DNA from: Diabrotica undecimpunctata
Lineage: Eukaryota; Arthropoda; Insecta; Coleoptera; Chrysomelidae
Length of the DNA stretch: 64,000 bases
Assembly (NCBI RefSeq): GCF_040954645.1
Contig: NC_092803.1
Location: 62,982,484-63,046,483 of the forward strand
Reading direction: 5' to 3'
Below the pieces are notes generated by a model that was not told where the DNA came from, searched no databases, and saw only the letters and a list, made by a program, of their open reading frames with translations. Shown here one piece after another: positions 1 to 64,000 of the stretch (position 1 is its first letter; every line of letters starts with the position of its first letter). A program made the position numbers and the translations under genes.

Positions 1-274
1 TTGACAGGAACTTTTACATAAACAATTTCGTAATATTTTAAATCATTTCTTGCAACCATAATTCATTATTGTATCTATACTGGGTAACTTTCTATTTTAC
101 AATAACTTGCAGTATTTTGTTATATGCCTTTTTATATTTATTTAATTACTCCTTTCATAGATCGTTTCTTTTTTGCACTTTATGCTGTTATTAAAATTTG
201 TCTTTATTTCTTTGGTGGAAACAATTTTTTTGAGATTATTTACCAATTTGAGCTAGCCCAACAATTTGGGCTAT

Positions 275-833
275 TCATCATCATCAGTGGTGCTACAGCT
301 CTAGTTGAGCCTTGATATTCCCCAGTCTATTTCGCCAGTCGTTTCTGTTCATCGCCAACCGTTGCCAATTTGCCGCGCCAATTTTCCTTGCGTCCTCGTC
401 CACACCGTCCCTCCATCTCAGTCGTGGTCTGCCTCTACTCCTATTTCCCACTGGGACCGATAATAGAGTTCGTCTGGGTGGGTAATTTTCATTTGCTCTT
501 GACACATGTCCAGCCCATCTAAGCCTACCTATTTTTATGAAGGATATTACATCTCTACCATTTACTATTTTTTTATATTTCTCGTACAATTCGAAATTAT
601 ATCGCCTTCTCCAAATACCATTCTCACAGAATGCGCCCATTATTCTTCTTAGTATCTTCCTTTTGAGGACGAGCAGAAGATTTGCGTCTGTTTTGGAGAT
701 GGTCCATGTTTCTGACCCATATGTCAGCACTGGTAGGATGAGTGTTCTATATATTATTAGTTTGGTTTTCTGGCTTAAATTTCTGTTTTTTAGCTGCTTG
801 CTTAGTCCAAATTTGGGCTATTGGTTTTATTAA
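275..833 (-). pseudogene. LINE ORF2 C-terminal fragment
   Basis: Non-LTR retrotransposon remnant. Read on the minus strand, an open frame from about 820 to 305 encodes the region after the reverse transcriptase core: a KTKLIIYRTLILPVLTYGSETW-like thumb, then RRRYNFELY, LRWAGHV and the GRPRLRWRDGVDEDARK tail seen at the ends of many insect LINE ORF2 proteins. The catalytic RT core is missing, so the copy is 5'-truncated. It ends in a CAT/ATG triplet run (278-288) that looks like the simple-repeat 3' tail of the element. The frame continues upstream of the first Met, as expected for a fragment. A different LINE fragment lies beside it beyond position 1113. Clade assignment (RTE- or Jockey-like) is a guess. 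Confidence 0.85.
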
Positions 834-1112
834 TTATTAATTTAAAATAAATAAAGTATAATTATTATAAAAAAAAAATACATAAAGAAAGAAGTAGAAA
901 CAAAACAATTGTCGCCTAACGTGTAAGGCAAAGCAGAAACACCAATAACCAGATAAAGTGTAATGGAAAATATCTATTTTCTTATAGGATTTTTCTAATT
1001 TTTCTATCTCTGCCAAATTTCTACATTTATTTTTAATTTTTATTATTTAAACCTTTTTCGCTTTGACTATCTTTTTTACATAACCAGATATTAGCGATAG
1101 GAAATATCAGTG

Positions 1113-1534
1113 CTCGAACAAGGCGTAATTTTGTGTTTTTTGTGATGTCAGTGTTCTTTCAAATTTTTGTGAGTTTGACTGTTGCCGATCTGGCCATTGT
1201 GATGCGTCGACGAATCTTGTGTTCGCATCCTCCACTGTTAGTAATAACGGAGCCTAAGTAATTAAATTGCCTGACCACTTCGTAACCTGCCATGTTTCTT
1301 ATCTCTACTTAGTTGTTTCTGATTCTATCAATGATCATCACTTTGGTTTTCTGCATATTTATTTTCAAAGCATATTCCGTACTTACCGTGCGTAACCTAT
1401 TTATAATTTGTTCCAGTTCTTCTAGTGATGACGCCAATATAACAGTGTCATCAGCATAACCTAGATTTTTAATTTTTCTTTCACCTATGGTTACTCCACG
1501 TTGCCATTTCTCAAAAACTTGACGTATAATGTGT

Positions 1535-1595
<61 letters not shown>

Positions 1596-2250
1596 AATAG
1601 AATAGGGGATATTATGCATCCCTGTCGAACTCCAGAGATTTATTTGAAGTTTTTCGACACCGCATTATTAACTCTCACATTAGCAGTATTATTTACATAT
1701 TGTTTTTGTAATAAATGAATTAGATGTTCTGGCGTATCCATTTCTCTAAGTATATTCCATATTTTATCTAATTTTACGGTATCGAAGACATTTAAATTGT
1801 CATCAAAGCATAAATATGTTTCTATGTTAAACTCTCGAGATTTTTCGATAATTTAACGAATATTTTTCTCTTATATAATTTATATAAGAGATTTTATATA
1901 ATTTATATATAATTTTTCTCTTGTTCTTCTACCTGGGACCGATCTGCATTATTCTTGGGGAATTAGTGGTAAGAGAATTGATTTTAGTCTTTCATTGATG
2001 ATGGCTAGAAGTACTTTGCTCGCGTGTGATACCAATGCAAGTGTACGGTAATAACTGCAATCTGTCGGTGAACCTTTTTTATATAAAATATGGAAATAAA
2101 CGTTAGTTTACCCCAGTCATTTTGCCACTTTTCGGTATTCCAGATCTCATTGCAAATTCTAAGAAATACATTCGTCCCTAATTGTCCCATTTCTTTGAGT
2201 GTGTTAGCTGCTATTCCTGTTTTTAATTGTCGTCTCAATTTCTGATATCA
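1113..2250 (-). pseudogene. LINE reverse transcriptase fragment split by a TA microsatellite
   Basis: Minus-strand RT of a second LINE family. In coding order: a TGIAANTLKEMGQLGT / WNTEKWQNDWGK block (2238-2100), a YLCFDDNLNVFDTVK block (about 1810-1750), GVRQGCIISPILF (about 1630-1595), then KNLGYADDTVILAS with the intact catalytic YADD box at 1447-1458, then ARSATVKLTKI. Frames change several times and stops are present, so it is dead. A (TA)n run at 1539-1593 sits between the GVRQG and YADD blocks, where a functional copy has unbroken coding sequence. The distal tail is missing near 1113. This is the only LINE YADD box in the window that keeps both aspartates. Confidence 0.85.
1539..1593. 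repeat. (TA)n microsatellite
   Basis: Uninterrupted TA dinucleotides inside the LINE RT pseudogene. It is one of about eleven such runs in the window. Confidence 0.97.
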
Positions 2251-2384
2251 ATATTTGAGGTTCTGTTATATCAAATTATTATAATTTAGAAATAGCACGA
2301 AAAACAAATTTAAAATCTTTAAACCCATTTTTCTTAAGACTACATTTTAGCATTTAATCCGCTATTACATAACGTGGTCCAATT

Positions 2385-2530
2385 ACCCTAACATCCTTTC
2401 TGTTGAAAATGATGGAAAGGCTATGCTAGAGGTATATAAGGAATGAAGTTCTGGTCCATAACCCACTTCACCCAAATCAGCATGCATATACTTCGGAAAG
2501 ATCTACTGACAAGTTTTATACTTTGATAGA
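2385..2530 (+). pseudogene. LINE RT fragment (N-terminal RT motifs)
   Basis: Plus-strand translation gives a GPITLTSFLLKMMERL block followed by RYIRNEVLVHNPLHPNQHAYTSERSTDKF. This is the RPISLTSFLLK...LHPNQHAYQ.GKST region that begins the RT domain of Jockey/R1-type LINEs. An in-frame stop follows MERLC. Nothing recognisable follows 2530. Its left edge meets a roughly 30-bp sequence (2355-2385) that recurs beside another LINE fragment at 4197-4226. Confidence 0.7.
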
Positions 2531-2794
2531 GTTTTGCAAATATAAAAAACTCTAACATAATTTTTAAATTTTTTAAAAATAACTTATATTTTAAAAGTTA
2601 TTCGATCAAATCTCGCCTAATTCGTTAATGATTTTTTTTAAGATATGTATGATTTAAGATCGAAATATCGGAGTTAAAGACATATTTGGCACTTAATCTG
2701 ATGTTTCAAAATAAAAAATACGTGTTATAATATTGTTTTAATAAATTCTTAGCTTTAATACATATAAAAAGTTATATCGTTTACAGAAAATACT

Positions 2795-3163
2795 ATGATA
2801 GGTCTTCAATATCGAAGTCTAATGATCCATTAAAGCTGTCAATATCATCTTGAATGCCTTCATTCCCTACGATGTTTTCGTAGAATTGTTTGGCATCCAA
2901 TGGAATAAGTTCCATTAACGATATTATGTCATTAAGCTTTAGAATAGAGACAGGTTTGCCATTAGGTCACAAAATTTGCAGTTTGGAGGAATATAAAAAT
3001 TCTGTAAATTTTTGCTGAAATATATTTTAAACGGATTTTCTACCATGAGGAGTATTTCTTTAGTTTGAAGGCTGTTAATGGAATTCCCATTTATATTTTT
3101 CTTTTTATTTACAATATGTTTTAAAATATCGCAAACTCCTTTGAACTCTTCTTTTATTACCAT
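2795..3163 (-). pseudogene. Unidentified degraded coding segment
   Basis: Two adjoining minus-strand stretches in different frames look protein-like: a 74-codon Lys/Asn-rich stretch (3163-2939) and, one frame over, a stretch ending near 2795 with ILKLNDIISLMELIPLDAKQ and an acidic C-terminus closing at a stop. I do not recognise the family; a transposase tail is possible. The frameshift near 2945 suggests decay. Codon use is as AT-rich as the surroundings, so a chance ORF cannot be excluded. Confidence 0.3.
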
Positions 3164-3182
3164 TTGAACTATTAATTTGTTT

Positions 3183-3227
3183 CGCTGTCCCCTTATTTGT
3201 TAATATTATTTGTTAATAAGGGGACAG
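3183..3227. repeat. Perfect 15-bp-arm hairpin
   Basis: CGCTGTCCCCTTATT and its exact reverse complement AATAAGGGGACAGCG face each other across about 15 bases. It lies directly upstream of a LINE 3' fragment and may be a relic of an element end. Confidence 0.8.
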
Positions 3228-3234
3228 CGGTGTG

Positions 3235-3370
3235 AACTGCTAAGACACAGGGAAAGATAAGAGAAGGAAGGAGCACAGGAAGAAGAAGAGCGTCCTGGTT
3301 GAAGAATTTAAGGGACTGGTTCAAATTTACCTAGTTCTATAAAACTAGAGTAAAGATGGTGATGATGATA
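3235..3370 (+). pseudogene. LINE ORF2 extreme C-terminus and 3' tail
   Basis: Plus-strand GKIRGRRSTGRRRASWLKN followed by LRDWFKF matches the conserved end of a LINE ORF2 (GRR..SWLKNLR.WF). A stop follows, and the fragment ends with ATGATGATGATA, a simple-repeat tail of the kind seen at 275. A related tail occurs at 42318-42515. Confidence 0.65.
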
Positions 3371-4224
3371 TTCAACCTCCGATTAGGAGACAACACTTAA
3401 AGAAAAAGATATCTTAAATGGACTCAGTGTATAAATGTTATTATATAATATGTAACACCGGCTCTGGTATTAAATTTTCATTATTTTCTAAGAAAAAAGA
3501 AACTGCACTATTTTCTATAGCTGTACACATCAGTTTGTAACTTCTAGAATTTTTATACATTAGGCTTAGATTATTAATTTTGATGGAATAATATAATAAA
3601 TCTAATTTAATTTCATTATGCACTTGTAACCTGGCAAAAAATGACAACACTATTATCGTTAGGTGGTTGACGACTGATGCACAATACCCAATGATCCATT
3701 AAGTGCTTGAACTTTGTTTTAAAATAACGAATTATCCGACGAACGATGTCGCGTAATTCGATTTCTTGAAAGCTAGATAATAAATATGTTGTGTTTTGTA
3801 ATGAAGAATTAACCGACTATTTGTGGCGTTTGATTCATTATTACACTTAAAAGATAAGGATTTTTGTTTTTGACAATGGATTATATACTAATATTAGCTC
3901 TTGATTTGATATTCCAGTTTTTGTTGTAAGAGTTTTTAATTCTGTAAAATCAACTTGGCTTTTAATTACATATTACAAATCTTAATGTGAGATTTTTCTT
4001 AATAAAATAACCAATGTCGCTAAATACAGGTTCTTAAAAACCGCTTTATTTTGTACTTTTTTACAATAAACATATTTTTATACATAGATTTGTACTTGTA
4101 TTTTGTACTTTTTTACAATAAACATATTTTTATACATAGATTTGTACCCTATCTGCTAGATGGCACCATTATCTCGATTTTGAATTTTTGGCGCTTAATC
4201 CGTTATTACCTAACGCGGTCCAAT

Positions 4225-4390
4225 TGGTCGGAAAGCCTTTGGTAGGGTGTAGTCCATCCTACCTGGTTTTGGTATGAAGACCACACGTACCTCTCTCCAC
4301 TTCCTAGGAATATATCTCAGAGCCAAAGAGGCTCTGAATATTTCCACGAGGTGCGGCAGAGTGGCCGTGGGTTCGCTTATGTCAGCACCA
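4225..4390 (-). pseudogene. LINE RT fragment (Jockey/R1-like)
   Basis: Minus-strand translation gives PTATLPHLVEIFRASLALRY, then IPRKWREVRVVFIPKPG and PKAFRP. These are RT motifs 0-1 of Jockey/R1-type LINEs (W.....FIPKPGK.......RPISL). It is truncated on both sides. The left edge again abuts the recurring sequence ending GCGGTCCAATT. Confidence 0.75.
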
Positions 4391-4394
4391 GTGG

Positions 4395-5095
4395 AAAACT
4401 AAGTAATGGAAATATTAGAAATAACAGTCATCTCTAAATTGAACTACAACATACATTTCTACAAACGATATGTTGATGACTGCTTACTTTGCATTCCATA
4501 TCATGAAATCGATCATACTCTTCAAATGTTCAATAATTTTCATAATAACATTTAATTTACTTATGAGCTAGGTGAAAACAATAAAATTACTTCTTCATTT
4601 AAGTTTAAGAGTATAACATTAATCAAATGATAACAACCAATTGGTTTGCAAAAGTTGTTTGGTCCAGAAGATATCTAATTTTTATTACCAAAGCACCCGT
4701 ACCCCATAAAATAAGTGTTGTATTCAGTCTCACTGACAGAGCAATTAAGCTATCTAGACCACAATACCATCTCGCAAACCTGAGAAAAGGTAAAGGTATC
4801 TTAGAAAAATATAATTATCCGCCAGAATTTTACAACAATCTTATTAAAAAAAGAAGTTGTATTAACAAAGATCAATCTAATTCCAATACCAATCCAAAAC
4901 AAACCCAAACCATACCTAGAAATAATAATAATAATTCCATTAAATCAAACAAACACTTATATCCTTACCACACATTATTGTTTTTTCTGAACAAATGTCG
5001 AAAATGTTGGCTAAATATGATACTAATGTTGGACATAAATAATCAAAAACAAACTTTAAACCCAAGGTTAATAAATATCATCAATCAAATGTTAC
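4395..5095 (+). pseudogene. Penelope-like element reverse transcriptase (5' part of split PLE A)
   Basis: The plus strand encodes a Penelope-type RT: NYNIHFYKRYVDDCLLCIP with the catalytic YVDD at 4469-4480, a MFNNFH block, then NWFAKVVWSRRYLIF, SHKI-like and AIKLS...KYH motifs, and ILEKYNYP, in the order seen in PLE RTs. A stop in FNNFHNNI* and frameshifts make it a pseudogene. Its downstream GIY-YIG nuclease is at 7120-7318, moved away by the mariner insertion at 5096-7119. Upstream RT motifs are missing, so the copy is 5'-truncated at about 4390. Confidence 0.85.
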
Positions 5096-7119
5096 ACCAT
5101 GCGGTCCATATGTATGGAATAAATTCATTTTTGGTGTTATTATGTACTATCTGAAAAAAAAAATTTAAACAGGTCGATTTTCATTCTTAAATTGACAATT
5201 TACAGTATGAAAATATCATCCCCTTCCAGCACCCCCTTTGAATTATAAGCACCCCCTCCAAAATTTTCATTAACAAAGGAGGTCGTGTGACACCTTATTA
5301 GAAAGGGATTTTAGTCCTCTGTTCAGAAATATAAAGGTTTTTAAGTTTGGTGCAATGATAACTAAGAAAATTGATTTTTAAGATGTAAAATTTTGAGAAT
5401 GTCTTTATCACAAAACTTTAGGTTGAATGAAAATAATAATGTCACATAATATTTAGAATGTAGTTTTCAATGTAATTTTCCATTAAATTTAATGTTCAAA
5501 ATAACCACTCTTCACTTTTTGACAACAGCCGAGACGATTTTGGAATTCTTGCACAACATTTTGTACGACCTCGGGGGTTATTTTGTTAATTTCTTCCGGT
5601 ATCCCAACTTTTAAATCAGCGATACTGTTTGGTCTATTAAAATATACATTAGATTTTAAATAACCCCATAAGACGTAATCGAGAGGAGTGTCAAATCGGG
5701 GATCTAGCCGGCCATTCGATCGTTCCATATCTTCCAATCCACCTATTGGGAAAAACCTCGTTTAAATAATTTCTAACTTTACGTGCAAAATGCGGAAGAG
5801 CTCTGTCTTGTTGGTATTAAATAGATCGATCTATATCATTTGGATGATTGACATCAGGAAAAAATCTTCGTAATGTAGGCACTAAAAAGTTAATCAAAAA
5901 ATCTAGATAAACCTCACCATCAACTGTGCCCTCAAAAAAATAAGGACCAATAATTTTATTCTTAATGATACCAACCCAAATGTTATTTTTTTTTATATTG
6001 CGTGAGTCTCACACACCCAGTGAGGATTATCTCTGAGTTTGTTAACCGTTCCGTCCTATTTTGTTTATGAACTGCAAATCTGCGTTCATCCTGCCCATCA
6101 TCATTTCACAGAATTCTTGCCTTCCATCGGGATCTTTTCCATTTAACTCTTGAACCAACTGAACTTTGTAAGGGTGGTATTTTTCCTTATGCAAAACTCT
6201 CAAAATAAATTATTTACTTAAATCAATGACGGCGGCCAGTTTTCGATTTATCCTATGCGGATTTTCCTCAATCTCTAGAAGTACATCTACCTTTTTTTCA
6301 TCAGTAAATTTAACATTTCTACCTGGTTTTTCAATATTTTTTACATGTCCAGTATAACGAAACTTTTTTCAATTTTTCTAACTGTAGATTGCGAAACTTG
6401 TTGACCAGGGTATATATTATTAAACATTTCACAAACCTCATTTTGAGTGCTTGTTTTATTACCAAAACCAATTATAATTAAAATTTCTACTCTTTTAGTC
6501 TCGGACAAATGAGCCATAATTAAATTTAATAGGCGCACAAATATTATACTGACGTCTTTTAGTAACTTTAAATACCTAAATGACAGCAGCCTACTAGATT
6601 CATATCAATTGTTTATTTGGCTTTTTGACTAATATTTTATTATTTTCAAAGTTTTTTCCCTAATGTTTAGCAGAACAGATACGAAAATACCTGATTATTT
6701 CTAAAGTATATTTTAATAGACCAGGCAATACTGCTGATTTAAAAGTTATGACAACGGAAGAATCTAACAAAATAACCCCAGAGGTCATACAAAATATTGT
6801 ACGAGAATTCCAAAATCGTCTCGATTATTGTCAAGAAGTGAATAATGGTGCTCAAGTTGGACGTAACTTAACGAGTTAATCGTAAAAATCAATTTTCTCA
6901 GTTATGATTGCACAAACTCAAAAGGTGCCACCCGACCCCCTTTTTTATTTAAAATTTTCGAGGTGGTGCTTATAATTCAAAGGGGGTGTTGGAAGGGGAT
7001 AATATTTTCATACTGTATATTGTCAATTTAAGAATAAAAATCGATTTGTTTCAGGTTTTTTCAGATAGTACATAATAACGCTAAAAATGAATTTATTCCA
7101 TACATATGGACCGCATGGT
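5096..7119. mobile_element. Fold-back Tc1/mariner-type element inserted in PLE A
   Basis: The ends, starting ACCATGCGGTCC at 5096 and its complement ending 7119, are inverted repeats. Similarity continues inward through several hundred bases: about 550 bp on the left and 425 bp on the right, with a gap of about 80-100 bp. Both arms include the 3' end of the same mariner-like transposase: minus strand on the left (5489-5645), plus strand on the right (about 6690-6890, translating as VYFNRPGNTADLKV...NKITPEVIQN). So this is one nearly complete element carrying an inverted 3' segment of a second copy. The expected TA target duplication is not evident at the junctions. It lies between the RT and GIY-YIG coding parts of PLE A. 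Confidence 0.8.
5489..6517 (-). pseudogene. mariner-like transposase pseudogene
   Basis: Minus-strand transposase of the IS630/Tc1/mariner superfamily. The probable start is the Met of MAHLSETKRVEILIIIGFGN at 6517, an N-terminal helix-turn-helix region followed by TVRKIEKSF. The middle reads GRNVKFTDEKKVDVLLEIEE, then NIWVGIIKNKIIGPYFFEGT, QQDRALPHFARKVRNYLNE (second catalytic Asp), TPLDYVLWGYLKS and a C-terminal NKITPEVVQNVVQEFQNR. The segment expected to hold the first catalytic Asp (the FSDE box) is shortened, and a frameshift falls at the third (RSPD) box. The enzyme is therefore dead. Confidence 0.85.
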
Positions 7120-7420
7120 ATATAAAATAAATTGTAAGGACTGTTATTCAACATATATTTTGCAAACACACAAATACATGCAGAAAAGGATTGTTGCACA
7201 CAAAAATAGTGTACAAACCAACAGATTAAACACAAAATTCAAACATTCCTGTTTGAAAATGGCCTACAGATTTTGGAAAAAGAACAAAATTGCAACAACA
7301 GATGCATGTTGGAGATGATACATATGAAAAAAAGATCTAAATGCTACCAATAATACGACGACATCAAAGATATTTCCAATAGGTATTATAATTTAATAAA
7401 CTGAGTTCTTTTTAAATACA
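7120..7420 (+). pseudogene. PLE A GIY-YIG endonuclease domain (3' part of split element)
   Basis: Plus-strand VYKINCKDCYSTYILQT, HKYMQKRIVAHKNSVQT and KHSCLKMAYRFWKKNK match the GIY-YIG nuclease at the C-terminus of Penelope-like elements (VYKI.C.dC...YIGqT......R..EH). The catalytic YIG is altered to YIL, so the nuclease is probably inactive. It joins in sense to the RT at 4395-5095 across the mariner insertion. The non-coding tail with a hammerhead ribozyme lies downstream. Confidence 0.85.
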
Positions 7421-7691
7421 CCATAGCGGATATATTAAGATACTACTCTTTACCGCTCGTATTTTCAGATACTTGTCAGATGTCATCTGTTAATGTCAGA
7501 TACCAATTTTTCAATCCATGTTAAACTTCCAAAGAGTGTTAACATGAAATATAAATTTATATTGTAATAAATCCGTAAAATAGTTTCGAAACACAATGAG
7601 ATGTCGCTATTGCGTCCATATCGAAGGCATTTTAGTGTTGCTTCTTAAAGACAGAAAAGATTTATTTTTCACGTTGAGAAAGCCTATGAAT

Positions 7692-7737
7692 ATCTGTTCT
7701 GATGAGCCCTATTAGGGCGAAATACGTATAAACAGAT
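7692..7737 (+). ncRNA. Hammerhead ribozyme in the PLE A tail
   Basis: Core CUGAUGA begins at 7699. Stem II is GCCCU/AGGGC with loop AUU, then GAAA. Stem III is the palindrome AUACGUAU and the cleavage triplet is AUA. Stem I pairs AUCUGUU with AACAGAU (7 bp, perfect). All invariant core bases are present. Hammerheads with very short stem III are established in PLEs, and the position 3' of a GIY-YIG domain fits. Confidence 0.85.
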
Positions 7738-7759
7738 ACATAGACACTTTGTACGTGAA

Positions 7760-9222
7760 ATCGAATCTTGACTGTCTTTTTCATTTTATATTGTAATGTT
7801 TATAAAATAAAGTGCTTATTGAAAATGGCAAATAGCCGAAACTTTTAAGCAATAATTAGGTATTTTTATTTACAGGAGACCGATAATCCCAGGAAATAAA
7901 AAAGTTTCTACATAATATAATTACGTCTGTTAAGGTCATATTTTTTTAAAGATATAGTAAACCTCTAATCGATATATTTCAATATAAATATTTGAGATTT
8001 AGCAATGTATTTGTGCTAACTACTAAGCGCTTCTCAAGTTTCATGTGTCAAACAAATAATGAAATATATATTTGAATAAAATGATGAATAAAATGGTATA
8101 CATAAACTCAAATAAATGTATTTTTAATAATGTTTGATACAAAATGCTTTATCTCTGAATATAATCAACATAAAATAATAATGCATTTTCGCAATATACG
8201 AATACAGTGCATAATTGCATAAAAAAATTAATATATGTAAAAAGATCATTACTTAGTTACTATATTATTATTTACTTATGTAGAGTTTAGTGTAGGTATC
8301 CGAATGTTCTACGTTCGTCTTTTATCTTCGTATTTTACCTGTAACAAAAAAACATCTCTTAATTATCATTTTTAGTATATTATAATTTTAAATAATTTAT
8401 TTAACAATGCAAATTTTAATCAACGAAATAGGATTTGGCAACTCCGAAGCGAAAATTTGGCAAACTTTATTAATCAAACTATAAATCTCATTTTCCTATA
8501 ATGCATGAACACTAATTCAGCTGGATCATGTGTTACACACACATAAAACAAAGTATAAACCGGGTATAGCTGTTTAATTTAGATTACACAGACAATGAAA
8601 TAAAATCGGCGGCCCAACAACGGTATGAAATATGTTTTTGAAGCACCTAGTTGTGCAAAACAGTTGAAATAGGACTTGATTGAAAATTCATACGATGACA
8701 TATCCTATCCAGCACACAAGCAACAAATGAATTTCAGGTAGCGAGCAAACAAAAAATGTGTACTGCGAAATTAGTAATTTATAACCGATGAGAAGATTGA
8801 AAAACTGGACTAACATCACTGGATGTTTCCCGGATATATTAAAAATAATAATAAAACGGAAATGCATTCAGTTTTTTATATCGATTATTCGTTTATTACT
8901 TAACTTGATGAAAATCAATTAATATGCTGTATGTGGCAAAATGAAACGATTACAATAATTATATCGTATCTGATTAACTCTTTTACCATAGAATCTTTTA
9001 TAAAGTAGTGAACTTGTTCTATAAATTAATAAATAATAGTAGTGATATATCAGAAGTATTAGTAAATTTTTGAAGTTATACTTCTATACGCACGCTCCAC
9101 ATTGAAAATTTGTATGGGAGTGAATCTGTGAAATCATTACATATGTAAGATAATGAGTAAGAGAGAGACAGAAGATATATTTTCTCTCTATTCCTCTCTC
9201 GAATATAAAAATGTTCCTTTTG
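7760..9222. other. AT-rich stretch, no feature recognised
   Basis: No ORF above background, no transposon motif and no repeated ends seen. A pyrimidine/purine-biased patch (gagagagacag ... ctctctattcctctctc, 9160-9202) precedes the (TA)n run. Confidence 0.5.
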
Positions 9223-9224
9223 TA

Positions 9225-9301
<77 letters not shown>
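9223..9301. repeat. (TA)n microsatellite
   Basis: Near-pure TA repeat flanking the left side of the 688-bp palindrome, separated from it by about 32 bp. Confidence 0.97.
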
Positions 9302-9303
<2 letters not shown>

Positions 9304-9399
9304 GAACCAGAAGTATTTGCTGACAACGTAAGGAAGTAAACGTTAAATAGTGGGTTTGCAGCAATAAAAAATGAAACGAATACTCTTTTAAATTTTTAT

Positions 9400-9438
9400 T
9401 CCAAGCTTTCGGACATTGGTTATGTCCTTCATCAGGGA
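9400..9438 (-). ncRNA. Hammerhead-like ribozyme, left palindrome arm
   Basis: Minus-strand copy of the motif at 9917-9955: CUGAUGA, stem II GGACAU/AUGUCC, GAAA, palindromic stem III AGCU, NUH = CUU, stem I UCC/GGA. Confidence 0.7.
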
Positions 9439-9916
9439 GCTACAAATGTAATTAATAAATTGTTGGCGTTGGTATAATTAATTAAAAATTGTTTCTACTT
9501 ACAAACTTAATGAGGTTGTATCAAAGAAGATGTATTATGTTGATAAAATTTATCATAGTCTCTCATCTATTTTAATATATAAAAACTATTTTTATGTTTA
9601 AAAATTTTAAAAAAATTACTGTAAATCCAAAAACACTTAATTATTCTAAATAAATACGTGACATTATTTTGAAAGAATTTTGTCAAAATAATGTCACATA
9701 TTTATTTAGAATAATTAAGTGTTTTTGGATTTACAGTAATTTTTTTAAAATTTTTAAACATAAAAATAGTTTTTATATATTAAAATAGATGAGAGACTAT
9801 GATAAATTTTATCAACATAATACATCTTCTTTGATACAACCTCATTAAGTTTGTAAGTAGAAACAATTTTTAATTAATTATACCAACGCCAACAATTTAT
9901 TAATTACATTTGTAGC

Positions 9917-9955
9917 TCCCTGATGAAGGACATAACCAATGTCCGAAAGCTTGGA
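9917..9955 (+). ncRNA. Hammerhead-like ribozyme, right palindrome arm
   Basis: CUGAUGA starts at 9920. Stem II is six perfect pairs (GGACAU with AUGUCC), followed by GAAA. Stem III is the palindrome AGCU with cleavage triplet CUU. Stem I has only three certain pairs (UCC/GGA), which is the weak point. Confidence 0.7.
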
Positions 9956-10018
9956 ATAAAAATTTAAAAGAGTATTCGTTTCATTTTTTATTGCTGCAAA
10001 CCCACTATTTAACGTTTA

Positions 10019-10020
<2 letters not shown>

Positions 10021-10104
<84 letters not shown>
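10021..10104. repeat. (TA)n microsatellite
   Basis: Begins exactly where the palindrome ends, so the element inserted in or next to a TA tract. Confidence 0.97.
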
Positions 10105-10110
<6 letters not shown>

Positions 10111-10267
10111 TATATAATAAAATATTTATTAATATTATTATTTATGTGATAGGTTTTGTATTATTTATTAAATGTTTATAATTTATTAGTCTTTTGTATT
10201 TCAAAATAATCTCAAAAAATCACTGTATGACCCAGAACTGTCAATTTTGAAATACGTTTGTGTCATG

Positions 10268-10339
10268 TCCTCGGTAGTATAGTAGTCAGTATCCCCGCTT
10301 GTCACGCGGGAGACTGGGGTTCGATTCCCAGACGGGGAG
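10268..10339 (+). tRNA. tRNA-Asp (GTC)
   Basis: Cloverleaf with acceptor TCCTCGG, A box TAGTATAGTAG, anticodon stem CCCGC/GCGGG around loop TTGTCAC (anticodon GTC at 10301-10303) and B box GGTTCGATTCC at 10318-10328. It closely follows animal nuclear tRNA-Asp. Three unusual pairings weaken it: the last acceptor pair is G-A, and the T stem TGGGG/CCCAG has a T-G and a G-A. It could be a functional variant or an early tRNA pseudogene. No CCA is encoded, as expected for a nuclear gene. Confidence 0.88.
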
Positions 10340-10342
10340 GAC

Positions 10343-10348
10343 TTTTTT
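10343..10348 (+). terminator. Pol III terminator of tRNA-Asp
   Basis: Six T residues begin four bases after the tRNA discriminator base. Confidence 0.8.
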
Positions 10349-10397
10349 ATTAATATTATTACATGGTAAATTAAACATATGCGTAAGTAGAAAAGTT

Positions 10398-10603
10398 ATG
10401 TATATTATTGTCATTTTTAAATACTTATGAATATTGCATTTTAATTTGTATTGTATTATTATATTGAATTATGTTGCACTGTATTGTAGTGTATTTTTTT
10501 ATGTATATTATTGACATTTTTAAATACTTAGGAATATTGCATTTTAATTTGTATTATATTATTATATTGAATTATGGTGCAGTGTATTGTATTGTATTTT
10601 TAT
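10398..10603. repeat. 103-bp tandem duplication
   Basis: ATGTATATTATTG at 10398 and 10501 starts two copies of an AT-rich unit that includes AATATTGCATTTTAATTTGT. The copies differ at a handful of bases. Confidence 0.85.
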
Positions 10604-11074
10604 CTCAATAACAAAATAAACAATGAATTTTACTGCAGAGTATGTGTAAAAAAATTTTTGCATTCAACTCCTTTCATACATATATGAAAATTAAAATATA
10701 CATTTTCATCAAAATATTTATTCAATCCTTCATTTACTATACTCCTATTACAGGTCAAATGTTGTTTATTAATTGTTAGTAAGTTGTTATTAATTCTGTT
10801 TCTCTTTCTGCTATGTCTTACCTATAGCATTACATATGTAATGATGGTGCAGATTGACTCCCAAATATATGTGTAACGGCGAATGCGTGTAAAGAAGTGT
10901 AACTTCTACCGGCAGTCCCACTGGACTGCCACACCCGTTTTTTTTTATAATTTTGAAGAAAGATATAGCAATGAGATCTTTTGCCGCAGTAGAAGGTGGG
11001 ATGTATTATCCCAATCATATATTTAACATTAAATGACAAATAAAGGAAATATTATTTTTTTACCAAAAGATTTA
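10604..11074. other. Intergenic stretch, no gene recognised
   Basis: Holds a short hairpin GGCAGTCC/GGACTGCC near 10912-10931 followed by a T-rich tract. No coding or transposon motif seen. Confidence 0.45.
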
Positions 11075-11078
11075 TTAA

Positions 11079-11140
11079 CCCTCCATTAGTCGCGTGGTTT
11101 TTGCTGAAGAGTTTAGTGGCACGGTCTACGATCGTAGACC
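11079..11140. repeat. piggyBac terminal end beside TTAA, with subterminal palindrome
   Basis: TTAA at 11075-11078 is followed by CCCTCCATTAGTCGCG, the expected CCC start of a piggyBac terminal repeat at a TTAA target. A perfect 18-bp palindrome GGTCTACGATCGTAGACC lies at 11123-11140. The matching far end was not found. Confidence 0.6.
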
Positions 11141-11462
11141 AATATTTTTTTTATTGTATAATACCGAATTTTGACAAATTTAACAAATAATGGTTAAAAA
11201 CATGTTTATTTATATCTGTACTTGGATATAAAATATGCTTTGGTAATTTTAACAGTGGTAAAATTAAAAACGAGGTCGTGCTTTTTGGTGTCTTTATTCG
11301 CATATAAATGAAAATGGCTACAAAAATAAACTCAATGTAGTAATAAACACAAAACTTTTATATGTTTGAACTTATCAAATGACCAATAGTAATGAATAAT
11401 AGAGAATACAACAAAAAAGTAAAACAAGAACAAAACTATTAAATAGAAAAATTGGCACAATT

Positions 11463-13111
11463 TTAGTCCGTCAAATATTCAGTGCAAATATTCCTGAGAT
11501 GATCCTTACATGCAAATTTGCCACATCTTTGGCATGACCTTCTTGTTGACTTATTGCGAAGTCTTGGACAAATACAACATCGTCGCACGTAATTTATTGG
11601 AATATTAGGGGAAGGGGGTACGACTTCTTGAACTCCGAGTAGTATGCGAGCTCGTCGTCTAAGTTCTTTTGGCAGAGAAGGTATAGCAGATCATAAAATA
11701 TGGCCATGGGCCACCAATTTGTGTTTCTTGCTACATTGTATTTTTCACACATTTGGTCACCTGTATCTACACCTATTTTAGTATGGTTGTAAAAAGTAAC
11801 TATTTCGGGTTTCTTCTTATCACCAGTTTCCGGGTCAATCTCATTATCATTGTGCGTTGAAGAAATCAATAGAACAGCCTTATTCTTTTTAGAACAATAG
11901 GAAACCATGGTGAAATTTTTCTGAAAACCAAAAAGTGAAGTTCTTCTCTATTTTTTTTAGACAGAACTCTGGTGGTACTTCCGTTTATTCTTTTTCATGG
12001 TACCAAAGTAAGTTAGTGTTTTCTCTTCCAATAGTTTTTTGTTAGTGGCACACTGGTAAACCAATTGTCTCCAGTTATGTTGCGGTTTGTTCATTCTACA
12101 ACGTGTACTAACCTCAGAACTATATCTTCAGAAGAATTACTCAGCTTGTATGGTCCTTCGGGTTCTGTCCAATGTAGATTTTGACATTAAATGTGTAGAA
12201 GGTCTTTGCGTCCACTAATGCGAACATCTTGTTTCCATATCTAGCAGGCTTACTAGGTATATATTTTTTAAACTGCAGCGACCACTAAAAGCCAATAATT
12301 GTTCTTCTATAGTCAAGAATTTACTTGCACTGAAATATTTTTGGAAATTAGCTACAAATATTTCAAAGACCCTTCCGGCCACCCCTTATTGATGCTAGTC
12401 TATCTATATCCCTTTTTTCATTTCTTGTTCTGATATCATCAAATCTGAGGCACCTTATTAAAAATCTAAACCGTCTTTCGCTCATCGCAAGGTAGCACGT
12501 TTTAATACCACTACCTTTTGTATTGTTTCAGATTTTTTTAACATTTTTTTTAAACTTCTAAATGTACCAATCAAGAACAAAATTCCAATAAATGCACAAA
12601 TTTCCCTATCATCAGTTAATCTTGCATCTCTATCCCTTTGGAATCTATTTTTAACTTTTTCAATATATGTATTCTTCGAAGTAGCTATCATTTCAATAAT
12701 TACGTTACTTAGAAAAAATTTAAACAGTCAATTGCTGAAATTGCGTTATGTGAATTACCTTTGGGACCAGGAAAGTGCTTTATAATATTATGAGAACGGA
12801 TACGTGCTTGTAAATTCCGTATTGTTTTTTTCCACTTGGTCGTTTTTACCCACGTAATAATTGTTATTGCAATTGTTTTCGTCTAATGAAGTATCCAGGT
12901 CCGACATATTTTCGTCTTCTTCTGACGAAACCTCTTGTTCAGAGTCTGTTTCGTGGTCACTTTTCTCTACAATATCCTCTTTTACTTCATCTTCATCTTC
13001 TTCATCCACAGGACTTTCTTCGCCTTTCGACAACTCTTCATACCATCTCCTCCAATCTTCTGGATTTGTACTACTTTAAACTCTACATCTTTTGGGATCA
13101 GAGGCAGACAT
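11463..13111 (-). pseudogene. piggyBac-like transposase pseudogene
   Basis: Read on the minus strand from a Met at 13111: MSASDPKRCRV with an early stop, NPEDWRRWYEELSKGEE, a long acidic Asp/Glu region typical of piggyBac N-termini, then YVGK, HFPGPKGNSHNA, the helical block NRFQRDRDARLTDDREICA and FIGILFLIGTFRSL. After a degraded middle come MVSYCSKKNKAVLLISS, KPEIVTFYNHTKIGVDTGDQ (VDT.DQ region) and KYNVARNTNWWPM. The C-terminal Cys-rich domain reads CPRLRNKSTRRSCQRCGKFA, then CKDHL. Stops and several frameshifts make it non-functional. Its 3' side faces the TTAA/CCC terminus at 11075-11094, consistent in orientation. Confidence 0.88.
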
Positions 13112-14650
13112 ATTATGTGTTCGTCTGAAATGTAAAAAGAAAATTAACTAACAACTAAACACACATACATACACACCCAAACTCTCCCCCACAGATACTC
13201 ATACCCTCTTTCAAACATGTAAACAAATCCCATATCTGTAATTGCTTGTACTCGTGCCAATAATTTTATATATTACCTCAAAATAAACCACGTTGATTTG
13301 TGTCACTACATCTGTCAGTACATGCAATAACTAAATTTATTATATCGAAGTAAAAAAGAAATATTACGGGTACAAGTAAACTCATCACCAATTACCATAC
13401 ATACCCTCGTACATAGTACAAACTCATCACCGCCATAAAAGTAGGGATTTTAAAATAAACCCCAAGAGATTGATAAACTCATCACTGTCCTACCTGCACC
13501 CAGTGGCAGGTATAGACCATAAACCCCTTACAAACCGCTAAGATTTGGTAATTTGACAGAATAAATCTAAAATAGATGTATTAAATGCAAATACAAATCA
13601 TTGGTTTTTATTTGGGAATTCCACAAAATTCTATTGGTAGGTACCTAAAACTATGCGAAAAGAAAAAGTTCTCTTTATTTCCCCTTGTTCCTTTAACATG
13701 AATAGTGAACTGCTCATTGATCCGTTTTGAGCCAACGCGGACGAAAAATAATAGTTATCAATAATTTCAAATTTTAATTGCTAAAGCCTCTAAAATCAAA
13801 TTGCCTTTTGTGGACTTGTTCGACGAAATGGTGTAAGGCTAAATGCCATACAACTGGTGAGTAGATTTTATACCATTTTAGTTGTTTCGCACTGGTGGCT
13901 GATCATTCTGATCAAAGAGAAAAATCAGCTTAAGTTCCTTAAGTCAACTGTACAAGATGTTTCTTGTAGACAGGGGATAATATTACTTTGTTGCTTTAAG
14001 TAGATTATCCTTTCTGATATTCCATTTTTAGATTTCTAATTAAATTGTTAGAGTCACATTGTCACAGTTTTAGATTTTAGGTAGATTATTCTAAAACATT
14101 GAATATCTCAAAAAGTATGCCAGATATTACGTAGACTGTTCACCTGCGGATGTGACGCACAAGATTTTTGGTTTTTTTTTGTTTTATTATGACAGTTTTA
14201 CATCATACACCATTCGATTAATTAAGTTTGATTGTTGGGTAAATTTTCTGGATTTTAATTGCAATAAGAATAAGAAAATTAATATTTACGAAACTGTTAG
14301 ATACAAACCAAAATATGTATATAAAATATGTATGTTACTTATGCATTATCCACTTGAGAAAAGTACGGTAATAAGTGCGAATCGGTGTAATATTGAAGAT
14401 GATGGTCTATTATATGGTGGGAAAATAATTGTTGGTGATAGACCACTTAATTCCAGAGAACTTCGCTATTTTTCTTACTTGTCACAATTCCCATGTTTCG
14501 TTCCAAAATCCAAAAACTTGGCAATTGGCTGCACCACTTATTTGGCTTGTCATTTTTGGATCCAGAATGAGTCGGCGATTGTTTTGTCAACGATTTCATG
14601 CGAATATCCCTAACATGCCATTGTTTATGAAAATGGCCGATTATATCGTC
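13112..14650. other. No confident gene; one unassigned 153-codon ORF
   Basis: The core AAACTCATCAC recurs three times (near 13379, 13422 and 13473). A 153-codon plus-strand ORF (14152-14613) has no motif I can name, and overlapping frames are equally open, so I do not call it a gene. The missing right end of the piggyBac element should lie here, but no inverted match to its left terminus was found. Confidence 0.4.
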
Positions 14651-15064
14651 TAGCCATATACATTTCACCACAAATCCATGCGAATCCTTTCAGTCCCATT
14701 TTCTAACTCTTTTTAATAAATATTTTCATTATAAAGTTCACTATCGAAAACCTATGCATCTGAATTTTCAGATCTTAAAAATGTTTAGATTGGCAAATAC
14801 GTCTTATAGGCCACACCGTAAGAAACCCGATATTAGTATCTATTTTAAATCATCAATTCTGAATAACTGGTTATGAATCAGTTACCAGCTGAAGTCCGTT
14901 TGAAGAGGTTTACTCTCCGGACACTGGAACTCACTTAAAGCATGGGTGTATGTTACCTGAAGTAAAATTTAATTAAAATATTAAACATCAAATATTATTA
15001 TCAACATCATGTACAATCTTTGGTAACATAATATATTTTGATGACTCAGGCATGGTAACCTGTA

Positions 15065-15110
15065 TTTTAACCTGATGATGGAACTGTTGTTCCGAAAACG
15101 TTCGTGTTTT
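15065..15110 (+). ncRNA. Hammerhead-like ribozyme
   Basis: CUGAUGA at 15072, stem II GGAAC/GUUCC with loop UGUU, GAAA, palindromic stem III AACGUU, cleavage triplet UUC. Stem I is poor: only one or two pairs next to the core. It is probably a PLE or retrozyme tail; a LINE fragment starts about 60 bp downstream. Confidence 0.6.
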
Positions 15111-15165
15111 TAATGTAGCCCTTTTAAGGGTTTTTATAAAATATACCCATATACAAAAAAATATC

Positions 15166-15405
15166 AATGATGACATAGAAAGAAAACAATTAATTTGGTT
15201 CGGACATGTTAAAATAATGCCAGAGTGCAGATGGCCTGGAAGAGTACTGGAATGGATCCCTCCTGACAGAAGAAAGAGAGGACGACCACGGACAAGTTGG
15301 TGCAACGATATTGATGAAGCAATGGCGGGAAGAGACTTAGAAGAGGCAACTGCATATGTCAGAAAAAGATGGAAATTGGGGGCGGAAGAGCAGCGACAGC
15401 CGTAA
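15166..15405 (+). pseudogene. LINE ORF2 C-terminal fragment
   Basis: Plus-strand RKQLIWFGHVKIMPE, GRVLEWIPPDRRKRGRPRT, SWCNDIDEAM and a W...R.....GA ending are the ..LRWFGHV.RM...GRPR..W.....A.....R..W tail of LINE ORF2 proteins. The reading frame is open to a proper stop and is followed after 12 bp by (TA)n. Confidence 0.82.
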
Positions 15406-15414
15406 TCAATCTGT

Positions 15415-15416
<2 letters not shown>

Positions 15417-15503
<87 letters not shown>
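15417..15503. repeat. (TA)n microsatellite
   Basis: TA run directly 3' of a LINE end. Confidence 0.97.
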
Positions 15504-15509
<6 letters not shown>

Positions 15510-15909
15510 TATAAATGAAGATAAAAGAGATGTTCTCTTGCATGGTTCGACCAACCAGTATTTTAGACATAAGATTAAAAAAGGAGGTACAAAATAGGCA
15601 GGTCATATAACATTAATTTTAAGTCTTCTTGGTTTACAGAATTCAATTAGCTGTATAGTAACACAGCGTTACAAAAATTATATTGCTGGCCGTGTTTATT
15701 TTTTAAAATACATATTCTGTGTGGAATAAAGATGATTTTACAGTTTTTTTTTTAAATATTAATCGATCGTTGCATAAGCACGCAGATTCTGAAGAGCATT
15801 TAAAAAACCAATTAATGTTTAGAAATTTAGAACAAAATAAAAATACGATTGCAGATGCCTTAAAAAACGCTAAATTATGTAAATTAAAATTTAATGAAAA
15901 TGTTCGACT

Positions 15910-15920
15910 AAAGAGGATTT
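15910..15920. repeat. 11-bp target-site duplication, left copy
   Basis: AAAGAGGATTT, repeated exactly at 16667-16677 on the other side of the ribozyme element. Confidence 0.93.
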
Positions 15921-15995
15921 AAATTAAATGGTCAAATATATGGCCTAGGAGGACAAATTCGTTAAACTTCCCGTGCTCGAATCGGTATCAATAAA

Positions 15996-16036
15996 GGTTT
16001 ATGATCATTTCGGCCTAGCCCAGCCTCATCAGACAC
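15996..16036 (-). ncRNA. Hammerhead ribozyme, minus arm (stem I damaged)
   Basis: Same core as the plus copy at 16510-16550, but the downstream stem I strand reads AACC instead of ACAC, so stem I is mostly lost. Confidence 0.7.
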
Positions 16037-16509
16037 TTTGGGCTGATACAAATTCAAACTCGGAAAGTCCAACGAATGTCTCCCAAAACTTCACTACAAC
16101 AGTAGTTAGCTACAAAGGCGCCACCTGCTTTGGCGGCCGTGAATGAAAACGATATGATAATATCTTTTTCTGTATCCTCTGCGCTATGCGAAATGTGTAA
16201 AAGATATAATCTTTTAGCGAAAGCCGCTATCGCTTTATTAAATTAAATGGCCAAATATATGGCCTAGGAATATATGGCCTAGGCCATATATTTGGCCATT
16301 TAATTTAATAAAGCGATAGCAACTTTCGCTAAAAGATTATATCTTTTACACATTTCGCATAGCGCAGAGGATACAGAAAACGATATTATCATATCGTTTT
16401 CGTTCACGGCCGCCAAAGCAGGTGGCGCCTTTGTAGCTAACTACTGTTGTAGTGAAGTTTTGGGAGACATTCGTTGGACTTTTCGGGTTTGAATTTGTAT
16501 CAGCCCAAA

Positions 16510-16550
16510 GTGTCTGATGAGGCTGGGCTAGGCCGAAATGATCATAACAC
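16510..16550 (+). ncRNA. Hammerhead ribozyme, plus arm
   Basis: CUGAUGA at 16514, stem II GGCU/GGCC-type four pairs with loop GGGCUA, GAAA, stem III palindrome AUGAUCAU, cleavage triplet AUA, stem I GUGU/ACAC (perfect). All invariant core positions are intact. Confidence 0.85.
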
Positions 16551-16666
16551 TTTATTGATACCGATTCGAGCACGGGAAGTTTAACGAATTTGTCCTCCTA
16601 GGCCATATATTTGGCCATTTAATTTAATAAAGCGATAGCGGTTTTCGCTAAAAGATTATATCTTTT

Positions 16667-16677
16667 AAAGAGGATTT
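16667..16677. repeat. 11-bp target-site duplication, right copy
   Basis: Exact copy of AAAGAGGATTT at 15910-15920; the hAT reading frame resumes here. Confidence 0.93.
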
Positions 16678-17282
16678 GTTTGCGGATAGTTATTGATGCA
16701 GTTTTGTACCTCAGCAAACAATAGTTGCCTTTTAGGGGACATGATGAGAAGAGAAACTCAAGTAACAGGGGTAATTTTAAGGAGTTAATAAATTTGTTAA
16801 TTGTTCAAAGCCCATTGGAAACTAAAAATCATAAACCCTTAAATGGTGAGGTGTACAATATGTTGCGTACTAGGTGACGTGCGGTCTTAGCGTACCCCAT
16901 TTTTAAAATAATGTTTTTCGGCTTGTTTTTTTATAAATTTAATAAGTGTTTACATATTGTATATTTAAACTACAAATAAAAAAAATATTTGATTTTAAAT
17001 AGCTGCATTGATTATTACATGATTATTTAACACATTCTGAATAGAACCCTTTATTTTGACAAGCATAAACTTTATTGAAGTTAAATGTGTCGATAGCAAT
17101 TAAAGTAAATTGTATACTCACGCTTAATCAAGCCATTAAGAGCGATGCTGGGAATATTTATATTCCACTATGCATCAACAATTTACCCATATAAATTACC
17201 ATCTTTCTTGTACTAATTGCGTCGAGTAAGGACGATAAATATACGAAAATGGTTGCGTTTCGATTTAATTTAAGTCTCTTAC

Positions 17283-17329
17283 CACTCTCTAACACGTGTT
17301 TCTGGGTCTACCCGTCATCAGAGAGAGTT
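17283..17329 (-). ncRNA. Hammerhead ribozyme (best stem I in the window)
   Basis: On the minus strand: stem I ACUCUCU pairs with AGAGAGU (7 bp), core CUGAUGA, stem II GGGU/ACCC, GAAA, stem III palindrome ACACGUGU, cleavage triplet GUU. One doubt is the C-A opposition closing stem II next to the core. Confidence 0.8.
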
Positions 17330-17542
17330 TGTAAGAAGACTCAAACCAAATCAAAACCGCACCGACTACTCTGGCAATTATAAAAAAAATAATTACCAGA
17401 GTATGCTACTAGAGACATCTAGTGATGAAAGATGAAGTTAAATGTGTCGACTAAATGTGTTAAAAGTTAGTCGGTGCGTTTTGATTTGGTTCGAGTCTTC
17501 TTATAAACTCTCTCTGATGACGGGTAGACCCAGAAACACGTG
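17293..17542. repeat. Inverted hammerhead repeat, second hAT interruption
   Basis: Arms 17293-17367 and 17469-17542 are inverted copies of about 75 bp with a one-base offset. The roughly 100-bp spacer holds its own hairpin (CTCTGGCAATTAT with ATAATTACCAGAG-like pairing, 17371-17413). The right arm stops within a few bases of the predicted ribozyme cleavage point, where hAT coding resumes. No target duplication was recognised. Confidence 0.85.
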
Positions 17543-17545
17543 GGG
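17508..17545 (+). ncRNA. Hammerhead ribozyme, truncated plus copy
   Basis: Same core and stem II as the minus copy, but the sequence leaves the repeat at ACACGUGG, so the 3' strand of stem I is missing. Confidence 0.65.
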
Positions 17546-18198
17546 AACTAAAATTAAAAACAATCCATTGTTTCTCCAAATTGCTGATACTACTGACATA
17601 GCACTGACGTCGCAGTCTTCAATAATATTAAGATGCATAAATTCTCAAGAATTATTAATTAAAAGGTTTATGGAATTTAAGGATGTAAGTATCGGTAGAA
17701 CAGTTGAGCATTTGTTCACTATGGTTGCGATAGTATTAGGGCCTTTGAAATACCAACATAACCTTGTATGGCAGTATTACGATGCAGCTAGTGTGATGTC
17801 AGGGCACACAAATCACATGCTCCACAAGCAATGTTTGTACATCGTTTTTTTCATCTGACGCTGAGTTTTAGCACAAAATTTACTAAACATCGAAGGCTTA
17901 AAAGTGAGCTTTGCTTTCTTTACTTAAGTCATTGTTGCAGAAGTCTATGATGTATTTTGTTTAATGCTTACAATTCCATCGACACGTGTCGATGGTGTAT
18001 CATACCATCGACATACAAGTGTATCAATTCCATACAAGACACACTATTTCACAAGAAAGACTATCCAGCTTGACTGTTATCGCACTTCATAAAGAACTAT
18101 TAAATGAACTTATGCAGAAGCATCCCTTTTACAAGGATATCATTGATAGATTTGTCTTCCTAAAGGACCGAATGATAGACTTAATTTATAAAAACTAG

Positions 18199-18718
18199 GT
18201 ACGTCAGTTTTATTAATCTATCTAATACTGCTCTTTGTGTTGCTTAAGTATCTCTTATATACTTATCTAACGGAAAATACACTAACGATCAACATCTAAT
18301 TGATAGGTGCGTTATCTTTGATCTAAATTTCTAAAAAATTTAGAAACAAACAGTTTTTTTTACTGAAAACTAATAATTAAAATTTATTTAAGAAATATTC
18401 TCCAATAACCTATCTAAGTTTATTACTTATTATTGCCGCAGTACAGTAAGGCTCTTTTGCGGTAAAGATATAAACAATAGTTTACCTAATATATTAGTGT
18501 AATAACTTCGGTCTCTTGACATTATACAGCTGGAGAACGGTAGACAATTTACATGTCCACTTTAACGTATGGAAAACCAATAGGGTTCGATGTCACCTTA
18601 GGGGATCAGTGGCGCGCAAACTGCTATGTATCTAAAGATTGTATATTATGTCGACAAAGAAAGAAAAAACGTATTAATATTAATAAACTATTATTATAAT
18701 TAGTTTTTATTTTTTATC
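18199..18718. other. Unassigned stretch after the hAT pseudogene
   Basis: No coding motif seen. The sequence CAGTGGCGCGCAAACTGC near 18609 resembles a hAT-type end but is in the wrong orientation to close the hAT element, so it is not called. Confidence 0.4.
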
Positions 18719-18720
18719 AA

Positions 18721-19930
18721 ACAAAAATGATTAAAATAGAATATTGAGCCCTTTCTCACATTTTTGCTTTACGTGTTTTATGTAACTAGTCCATAGGAGT
18801 TTATTATCAATATAGATGCCAAGATATTTATATTCTTTCACTATGGGTATAGTAAAATCACCTATGGTATACAAATCAGGGGTTTTAAGTATGTACCTAC
18901 TAAGACACATAACCTCTGTCTTTTGCTGTGAAAAACTAAAACCCATACTATGTAACCAATCACGCATGCAGCAAAAAATATACTCTAAATCTGTACATTC
19001 TTCGTCCCACCAATAGGGCCTTGTTACAGAAGGAATGAAAAGTTTTTTAACAGGCATGGTTGCAGATATTGCTGAAGATATAACTTTAAATAATTTTTTT
19101 GTGATTCGACAGTTATCTGCATCAATTAGAGATAAATTTGTACTCATTTCATTTTCATTAAATGCTTGAAAGGCTGAGCAATCGGCACGACCGTCATTCC
19201 GCATGGTTGCCGGATTGATTTCAAAAGATATGGGTGCAATTTGGAGCTGAATTTGAATAAGGTAGTGATCAGAACCTAAAGGTATTGATATACGGACCAG
19301 TTTACGAAATCTGCCAAGAAAGGGGAGATAAGAATTAAATCAACTGCACAGTGATTGCCATTGGGATTAACTCTAGTGGGCGATACATCATTTAAAGTAA
19401 TTAGTTCCAAAAAATCTAAAGCTTCTGTTAAAACCTTTCTCCCGGGATCTTCTGGAATAGGGCCCCACCTGTAATGGTGTACATTAAAATCGCCGCAAAA
19501 AATTGTACGAGAGATATCAAACTGTAACAATAAATTTAACCAATTTTTTTTTGTGGCTGCTATGTCTGAAGGTTTGTATTCTGAAACGGAAGAAATATTT
19601 ATATCTGGAATAAATACTGCACATACTTCAATGTCCCTTAAAAAATTTTGGATTATTATACTTTTTTAATAGTTAATCGTTTGTAAGATAAATATACCAA
19701 CTCCGCCATATCCGTCATCAAGGCATCTTTTAATGAAATTATATGCCTTTACATTAAAATTACTATTAGACTTAAGAAAAGTTTCGAAAAGTACGATAAT
19801 ATTAACATGGTGTTTATTAAGGTAATTTAACAAATTATTTTTATTAGATGTGATTGATCTATTATTCCACTGAAAATTTTTTTTCCAGAAGCCGGAGACA
19901 GAATCACTCATTTTGTCTCCGGCTTCTGCA
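18721..19930 (-). pseudogene. LINE ORF2 with internal deletion (endonuclease fused to RT thumb)
   Basis: Minus strand. An apurinic-type endonuclease N-terminus (FQWNNRSITSNKNNLLNYLN, NIIVLFETFL, about 19870-19670) is followed by its C-terminal half FCGDFNVHHYRWGPIPEDPG and NGNHCAVDLI (19530-19276). Then comes RPYWWDEECTD, the end of the nuclease/linker, which runs in the same frame straight into LHSMGFSFSQQKTEVMCLSRY and EYKYLGIYIDNKLLW of the RT C-terminus. The whole RT core, including any YADD box, is missing at that join (about 19000-19005). ORF1 of the same element lies upstream at 20130-20710. Confidence 0.87.
19886..19928. repeat. 15-bp-arm perfect hairpin
   Basis: CAGAAGCCGGAGACA and TGTCTCCGGCTTCTG flank a 13-nt loop at the 5' edge of the LINE endonuclease, overlapping MSDSVSGFW of the ORF. 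Possibly the mark of the deletion or insertion that removed the ORF1/ORF2 junction. Confidence 0.85.
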
Positions 19931-20052
19931 CATAATGTAGCCTTTCTTAAATAATTTTAAAGTGTTTGTTTGTCCTTTTGTAGTGTAGTGTAATGTACAT
20001 CTATATGTTTATGACATTTTGTTCTTGTCGGATAGGCCGCAATTGACGATAT

Positions 20053-20090
20053 GCCCCTGAAGATGATCTAGGGATCGAAAGTACTTGGGC
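20053..20090 (+). ncRNA. Hammerhead ribozyme inside a LINE
   Basis: Core CUGAAGA (the seventh core base is free to vary) begins at 20057. Stem II is GAUC/GAUC with loop UAGG, then GAAA. Stem III is the palindrome AGUACU, cleavage triplet CUU, and stem I GCCC/GGGC is perfect. It lies on the strand opposite to the LINE, in the roughly 190 bp that separate its ORF1 and ORF2 remnants. Confidence 0.78.
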
Positions 20091-20129
20091 AAGATTAAAT
20101 TAAACTGTGCTCGATATATGCCTTTTATC

Positions 20130-20710
20130 TGATCAAAATAAATTTATTTGTATACATTTTGGAATTTTATTTCCTAAAAATTCTACTATTATCATTTGTC
20201 TGTTTACCAAAACTATGTTTCCATCAGAGTCTATAATTTTCCTTTTCGTACGACAGACACTTGCTAATTGTTTGTTTGATTTGATAGCCGTTAATAAATA
20301 TTCTCAGAAAAGAAAGTATCTACCATCCTGACAACTCCCTTTTTGTGAGTATAGAATTTTGGTATAAATGCTATTAAATCATTTTTTAATATTACATCGT
20401 GGTTAACTAAGCTATTGGTCATTTTAAAGGTATTAAAAATAACCTTTACCCTATTAACTCCTACCGGTTTTATATCTTATACATCTTTTTTTAAAGTTTG
20501 ATCTTTAAGAAGAAAGTGCCCTATTTTAATTGGAAAAAGTCTCCCTAAATCTTTATTTTTGTGTTCAACAAACACATAAAATGGTTCATTATCACCTGGT
20601 CTATAACTGTTATTAAAATCTATCAGTTGAATATACCTGTTATCATTATCACTTTTATTATACGTGTTTTTTTCATCGGGCGGCTTATCGCCGCCCGTTT
20701 TTTCTGACAT
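20130..20710 (-). pseudogene. LINE ORF1 (gag-like) remnant
   Basis: Minus-strand frame from a Met at 20710: MSEKTGGDKPPDEKNTYNKS, FYVFVEHKNKDLGRLFPIKI, then after a stop GVNRVKVIFNTF, KNDLIAFIPKFYTHKKGVVR and VDTFFSENIY. This is the RNA-binding region typical of ORF1 proteins of Jockey/I-type LINEs. Frameshifts follow, and the expected CCHC zinc knuckles are missing because the sequence switches to the hammerhead-bearing segment near 20110. It belongs with the ORF2 piece at 18721-19930. Confidence 0.8.
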
Positions 20711-21007
20711 TACTTATGCCTTAAAAAACTCAACTATACTCTTCGTAAATAGAAATCTCAAAACCAACAACTAATTATACTTATATTTTACAAAAGTTTA
20801 ATCACCAGCCAATTCACAAAACTTGAATACGTCCTCCCACCTTGACTAACGAATTCTAACTGTATAAAGTAAATATAAGTTAAATTTGCTTTATTGACCT
20901 GAAAAATGCCTCTGGATAATTAAAAAATAAAGAACTAGAATAATACTAGCATATGACACTTCAAATCAAACGACGTGAGATATATAATATATATAGCGTG
21001 CTATCAA

Positions 21008-21030
21008 TATATATATATATATATATATAT
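21008..21030. repeat. (TA)n target flank of the LTR element, left
   Basis: Short TA run ending exactly at the 5' LTR; the matching TA run lies at 31040 onward. Confidence 0.95.
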
Positions 21031-22974
21031 TGTTACGTTCCAAATTTAAAGTAGAAAGTCCCACCTCTATTTTATCAAAATTTAAATAATTCAGGACGTG
21101 TAAGAGCGGTTGCCTATAATATATTATAAGCAAGGTGGCGAAAATAAAATTAGTAATTTTCAAATAGGGGTAATGTCTGGCAAATTGTGCTGAAGTTAAG
21201 GGAACACGTCCTCTTTTTTGTGAAGAAACTAATTTAGATCGTTCTTTCTAGAGTTATCTTGGAAGAATTGGGATCATAAAATTGAAATTTTTGAATCTCG
21301 GTACTATTCGGTGACCTCCGTGTGTCAAGTTGTCAAGTGTTCGGAAAGACGACGGAAAGAAAGTGATTCCAGGTTTGAGAGTGTTACTGAAAGGTTGGGC
21401 TAGATTAAAAACGGCATTTTTGTTTTTTTGCTTTTGCTGCTGTTCCATGTGGGATCTGGACTAGTCCGAACCGTGTGGATATTCAAGGGGATTTGCTGCC
21501 TTCGTGGAAGGGTTTTTTTGGAATATCCACAATTTCGCTAAAAAAAGCGGATCTACAGTACACGTGAATACCGGGAGTCGTATTTAGATCAAGAAATTAG
21601 CCTTAATCACGAGTCCAAATAGCCGGCTACGCTTCGGTCCAATTTGGGATATTTCAAACCCCTAATCTGGCTAAGAAGGGTGAGTGTTAGAACATTTCGT
21701 TTTTAATTAATTAAAAAGTTGTAGTTATTTTTTTATCCCATCTCTAAAAAGCTATTCACATTTTTATCAGTTTTCATACATTCAAGTTCGGAGACAAGTT
21801 TTTTTTTGTATTGCTCCATTATCGCCAAAAGGCAGATAAACAAAGTGTTAAAATCAATATATTTATTTCCAAATAATTATTTTAGACACAGATGGTAATT
21901 AATGTTTTCTTGCTTCAGGGTTGGTTGGTTGGTTTGTTTGTTTTTTTCTGCTTCTTCTTCTTCGTATTTTTCCATCTGGCTGTAATTTTCAACTTTTCAA
22001 CATTGTCACACAAGTCTATGTACATCGGCAATCGTATGGGATTTTGGATTGAAGACACGCTGAACTATAACTGGAATTCCACGCGGTGAAGTATATGAAT
22101 ATTCGAGGTATGGATCGATAATTAATTTTCAACGGAAGATTTAAGCACCGTCTAATTTGGTTTGCGGAATACAATAGTTTTTTTTTAAAGATTATTTGCT
22201 GTTAGTTTTTATTTTCATATTTACAAATACTTTACAGATTTTTTTTAAAGATAATTTGCGGTTTATTTTATTAATTCAATATTTACACATACCTATTTTA
22301 ATTTTGTAAACTGCGTCTAAGGGGGGGTTATATATTTGAGATTTATTTTTTTTATATTATTTTCTGCGCACGCACTTGAGCTCACGTGGTGTCCTATTTG
22401 CGTTAATTATTTTTTTTTGGTTGGTATTGAACCGCACACCCCTTAGCGTCCGGTACTTTTGACACGTCTTACCTTTCATTTTGTTCTGTTAAGTAGAAAT
22501 AACTTATGAATTTTTGTTAGGCAAGCAGAAGCCGCATTTTTATATTATTTTTTTATTAAGCCTATGGTAAAGTTAAATAATATTGTAATATGTAATATGT
22601 ATGTATTTATTTTCAACTATCTTGGGAATCTATTTATTAAAATTGACTAAATTCTAATCTGACAATTTCATTTATTTTTTTATTTATTCAGGTTGTATAC
22701 TGTTACTTAGTATTTTAGTAGTAAACCTATTGGTAAGTTGGTGGTTTATTGAATAGCAACGTAGGGAAGGCTGTGGGCCAATTTACCTGGCGCCCCTGAT
22801 ATAACTTCGGATTTTTTTGTTTTGTGGACCGCACGACCATCTCCACTGTTTTGTCTAGCCGCGAGCCATTCCCAGACTGTCACCGTATAGTACTTTTCTT
22901 TCCGGGTGTACGTCTGATTTATATTTGGTACAATTTGTAATTTTTTTTATATAGATTCGGTTTTGTACGCCACA
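21031..22974 (+). repeat. 5' LTR
   Basis: Starts TGTTACGTTCC and ends GTACGCCACA (TG...CA). It is 1,944 bp, long for this group, with no ORF of note. The same sequence recurs at 29096-31039. Confidence 0.96.
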
Positions 22975-22979
22975 TATTT

Positions 22980-22997
22980 TGGCGCCCAACGTGGGGC
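22980..22997 (+). other. Primer binding site, complementary to tRNA-Lys
   Basis: TGGCGCCCAACGTGGGGC begins five bases after the LTR. It is the complement of the 3' end of animal tRNA-Lys(CUU) including CCA, a perfect 18-nt match to that known tRNA end. Confidence 0.9.
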
Positions 22998-23633
22998 CCT
23001 TAATTAATTAACCTTTTTTTGTCAACCCCTTGTCTAGATTCCTTTTAATTAGTTAACCTAACGTGTTTGGGCTTTAATTGACTAACTTTGATTTATTTAC
23101 TTTACCACTGGTTTTGCACTTAGTAGTAGTCTTAGAACTTCGTGTTTAGTGGAAGTGTATGCCAAGAAGTGCTTACTAGTTTTTTTTGTGTGACGTGAAG
23201 TTGGAAGAAGCCAAAAATGTAACTTAAAAGAAGATACTTTGAAGTGGTGTTGTGGAACTTAGAAGAATTATGGATATATTAGGACTTTGAAATATTTCTA
23301 TTTCAGTTGGAGTTCAAATTTATTTTTTTGAGAAGTTGGACTTCGAAATTCTACATTGTGGTTTAACTTACTTATGTTAGGGAATGTAAAATCTTTTTTT
23401 GAGATTATGTTGTGACTTGTAATTTGTTCTGAAACAATGAAATTTTGAAAATCTTTTGTGAAATTTTATAGATTGAATAAAGCGACTATTACTTTTATTT
23501 TGCTTTTGGTTTGCTCCCATTAATAAAGTAAACTGTACCTGTGTGTTAATATTTTTACTTATATCTTGATTTTGTTTGAATATTTGCTCCTTTCGGTTGA
23601 TACATTTTTTTTTAAATTTTGAACTTTGGCAAG

Positions 23634-25016
23634 ATGGTGCGAAAACTTGTACCCAACTACTTAAGGAAAGAGGAACTGGAATATGAACTCAAAATTCGTG
23701 GAGTGTCTACTGGCACTGTTGAGTCTATGAGGTCTAGTCTGTCTGATGCACTTAGACGTGAGGCAGCAAATGAAAGCTTTAGATATCCTGAGCACCCATT
23801 CACCTTTTCACAGGATAAAACTGCAATCGAGACTAAACTTGCGGAGCTGAATACGGCTGTTGGAAAGTTTGCCGGAACTCCTACTTGTGCTGAGTCCTTG
23901 AGATTGCGGACACAGATTAACCATGTCTTGGGGAGAATTGATCTTATGGTATTGCCAACAGGTGATGATGCAGACGCAGCCCAGGTTGTTAAGTCAGACT
24001 TTCTTGCTGAGATTTTGAAGTTGTCACAGGATTTACATGATAAGCAGCATCCAATCGGATCTGGTTCGGTACCAGTAGCGCTCGATGTGATTTCGGTTTT
24101 AAATCAGTCTTTTCAGGCAGGGGTAGGACAAGTTCATGCTTCTTCTCCTGGAGCGATGTCACAAGCTGGTAATAATGTTTTTTCAGGGTCTGTCTCTAGT
24201 TTTTCTTCTGGGATGATACTTCCTCATAAATGGGGAATAGAAAAGTTTTCAGGTTCTGCTAGGGGTATGTCTATTTCTGCATTTTTTGAGATGGTGAATG
24301 AATTGAGTCTCGCTCGTCATGTACCAGATAGTATACTTTTGGAATCAGGTATAGATTTATTTTCGGATAAAGCCTATCAGTTTTATAAAGATGTTCGTCT
24401 ACGTGTAGGGAGTTGGGCTGAATTAGTTGAAGAGTTTCGTAGGGAGTACCTGTCAGCTCACCATGGGGAAGCGCTTTTTGAAGAGCTTCGGAGGAGAACT
24501 CAGCATTCGTCTGAGACTATTGGAGTTTACTTGGCAATAATGAATAGTTACTTTAATCGCTTGCGTTGTCATGTTCCAGAGGAAGTTAAATTGTCTATAG
24601 TTATTAGGAATTTGCATCCGTTCTATCAAGATAGATTACGTGATCCTTTGCCAGCTACCTTGGAGGAACTTCGTGTTCTATGTCGCAGTATGGAGGAAAG
24701 ACGTGATTGTATTAGGAACTATGTTGAACCGAATAGTAGGAAAATGAATACTTTGGAAAAGGACCTAGCTTATATCAGTGTGGATGCTGAAAGTTGTAGT
24801 AGTGTTAGTGAGGGTCCTGTTGTTTCATCCGAATCGGAGTCCGCTAGAGGAAAGTTTAGGACTTTAATCTGTTATCGTTGTAATCAGTCAGGCCATAAGG
24901 CAGTAGGGTGTCTAATGAAGAAGGAGGCTGTTCACTGTTTTAAGTGTAAGAAAGAAGGGTTTACAGTCAGAACTTGTCCTTCGTGTAATTCGGGAAACGG
25001 AAGGAAGCGCACCTAA
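23634..25016 (+). CDS. gag: Gag polyprotein of the Ty3/gypsy element
   Basis: 460 codons from the first in-frame ATG (MVRKLVPNYL); an upstream TTG at 23619 is not needed. It makes the structural protein of the cytoplasmic virus-like particle and packages the element RNA. An N-terminal LRKEELEYELKIRGVSTG segment looks like a SAP-type helix pair. The central LSLARHVP...REYLSAHHGE...IMNSYFNRL region is a retrotransposon capsid fold (about residues 200-360). Two zinc knuckles follow at about 413 (CYRCNQSGHKAVGC, complete CCHC) and 435. The second reads CFKCKKEGFTVRTC: Phe replaces the zinc-binding His. The end of gag overlaps pol by 28 nt and holds the frameshift site. Confidence 0.95.
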   Translation: MVRKLVPNYLRKEELEYELKIRGVSTGTVESMRSSLSDALRREAANESFRYPEHPFTFSQDKTAIETKLAELNTAVGKFAGTPTCAESLRLRTQINHVLGRIDLMVLPTGDDADAAQVVKSDFLAEILKLSQDLHDKQHPIGSGSVPVALDVISVLNQSFQAGVGQVHASSPGAMSQAGNNVFSGSVSSFSSGMILPHKWGIEKFSGSARGMSISAFFEMVNELSLARHVPDSILLESGIDLFSDKAYQFYKDVRLRVGSWAELVEEFRREYLSAHHGEALFEELRRRTQHSSETIGVYLAIMNSYFNRLRCHVPEEVKLSIVIRNLHPFYQDRLRDPLPATLEELRVLCRSMEERRDCIRNYVEPNSRKMNTLEKDLAYISVDAESCSSVSEGPVVSSESESARGKFRTLICYRCNQSGHKAVGCLMKKEAVHCFKCKKEGFTVRTCPSCNSGNGRKRT

Positions 25017-28000
25017 CTGGTCGAAGAGGTGTTGCCGACGTTGACTCGACCAACCTACGTCCTATTTTAGACTTTATTTTACATCATTCCGAAGGAGATG
25101 AACGTCCATATTTGAAAGTTAAAGTCTTAGGAAAGGAAATTTTGGGATTATTGGATTCTGGTGCTTCAAAGACCATTGTAGGAAGAACTGGTTGGAAATT
25201 TTTACAAAACTTGGGTTTAGAGTTGGATACTTCGAAGAAGACCGTTTGTAGAGTGGCGAATGGTCAGATGTGTGAATCGTTGGGGGAATGTTTAGTACCT
25301 TTCATGGTTAGGGATCGCTTGCGTATCTTGCCAGTATTAGTTATTTTGGACGTACCGCACATTCTGATTTTAGGATCTGATTTTTGGCGTGTTATGGGTA
25401 TCGTTCCAGATTTGAGGCATAACGAATGGTATTTTTCGGACGCTCCAGCAATGGTAGGTTCAGTGGATCATCTCCGAGGTCAAACTATTTTGACCGATGC
25501 AGAGAAGTCGCAATTGGATGAAGTTATTAATAGAAGTCGTGAACTAATGGGCACTTCTCTTGGTTGTACTGATGTCACTGAGCATGTGATTGTTTGTAAA
25601 TCTGCACCCATAAAACAACGTTACTATCCTGTATCCCCAGTAATCCAAAGCCATATTGATAAAGAGCTAGAAGATATGTTGGCGAAAGGAGTAGTGGAGC
25701 GATCGAATAGTGCTTGGTCGTCCCCGATTCTCTTGGTGAAGAAAAAGGTTCCAGAAGGTGAAGAACCAAAATGGAGGTTCTGCGTAGACTATCGAAAGCT
25801 TAATGCCGTAACAGAGAGGGATGGCTACCCATTACCGTACATCTCTAATATTTTAAATAAATTAAAGAACGCGCATTATCTTTCCACCATAGACATTAAG
25901 TCGGCGTATTGGCAGGTACCTGTTGCTAAGGCTTCCAGGCCTTATACTGCTTTTACGGTTCCTGGTCGAGGTCTTTTTCAGTTTTGCAGAATGCCTTTTG
26001 GATTACATAATGCCCCGGCTACATGGCAGAGGTTGATAGATCGTGTCCTCGGTCCGGAGTTGGAACCCTATGTTTTTACTTACTTGGATGACGTGGTCAT
26101 CGTGACAAAGTCTATTGAAGAACATGTAAGGATCTTAGAGGAAGTCTTTAGACGCTTGAGAGAAGCTAAGTTAACCGTTAGCTGGGATAAATGTCAATTT
26201 TGTAGACCGGAACTAAAGTATTTGGGTCATGTGGTTGATAGGAATGGACTACATGTTGATGGTGATAAGGTCAAGGCTATGCTACGTATCCCAACACCCA
26301 CATCCGTCAAGGAAGTTCGTAGCATCATAGGCACATTTTCCTGGTATCGAAGATTTATTCCTTCCTTTGCGACACTACTAGCTCCAATTACAGCGATATT
26401 GAAGAAAGGAAGAAAATTCAATTGGACCCCGAGTTGTGAAGAATCTTTTCAGAAAATAAAAGAATGTCTAGTTTCTGCTCCGATACTTAATTGTCCTGAC
26501 TACAATTTGCCTTTTGTTGTCCAATGTGATGCCTCAGGATATGGAGTGGGCGCCGTGTTATTGCAGCCAGGCCCGGATGGTGACGAAGTAATTAGTTTCC
26601 TGAGCAGATCACTAACGCATCAAGAAAGGAGTTTTTCCACGACGGAACGGGAATGTTTAGCTGTGTTATGGGCAGTCGAAAAACTGCGTCCTTATTTGGA
26701 GGGTGTTCCGTTTACGGTCGTGACTGATCACGCATCCCTCGTATGGCTTCAAAATTTGAAGGATCCTACTGGAAGATTAGCTCGATGGGCGGTAAGATTG
26801 CAACAATATGACTTTAAGATTGTGCATCGGAAAGGAAAAGAACATGTTGTCCCCGATTTGTTATCTCGGTCAGTTCCCGTGCTTGATATGGTTGAAGAGG
26901 TTGTACCGCTTCCTAGTGGTGATAGTTGGTATGATAAACTTTGTAGAAAAATCGAGTCTAATCCCTTGAAGTATCCTCAGTGGAGAATGTCTGGTGGCAA
27001 ACTTTATAAATACATCCGTCCCAGTTATGGATTTTTGGTCGAGGAAGCGGACAATTGGAAGGAAGTCGTTCCTAAGGGTCAACGATTGGAAGTGCTGAAG
27101 TTGTGTCATGATAGTCCTTTAGCAGGTCATATGGGGATCCTGAAAACTTATAAGCGTATTAACGAGAAGTATTTTTGGCCGAAACTGCGGAGTGATGTGT
27201 CTCGTTACGTTGGACGTTGCTCACTGTGTGCCATGCATAAGGTGGAACAAGGTAAGCCCAAAGGCTTTATGACTCCTCAACCTAAAGCTACTCAACCATG
27301 GGAGATAGTAGCAACCGATCTTATGGGACCTTTCCCAAGATCAACTCAAGGCTATAAGTTTATCTTAGTGGTAATGGATGTGTTTAGTAAATTTTCTTTG
27401 GTATTTCCGTTGCGATCCTCAAAAGCCGTGCATGTCGTTAAGAAAATAGAAGAAGAAGTTTTCCTCGTATTTGGAGTTCCACGTCTGTTACTATGTGATA
27501 ATGGTGTCCAGTATACTTCGGGTATTTTCAAGAAAATGATGGAAACCTATGGTGTCTCAGTTCGTTATAATGCGTTGTATCATCCACAGTGCAATCCATC
27601 TGAACGCTATAACCGAACCCTTAAAACAATGATGGCAACTTATATAGCTGACAACCATAAGAAGTGGGATGAAAATTTGGCCAAACTAGCATGTGCTACG
27701 CGCACTGCATACCACGAGTCGACTGGTCAAGATCCCTACTTCATAAATTTCGGTCGGAAGATGGTAGTGGATGGACGAGATTTTTCCCGAAAGGACAAAC
27801 TCGGAGACCCGGAGGACGAAGTAGCTAAAATGGGATATAATCGATCGCGTGGACTCCAGGAATTATTTGTTGATGTTAGAAAACGTTTAGATAAAGCTTC
27901 GGCTAAGTGTGAGAAGACCTATAATCTACGGAGACGTCCAGAGGAATTTCAGCCCCATCAGTCAGTATGGCGGAGAAATTTTGTGTTGTCAGATGCCGCT

Positions 28001-28171
28001 AAATATTTCACGAAAAAGTTAGCTCCTAGATGGATAGGACCCTACTTCGTGAAGAAGAAAGTTTCCCCCTGGACATATAGTTTAGAGGATGAAAATGGCA
28101 AGGATCAAGGTATTTGGAATATTAAGGATTTAAGGATTAGTAACCCGACTGGTGATCCCGATAGGATTTAG
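24989..28171 (+). CDS. pol: Pol polyprotein (protease, RT, RNase H, integrase)
   Basis: One open frame of 1,060 codons, expected as a Gag-Pol fusion after -1 frameshifting; it has no ATG of its own near the start. Numbering from 24989: aspartic protease LLDSGASKT (Asp about 56); RT with STIDIKSAYWQVPV, FQFCRMPFGLHNAPATWQRL and catalytic YLDD (365-368); RNase H with FVVQCDASGYGVGAVL (Asp about 514) and FSTTERECLAVLWAVEKLRP; integrase zinc finger H707-H714-C744-C747; DDE core at D777 (TDLMGPF), D837 (CDNGVQYTS) and E872 (NPSERYNRT), with 34 residues between the last two; then a GPYFVKKK C-terminal module. All catalytic residues I looked for are present. The stop is at 28169-28171. Confidence 0.96.
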   Translation, partial: FGKRKEAHLTGRRGVADVDSTNLRPILDFILHHSEGDERPYLKVKVLGKEILGLLDSGASKTIVGRTGWKFLQNLGLELDTSKKTVCRVANGQMCESLGECLVPFMVRDRLRILPVLVILDVPHILILGSDFWRVMGIVPDLRHNEWYFSDAPAMVGSVDHLRGQTILTDAEKSQLDEVINRSRELMGTSLGCTDVTEHVIVCKSAPIKQRYYPVSPVIQSHIDKELEDMLAKGVVERSNSAWSSPILLVKKKVPEGEEPKWRFCVDYRKLNAVTERDGYPLPYISNILNKLKNAHYLSTIDIKSAYWQVPVAKASRPYTAFTVPGRGLFQFCRMPFGLHNAPATWQRLIDRVLGPELEPYVFTYLDDVVIVTKSIEEHVRILEEVFRRLREAKLTVSWDKCQFCRPELKYLGHVVDRNGLHVDGDKVKAMLRIPTPTSVKEVRSIIGTFSWYRRFIPSFATLLAPITAILKKGRKFNWTPSCEESFQKIKECLVSAPILNCPDYNLPFVVQCDASGYGVGAVLLQPGPDGDEVISFLSRSLTHQERSFSTTERECLAVLWAVEKLRPYLEGVPFTVVTDHASLVWLQNLKDPTGRLARWAVRLQQYDFKIVHRKGKEHVVPDLLSRSVPVLDMVEEVVPLPSGDSWYDKLCRKIESNPLKYPQWRMSGGKLYKYIRPSYGFLVEEADNWKEVVPKGQRLEVLKLCHDSPLAGHMGILKTYKRINEKYFWPKLRSDVSRYVGRCSLCAMHKVEQGKPKGFMTPQPKATQPWEIVATDLMGPFPRSTQGYKFILVVMDVFSKFSLVFPLRSSKAVHVVKKIEEEVFLVFGVPRLLLCDNGVQYTSGIFKKMMETYGVSVRYNALYHPQCNPSERYNRTLKTMMATYIADNHKKWDENLAKLACATRTAYHESTGQDPYFINFGRKMVVDGRDFSRKDKLGDPEDEVAKMGYNRSRGLQELFVDVRKRLDKASAKCEKTYNLRRRPEEFQPHQSVWRRNFVLSDAAKYFTKKLAPRWIGPYFVKKKVSPWTYSLEDENGKDQGIWNIKDLRISNPTGDPDRI
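24992..24998 (+). promoter_or_regulatory. Predicted -1 ribosomal frameshift site GGGAAAC
   Basis: In gag frame the bases read TCG GGA AAC GGA, so GGGAAAC has the X XXY YYZ form. Slipping back one base enters pol, whose frame opens at 24989 and passes the gag stop at 25014-25016. A possible stimulatory stem pairs TGGTCGA (about 25018) with TCGACCA (about 25047). The spacer is longer than usual, so the stem is less certain than the slip site. Confidence 0.75.
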
Positions 28172-29095
28172 GTCGGAGTAGAACGGACTAGCAAAGTTTT
28201 GTCTAGTCTAAGTAAATTCTTCTGAAATTGGTTGTATTTATTTTTTTTTGTTGTGTCCGTGAAGGATGACTGAGTGTTGGCTATGATCGGTTCTTAGGAT
28301 GTATTTGGATGGTCAACCGATTCGTTTTTTTTTTGTGTTAGGTAGCCAATACGAAGTCGTAGGGTTGCGGTAGCCTTAATTTCTTTTGATTTATGGAATT
28401 GAATGTCACTTAGGTTTGGTCAGAAATATGTTGTCTTCGATGATATGGCGTTGGGATTTGTTTTGATGTTAGTAAGCCATTCTATTTAATTGGGATTTTT
28501 TCGAAGCCACATAATTATGTTTTGGTGAATCTTGTTGGATAATAGCTTAGTTTTGGATGATTCACTAAATTTCGTTGTATACGGATTTAAATTCTGAAAG
28601 ACCTATCTCATTTTTATTTTAATGAACAATTGGAATTACACTACTGTTTCGGTAGATGTTTCTCGCAGTATCAGTAAGAGTCGAGTGGTGGAGAGTTTCT
28701 TATGGACTCATGTTATGCGAGGTATAGTGAAGTACTAGCGATGCCCCAGAGCTGGGAGGTCGCGAATAAGGGCAACATCCAGTAACCGACCAAATCAGTG
28801 TTGTCAGATTGACGTTGGAATTTGAAACTATTCTACTTGATCTCATACGATGAGAGATGACTGTTGTGTGGAAGTGGAGTAAGTGTTGTAAGTAAGTTGT
28901 TGCTTTGTGCGTGTGGTTTGAGGTTGGTATGTCTTTCGTTGTCCAAGTACTTGCGCATGGTGAAGACGGTGTGGATGATGATTGTGTGGATTGTGTGGAC
29001 TTCGCTCAGAGTTTAGGTAGTGTGTCGCTAGCGCGAGGGAAAATTTTCTTCGTCTAGTTTTTCCTCGTAAATTTTCCTCTGGGAAAGGGAGGTGT
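28172..29095 (+). other. 3' untranslated region of the LTR element with polypurine tract
   Basis: No env-like reading frame. GGGAAAGGGAGG at 29081-29092, three bases before the 3' LTR, is the likely plus-strand primer (polypurine tract). Confidence 0.8.
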
Positions 29096-31036
29096 TGTTA
29101 CGTTCCAAATTTAAAGTAGAAAGTCCCACCTCTATTTTATCAAAATTTAAATAATTCAGGACGTGTAAGAGCGGTTGCCTATAATATATTATAAGCAAGG
29201 TGGCGAAAATAAAATTAGTAATTTTCAAATAGGGGTAATGTCTGGCAAATTGTGCTGAAGTTAAGGGAACACGTCCTCTTTTTTGTGAAGAAACTAATTT
29301 AGATCGTTCTTTCTAGAGTTATCTTGGAAGAATTGGGATCATAAAATTGAAATTTTTGAATCTCGGTACTATTCGGTGACCTCCGTGTGTCAAGTTGTCA
29401 AGTGTTCGGAAAGACGACGGAAAGAAAGTGATTCCAGGTTTGAGAGTGTTACTGAAAGGTTGGGCTAGATTAAAAACGGCATTTTTGTTTTTTTGCTTTT
29501 GCTGCTGTTCCATGTGGGATCTGGACTAGTCCGAACCGTGTGGATATTCAAGGGGATTTGCTGCCTTCGTGGAAGGGTTTTTTTGGAATATCCACAATTT
29601 CGCTAAAAAAAGCGGATCTACAGTACACGTGAATACCGGGAGTCGTATTTAGATCAAGAAATTAGCCTTAATCACGAGTCCAAATAGCCGGCTACGCTTC
29701 GGTCCAATTTGGGATATTTCAAACCCCTAATCTGGCTAAGAAGGGTGAGTGTTAGAACATTTCGTTTTTAATTAATTAAAAAGTTGTAGTTATTTTTTTA
29801 TCCCATCTCTAAAAAGCTATTCACATTTTTATCAGTTTTCATACATTCAAGTTCGGAGACAAGTTTTTTTTTGTATTGCTCCATTATCGCCAAAAGGCAG
29901 ATAAACAAAGTGTTAAAATCAATATATTTATTTCCAAATAATTATTTTAGACACAGATGGTAATTAATGTTTTCTTGCTTCAGGGTTGGTTGGTTGGTTT
30001 GTTTGTTTTTTTCTGCTTCTTCTTCTTCGTATTTTTCCATCTGGCTGTAATTTTCAACTTTTCAACATTGTCACACAAGTCTATGTACATCGGCAATCGT
30101 ATGGGATTTTGGATTGAAGACACGCTGAACTATAACTGGAATTCCACGCGGTGAAGTATATGAATATTCGAGGTATGGATCGATAATTAATTTTCAACGG
30201 AAGATTTAAGCACCGTCTAATTTGGTTTGCGGAATACAATAGTTTTTTTTTAAAGATTATTTGCTGTTAGTTTTTATTTTCATATTTACAAATACTTTAC
30301 AGATTTTTTTTAAAGATAATTTGCGGTTTATTTTATTAATTCAATATTTACACATACCTATTTTAATTTTGTAAACTGCGTCTAAGGGGGGGTTATATAT
30401 TTGAGATTTATTTTTTTTATATTATTTTCTGCGCACGCACTTGAGCTCACGTGGTGTCCTATTTGCGTTAATTATTTTTTTTTGGTTGGTATTGAACCGC
30501 ACACCCCTTAGCGTCCGGTACTTTTGACACGTCTTACCTTTCATTTTGTTCTGTTAAGTAGAAATAACTTATGAATTTTTGTTAGGCAAGCAGAAGCCGC
30601 ATTTTTATATTATTTTTTTATTAAGCCTATGGTAAAGTTAAATAATATTGTAATATGTAATATGTATGTATTTATTTTCAACTATCTTGGGAATCTATTT
30701 ATTAAAATTGACTAAATTCTAATCTGACAATTTCATTTATTTTTTTATTTATTCAGGTTGTATACTGTTACTTAGTATTTTAGTAGTAAACCTATTGGTA
30801 AGTTGGTGGTTTATTGAATAGCAACGTAGGGAAGGCTGTGGGCCAATTTACCTGGCGCCCCTGATATAACTTCGGATTTTTTTGTTTTGTGGACCGCACG
30901 ACCATCTCCACTGTTTTGTCTAGCCGCGAGCCATTCCCAGACTGTCACCGTATAGTACTTTTCTTTCCGGGTGTACGTCTGATTTATATTTGGTACAATT
31001 TGTAATTTTTTTTATATAGATTCGGTTTTGTACGCC

Positions 31037-31039
<3 letters not shown>
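29096..31039 (+). repeat. 3' LTR
   Basis: Same length as the 5' LTR and apparently identical to it; ends CGCCACA against a TA run. Confidence 0.96.
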
Positions 31040-31117
<78 letters not shown>

Positions 31118-31170
31118 ATATACATATTTATATATATATATTATACATATATATTATACATATATATTAT
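31040..31170. repeat. (TA)n-rich tract
   Basis: Continuation of the target microsatellite right of the LTR element, degenerating into short TATACATATATAT units. Confidence 0.95.
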
Positions 31171-31199
31171 AAAATTAAAATTTAACTGATTATAAATAA

Positions 31200-31341
31200 T
31201 TTATTAAAAATCCTTTGTAAAAGGTATATATTTTTTTTATTTATTAATTATTTATTATTATTATTATTTATATTATTATTTATTTATTTATTAAAAAAAA
31301 AAAAAATATATATATACCTTTTACAAAGGATTTTTAATAAA
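31200..31341. repeat. Inverted repeat with about 37-bp arms
   Basis: TTTATTAAAAATCCTTTGTA continuing into AAAGGTATAT (31200-31235) is matched by its reverse complement at 31305-31341, across an A/T-only spacer. It sits at the left end of a PLE tail. Confidence 0.85.
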
Positions 31342-31860
31342 TTTTTTAATATATGGTATACAGCCAAATACAGGAACGTAGATTCCTTGTGGATGATTAT
31401 AAATAAATTGTTGTAAGTGCATTCTCATGATCTTTCTAGTTCTTTACACATCAAAAACCTTAATGTTTTTTACTTAAGTTTTTATAATAACTTTTTTTAT
31501 ATACATGTATGATCACATGTTCTTTTGCTGTGCTAATTCTGTTAATTTGTAAACTATACCTAGTTTTAATTAATTGTTTTATACAACTTTAACTCTAAAT
31601 GTCCAGTATCGTAAGCTTTTTCATATTTTTAACATCATTGACTGATACATGTCTTTGTAAGGTAACACACATGTTTTTAACTTCTCTATGGATGTTTGGT
31701 TTCATATTGTTCTTTTTAGATGAACTGATGATACTTTCTGAGCAGAAAGCGAAACGTCTTCAATAAATAGATGAAGTAGCCACCTTCTTTGTGTGTTATT
31801 TCTCCACATTGACCGAAAAACCCAAAAAAACTCTTCGAGTGTACCTTAGTTTATTTTGGA
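31342..31860 (+). mobile_element. PLE 3' tail with hammerhead (PLE C)
   Basis: Non-coding. It aligns by eye with the tail of PLE B (about 41935-42230): shared landmarks are TCTTTTGCTGTGCTAA, TAATTTGTAAACT, TGTCTAGTATCATAAGCTT-like and AGTAGCCACCTTCTTTGT. So it is a 5'-truncated copy of the same family, keeping a hammerhead that PLE B has lost. A (TA)n run follows. Confidence 0.8.
31721..31762 (+). ncRNA. Hammerhead ribozyme in PLE C tail
   Basis: CUGAUGA at 31725, stem II CUUUCUG/CAGAAAG (7 bp), GAAA at 31751, palindromic stem III ACGU, cleavage triplet GUC (the classical one), stem I UGAA/UUCA. Confidence 0.82.
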
Positions 31861-31878
31861 TTGACGGTCGTACTTCTT

Positions 31879-32580
<702 letters not shown>

Positions 32581-33007
32581 CAAGTTTATAAAAGTGTTTT
32601 TTTTTTTACTTCAAAGCATAATAATAAATATTTCGTAATAAATTTAAAAGGTTTCTTTTTATAATATTCAGAATTGTTTGTACAAAAACATATGAACAAA
32701 AATTGCAATATTTAAAAATTTTCATATTATTTCTTTTGATAATAAAAGATATTTGTATTTGTATATTTATGTTTTTTCTATTTATTTCCTTTCCTTATTT
32801 TATCCCGAGAAGGAAAAATTAAGAGATACTTGAAGCCACGAGAAAATATAAGTATAACCTAAGCTGATTTATTATTTTTATAAAATGGCACCTTGAGATT
32901 GTTTTTTTTTATATGATTTGCGACACTTACATAAATAATTAAATAATTAATTAAAGTAATTAAATAAATAAAGAGTTAAATAAAAAGTAAGAAAAGGCAG
33001 ATCATAA

Positions 33008-33011
<4 letters not shown>

Positions 33012-33096
<85 letters not shown>

Positions 33097-33099
33097 TTA

Positions 33100-33144
<45 letters not shown>
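33012..33144. repeat. Interrupted (TA)n microsatellite
   Basis: TA runs broken by single C, G or TT interruptions. Confidence 0.96.
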
Positions 33145-33147
<3 letters not shown>

Positions 33148-34430
33148 CTTTTAAATAATTTTATTACCATTTTAATTTTAAATCATTCTTCTATTACATT
33201 TTAAATCACATTTTTTATCCTTATCCTAATTAATATTAAATCCTAATTACATATTGTTTAGGATATGTTTGTAGAACAATGGACTCACAAAACATTATTA
33301 GGGCTGTTGTAAATAAGCTTATATGGAAATTATCAAAAATGCTGCTAATGATTGCCTTTTTAGTTCTATAAAAATTAAATAAACCGACAGATGAAAATTG
33401 ACGTTGAAAAAATTCACAATATATGAAAGTGAGTAAAGTATCAAACTAAATATTTAATTTTGTAGCCGATTTAATACAAACATAATGAAAACATTATTTC
33501 TTTTTTTTACGCTATTTATGAAGTAAAAATAAATAAAAAGTAAAAAGAATATAATTTTGTCAGAAATTCCATAATATACGAGCTTCATAATTTCGTGTGC
33601 ACAGTACCTCAATGCCGGTCATTTTGGCACTGGCCAGCTGTAACACATTTAGTTAATAAAGTAAACCAACGAGCATCCATTACGTCGGAGACTTTACGAC
33701 GTTATTACGTGCTCAGTTTATCCGGACTTAGCGTATATCTCTGCCAATTTTAGATTTTACCAACAACTGCACTAAGTGAATAACTTCCGCCGCAATGAAT
33801 GCATAAAATCTATCGCTATGCAACTGGATGAAGTATTTTGGTTTATTTTATTTTATTTTTCTGGAAATAAGCTTGTTTGTTGTGTGTTAGGGTCAGGTTA
33901 ATTTATGTTGTGAAATTTTGTCTCTTGTTTGGAAAATGTTTTAATAAAATAAACTAACTGTGTTTGGGGTAACAGAAATCTTGCAGAAACTGCTGTTTGG
34001 AAAAGGAAGATATAGATCTGTGTATATTATGCATGATATTATTCTATAATTATTTTTACACTAAAAAGTCTGGCTCAGCTTAAATTAATTAAATCCCAGT
34101 TAAAGTTTTTGTGTTTTTATATTTTGAGGCAACTATTGTGTTTTTTTTTTAATTTCTGGTGTATCTCTTGTTATCACGATGATAAAACATACCTGGCGGT
34201 TGCTCACAAAAGCAAAGCTAAAATAGTGTTTATGAATCCCATGGTATCCTACTTTACTATTTAAATGGGAATAAGCCATAATTAAAGGTTAAAATACGTT
34301 TATTGACGTTTCAATTTCCACTTCAGAAATTTCCGAAGTGAAAATTAAAACAAATTTTTTAAAATTTATGTTGTTTTAAATTTGTATTGTGATACATGTA
34401 CCCTATATACATAATTTTTTTTTATTTATT
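33145..34430. other. Unassigned stretch
   Basis: No gene seen. A dispersed-repeat-like motif ACGTTTATTGACGTTTCAAT lies near 34290, with a stem TTTCCACTTC/GAAGTG beside it. Confidence 0.4.
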
Positions 34431-34439
34431 TACGCTATA

Positions 34440-35400
34440 ACCACCAGGGTTATTAGCGACCTAAATATATAATACAGGTAAAGTTAGAAAAAATTACACT
34501 AATTGATACAGTCCTGAGTCTTTAAGATAACTAATTGTGTTTTTAATGTTCATGTTTTTTTCTACGGCTTCCTTTATATCATTTGGTATAGTGTGCTTCT
34601 TTCTTGCTGCTTCATATGTTTTGCACTGAGTTAGTATATGCTTCACGGAGAGTGTTACTTGACAATTTTTACACAGTGTTTATGTATAAAGTTACTGTGT
34701 CCTAGTCGCAAACGTGTTATTCTCACTTGGTCCTGTCTATTCGCTGTGGATTGGAGCCATGGTTTCACTAATTGTTTGATTTCCTTGAGTTTATTTTGTG
34801 ATGCACTCCACTTATTTTGCCACGCACTTAACACTTTATGTTTTATTTCTGACTTAAAGTCATCTGAAAAAACCTCATTAATAAGAATGGAGTCCTGTCT
34901 GAAGGATGCTAAGCGTGCTAGTTCATCTGCTTCTTCATTTCCTTGTATACCATAATGTGATGGAACAAACATGAAGTCAACAGTGATCTTATTATTATTT
35001 AGAATCTCTATTTCTGATTTGATATGTGAGGCAATTGGATTATTGGTATATAAACGTTTGATAGTGTGAAGTGAGCTTAGTGAATCGGTTAATATGAGAG
35101 ACGGGGACTGTTTCGACTCTTTTATGTGGATAAGTGTTTGTAATATTGCAAACAACTCCGCAGTATATGACGAAGTAATGGGCTTGAATTTAAATTTTAA
35201 GGATGTATTGGGTGTAAGGATGGCTGCACCAAAACTGTCTGAAGATTTGGATGCGTCAGTGTATATCTTATAGTGATTTTTATAAGTTTCCATTTCTGTT
35301 AAGAATGATTGTTTGATCAGGTCTGTTATAGTCTCACGTTTTTTATATATACTAAGGTTAGTATTAATCTTGGAAACTGGTATTAACCATACATAATTTT
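34440..35400 (-). pseudogene. LINE RNase H domain and C-terminal tail (I/Jockey-type)
   Basis: Minus-strand 212-codon frame with a clear RNase H: YKIYTDASKSSDSFGAAIL (first Asp), YTAELFAILQTL (Glu), ILTDSLSSLHTIK (Asp), VPSHYGIQGNEEADELARLA (His/Asp). It is followed by RITRLRLGHSNFIHKHCV and a frameshifted QVTLSVKHILTQCKTY zinc-binding-like tail. The element ends with CCCTGGTGGTTATAGCG and an A-rich run (complement of 34420-34450), so the 3' end is complete and the 5' part (RT) is missing. The end resembles that of the LINE copy at 45693-46052. Confidence 0.85.
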
Positions 35401-37060
35401 AATTATAAAAAGCTTTATTTACACATGCGTTTAATTTTAAAATAGTTTTTATCACTTTCTGAAAAAACTCAAATTTGGTCTTGTCTGCTTTTGTCCGCCG
35501 ACAACACTAGGATATCATAGCAGTTAAAGTGCCACTTAAACTTTATTAAAAACAATATTAATTATTTATTTACGTTTATACCTTTATTAATAATACCTGT
35601 TAAGTTAAATCGAAGAAAAGTTTTGCTAATTAAATTCAATAAAAAGCTTTTTAATTACAGAAAATCAACTCAATCAAATTTCATAAACGTCAAATAAACT
35701 TTACGATAAGATAAATCTAGATCCCCCTCGCTGTCTTACACTCACGTTTGGCAGTAAATAAAGGGCAGCAAATTAATTGCCTACAGCTATTTCGTTGCCG
35801 TAATTTTAGCTGTTGGATGAAAAGTCGGCGAGTTAAGTGACATTTGACTGAAAAATCCATAAAACCGGAAGTACGTTAATTATTTTCATCACCTATCAAT
35901 CCTAAAAACGAACATTTTCAGTTACGAATAAAAGCGCGATTAGACATTGAGTCTCGTCAAGAGGGCTTGGACACTTCGAATTTTCCATTGAAACTTGTGA
36001 GTATATCCAATGTCGCTAATTGGTTTTTTGCTGATAGAGCTGATACAAATTCGAAAAACAAAACAGATATGGTTGTTTAGTTGACACCTAATTCTGTGAA
36101 CACAACAGTTAAAAATCGAATCAAATAATGGCCACGGCTATAATAATAATAAATCGAAACGATGATATCGACTTTAAATAAAATGAATATTCAGACAAAT
36201 ATGCTCTAAGAAAAATAATAAACAGCTAAATTTTTTAAAATATGTCATTTTACACAATAAATTCAAAAACATTTAGCCAAAAATCGATATTTTACTTCAA
36301 TATAGTCTACGTCTAGGGCAGACACGGGCAAAGTAAGGTCTGTGAGCAAAGTAGGGTACTTAGGGGTAGACAAATCGGCCTGCCTTATATGGTTTTAAGT
36401 AACACATATAATTACACAGAGCAAAAATGTATTGAATAACGGTTTTTTTCTTTTTATTGTGTTCTAAATACGATAATATTAAATTTAATATTAAATGACT
36501 TTGCACGTAAACTTGAGTAGGTGTTATACCTTAGTATATGTCTGTACATCCGCAGCATGACGATGCGGAGTACAATGCGTGTGTTAGTCCGGTAAGTTTG
36601 AAACGAATCACAAGCCGTCAGTTTGATTTCTTTTTAAGATTATTATAGTTTGGACAGTCTCATCAGCAAATCAGTGTCATGTCACCAGCGACTATGTCTG
36701 TCTTGTGTTTCTAAAGTTTTGCTTTATTAACAGTGTATTACGACTGTTACTATGGCAATTAAAAAGGTAGTTAATTAAAAACGTCACGCCATTAAAGATA
36801 AATATGTCTTATTTACAATGAAGCTATAGCTGAAGTGAAGAATATTCCATAAAAAACATAACAAGTCCATTTATAACTATATGAACAAATAAGAACTAGA
36901 ATAAAACAGAACAATATTTAAAAACATCTGTTCTAAAAACAAAGCAATGCCAAAAGTTACAAAGCCTAGCCCAGTCTAATGAAAAATTTGTACACACGTG
37001 TTAGAAATAAGTTTTAGTAATGAAAAATCAAATGCATGAAAATATGGATCTATTGTCTTA
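35401..37060. other. Unassigned stretch, least repetitive part of the centre
   Basis: No ORF or transposon motif recognised. Base composition is less AT-extreme in places (35725-35850), which may mean unique sequence, but nothing can be named. Confidence 0.4.
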
Positions 37061-37424
37061 CTTCTGGTACTATCCAAAATTATTGAGAGACTTATAAAAT
37101 CCCGACTTATATTCTTTCTCATTGAAAACAAACTTTTATCACAAAATCAGTTCGGCATTTCATCTAATAAATGTACCAGTGATGTTATGTTTTCTGTACT
37201 ACATAAAATTTACCAAGCACTTAATAATATTTACAATATCATTGTTTTGTGTGACTATTTTAAAGCGTTTAATTATGTAAATCATGACGTTTTGATAAAA
37301 AAAAAACTAAATTTCCACAAGAATTCGAAGTATTTCTTCGAATTGGTACCAATCTTAGATACTGACTCTATTTACAGAAGCGTTGTATGTGGAGTACCAG
37401 AAGATTCAGTATTGGGTTCTCTCT
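37060..37424 (+). pseudogene. CR1/Jockey-like LINE RT fragment, 5' part
   Basis: Plus-strand KIIERLIKSRLIFFLIENKL, QNQFGISSNKCTSDVM, IIVLCDYFKAFNYVNHDVLI and VCGVPEDSVLGSL are RT motifs in order (K..E.......F.....L...QFGF, DFSKAFD.V.H, GVPQGSVLGP). The catalytic region after VLG is interrupted by another LINE tail, and the frame resumes at 37668. Confidence 0.82.
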
Positions 37425-37625
37425 CCCTCTCCAATGGCGCTACAGCTTAAATCGGGCCTTGGCCTCCTCCAAACTATGCCTCCAACCTTGTCGGTCCCGC
37501 GCCAAGTTCTCACGTCTAGCAAATTTTGCGCGTCCGCTGCCATTTACGCCCTGAGTTTTACTATCAAGGGCTGTTTTCGGCAATCTTTCTGTCTCCATTC
37601 TTACTATATGACCAGCTCAGCAAAA
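37425..37625 (-). pseudogene. LINE 3' tail inserted in another LINE
   Basis: Minus-strand METERLPKTALDSKTQG, GSGRAKFARRENLARDRQGW and HSLEEAKARFKL are a LINE ORF2 end (R.GRPR..W.....R.....W). It interrupts the plus-strand RT immediately after its GVPQGSVLG motif. GGGTTCTCT before and GGGTGTCTCT after may be the worn target duplication. Confidence 0.7.
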
Positions 37626-37667
37626 TCTCTGAAGTTTAACGAATTCTGAGATGGGTGTCTCTTTGAA

Positions 37668-38060
37668 CAGTTGATACAAATATAACTTCTAATTTACTTA
37701 AAATAAAAACCTGGTTCGACTCTAGTTTACTCTCTTTTAATGTGGATAAGACAGTAGACTTATCCTTTAAAGAAACTTTTCAACCCTTGATCCTTCATAA
37801 CAGCCAGATCAATATCATTGATTCTATAAAATTTCTAGGTATTTTTAGAGACAGCAACATTAAATGGTCCCTTTATTTCGATTTGTTACGTAAGAAACTA
37901 GTCTCAGCCTGCTATGCAATAAGATCTGTTTGTTTGTCTATGCAATAACATATTTTTCTTTGTTCAAGTCTCATCTTCGATATGGTCTTTCTTTTTGGGG
38001 CTCTAAGTACAGCTGCCCGATCTGATGTTATTTTCACATTTGCAGTGACAATAAAGCATA
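37668..38060 (+). pseudogene. CR1/Jockey-like LINE RT fragment, 3' part
   Basis: Plus-strand SNLLKIKTWFDSSLLSFNVD, KFLGIFRDSNIKWSLYFDLL, KKLVSACYAIRSV and a frameshifted RYGLSFWGS are the W...N.L..N..KT, FLGI..D..L.W..H and YGI..WG motifs that follow the RT core. Continuation of 37060-37424; the YADD-containing segment between them is missing. Confidence 0.78.
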
Positions 38061-38690
38061 TTTCTATTTTGTTCAATTCTATTTTATTCTAAGAGGTTAA
38101 ATGAAAATTTCATGACTTCAGAGGTATCAGAACCTCGACATTTAAGCATGCTATTTCATGTGAATTGCAAATGGGTTAAACCAAAAGTGTCTTTTAAACT
38201 GATTAATTCGTTATATAACACTGAGCTTAAGCAACTATTTTTTAAAATTTCTACATGTCTCTGTCAAAAGCAAGTTTTTTAAACCTAAATTCTTAGGCTA
38301 AAAAGATAGTTGCGGTTTTTTGTATCTTTTTACATCTGTAAAAAGGTCTTTTCTCCTATAAATCTTTGCAAAAGTCATGTTATAAACCGAATGATTGACC
38401 TTTTCACTGCTACCAATTAACTCATAAAAGTTTTCACCAGATTATGAATAAGCTTAAGACGTTTAGTCTCTAAAAAATTAAAAATCTCGTACTGAAACAG
38501 TCGCAGCAGATAAATTTTGTAGGCAAATGGGATATTGAACGATAATCAGTGTGACTTATAGCTGGAAGATTAATCACAGACCAGATCTTTATCCTGCGCC
38601 AGATTTTCAAAAATAACTGGAAATTAATCTCGATGCACGTTTAATCTTTGTAGATTTTAATCAAGCGTACAATTTTGTATAATCACATCA
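38061..38690. other. Probable LINE-derived or unassigned stretch
   Basis: No clear motif after the RT thumb. It may hold the decayed 3' part of the preceding LINE. Confidence 0.3.
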
Positions 38691-39042
38691 TCATCATCAC
38701 GTAGCGCTACAACTTTTTTCCAATTTGTTCGGTATTCCATCAACCTAGGGTCAAATATAATGTTCTTATACTGGTGATCTTATACTGGTTTGTGGTGATG
38801 TCATGGCGAGGTCCGAAAATGTTTCTAAGTATTTTTCATTCAAAGCGTCTGAGCTTTTCATCGTTTGCTTTGGTTATGGTCCACGTTTGGTATCCGTATG
38901 TTATTACAGGTCTGACGATGGATTTATGGATTTTGATCTTTGAACTTCTTGTAAGATTTTTTGATTTTATGAGCTTATCCAGTGCGAATAGACAGCGGTT
39001 TGCAGATGTATAATCACGGAATATAAAAATTTTAATTTTCAA
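38690..39042 (-). pseudogene. LINE ORF2 C-terminal fragment
   Basis: Minus-strand NRCLFALDKLIKSKNLTRSS, KIHKSIVRPVITYGYQTWTI and RRFERKILRNIFGPRHD are the region after the RT core of the family seen at 275-833. It ends with CATCATCATCA, read as a triplet tail, at 38690. It lies back to back with a plus-strand LINE piece. Confidence 0.8.
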
Positions 39043-39044
39043 AT

Positions 39045-39325
39045 TAGTTTATAGACCTGTACTGACTTTGGTAGCGGATTAAGGGCAATAACGGAACGGC
39101 AAAAGAGCAAAATAAAGGCTGTAGAGATAAAGTTTTTAAAAAGGATCATAGGCGTTATTAAAATGGATAAAATACATAACATAGATATGGGGAACGAACT
39201 GAAAATACAATCCATATTGCAGTCTCTAAAAGAGAAACAACAAAAAAGGAAGAACCAAGACAGACATGGGATGAAGTAATCGGAAAGATATTAAAGAGAA
39301 CAGGAGTGACATGGACAGATGCAAG
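39045..39325 (+). pseudogene. LINE ORF2 C-terminal fragment
   Basis: Plus-strand RPVLTLVAD, ERQKSKIKAVEIKFLKRIIG-like, KMDKIHNIDMGNELKI and, one frame over, TWDEVIGKILKRTGVTWTDA match RPVLTYG...K...ME.KFLR.I.G and the terminal GRPR..W. Several frameshifts. PLE B begins immediately after. Confidence 0.75.
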
Positions 39326-42515
<3,190 letters not shown>

Positions 42516-42870
42516 AAAAGACATGATATGAGCGCAATAATAAGAAGAGCGGTAAAAGGATCTAATGCCCAAATGCTGTACAGGCACCATAAGAAAAAAA
42601 ACATGAAGTTTGTAGCAGATCGTACAAATCACAGTAAAAGAAAAAAATATATATTATTACGTTATTGTAACAATGATCTAAGAGAACAGAAGGACAAAAT
42701 TATCTTTTTGAAATTACCTAAATCATTGTTCTTTCAATATATAGTTTTTAGCAACCAGAATTGAGTAATTTCAATTTTTAATGATATGAGAAATATTTTC
42801 TGAACATGTTTCTGTCCAATACACTCTGAGATAAAGAGTTTGTACTACCATGATTCCAATAATAGACAAT

Positions 42871-43090
42871 ATAATACAATTAGACTGAGCGCTGCAATAC
42901 CGGTCCGTTGCGCAGTGCGACAGAGAGAACTAACGCAAAGCAGTCCACCTGACCTACTCATTGGTCTTTAGCTCATGTGCTCGATAAACAAGGCCCGTTA
43001 GAAAGAGACGCAGGGACTGCTTTGAGTTAGTTTTCTTTGTCGCACTAGAGGAACGGGTTTATATTGCAGCACTTAGTCTATTTGTATTAT
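42871..43090. mobile_element. MITE-like fold-back element, about 220 bp
   Basis: Terminal inverted repeats of about 75-80 bp: ATAATACAATTAGACTGAGC on the left and ATAATACAAATAGACTAAGT on the complement of the right, continuing through GCTGCAATA and ending in CAAAGCAGTCC. The arms are roughly 80 percent alike by eye. No coding capacity. The parent family is unknown and no clean target duplication was found. Confidence 0.75.
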
Positions 43091-43179
43091 AGGTCTATAG
43101 TTGTAGTATCTTCTTCTTCTTCTTCCTCTTTAAAAGTAATTCTGCTTGTTCATTGGAGGATTAATACCGTCATGGAAGG

Positions 43180-45020
43180 TTGACACTCTACCTTTTGCGC
43201 GGTAGTCCGATACTTCTGCCGATTAGTGACTTATCTCTTGTTATTTTGACGACACGGGTCTCCTCCATACTGCTTATGTGGTTATTCCAATCTTTTTTTC
43301 TATTTTGTGCCCATTCATTTAAACACTGTATGTTACATTTTTTTCTAATGTCTTCACTTCTCTCTCGATCTTTCAGCGTATTTCCTGTAATTCTTCTCAG
43401 TACTCTCATCTCTGCCGTTCCTAGTAGCCTTTGCGTTGTGGTTGTGTCGGGTCTTGTTTCTAAGACATATGTCATTATTGATCTTAAACTGGTTTTATAA
43501 ATTCTTGATTTCATCTCATTTTTAATGTGTCTGTTTTGCCATATAGTGTTATTAAGGCATCCTGCTATCTATCATCCTGTCTATTTGCTTTTTGTACTTG
43601 ATCTCTTACTTCTTTTTTCAGGTCTCTATAGCTAGACAGTGTAGTTTCCATGTATTTTATTTTCATTACTTGTTGAATACTGATGCCATCAATTTCTATT
43701 TTACAGCTGTTTGGTTCTTTGCTGACTACTATTGGTTTAATTTTCTGAGATGAGATTGTCATATTGAAATCAAATCTTTGCTATAATAAATCTGTGGACC
43801 AGTCTTTACAGATTATCTTCATCTTGTGCTATCAATATTGCGTTGTCTGCGTAACAGAGTATTTTAATTTGAATTTCTTTGTTTCCCATTCTATATCCTT
43901 TTCCTTTGTTAACGCTTTTAATGATTTCATCCATGATCAAATTAAAGAGCATTGGGCTCAGTGAATTCCCTTATATTATTCCGCTGCCTATTTCTATAGG
44001 TTCTGTAAGTTGTCCATCTATACTGACTTCTATTTTGTTGTTTTGGTAGATGTTTTCGATAGTTTTTAATATATTTAGGGAGCTTCTCTATTATACAGAA
44101 TACAGAAGATGCATTACATTTTTTAATCTTACTCTGTCAAGCGCTTTCTTTAGATCAATCAGACATAAGAATACTGGTCTATTATACTATACTGATTTTT
44201 TAATAATTTGCTTTATAACGAATATTGCATCAATACACAATCTTCCACTACGAAAATTCATGTTGTTGATTTGCTAAACTTATCCTATGATTTATAAGCA
44301 ATAGTAAAATTTTAGTTGTAAGCTAAGCGTAGTATTTACTAAGTTATACCTCTGTAGTTTCCTGTCTGTTTTTTATCTTCTTTTTTGAATAGTAGAATTA
44401 GCTCGCTCGTTCTCCATTCTTCCAGTATTTTATTGTCTTTTATAATTTTATTAATTAATGTTGTTTATTATTCTGTCATTGCTACTCCACAATATTTCAG
44501 TAACTCGTTTGGTATCCCGTCATTTATATTAAGTTCTAAATTTGTGGTAATTTCTAGTGTTTCCGGTTCTAGCGTCGTTTGTTCTTCCTCTGAATATAGT
44601 TTTTTAGGTGATCAATACACGTATCCTTTTCTATGTGTTTTGGTTCTATTAGTTCGTTAACCTTCATTCTTTGACCTCTTATAAAGCGCCATATTTCTTT
44701 TTGCAGACCCTAAAAATCATGTTCCATTTCTTTCGAAAAGCGTTCCCAGTGACTATTTTTTATTTCTCTTACAAGTGTATGTGTTTCGTTTCTAATTGTC
44801 TTGTAATTATGGTATGCCTCTTGTGTTTTGGTTGACATGTATTTGAGGTAATCTTTTTTCTTTTCTTTACATTTTTATTTTACTTCTGTATAAAACAATG
44901 GAGTTCTTCGCCTTGAGAACGATTTATTTTTATTTATATTTCTTTTACCAAGAACTTTCTTGGCCGAGGCTTATATATTAGACTTACTTTTTGCCCAGCT
45001 TTCTTCGACTCCATTACTTT
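43180..45020 (-). pseudogene. LINE ORF2 (RTE-like), long decayed copy
   Basis: Minus strand. Linker (STKTQEAYHNYKTIRNETHT, LVREIKNSHWERFSKEMEHD; about 44870-44700), LKKLYSEEEQTTLEPETLEI, EEWRTSELILLFKKEDKKQT and NYRGITLLST-like blocks, FRSGRLCIDAIFVIKQI, LCLIDLKKALDRV, LSPMLFNLIMDEIIK, then the catalytic box as YADN (43842-43853) instead of YADD. Next come NMTISSQKIKPIVVSKEP and MKIKYM (43762-43565) and the tail SIMTYVLETRPDTTTTQRLL, ITGNTLKDRERSEDIRKKCN, GLPRKR (to 43188). Several frame changes. A second copy of the family lies at 46210-46640. Confidence 0.85.
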
Positions 45021-45680
45021 CTGTTATATATGTATTTCTGTTTTTTCGGTTACTCTTTTTCGGAATAGGTATCTTGTGGAGTCATCCTGTAAGATTTCCA
45101 CTTTTATCTTTGTGGTGTATTCTGGTGTTTTGTTATTACATATATATGTTTTAATTTATAATTAATTTAATAAAAATTACTATTTGTAAATTTTTTTGAT
45201 GTGGTGATGTAAGTGCTGTATCAACACCTAATTAAATAATTCAAAGTTACATTTACTGATGGGAGTTGGCATAGAAACGTAATTAAAATTTACGTTTTAA
45301 CTTCCGTTATTTATATATTATCTCAATTTAATTATTATTACATAGTAATTCTAATTTTATTCGTGCAACTAAACATAAAACGGTAAACATAAAGCTTAAT
45401 TTTCAGTACCCGGTTATCAATTTTCGGTCTAAACACGAGAATTTCTATTGTATTGTTAACCGCAGTTAATTGGATTTCAGTAATTTATAGTACTTTTGAT
45501 ATTTAATAATAGACTTGAGTATTTAATTTAATATATTGTTATTACCGATACTCACTACTATTATTTTGAATGCATATAATTTCCGTTACGCTAAATTTTG
45601 TACAAACCGCCGTACGAAAATTTTACAGAATACACTATTAAAAAGTCAAAATTAATAAAACAGACGCTAAAAAATATAAT

Positions 45681-45692
45681 AAAAGGTACAAG
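45681..45692. repeat. Target-site duplication of the 45693 LINE (left)
   Basis: AAAAGGTACAAG, identical to 46053-46064; the leading As are shared with the poly-A, so the certain part is GGTACAAG. Confidence 0.88.
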
Positions 45693-46052
45693 TTAACCGA
45701 CTCCGAATAGGACATACTTTCCTTACACACAAGCATATCTTCAACCAGGAGGCTGCTCCGTTGTGTACCAAGTGCAATACTCAGTTGTCAGTGAAACATA
45801 TAATTGTTGAGTGTCCAGTGTACCAGAACGAAAGAATCGCGTGTGCCCTTAGTGATAATTTAAAAAGTATACTAACGTCAAATTTACAGTCTTTATTAAG
45901 TTATCTTAAAATGACTAAACTATATACCAGATTGTAAAAAATATTTTTTTTATGCAACAATATGTATCTTACTGTTTGTGTATGTCCCCCCGCTAATAAC
46001 CCTTAGTGGTTGATGCGGGTATATTTGTTTAAATAAAAAAAAAAAAAAAAAA
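45693..46052 (+). mobile_element. 5'-truncated LINE insertion with intact target duplication and poly-A
   Basis: Body encodes, on the plus strand, a LINE C-terminus RLRIGHTFLTHKHIFNQEAA, CTKCNTQLSVKHIIVECPVY, LSYLKMTKLYTRL stop, then a short 3' UTR (CCCGCTAATAACCCTTAGTGG) and A22. AAAAGGTACAAG stands on both sides (45681-45692 and 46053-46064). It is a textbook target-primed insertion of an I/Jockey-type element. Confidence 0.93.
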
Positions 46053-46209
46053 AAAAGGTACAAGAAATCATAAAGTAGTGGTAAGCATTTATATTAATTT
46101 TATTTTTTTTATTTCGAAAATATGTATCTATGTATATCTCGACAGCTGTTATTAGTTTACATTGGGTACCAATTAGTTATAATACATTTTTTTCATAGAT
46201 TTTGTTTTA

Positions 46210-46640
46210 AATTGAATTATATAACTTCCCATGTATTTTATTTTCATTACTTGTTCAATACTGATGCCATTAATTTCTATTTTACATCTGGTTGGTTCTT
46301 TGCTGACTACTATTGTTTTAGTTTTCTGAGATGAGATTGTCATATTACATTCTTTTGCTATATTTAATCTGTGGACCAGTCTTTGCAGATTATCTTTATC
46401 TTGTACCATCAATATTGCGTTGTCTGCGTAACAGAGTATTTTAATTTCTTTGTTTCCCATTATGTATCCTCTTCCTTTGTTAATTAACGCTTTTCATGAC
46501 ATCATCCATGATCAAATTGAAGAGATCAAATCTATAGGCTCTGTAAGGTATCCATCTATTCTGACTTCCATTTTGTTGTTTTTGTATGTGTTGTCGATAG
46601 TTTTTAGTATCTTATTAGTAATATTATTAGTTACTACTAG
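46210..46640 (-). pseudogene. Second copy of the RTE-like LINE (RT core)
   Basis: Minus-strand MGNKEIKILCYADNAILMVQ, DNLQRLVHRLN, NMTISSQKTKTIVVSKEPTR and CKIEINGISIEQVMKIKYMG. It is closely similar to the copy near 43565-43980 and shares its YADN box, so the two may derive from one defective or divergent lineage. It ends abruptly near 46210. Confidence 0.82.
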
Positions 46641-46829
46641 TTAGTAACTATAGTTAATACTTTAAATTGGGTACAAATTAGTTACAATATATTTTTGATA
46701 ATACATTTTGTTTTAAATTAAATTGTATAACTTTGTGTTTTTTAAAAAGTTCATGTGTTACAGAAAATTTGTTGCAGCACTGGCACAAAATCTGATTACT
46801 GAAATTCATTAGGTGTCCTTGTGTAAGGC

Positions 46830-48795
46830 GTGTGTGTCATATATTCTTAATCTTCGAATGGTAGATTTTGTCCTTTCTCTTCATTGGTGGGAGCTGGTGG
46901 TAGAAAATGTTTGGTTGTAGAACTCTTAACTTAATATTGCTTCTTTTCCAATGATCATTCCAAAGGTCCATTATTTTATGTTTAAATGTTCTTTTTAGAT
47001 CTGATGATATTTGAATGTGTGTTGGTTGTTTAAGAGAACATGCTTGTTTTGCTGCTTGATTGGCTTTTTTGTTTTTTGGAATACCAACGTGTGATGGAAT
47101 CCACAATATTGTTACTGTAATTCCATTAATTTGAAGACGATTACATATACTCTGGATTTTTTGAACTATTGGGTAAATAGAATGTACTTTTTTTATGGAC
47201 TGCATGGAGGACAGACAGTCCGTACACATTGCTATAGTTCTATTATCGTTGAGTGGAGTTTTAACCGCTTGTAGTATTCCATATAGTTCAGCAGTATAAA
47301 TACTGCAATTGATGGAGAGTCGAAACAAGTTGACAGTGGTTGTATGTCTTATAACAGCACAGCCTTCAGTCTTAAATGCGTCTGAGTAAATGATGTTATC
47401 GCAGGTGTATTGATGTAGTATTTCATAGAATCTTTGGTAATGAAAGGTGATATTTCATTTTTATTATATTTAAATAATTTTATATTGAAATTTGGAAGTT
47501 TACATATCCATGGAAGAGATTGAGGGGCCTTGAAAGGGCTGGTCGACAACAGATTAATATCTAAATAAGGAACTAACATCTGTATAGTAAACGGTACCAC
47601 TCTAGAATTATTAGTAACGGGTAATTGTCTATTACAGATGAGGTTTCTTGTAGTATTTGTGAGATTTGCTAAAATTCTAGCGAAATAGAGCAGTAGAAGT
47701 TGTTGTCTTAGACGAAGCGAAGGTTCGAAATATTCTACATGAATGCTTTCCATCGGACTGGATCGGAATGCTCCTAAACAAAGTGTAAGGGAAATATTTT
47801 GGACTACATTTAGTGAACGTAGTAGTGAATTGATGACTTGATGATATAGAGAACACTACCAAAGTCAAGTTTGGAGCGAATAAGAGCTCGATATATGTTT
47901 AGTAGTGTTTCCTCATCGGCTCCCCAACTATAATGAGCTAGTGATTTAAGTTGATTCATTCTTTGAAGGCAGCTACCCTTACCTTCTCAAATGTGTGGTA
48001 TACAGGAAAGTTTTTTATCGAAAATAATGCCCAGTAATGGTTGGTAAAATTCTGGTAAAATTAATAACTTTGAATTTGGATGGGGAGAAGTTAAGGCCGG
48101 ATTGACTGGCCCAGTTTTGTATTTTCCTTAGCCTGTTTTGTACTAAAGTATTAATGCTGGATGTGACCTTTCCATGACAGAATAATATTATCTCGTCAGC
48201 ATATATTCATTATTGTACAGGGTCGTTTATGAATAAACTAAAATCGTTAATACTAAGGAGAAATAGTGTGCTACTTACGACAGACCCTTGTGGGATACCG
48301 TTTGTGGTTGTGTGTTGTGTTTTGCCATAGTCTAATTACTTTAAAAGATCGCTCTGTGAGAACATTTTTTTAAACGGATAATTATTATTGGGTAGCTTGC
48401 TATGGTTTAATTTGTTTAGTATCACAGAAATCGGTATAGTCAAAAGCCCTTTCGATGTCAAGAGAGATTGCAATGACTTAATTTTTTTTTTAGATAGCTC
48501 AGTCGCAATTGTTGATTGCATAAGTACAATATTTTTCATGGTGCATCGATTTGGTCTGAAGCCTGGTGAGTTTAGCATGTCTAGGGATTAATCGCCCTTT
48601 TTGATAGGAATCGTTAGGGATTGTTTCCATAGCGATGGGAATTTTTGGGAAGACCAAATGTTGCTAAAAAAAGTTGAAGTATTTTCTCGTATGTATTTCG
48701 ATGAAGGTTTTTAAAAAAGATAGAAGAAATATCGTCAGAGCGTGCAGCTGAGCTTTTTGTGGGAAAAATGGCATCTTTAGTTCTTGGAAACTGAA
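46830..48795 (-). pseudogene. Jockey/I-type LINE ORF2: RT plus RNase H
   Basis: Minus strand. RT start (SSAARSDDISSIFFKNLHRN, 48760-48700), FRPNRCTMKNIVLMQSTIAT (48560-48500), GIPQGSVVSSTLF (about 48300), catalytic box as YADE at 48192-48203, LNFSPSKFKVINF, a degraded thumb (47870-47350), then RNase H (YTAELYGILQAVKTPLNDNR, CTDCLSSMQSIKK, ILWIPSHVGIPKNKKANQAA; 47328-46990) and a KHKIMDLWNDHWKRS tail. Frameshifts throughout. The 5' end is cut at a plus-strand LINE near 48796. Confidence 0.85.
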
Positions 48796-50725
48796 AGGTA
48801 TATAAATACCAAAGAAAAATTGCCAAAAAAACTAGTAGAAGAAAAACAACCGGAGATATATGATACCAAAAAGACAAGGAAAAGGAATATTGAAAAACGG
48901 AAAAATAAACACAAAAGAAAGGTAATAATTCAACGATATAAAGAAAATTGGGACTTGGTATGTTGGACGTACTTATAAGCGGGGAGTTAACAAACTTATG
49001 AGAGTTAAAAAACTATAGAAATATATACAATAGATATCCTTGCCATGCCAGAAACCAAACAACTGGGAAATGAAATAATCAAAATAGGAAAGAGCACACT
49101 GTTTAAGAGTGGGGGAACCAAGAGATATTTTGGAGTGGGATTCATAGTGTAGGAGAAAGTAAACAAAGCAGTTGTAAATTTTCAACCAATATCAGACAGA
49201 ATATGTTACTTGAGAGTAAGAGGAATATATATAAAGATAAATATAATTAATGTACATGCGCGCACTAGAAATCAAAACAGAGTTGTAGGAAAAGCAATAA
49301 TAGACCTAAAAAATAACAAAAGTGCAGGAGAAATTGGTATCCCAGCTGAGATTTTTAAGGAAGGTGGCGAAAGATTGAAGTAAAGAATATTTTACTTGAC
49401 ACTAATAATTTAATAAAAGCAAGAAATGCCGAAACAATGCAATAGCGCTCTTATTTGTCATATCTATAAAAAAGGAGACAAAACGGTGCAAAAACTATAG
49501 AGGTACAGCACTATTAGTAGTAGTCTATAAAATACTTACAAAAATTATTAGAAAACAATTAATAAAATATGACAATAAAGTGATTGGAGAATACCAGGGA
49601 GGTTTTAGATCAGAAAGAACAACTACTGATCAAATAAGTATGTTAAAATTAATACAAAATAACAGCTATGAACAAAAATTAGGATTCCATGTGCTAAATC
49701 GAACGATGCGATATGAGGCCTCGAGAACATTTGAAATACCAGAAAAGCTTTTAAGGCTAATAAGAAAGATGCTTAGAAACATTATGAATAGGGTTACAAT
49801 AGAAGGAAACTTCCAAGTGGAAGTTCACAGAGAATAAAGGTTTAAAACAAGGGTATCCGCTATTTATGAATTTATTTAACCTAGTATTAGAACAAATCGT
49901 AGGAAGATCAAACATGCGCACAAACAGGACTATTTTCAATAGCAGGGAACAGTGCATAGCGTACGCGGATTATGTGATCTTACTAGCAAGTACAAAAAAA
50001 ACATCTAGAAAAAGTTTTTTCCAGAAATTTGAAGAAGAAACGAAAAGGTACGGATTAATAATAAACCAAACAATAACGAAATATATGGAAATGAGAGCAT
50101 AACAAATAATAACAAATATATCATCGACTGTCTATAGTTTTGAAAAAATGTCAGAATTTGAATACTTAGGAGTAACCATAACGAATACGGGAAAAAAGAA
50201 AAAACAAATAGACAAAAGATTAATGAAGGAAAGCAGACCGATAGGATCACTAAAGCAAAAAATGTTTTAAGTACAGTTAAACTGCGAATCTACGAGAAAG
50301 TAATCAGACCCACAGTGATGTATGCCAGTAAAACGAGGATTATGAACCAACAGGAATCAACAGGAAACAAGAAACAAGAAAATAAAGTAGAGACCTATGA
50401 AAAAAAGGTGCTCAGAAAAATCTTCGGAGAAATACAAACAGCAGAGTATATTTGGAGAAGACAAGCGAATAAAGAAATATTCAGGATGTATGGAAAACTA
50501 GCAATTACGGCAAAAATACGAGCCCAAAGAGCTAGATGGCTTGGTCACATTACACGAATGCCAGAGAATCAAGAGGGAGAAATGGGGAAAAATGAAATAG
50601 ACGTCCAAAGAAGAAATGTTTATAAGCAGTTAAGCGAGACTTGTCAGAAATAGCCGTGAGAAATTGGAGATAGAAACCAAGGGACCAACAAAAATAGAGC
50701 GAAATAACCAATATTTTGAGAAGCC
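48796..50725 (+). pseudogene. LINE ORF2 (endonuclease to C-terminus), decayed
   Basis: Plus strand. Endonuclease pieces ILAMPETKQLGNEIIKIGKS and SGGTKRYFGVGFIV (49030-49150), IIDLKNNKSAGEIGIPAEIF (about 49300), EYQGGFRSERTTTDQISMLK (49588), EASRTFEIPEKLLRLIRKML, CIAYADYVILLAST with YADY in place of YADD (49962-49973), FEYLGVTITNTGKK (about 50160), then YEKKVLRKIFGEIQ, NKEIFRMYGKL and RARWLGHITRMPENQE (50400-50570). Many stops and frameshifts. The 3' end runs into (TA)n at 50742. Confidence 0.85.
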
Positions 50726-50738
50726 AGGGGCCTGTAGC

Positions 50739-50741
<3 letters not shown>

Positions 50742-50812
<71 letters not shown>
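50742..50812. repeat. (TA)n microsatellite
   Basis: TA run at a LINE 3' end. Confidence 0.97.
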
Positions 50813-50813
<1 letters not shown>

Positions 50814-51590
50814 TGTAATTTCCTTTAAAAATCCAATTCAATCCACAAGCTCAATCCCTTTTAATTCAGAAAATAAATCTACGTTGATGGCTGAGGTTTA
50901 AAAAAAGTACTGTAATATTTAGCACCATCGAATTCGTCGCTTTAAAGTAACGACTTAAGGAAAGTCAGTAATTAAAAACAAGGAAGAAGCAGCAGCATTT
51001 CTCAAAGGGCATTCGCATCGATAGTCTTGGTTTTAAGATTAAAATATGTAAAGAATTTCCCAAGGGTAAGAAACTTAATATTCATAATGGAGTAGAGTCA
51101 TTTGAATACTTTTTGGTTTTGTTTTAGCGTTTCTCCGATGTAGAGTGCAGACGAGAAAAGGTGGTCGTAAAATTTAGATACGGAGCTGAAATAAAGGATT
51201 TCATATTTACTTTGTTCTTAAACAGTCGCAAATAGTTTGAAAACTGATAAGTTTTCCAATCACAAATTCAAACATTCTAATCATTTGATTCATCTTTCGT
51301 TTTAAAATCCTTCTATTTAAGAATTCATTTTTAGCTAATAGTTTGAGGTAAGTATACGGTATGCTTTATAAATAGAATTATTAAGACATTATTAAGACAT
51401 TATTTTAAAATTAAAATTGAACGACAATGCCAAATTTTTATAGCTTTTATAACCTGATAAATAAATATTGGCAAAAAAAGAAATCTCCCTTACTTTGCGA
51501 AGTCTATAATTAAAATATAGCACTTTTAAAAAATATAGATAGAACGAACTACATATTCAAAAATTACTCTTTTTTCTTTTTACATACAGG
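50813..51590. other. Unassigned stretch
   Basis: No coding or repeat motif recognised. Confidence 0.4.
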
Positions 51591-51654
51591 TATTATTGTA
51601 CCAAATTATAATATAAATATATATTTAAATAAAAATATTGTTCTATCTATAACA

Positions 51655-52250
51655 AGCAAATACAAAGAGGTAATAGCTCTATATACAGATGCGTCTAAAT
51701 CTACAGATGGAACCGGATGCGCTTTTTTTTATACCATCGGAACATATAGAAAAGAAATTCAAACTGAACCCGGAAACTTCGATTTATACAGCAGAGGCTA
51801 TTGCAATATATGAAGCTTTATTATATGAAACTGAGGTTGATTTTGCCCATATGATAATTTTGTCGGACTCCTTAGCAGTGTTAAAATCCATTGGTAAATA
51901 TGGACCACCAAACTTACAAGACTGTCCATACATTTATAGAATTAAATATATTACTCAAAATCTTTTAACCAAAGGAATCAATGTACATTTTCTCTGGATT
52001 ACAGCACATGCAGGATTTGAACATAATGAATATGTCGACTTATTAGCCAAAGAACCGATACTGGTATTCTACATAAAGTAACGCTTTCTGATAGTATTGT
52101 TTCTTGCAAGTCAACGTTGATTCGAGAGTGGAGCTACCAGTGGAAGGAATACTCTTTTGTGAACCAAAATAGATACTCGATAATTCCATGCCACCATGAC
52201 ATAATTAGAGAAGGCAAACTATAATAACACTCCTTTTTTTCTGTGTATTA
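51655..52250 (+). pseudogene. LINE RNase H fragment
   Basis: Plus strand: KYKEVIALYTDASKSTDGTG (first Asp), a frameshift, then SIYTAEAIAIYEALLYETEV (Glu), MIILSDSLAVLKSIGKYGPP (Asp) and FLWITAHAGFEHNEYVDLLA (His and Asp; the usual SH is AH). Downstream frames give REWSYQWKEYSFVNQNRYS. This is a Jockey/I-type LINE RNase H with neither RT nor 3' end recognised. Confidence 0.83.
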
Positions 52251-52499
52251 TCATGACTATAGGTTAATACCTAAATCTACTATAATTTCCATAAAAGATG
52301 TTTTTACGATGGAAATAATTTCTAATAAAACAATTAAATCCCAAAAAAACGACGTCGTTGAAATTGTGGAATTCAACAGATTGTGTCGTTTATGGTGTCA
52401 GATTTTGTTTGTAAGAGTGATTTATTCTCTTCAAGATATTGTTGGATTAGACTCGTATATAAACCTCGATTGTGATGTGAACTAGTGAACTATAAAGTT

Positions 52500-52990
52500 G
52501 ATATTATCATTCTATCTTTACAACCCTGTGTGGGTCCTAGCATCCTCAAGAATTTCTTTCCAGTCGTCCCTATCGATCACCTTCCACCGTCAAGCACGTA
52601 TTCCCATATTTCTCATGTCGTCATCGATATTATCCATTACCTTGTTCTGGATCTTACTCTTTTTCTTTGATCATGGAGTCTATCAAGGATCGTTCTGGGT
52701 TATTTTGTTCCATCCGCATTACATGCCCTATCTAGTTAGACGTCCTGTTTTAATACGTTTTACGATATCTGATTCCTGGTATATTCTATAAAGTTCGAAG
52801 CTATATCGTCTTCTCCACACTTCATTGTCATTTATTGGTTCATAGATTCGCCTTAGTACTTTTCTTTCGAAACATCCTAACATGTTTTCGTAACTTTTTG
52901 TTTAGTCCAGGATTCTTAACCATAATATGTTAGAACTGGGTGTATTATAGTTTTGTAGAGTTTTAGTTTGTATTTCTTGATATAATTGTA
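52500..52990 (-). pseudogene. LINE ORF2 C-terminal fragment
   Basis: Minus strand: MLGCFERKVLRRIYEPINDN, EVWRRRYSFELYRIYQESDI, VKRIKTGRL, DDDMRNMGIRA and a W...DRDDWKEILEDARTH end. Same family as the fragment at 275-833 (ERK.LRRI.G, RRRYNFELY, final DRDDW..I...A). Confidence 0.78.
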
Positions 52991-52999
52991 GATTTAAGG

Positions 53000-54220
53000 A
53001 TGAGAGTAATCCCCAAATAGTATCTGTTGACATAACATGACACAACATTTAAAATTAAGTCATGTATTAATTACTGAATTACTGTCAAGTTATTTATTAT
53101 AATTTATGTATATTTTATTAATATTACAAATCAATAAAAATTAATTTTCTAAGCGCATATCTTTCAAATTATATCCGTTAGACCCCCAGTATTATACTTT
53201 TTTGGAATCAGCTCATTTTTATTGATCTACAAATGTCCTAAAATACAGGTTGTTATGTTTAAAAAAAGAAACGATGGCTTTATCACTGTAATGTGTATCC
53301 CCTTGTATAATGAAATTTTATTGTAAAATGTAGAACATTAAATTTAAAAATCCACGTGTTTTAGATTTTTTTTAAAAAGGCTTTTCATTTAGGCAATATC
53401 GAATTTATTCCATACTTTACGGACACACTGTATAAGGAAACTATAAAATGGTATGGAAAAAGGTTTTTAGACGTAAACGCTCATGGGAATCGCAGATTGC
53501 CCAATGGATTATAGTATCTGCCAGACTAACATTTGTATATACATAATTTTAGAGAGAAACGTTGTGGACAATCGTAGATTACCCATTGGATTATATATTA
53601 TCCTTCAGACTGAAATAATGGGAAACTTTAGAGCTGTACGTGGACCTACCAAACGAATGATTGGAGCCATTTTGGTATACACGCAGTAGCCCATAGTCGA
53701 CGGTTGAACCACAAAAGAGCTTCTCGCAGAAGACAATTCTATGTACAACCTACCATTTAAGTAAAACTCAGTGGTACGAATGTATATCCGCACCAAATCT
53801 CAGGCTCACAATAAAAAAAAATATATATAAAAAAGGCGGAATGCATGTGACATACTCAGAAAAACATTGTTGATGATGAATTAAGCACCAGAAATTCTAC
53901 TTCGGAATTATAAAGATTTTTTTTGTAATTAGTAATTAGATTAACTTTGAATTACATCTTTGATATTTAAAAACTATGATGTTTAAGTTATAAATCTTGT
54001 TTAATTATTTTTTGTCCACCTTTTTTGAACCACAGGGGTCAAACTTTCTGAGCCTCCTTAAGGACTTTTTAAAGCAGATGGTGGACGCGATAACAACTGC
54101 AGCTGCGATTCACAACTAAAGGGCCACCTAAATTTAGCTGCATCTGAATCCAACACCATGTCATTCTTAAATCCTTAACTATTTGAAGGCAACAATATTT
54201 GCCATAAGTATCATTCTAAA
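53000..54220. other. Unassigned stretch with a local duplication
   Basis: ATCGCAGATTGCCCAATGGA (53493) and ATCGTAGATTACCCATTGGA (53571) begin two diverged copies of a roughly 78-bp unit. The rest shows nothing recognisable. Confidence 0.5.
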
Positions 54221-54269
54221 ATTTTTGTAAAGGTATGGGCCAGATTTGCTTTGTTTTTGATTTAATATT

Positions 54270-54660
54270 TATTTTTTTATATTTTTTATGTACAGTACAT
54301 ATATTTCGTTAATATCTTCGTTTAGTTTCTCCAGACATCTTATTTTTCAGATTTACTTCTAAGATAAGACGTTCTCACACCTGAGAGACTGACCGAGACG
54401 AGGAATAACAAATGGATTCCAAAGAAAGTTGTCAGTTTTATTGTTTTACATTTTCTCTTGTATTTAACAAGTAGTTATATTGTTACACATTGGTTGTTGA
54501 ATGGTTACATAGTGGCGCCCAACGTGGGGAGTATAAATTTTATACTATTCTACGACTTAGAATATAATGGGGTCTGAATATATGAAATTAGAATTATAAT
54601 TGAAAATTAAAATTGGAATTAAGATTAAGACAAAATATTTATCAAATAGACTGTTGATCG
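54270..54660 (+). mobile_element. LTR 3' end plus tRNA-Lys primer site and leader (fragment)
   Basis: TGGCGCCCAACGTGGGGA at 54513-54530 matches 17 of the 18 bases of the primer site of the complete element (complement of tRNA-Lys). It is preceded by a sequence ending GGTTACA that should be the end of an LTR, and followed by AT-rich leader. No gag follows; a LINE begins at about 54927. The LTR does not look like that of the complete element, so this is another family using the same primer. The left limit is uncertain. Confidence 0.65.
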
Positions 54661-54926
54661 ATGAGTTAAGCACCAACTATTTTTAGAATAAAAATTGTAA
54701 AATAGAACAGAAAGTTAATTATTAAATAAAATCGCAAGAAAGTCAAATAAAATATTGATTTAAAGAAAAATAATAAACATGTGCCGTTTATAAGGTTACA
54801 TCTTATTTTCGTGAACTTTATAAAAAATTGTATGAGATTATTTATTATTAAGAATATTGTAACCATCTTATACCTAGCGATTACAGCGATCATTTTATTT
54901 ATTCAAACATGTTAAATTGTTTAAAC

Positions 54927-57236
54927 GGCATTAAACAAAAACATAACGAATATGTTAAAAATGAAAATGTAGAGCTGATGATCAACTGTTACACAAACAA
55001 CGACCTAAGAGTAAACAACATATATTTAACCACAAAGACTAATATAAATATACATTTAATAACACCTGTGGAAAAAGATTTATAATAGATTATGTTATAA
55101 CTAACAGAGACATACATCCATCGAAAATAATCGACGTAAAGTAACTCAACTCAGCAGATGTAGATAGCGACCATAGCCTAGTATTATGTAAAATAAGAAT
55201 CATTCTGAAATACTTGTCAGCCAAGAGAGCGGTGCCAAGACAAACAAAAATTAAAGTCAAAGGACTAAATACGGAATCCATGAAATACTTATACAGAAAA
55301 AGAATATCAGAGGAGATCGCTGTGAATAAAATATAAGAAAACGATAACATCGAGGAAAGCTGGAAAAAACTCAAAAATAACATAAATGACGCAGCAACAG
55401 AATCACTTGGGGAGAAGAAACTAACAAATACTAATATATCAAAAAGAAAGTGGTTGGTTTAGAGAGAAAGTAAAGACAAAAGGTAAAGAAAAAAAGAAAG
55501 CCTTTTTACAATACAGAACCAGAAACACCACTATAAACGAATCAGAAATGAAGCGAATACTTTAGTTAGACAAATAAAAAAGGAACACTGACAGAGCTTC
55601 CCAAAACAGATGGAACACGACTTCTACGGAACACAAAAAGAAATATAATGAATGATCAGAGGACAAAGAAAAGAGATTAAAGACCTAACATAAACGAAAC
55701 ACATTCAGAAGGAAACATGAGTAGAGTACTTTCGATCACTATTTACTAAAGGTGATGATAATGAAGCACCAATATTAGAGGTGACGACAAACGAAAAAAT
55801 AAATATTGAGGAGGAAGAGGTAATGGAAGCATTAAGGAAATTAAAAATACAAAATCGCCAGGAGAGGACAGAATACCCAACGAACTCCTAATGTACAAAG
55901 GACCAGATCTGACCAAACAACTATTGAAACTATTGAAATCCAAAAAATAAAAGAACAAAACATAATTTCTTAAGAATGGAGGTCAAGCATCCTTATACTT
56001 CTCTTTAAAAAGGGAGAAAAATCGGACCCGCCATACAGAAAAATTAATTTTTTAAATACAACACTAAAATGAACAACCAAAGTGATCACAAATAAACTGA
56101 AGGAAATTATAACACTAGCAGCAGAACAACAGGGTTTTAGGTTAGGAAGATTATGCACCGACGCTACATTTATATTGAGGCAAGTGCAGGAGAAATCACT
56201 AGAATACAACAAACCGGCATATCTATGTTTCATGGACATTACGAACGAATTTAACCGGGTTAAATTAAAACATCGACGTACTATACTCAAGAAATATACC
56301 TCTAGGAATAATCAAAACGGTTGAAAATATTTACCAAAACAACACAATACAAGTGAAAGTAGAAAAAGAACTAACCGAAGCTAATAAAGCTGACAATGGG
56401 ATAAGACAGGGAGATTCCCTGAGTCATCTTTTGTTCAACCTGATTATGGATGAAATAATAAAAAAAGTAAAAACTAAAAAATGGTACCAAATGGGAGAAA
56501 AATAACTTAACATAATCTACTATGCAGACCACGCAATACTACTCTCCCAAACTGAAGATGATTTACAACGTATGCTCCACCAGTTTATTATAACCGCCAA
56601 AAAATTTAACATTTAAATTTTCCCAAAAAAGACAAGATGCATAGTTACAACAGTAAATTTACTAAGATGTAAATTGGATCTGGAAGGTCAGATAATAGAA
56701 CAAGTGATGGAGTTTATTCCTGGATGGAATATCTAGGCATCATATTATCTAGCTACGGAAAGCTCAAAACTGAAGTGGAACATAAATTGAATAGAGCAAA
56801 CAGAGCCGCAGGCTCCCTATTTGAAACAATATAGAGAAATAAAAATATCGGGAAAGAAACGAAAGGCACAAAACAGTCATCAGACCAATAATGACAAACG
56901 CGGCACAAACAAGATCTGACACAGACAGGACAAAAAGGATGTTAGAAACAGCAGAGATGAAAACACTTCGAGTAAGACACTATGGGACAGAGCTAGAAGT
57001 ACAGATATACGACGTAGATGCATGGTGGAGAACATCAAGAACTGGGAAAGAACTAGAAGTGTAGAATGGGACAATTATATAAGCCGAATGACAACAAATA
57101 GAGTAGTAAAGACCGCAAGAGACAGTTTCTCAATAGGAAGACAATCAGTAGGAAGACCACGAAAACGATGAAACGACAACTTACTGGAGGCCCATTGAAA
57201 AACAGACATGGTCATGTCTATATAAAACGAAGAAGA
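54927..57236 (+). mobile_element. RTE-like LINE, endonuclease C-terminus to 3' end
   Basis: Plus strand: endonuclease end (LMINCYTNNDLRVNNIYLTT, RDIHPSKIIDVK, SADVDSDHSLVLCKIR; 54970-55200), linker (NTESMKYLYRKRISEEIA, ESWKKLKNNINDAATESLGE, RIRNEANTLVRQIKKEHW), RT (EEEEVMEALRKLK, QQGFRLGRLCTDATFILRQV, PAYLCFMDITNEFNRVK, a degraded GIRQGDSL, FNLIMDEIIKK), catalytic box YADH at 56521-56532, SYGKLKTEVEHKLNRANRAA, and the tail with GRPRKR and NEEEDV. Full of frameshifts and stops. ATGTTAAATTGTTTAAAC before and ATGTAAAATTGTTAAAC after look like a worn target duplication. Confidence 0.85.
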
Positions 57237-57239
57237 AGA

Positions 57240-58480
57240 TGTAAAATTGTTAAACTAAATTTACTTTAAAGCCACAACCCGCCTTGTATTACATTTTCAT
57301 ACACGTTTCTCATTATGGAAAAATCTAAGAAATTGTATGTGAGGCATATAGCTTCTAGGCCATGTTGGTAAATGTTTACAGTCATACATAGGTAAATATG
57401 CACTAACAGCCAAACAACTATTAGAAAATGTATTGCCTCGTGGGACCAACATAGCTTGGTAAGACAAAATATATGTTGGTCCCATCGGACCAAGGTGACC
57501 TGCTAAGGAAGCACAGTGTTTTTGTCATATTGGACCAACACGGCACTGAACAAATAATTGAAAATCTTTTTACTTTTCCTATTAGTGTATCTTTTAAAAA
57601 TAAAAAAAAAGCTTATTATAGTAAACGACGAACTGCTGATTGCAAATAAATAAATAAATAAAACAAAAAAAAGCAATTAACAAATACCTACATTTTTGAC
57701 TAAGTTTACTTATTTTATCATTGTGTACAAAATATTACATTTTACATGGTTTTCTTAAACCAAGAAACTAACATACCCGCTAACTTAAATGAGTTTCTCA
57801 TAAATGTAGAGCATAATAAGATTTACATAACTCGTTTCCTTGGTAACAATTCTAGTTTTAATTACACAGCCAACGTAAAGAGTAAACTCCCAAATTAATT
57901 TAGGGAGTTTTTGTCCTCCAAAGAACAATAACCGGGAGATATCAGCCGCTGAACTATTTTCTCGTAGTAACTTTAGGGATTGAAAATCTAAGATGAAAGT
58001 GATACTTGCGTTTCTTAACTAAGACTAACATTTTGAGATTGGATGAAAGTTGATGGGAAAAACTTAACACTGGTAGAGGAAAAGCTTTTAGAATATTCCA
58101 TTTTCGTAACTTACTTCGAAATAATGAACTCGGTAATTATAAATCGACATAATCTTTGTGTTGCGGATATTCTTTGTGGTTTTAAAATGGGATTTTGTAT
58201 AGTTTATGTATAAAATATAATCGCTGTTACGCTTGATTATGGAAACTACTACTAAAGTTTTGAGATGAGAGAATATAAATTAAGAAAGTCTTACAAAAAA
58301 ATAATACGAGAAAATATCGAAAAATTTAAAACACAACGTAAGTAAAAAAATTTAAGGTTTCTCTTAGGAAAAAATCATATTTTGGTTTTAATTTTGTGTT
58401 AACTTTTTTTGTATAAATAAAAAAATTAAAAAACAAACAAATAACCAAAACTATAGTAATAGACGCTTGTGCTATAGAGA
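57240..58480. other. Unassigned stretch with one hairpin
   Basis: TGGGACCAACATA (57441-57453) and its exact complement (57472-57484) form a 13-bp stem with an 18-nt loop. No gene recognised. Confidence 0.5.
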
Positions 58481-58484
58481 CTGG

Positions 58485-58860
58485 CACATTTTGCTACACA
58501 GTGAGTAGAGTGTTTATGCCGGTTCCACCCGGCATAGGGAAATCAATGTGTTAGAGAGAGAGCGTTCTATCAATGTGTTGGAGAGAGACAGATGACGTCA
58601 CATGCCCGACGCGCCGTGGAAGGAGTCTACCATAGATAAATTACACCTAGATTGGTAACAGGGATAGCCAAGGTCAAATCATGTTCGGATTAGGCGCCCA
58701 TTCGCTTGGTGGCGCTGCTAGTCTCGTTCCTGCACGGAGTGAGTGTGCTGTGATCAAGTCAAAGTTGAGTTTAGACAAATACGGCGCCATATTTGTATTT
58801 GTTTTATTTTTTATAATTTATTTTATAATTTAAAATTTTTTGTATAAATAGTGCAAAATC
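58485..58860 (+). promoter_or_regulatory. Possible promoter/5' region of the THAP gene
   Basis: A locally GC-richer stretch with a consensus CRE palindrome TGACGTCA at 58593-58600, a duplicated TCAATGTGTT(A/G)GAGAGAGA (58541 and 58571) and a hairpin ATGCCGG/CCGGCAT (58514-58533). It precedes the THAP coding remnant. No TATA box was placed, so promoter function is inference. Confidence 0.35.
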
Positions 58861-58904
58861 GTACAATTTTCGACGATTTTTTATTATGGAATCGAACACA
58901 TTAC

Positions 58905-59224
58905 ATGGAATAACAATGTAGAGACGAAGAACTGAACAAAAAAGATGTGTTCCAGATTGCATGGATACTACCAAAGAATATAGACGCTTAAGCGTCTATA
59001 TTCTTTGATACTACTTTTTTAAGTCCAGGACATTATATGGATATGTTTGATAAATGGGTGAATTCTGTTAAGAGCCCTAATTAGAGAATGCTGCAAAAGA
59101 AACTATTTATAACAATTTTCGTGTATGCGCTAGTCATTTTAAAGAGGAAGATATAGTCAATGTTGGAAATAGTGGTATTACGAGAACAGCCGTTCCGAGT
59201 TTGTTTTTACCAGGACCAGGTAAG
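58905..59224 (+). pseudogene. THAP zinc-finger domain exon, disrupted
   Basis: The plus strand encodes RRRTEQKRCVPDCMDTT, then, after a 35-bp palindromic insertion, FLSPGHYMDMFDKWVNSVKS, then one frame over NNFRVCASHFKEEDIVN, VGNSGITRTAVPSLFLPGPG. This is a C2CH THAP finger (C-x3-C...C-x2-H; VCASHF is the C..H pair) with the usual AVPS(L/I)F end. THAP domains are DNA-binding modules of transcription factors and P-element transposases. Defects: a stop just before RRR, the insertion, and a one-base loss near 59085. CCAG|GTAAGA at 59220-59226 is a good splice donor, so this was a real exon. It could belong to a host gene or a P-type transposon. Confidence 0.78.
58964..59014. repeat. 36-bp perfect palindrome flanked by 8-bp direct repeats
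   Basis: GATACTAC (58964-58971) and GATACTAC (59007-59014) flank a perfect palindrome (CAAAGAATATAGACGCTT and its complement, 58972-59007, the last base shared). Removing the insert and one repeat copy restores the THAP frame. Confidence 0.92.
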
Positions 59225-59364
59225 AACTATTATACCACTGACCTATATTCTTATTCAAATTATGTCTGACCTTTTACTATAAAATTAGTTTATAAATTTA
59301 ACCTAAAATTATATTATAAAACCAGTCTTACTTAGCTTAGTATTTGAATTATTTGTAGGTGGTG

Positions 59365-59765
59365 GTTCAACAACTATCTTAAAAAGCATCACCTTAGAGA
59401 GGGTTCGGCATAAATTTCTACAGGTGTGCGCCTTTCAAAGTTGGATTAGATTAGCAGACCATGACTACACTATCATGGAGAGGTCTATGAGCTTGCCTGC
59501 TTTAAGTATGAGGAGGGATCTGTCCCTCTCTTGTGAGTGAGATTGGTCTTAGAGTACCATATTATAATACCATGGTTTGCCTCATCTATGTACTTTTAAT
59601 GTTCCATTTTGTAAAACAACCTATGGTGCTAATAGCCCACTGAATAGATACTTATCTTTGTTAAACAACCTAAATGTAAATGTATTTAATATGTCCCTCA
59701 ATAAATATATAAATATTAGTAGAAGAGTTACTGGTACCATAGAGTTTGGAAACTTAACTGTGTAA
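59365..59765 (+). pseudogene. CR1/Jockey-like LINE ORF2 C-terminus
   Basis: Plus strand: LERVRHKFLQVCAFQSWIRL, ADHDYTIMERSMSLPALSMR, RRDLSLSCE, then one frame over TFNVPFCKTTYGANSPLNRY and LSLLNNLNVNVFNMSLNKY to the stop at 59765. This is the region after the RT thumb of CR1-like LINEs (LE..Q..F......RR...DL......N.......RY..L.N). The 3' UTR runs to a TA run at 59919. Confidence 0.78.
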
Positions 59766-59913
59766 AATACTTCATGTTTTTATTGTAACTAGGTAATACT
59801 TTACATATTTTTTTACTTTTGTTATGTTATTTTTCCATCTTTATTGTTTGTGCTGGATTTTAGAATCATAGAACTAACTGTTGGGTTTATAGGTTTTAAA
59901 ATGTCATTACATC

Positions 59914-59918
<5 letters not shown>

Positions 59919-59989
<71 letters not shown>

Positions 59990-60062
59990 TATATATGTGT
60001 ATGTATGTATGTGTATGTATGTATGTGTATGTATGTATGTGTACATGCATGTGTTTGTGTAC
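59919..60062. repeat. (TA)n followed by (GTAT)n microsatellite
   Basis: TA run to about 59985, then GTGTATGTATGTAT units to about 60062. Confidence 0.95.
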
Positions 60063-60875
60063 ATAATATATTTTTATTTCACATTATTTAATTTTATTAT
60101 CTTAAAATACTGTGTACTTAACCACTAAGTTGTAACACTTAATCGGCTTGTCCCGTATATTAGCCTGCATCCACATAGACAGCGGTAAGGCGTTCAGAGT
60201 TATGAATAAATAAATTTGAATGTGTTGACAGGGATCTTTCCTATTCTGTTGATGACAGGGATGGGATGTCTGATCTTAAGATGACATACTGGTGAAAAAA
60301 TCTGTTGATTGTAATTGTGTTTGTCATTTCAGGCATAAAAACATTATTATCCTCTGTTGTTTGGAGTTTATACTGAGCAAATAAAGTTACTATATCAGGT
60401 TTTAGCAAAGCTTACATTCTGGGTGAAAACTTTAAGCATACCTTAGAAATAAATTATTTACCTTATCCATTGTTCTTTTTTTTGTTCGTTTTTTCTATTT
60501 GCTATCATTCGGTTATTCCTCATTCTTGGGTTTTCTTTTTGCAAGAAGCAATATTTTGCTAATCTAATCAAAATCATAATTTTGTTGATAACCAGAATAT
60601 TTTTCTGGAACTCATATTATGATTCTGATTATAAGAATAAAAGTATTATCATATAAATATATAACATATAGTATGAGTATAAATGTATATAAACTTCTTT
60701 CTAGAACTAAATCATTTAATTGTTCTGTTTCCAACTTAGCAGGGTCCTTGAGTTCTCTCTTTCTGTGAGTAGAACGCCAGACTGTAAGAGTTTTCACTGA
60801 CCACTGATAGTGTGTGTTATTGCATTAGGATGAAAGTACTACAAAAAACTCAGAATGTCTGATGGCTGTCTGTTG
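60063..60875. other. Unassigned stretch
   Basis: No gene or element recognised. Confidence 0.4.
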
Positions 60876-61980
60876 CTTATTAGGCTTTAATTTGACATTA
60901 GAATTACAAAAAAAATATTTGAATACTGACAAGTTCCTGTCACAACATTTAGAACACTAAATTATACTACATTCACCCGTCCCTATTTTTGAACAAAATA
61001 TTGCAACTATTTTGGTTTATTTTTAGCTCCAGCTGATTTACAGCTAGAATGAAAATCTGAATTTTCCAATCTTGGTTCATCATTATCATCAGGTTTTTGA
61101 ACAGGTAAATTTTCTGTCTCATCTGGTATTTATTTAGTAGTGGAATTCTCTAGTGTGTTATTTGGACTTTCATCATTATCTTGATTCAATAATATAACAA
61201 TTCAACAGTAAACTTCTTATATAGTGCAGAGCACATGGTAAAGCAGTTTTCCATTAAGTGAATTCTAAATTTTTGGTTTTCTATGCTAGATTCACCAATT
61301 TCCATATAACTCATTGTATTTTTCGACTTAACCATTTTCTTCATGATTATATGGTGTTGTTCTACTTGAATATATTCCTTTAGAGTGTAGATAATTAATA
61401 AATTCTTGTGAAGTAAAGCTAGTTCTCCTTGTTAGATTTGATATATACCATCATTCTATATAAACCAAATAGTGATTTAATCTGTAATTGGTTAGAATTG
61501 CTTTTCTACCAGATAATGTCTGCATTTTTTTAAATACTTCAACTCATTTGCTTTTTTTTCAATTGCATAATGTTTTTATTCAGAATCTGTGAGGGTATGT
61601 GTGAAAAAAGCAATTGGTTTTCCAGATTGATTGCTTCGCTTATGTAATCGTAGATTAATTTTTTAAAAGCATGTACTTATCTTTACCTTCTAGGGATTTA
61701 TCTTTAGATTCATTGCTTTCTAAAAAATTCTTGAATGTTATATACTTACTAATGTTTGAATTCTTTGGTGGAAGTTTGACAGTTTGGACCAGCCTCTAGT
61801 TTATCTGGTCTAAAGTACTTCCCCATTGTAAATTTATGCGAATAAAATTGTAGTAAAATGTCTTTTGCAGAATTAGGCTTTTATTCACATAAAACTTGAT
61901 AAGAATGACAAAACAATTATTTAAATACTGACCCGTTCTTGTCACAACATTAAGAAAACTAAATTATACTACACATGGCT
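60876..61980 (-). mobile_element. Internally deleted Ty3/gypsy-type element (minus strand)
   Basis: Two direct copies of a roughly 95-bp sequence bracket the region: one spans about 60880-60972, the other about 61874-61975. Both contain TCACAACATT(T/A)AGA and ACTAAATTATACTACA and look like short LTRs. Between them the minus strand encodes remnants in order: a gag-like YFRPDKLEAGPN and KEFKH block (about 61830-61770), an RNase H-like SGKPIAFF..TLTDSE (about 61620-61570), and integrase pieces FTSQEFINYLHSKGIYSSRT, TPYNHEENG and VEKYN (about 61420-61330). Protease and most of RT are missing, so the element shrank by deletion. Confidence 0.7.
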
Positions 61981-62391
61981 TGTATTATTAATATTTCTTG
62001 TAACACATATAACATTTCTTGTAACATTTTTATAAATAAAGATTTTATTCTATATTTTATTCTGTAATTTTTTTAACCACTTTGGCATTTTAATGTAATG
62101 GAAAATAAATATAGTCCCAACATAACAAGAAAACCCAAAAAGTATACGAAATATATTTATTATCGTATAGGATAAGGATTTTTCTTGTTATTTTAGGATT
62201 ATATCGATTTTCCTTTACTTTAAAATGAGTTCACAATCCTAGGTAATATTACTAAACTTTTGAATTTAGCGCCATGTATATATAGTTATGCGCCCGATCA
62301 CTAGGTGATGCGCCAATCATTGTTTTATTCCTTAACACGGAAGTTTCAATGCTAGGTGGTAGTGTGCTATGGAGTCTACTGACTTATAGTT

Positions 62392-62583
62392 CAACTTTTA
62401 TCTGCTAGATGTCACTACTAGTCACTTGGCATCCGCCATTGTTGAACAATAATTTATAAATTATTTAGCTGCCAAATCTTGTTGACTAGCTGCAACTTTT
62501 ATCCGCTAGACGTCAGTAGTAGTCACGTGTTATTAACCATTTTTCAACAATAATTTATAAATTATTTAGCTGCCAAATCTTGT
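62392..62583. repeat. 101-bp tandem duplication
   Basis: CAACTTTTATCTGCTAGATG (62392) and CAACTTTTATCCGCTAGACG (62493) start two copies sharing CAATAATTTATAAATTATTT and AGCTGCCAAATCTTGT. Confidence 0.88.
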
Positions 62584-62875
62584 ATCAACGCCCATTTTTT
62601 AAATCCAAATTACAATTATTAAATAAATAAAAAATGCTACTAATATGGGGACTCAATCCAACAATTGTCTGTTATAGTGGCAGACGCTATATCAATTTAG
62701 CTATTTCGCTCTCACGTATATAGAATATATTTGATAAAGCGACTAAGTTTTTTGGTGAAGTAAAAAAATATTTAATTCAAATACATAATTTATAGAATTG
62801 TAATATATTAGTTAATAAAAAACATATTCTTTGGTATACAGTTTAATTAGATATGTATAAATACTTCATTGGAAA

Positions 62876-63079
62876 ATGTTATTTCACAAGGAGTCCCGTT
62901 TTTATCTATAATATTGGTACTGAAAATATAATATATGCATTTTACATGTAATTGTATTTTCTGGACATTTAAAATAGTTTACTGCATAATGGTATTTTCC
63001 AAGGGAGTCCCATTTTTATCTATAATATTGGTGTCGAGAATTAGACACACATGCATTTTACATGCAATTGGCATTTCCG
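62876..63079. repeat. Diverged tandem duplication, period about 112 bp
   Basis: Both copies contain GGAGTCCC(G/A)TTTTTATC, TATAATATTGGT and (T/C)ATGCATTTTACATG(T/C)AATT. Confidence 0.85.
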
Positions 63080-63184
63080 GATGCTGCATGTGTTGCGTTA
63101 CTAAGTATTTGCTATTGAATAATTAGTCATGAACCAACACGACTTTCAAGAATAAACTGGAAAATGTTTAATATTAGATGCATG

Positions 63185-63240
63185 TGACGTCAATTAAGCC
63201 ACAATATAAAATAGGATGCACGCCGGTTTTTCATTTATTG
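63185..63240 (+). promoter_or_regulatory. Core promoter: CRE, TATA box, initiator
   Basis: TGACGTCA (CRE) at 63185-63192, TATAAAATA at 63205-63213 and an arthropod-type initiator TCATTT with its A at 63233. The distance from the T of TATA to that A is 28 bases, the normal spacing for RNA polymerase II. The three elements with correct spacing make this the best promoter in the window. CRE sites bind CREB/ATF factors, which would suggest signal-responsive expression. Confidence 0.62.
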
Positions 63241-63306
63241 TGCTTTGTTTAGCAATAAGAAAAAGTTGTTTGTGTCTAAAAGTTGTGTCGTGACTAATAT
63301 ACCGAG
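63233..63306 (+). other. Probable non-coding first exon ending at a splice donor
   Basis: From the predicted start to CCGAG|GTAAGT (donor at 63307-63312): 74 nt with no ATG. A candidate acceptor TTTCTCTATTTTCAG ends near 63445. The rest of the gene would lie to the right of the window. Confidence 0.5.
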
Positions 63307-63408
63307 GTAAGTTTTCTCTTTGTATGATTTTGTTTTTTAACTTGTATATTCACATATTTTTGAATTCTTTCTAAGAGTACACATCTCGATATTCGCCTTA
63401 TTTGTTTT

Positions 63409-63893
63409 ATTCGTACAGTATACATAATATTTCTCTATTTTCAGGCAGTATACACTATATTTCGATAAAAAAATGTTATTTTAGTGTTCTTCGATAGAAA
63501 TTTCAAGTTTATTGTCATACCTATTCTTTATTTTCTAATATCTTGTTCTATTTTCGTTTTAATTTTTCGTTTTTGCTATTATCTCATACCAATAGTTTTA
63601 GTTCGAATTTCGTATGCAAACCAAGGAAAAATTGAAATACCGGTCATTCGCACAGTATACATATTATTTCTATTGTTATACAGTATACATAATTTTTCAA
63701 CAAAAATGTTATTTTTAGTAATTTTATATAGAAATTTTAATTATTTTTCTCGATCTTCGTTTTATTTGTTTTTTCTCAATTTTAGTTTTATTCGTACAGT
63801 AGACATATTATTTCTCTATTTTCATGTTGTATACACACACTATTTCGATAAAAAATGTTATTTTAGTGTTCTTCGCTAGAAATTTCAATTTTA
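63409..63893. repeat. Three degenerate repeats with a CAGTATACAT core
   Basis: Units near 63409-63510, 63642-63740 and 63787-63893 share TTATTCGTACAGTATACATA-like starts, TTTCTCTATTTTCA, (T/C)GATAAAAAATGTTATTTTAG and TAGAAATTTCAA. The ORF running through them follows the repeat and is not called as a gene. Confidence 0.78.
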
Positions 63894-64000
63894 TTTCGAC
63901 ACTAGACATATTCTTTCTTTTTATCTCGTTCTGGTATGTATATTTTTAACAATATATACTATTTCTTTTTTCATATGTATTTTTGATTTTTCGCTTTATT

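Follow-up and report, generated by a model that had tools for sequence, protein, structure and literature searches.

The 64-kb stretch of DNA that we analysed, referred to here as the window, carries a 746-bp insert (15921-16666) that lies between exact 11-bp repeats and is apparently lodged in the relic of a transposase gene (Table 1). The insert is built from one 319-bp unit, present first in inverted orientation, then in direct orientation, and finally as the opening 71 bp of a further direct unit; both the exact duplication and this composition, a protein-less insert made of a minus unit, a plus unit and the start of a third with a period of 319, had been put forward in the first-pass annotation and are borne out by our repeat comparison.

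Table 1. Features of the insert and of the relic that it interrupts, by position in the window.
Feature	Position	Strand	Basis or remark
Left flank (71-codon open frame), read as the left-hand portion of the interrupted transposase relic	15707-15922	+	Open frame; 15921-15922 belong to the insert
Left copy of the target-site duplication, 11 bp, AAAGAGGATTT	15910-15920	.	Exact match to 16667-16677
Inverted part of the insert	15921-16277	-	Repeat comparison
Full inverted 319-bp unit	15950-16268	-	Repeat comparison
Hammerhead-like motif of the inverted unit	15985-16049	-	Core CTGATGA begins at 16032, minus strand
Two tandem copies of AATATATGGCCTAGG	16254-16283	.	Centre of the inversion
Full direct unit, 319 bp, 41% GC	16278-16596	+	Repeat comparison
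Putative type I hammerhead motif of the direct unit	16497-16561	+	Strict scan (core 16514+)
Start of a further direct unit (71 bp including one base common with the duplication)	16597-16666	+	Repeat comparison
Right copy of the target-site duplication, 11 bp	16667-16677	.	Exact match to 15910-15920
Right flank, DUF4371 (hAT-like) transposase relic with an in-frame stop	16678-16874	+	Pfam

The duplicated 11-mer has no further occurrence on either strand of the 64-kb window, and a match of this length between the two sides would arise by chance with a probability of ~9e-7 for fixed boundaries, or of 4e-4 if each boundary is allowed to slide over 21 positions. When the preceding T is included the flanking match grows to 12 bp (15909-15920 and 16666-16677), the right-hand T being one that the unit also supplies. 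At both outer junctions, unit and target have bases in common: 2 where the inverted arm overlaps the left duplication, and 1 where the partial third copy overlaps the right one. Excising the insert together with one repeat copy (757 bp, which is not a multiple of 3) places both flanks in one frame. The right flank alone scores 34.8 bits against DUF4371 (cut-off 32.1), a domain found in hAT-like transposases, and the score is 35.1 bits when the left flank is joined to it; searched alone in Pfam, the left flank matches no family above that family's own cut-off. Since the left flank adds almost nothing to the score, its membership of the gene rests on its 71-codon open frame, so that the suggested transposase identity comes from the right flank and the joining of the two flanks from the frame. 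The earlier proposal of a hAT gene that reads through after excision is thus upheld as regards the frame shared by the flanks, but its domain support comes from one side of the insert. The gene had in any case already decayed, as its in-frame stop attests.

The anatomy of the insert can be read directly. Its inverted arms (15919-16268 and 16278-16627) are 350 nt long, 97% complementary and separated by a spacer of 9 nt, and the direct-repeat spacing is 319. Between the full direct and inverted units there are 8 differences in 319 positions, of which 5 are transitions and 3 transversions, and the 71-bp partial third copy differs from the direct unit at 3 of 71 positions and from the inverted unit at 1 of 71. 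At its outer end the inverted part extends into the next unit, up to unit position 31 (including the 2 nt common with the duplication), and a tandem slip of 15 bp is completed, on the inner side, by 9 further nt; the turning point of the inversion is the palindrome CCTAGG (16278-16283). On the right, the insert stops at about unit position 71, where the hairpin TAAAAGAT-TAT-ATCTTTTA has its base. When the outer 60 bp of each side are compared, the left end matches the right end only at an offset of ~41 bp, and the extension is hence one-sided. The layout combines an inverted pair, set head to head around a palindromic centre, with a one-sided extension and a short duplication. The longest stop-to-stop frame within the insert has 83 codons, and an ORF of PLE type (reverse transcriptase plus, in most cases, a GIY-YIG endonuclease) is absent, there being no frame above that length; a Pfam search of a single short frame, the one crossing the right junction, returned no family. 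The 319-bp unit has no evident coding capacity, as judged from these frames. By BLAST it occupies a single locus within the 64-kb window, the best match elsewhere being 31 nt long (E 0.039).

In the direct unit, the motif reads GUAUCA-GCCC-AAAGUGU-CUGAUGA-GGCU(GGGCUA)GGCC-GAAA-UGAUCA-U-A-ACACUUU-AU-UGAUAC. Stem I comprises an outer helix (GUAUCA/UGAUAC), an internal loop (GCCC/AU) and an inner helix (AAAGUGU/ACACUUU); the core is CUGAUGA...GAAA, stem II is GGCU/GGCC, and stem III has two pairs, A-U and U-A, capped by GAUC, a palindromic tetraloop. All letters of the hammerhead core are present, and by the general rules for hammerheads the predicted cut would fall between 16546 and 16547. A strict scan for type I hammerheads required the core, a stem I no shorter than 5, a stem II no shorter than 3 bp, and a stem III with 2 or more pairs that ends in U; it finds sites at 7699+ and 16514+ in the window (2 in all) and 0 in 300 dinucleotide-shuffled windows. 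The pattern of letters thus supports assigning the direct unit a candidate hammerhead. Whilst an intact hammerhead on the plus strand had been noted before, and the motif does pass the strict scan, the stems had been described otherwise than we find them: stem I has 7 bp plus a 6-bp outer helix rather than 4 bp, and stem III has two pairs plus GAUC. In the inverted unit stem I is damaged, with AACCUUU in place of ACACUUU (two letters); this motif does not pass the strict scan, and its predicted fold loses stem I.

Searches by family model and by folding energy give a less favourable picture. For the insert region, Rfam at E up to 10 yields 26 sub-threshold matches with no hammerhead among them, most being microRNA-precursor models that fit the long inverted repeat and the rest snoRNA, sRNA and similar models; for the motif of the direct unit alone, again at E up to 10, it yields nothing. 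The predicted lowest-energy fold of the isolated motif differs from a hammerhead (-19.2 kcal/mol, vs -10.5 for the active fold). Folded as a circle, the 319-nt unit is predicted to reach -115.5 kcal/mol (z -9.6, 100 shuffles). That fold pairs 68% of the bases and encloses the hammerhead core in 44 pairs, the core itself being misfolded.

Hammerhead-like cores are not confined to the insert. The relaxed pattern CTGATGA-N(6-20)-GAAA occurs 10 times in the window, as against 0.74 on average and 4 at most in 200 shuffles, although one of the ten, at 61092 on the minus strand, is by eye unlike a hammerhead. Six of the ten sit in three inverted pairs (9334-10021, 15919-16627 and 17293-17542), each of them head-to-head with its cores directed away from the centre; considering that the two arms of a pair are copies, these amount to three observations and not six. 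All cores in the window other than 16514 and 7699 fail the strict scan, including one at 31725. At 7640-7790 a long rod (-45 kcal/mol) bears a solo hammerhead at its tip, with its core at 7699+, an 8-bp stem I, a 5-bp stem II and AUACGUAU as stem III; no tandem copy is reported nearby. The match of this site to Rfam Hammerhead_1 (19 bits, E 0.024) falls short of the cut-off, 34, and the site is possibly the monomer relic of a second retrozyme family. At 9334-10021 lies a near-perfect palindrome between (TA)n arrays, with 344-nt arms that are 99% complementary, no spacer and an outward hammerhead-like core in each arm. An Rfam search of 9300-10025 returned nothing at E up to 1, and to judge by its cores this palindrome looks like an inverted PLE terminal-repeat pair. 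The pair at 17293-17542, with outward CTCTCTGATGACGGGTAGACCCAGAAACACGTG, lies inside the same transposase relic ~600 bp to the right of the insert and shows no clear target duplication by eye; for this pair, for the palindrome and for the core at 15072, the PLE-like label is a provisional one drawn from the cores. The window further contains a young-looking Ty3/gypsy element (21030-29394, with 300-nt direct repeats reported as 100% identical and long gag and pol frames) and a tRNA gene (10268-10339, 40.4 bits), the sole Rfam match of the whole window at gathering cut-offs.

How does the insert compare with the retrozymes of animals? Type I hammerhead retrozymes in insects and other animals are already described, and so is the proposal of PLEs as their likely movers (PMC7229834, PMC7761336, PMC8969392). 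According to Cervera and de la Pena (2020), retrozymes of animals measure ~170-400 nt and have in PLEs a strong candidate for their mover; the same paper gives type I hammerheads, repeats of 150-450 bp, a GC content below 50%, insects among the hosts, and target duplications larger than the 4 bp of plant retrozymes (PMC7229834). The insert resembles the animal non-LTR retrozymes so described in that its unit is protein-less, 319 bp long, of 41% GC and equipped with a type I hammerhead motif, in that its duplication of 11 bp exceeds 4 bp, and in that the RNA of the unit is predicted to be highly self-paired (PMC7229834); the 2016 retrozyme paper gives self-pairing of more than 70% for its own RNAs (PMC4918200). 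The unit is also close in size to the hammerhead repeats of newt and axolotl (~330-350 bp), and its stem III recalls that of axolotl HHR_Amex1, which has a very weak helix III and a palindromic tetraloop, and for which constructs with two such motifs cleave far better than those with one (PMC7229834). Unlike animal non-LTR retrozymes, with which we compare it by class features, the insert has only one full direct unit plus a full inverted unit, and whereas the repeats of newt and axolotl number tens of thousands of copies, the 319-bp unit is known here from one insertion, in a genome of arthropod appearance that seems insect-like to judge by its transposons. There is nonetheless good support for a retrozyme-like element that encodes no protein, bears a hammerhead motif and has a target duplication. 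This much stands of the earlier suggestion that a retrozyme-like family is mobilised in trans by PLEs, whose second half we regard as only plausible.

The layout hints at Penelope. In Adineta vaga, the Penelope (Pen2a) insertions described in PMC3846280 have an inverted pLTR adjoining direct ones and an optional 31-bp extension at one end; several copies carry duplications of 8-10 bp and others none, and the head-to-head junctions carry palindromes, which were read as self-priming. The insert is like Pen2a in its repeat order, its one-sided extension of ~41 bp, its 11-bp duplication and its palindromic head-to-head centre, and the inverted-plus-tandem layout that had been said to match Penelope products does so when set against these descriptions (PMC3846280). 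It is unlike Pen2a in having no RT-endonuclease ORF, and its direct-unit hammerhead is less reduced than those of PLEs, described as minimal (PMC7761336). One Adineta case comprises a foreign gene between pLTRs, moved in trans with the pLTRs alone (PMC3846280). In an Anolis PLE, reverse transcription begins inside an RNA stem-loop (PMC11167929). The right end of the insert, at the base of a hairpin, may parallel such a start, an analogy that we draw here.

A probable PLE relic also lies in the window itself. Pieces of a reverse transcriptase and of a GIY-YIG-like endonuclease lie at 39.3-41.4 kb, and we take them to belong to a decayed PLE; since the GIY-YIG match in Pfam reaches 16.3 bits, below the cut-off of 22.6, this label rests on sequence motifs. 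Of the 54 candidates scored when the endonuclease piece was searched as a protein, none reached E 0.001. Behind the ORF of the relic, at a distance of 0.5-0.9 kb, lies a stretch that is 75-76% similar to 31.4-31.7 kb, beside core 31725, and such PLE-linked similarity flanks this core on both sides (75-76%, plus a 28-bp piece at 93%). The two PLE-related stretches occupy 31403-31801 and 41903-42228, and ~72 bp that contain the core in the first are missing from the second, at 42.2 kb; this is the only core that appears tied, loosely, to a PLE by sequence. From the match of layouts and the decayed PLE in the window, mobilisation in trans by PLEs seems plausible.

Our favoured reading, which we consider somewhat probable, is that the insert belongs to a new retrozyme family, likened to retrozymes by its class features, and that it was inserted by PLE-type reverse transcription. 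We infer a non-autonomous element whose 319-bp unit would give a long rod of RNA tipped by a type I hammerhead. Transcripts of presumed tandem copies at other places in the genome would be cut into monomers of 319 nt, the weak and palindromic stem III making it probable that pairs of hammerheads do the cutting, and the monomers would be circularised by a host ligase, in keeping with the published model for animal retrozymes, in which tandem copies are transcribed, hammerhead-cut, circularised most likely by tRNA ligase, and copied by the reverse transcriptase of an autonomous element (PMC7229834). A PLE reverse transcriptase could then have nicked the transposase relic and primed on the target, with reverse transcription starting near the hairpin at unit position 71 and more than one turn of the RNA being copied; fold-back on the palindrome CCTAGG, or a jump to a second RNA, would have generated the inverted copy, and the 11-bp duplication would have been left behind. 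Considering that the arms differ at 8 of 319 positions, simple self-copying needs either mutations after insertion or a second RNA template.

Several points weigh against this reading. The tandem pair by which retrozymes are defined is incomplete: beyond its one full direct unit the locus has 71 bp of another, its second hammerhead is inverted and damaged, and with only one intact hammerhead the locus alone should not release a monomer. The lack of any Rfam hammerhead score at E up to 10 and the lowest-energy fold, which is not that of a hammerhead, likewise count against it. As to action in trans, the template of the Anolis PLE in vitro needed the first 172 nt of its own ORF, hammerhead cleavage not being needed (PMC11167929), whereas the 319-bp unit has no ORF; the Adineta authors found no cross-mobilisation between the two PLE types and take the enzyme and its cis sequences to have adapted to each other, and some Penelope copies come without a duplication (PMC3846280). 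Moreover, a duplication of 11 bp is not specific to PLEs, as it fits LINEs too. We thus put forward only tentatively, and as slightly less than an even prospect, the more specific claim that this is a retrozyme with a near-canonical hammerhead which bears the Penelope insertion fingerprint, that is, a self-primed palindromic head-to-head centre, a one-sided extension from a hairpin and a short duplication.

Could the unit instead be the pseudo-LTR of a PLE family, with the coding part missing here and the insert a pLTR-only product? This is unlikely in our view, though it is the chief rival: Adineta Penelope has pLTRs of 181-218 bp that are found both in tandem and inverted, extended on one side and accompanied by short duplications, there are reports of solo pLTRs (PMC3846280), and PLEs do carry type I hammerhead motifs (PMC7761336). 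Against it, the hammerheads described for PLEs are minimal and without helix III or loop contacts (PMC7761336), and it is cores 16514 and 7699 that pass the strict scan, whereas PLE-linked core 31725 fails. Nor does the 319-bp unit match anything else in the window at better than the E of 0.039 given above, where one PLE with coding remains is available for comparison.

We find it decidedly doubtful that a LINE moved the retrozyme, with the inversion produced via twin priming on multimeric or circular RNA. The 11-bp duplication lies within the LINE range, and LINE-type reverse transcriptase and endonuclease pieces are present in the window. Hammerhead repeats of Nematostella, with 15-bp duplications, have been likened to LINEs (PMC4918200), and the published facts that speak against PLE trans-action (PMC11167929, PMC3846280) speak here in favour of a LINE. 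Against this, a palindromic centre and a one-sided extension are features reported for Penelope (PMC3846280), and the right end of the insert has no A-rich or simple-repeat 3' tail.

Two further explanations we hold to be very improbable. The long inverted arms and the 11-bp duplication resemble Mutator-type foldback elements, but we rejected a DNA transposon of foldback or MITE type, with inverted repeats of 350 bp, on the asymmetric ends: the repeats are not terminal (offset ~41 bp), and the right end is the start of a further tandem unit. If an ordinary palindromic repeat merely happened to contain the hammerhead-like motif, in inactive form, this would agree with the motif's want of Rfam recognition and with a predicted lowest-energy fold of another kind, but hardly with a strict motif found in 0 of 300 shuffled windows and a core enclosed by 44 pairs.

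Neither the exact core nor the relaxed pattern has a match in viral contigs (0 in each case), and phages and plasmids gave no match. Among genome contigs the relaxed pattern matched once, in a bacterial MAG, which we took for chance and set aside as a relative, seeing no matching stems around it by eye. As the collections searched consist of viruses, phages, plasmids and prokaryotes, and may lack the window's own genome, these negatives say little about animals. In the retrozyme and PLE-hammerhead literature, passages on 'inverted' in four main texts (PMC7761336, PMC8490949, PMC11722881, PMC4918200) contain no description of a head-to-head layout in a retrozyme; one mentions inverted repeats inside schistosome W-elements (PMC8490949). 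It is this head-to-head layout of the insert, more than the family or the proposal of a PLE, that is less ordinary.

What, then, would such an insertion mean for the spread of retrozymes in animals? Their mover has been proposed to be either PLEs or LINEs, from co-occurrence, the tandem habit and shared hammerheads (PMC7229834, PMC7761336, PMC11722881). An insertion with legible junctions and a reading frame around it makes the layout itself informative on which enzyme spreads animal retrozymes, and the question of the mover becomes testable by counting head-to-head junctions among other copies in the same genome. If true, a retrozyme with a Penelope fingerprint would constitute direct genomic evidence of PLE machinery moving animal retrozymes.
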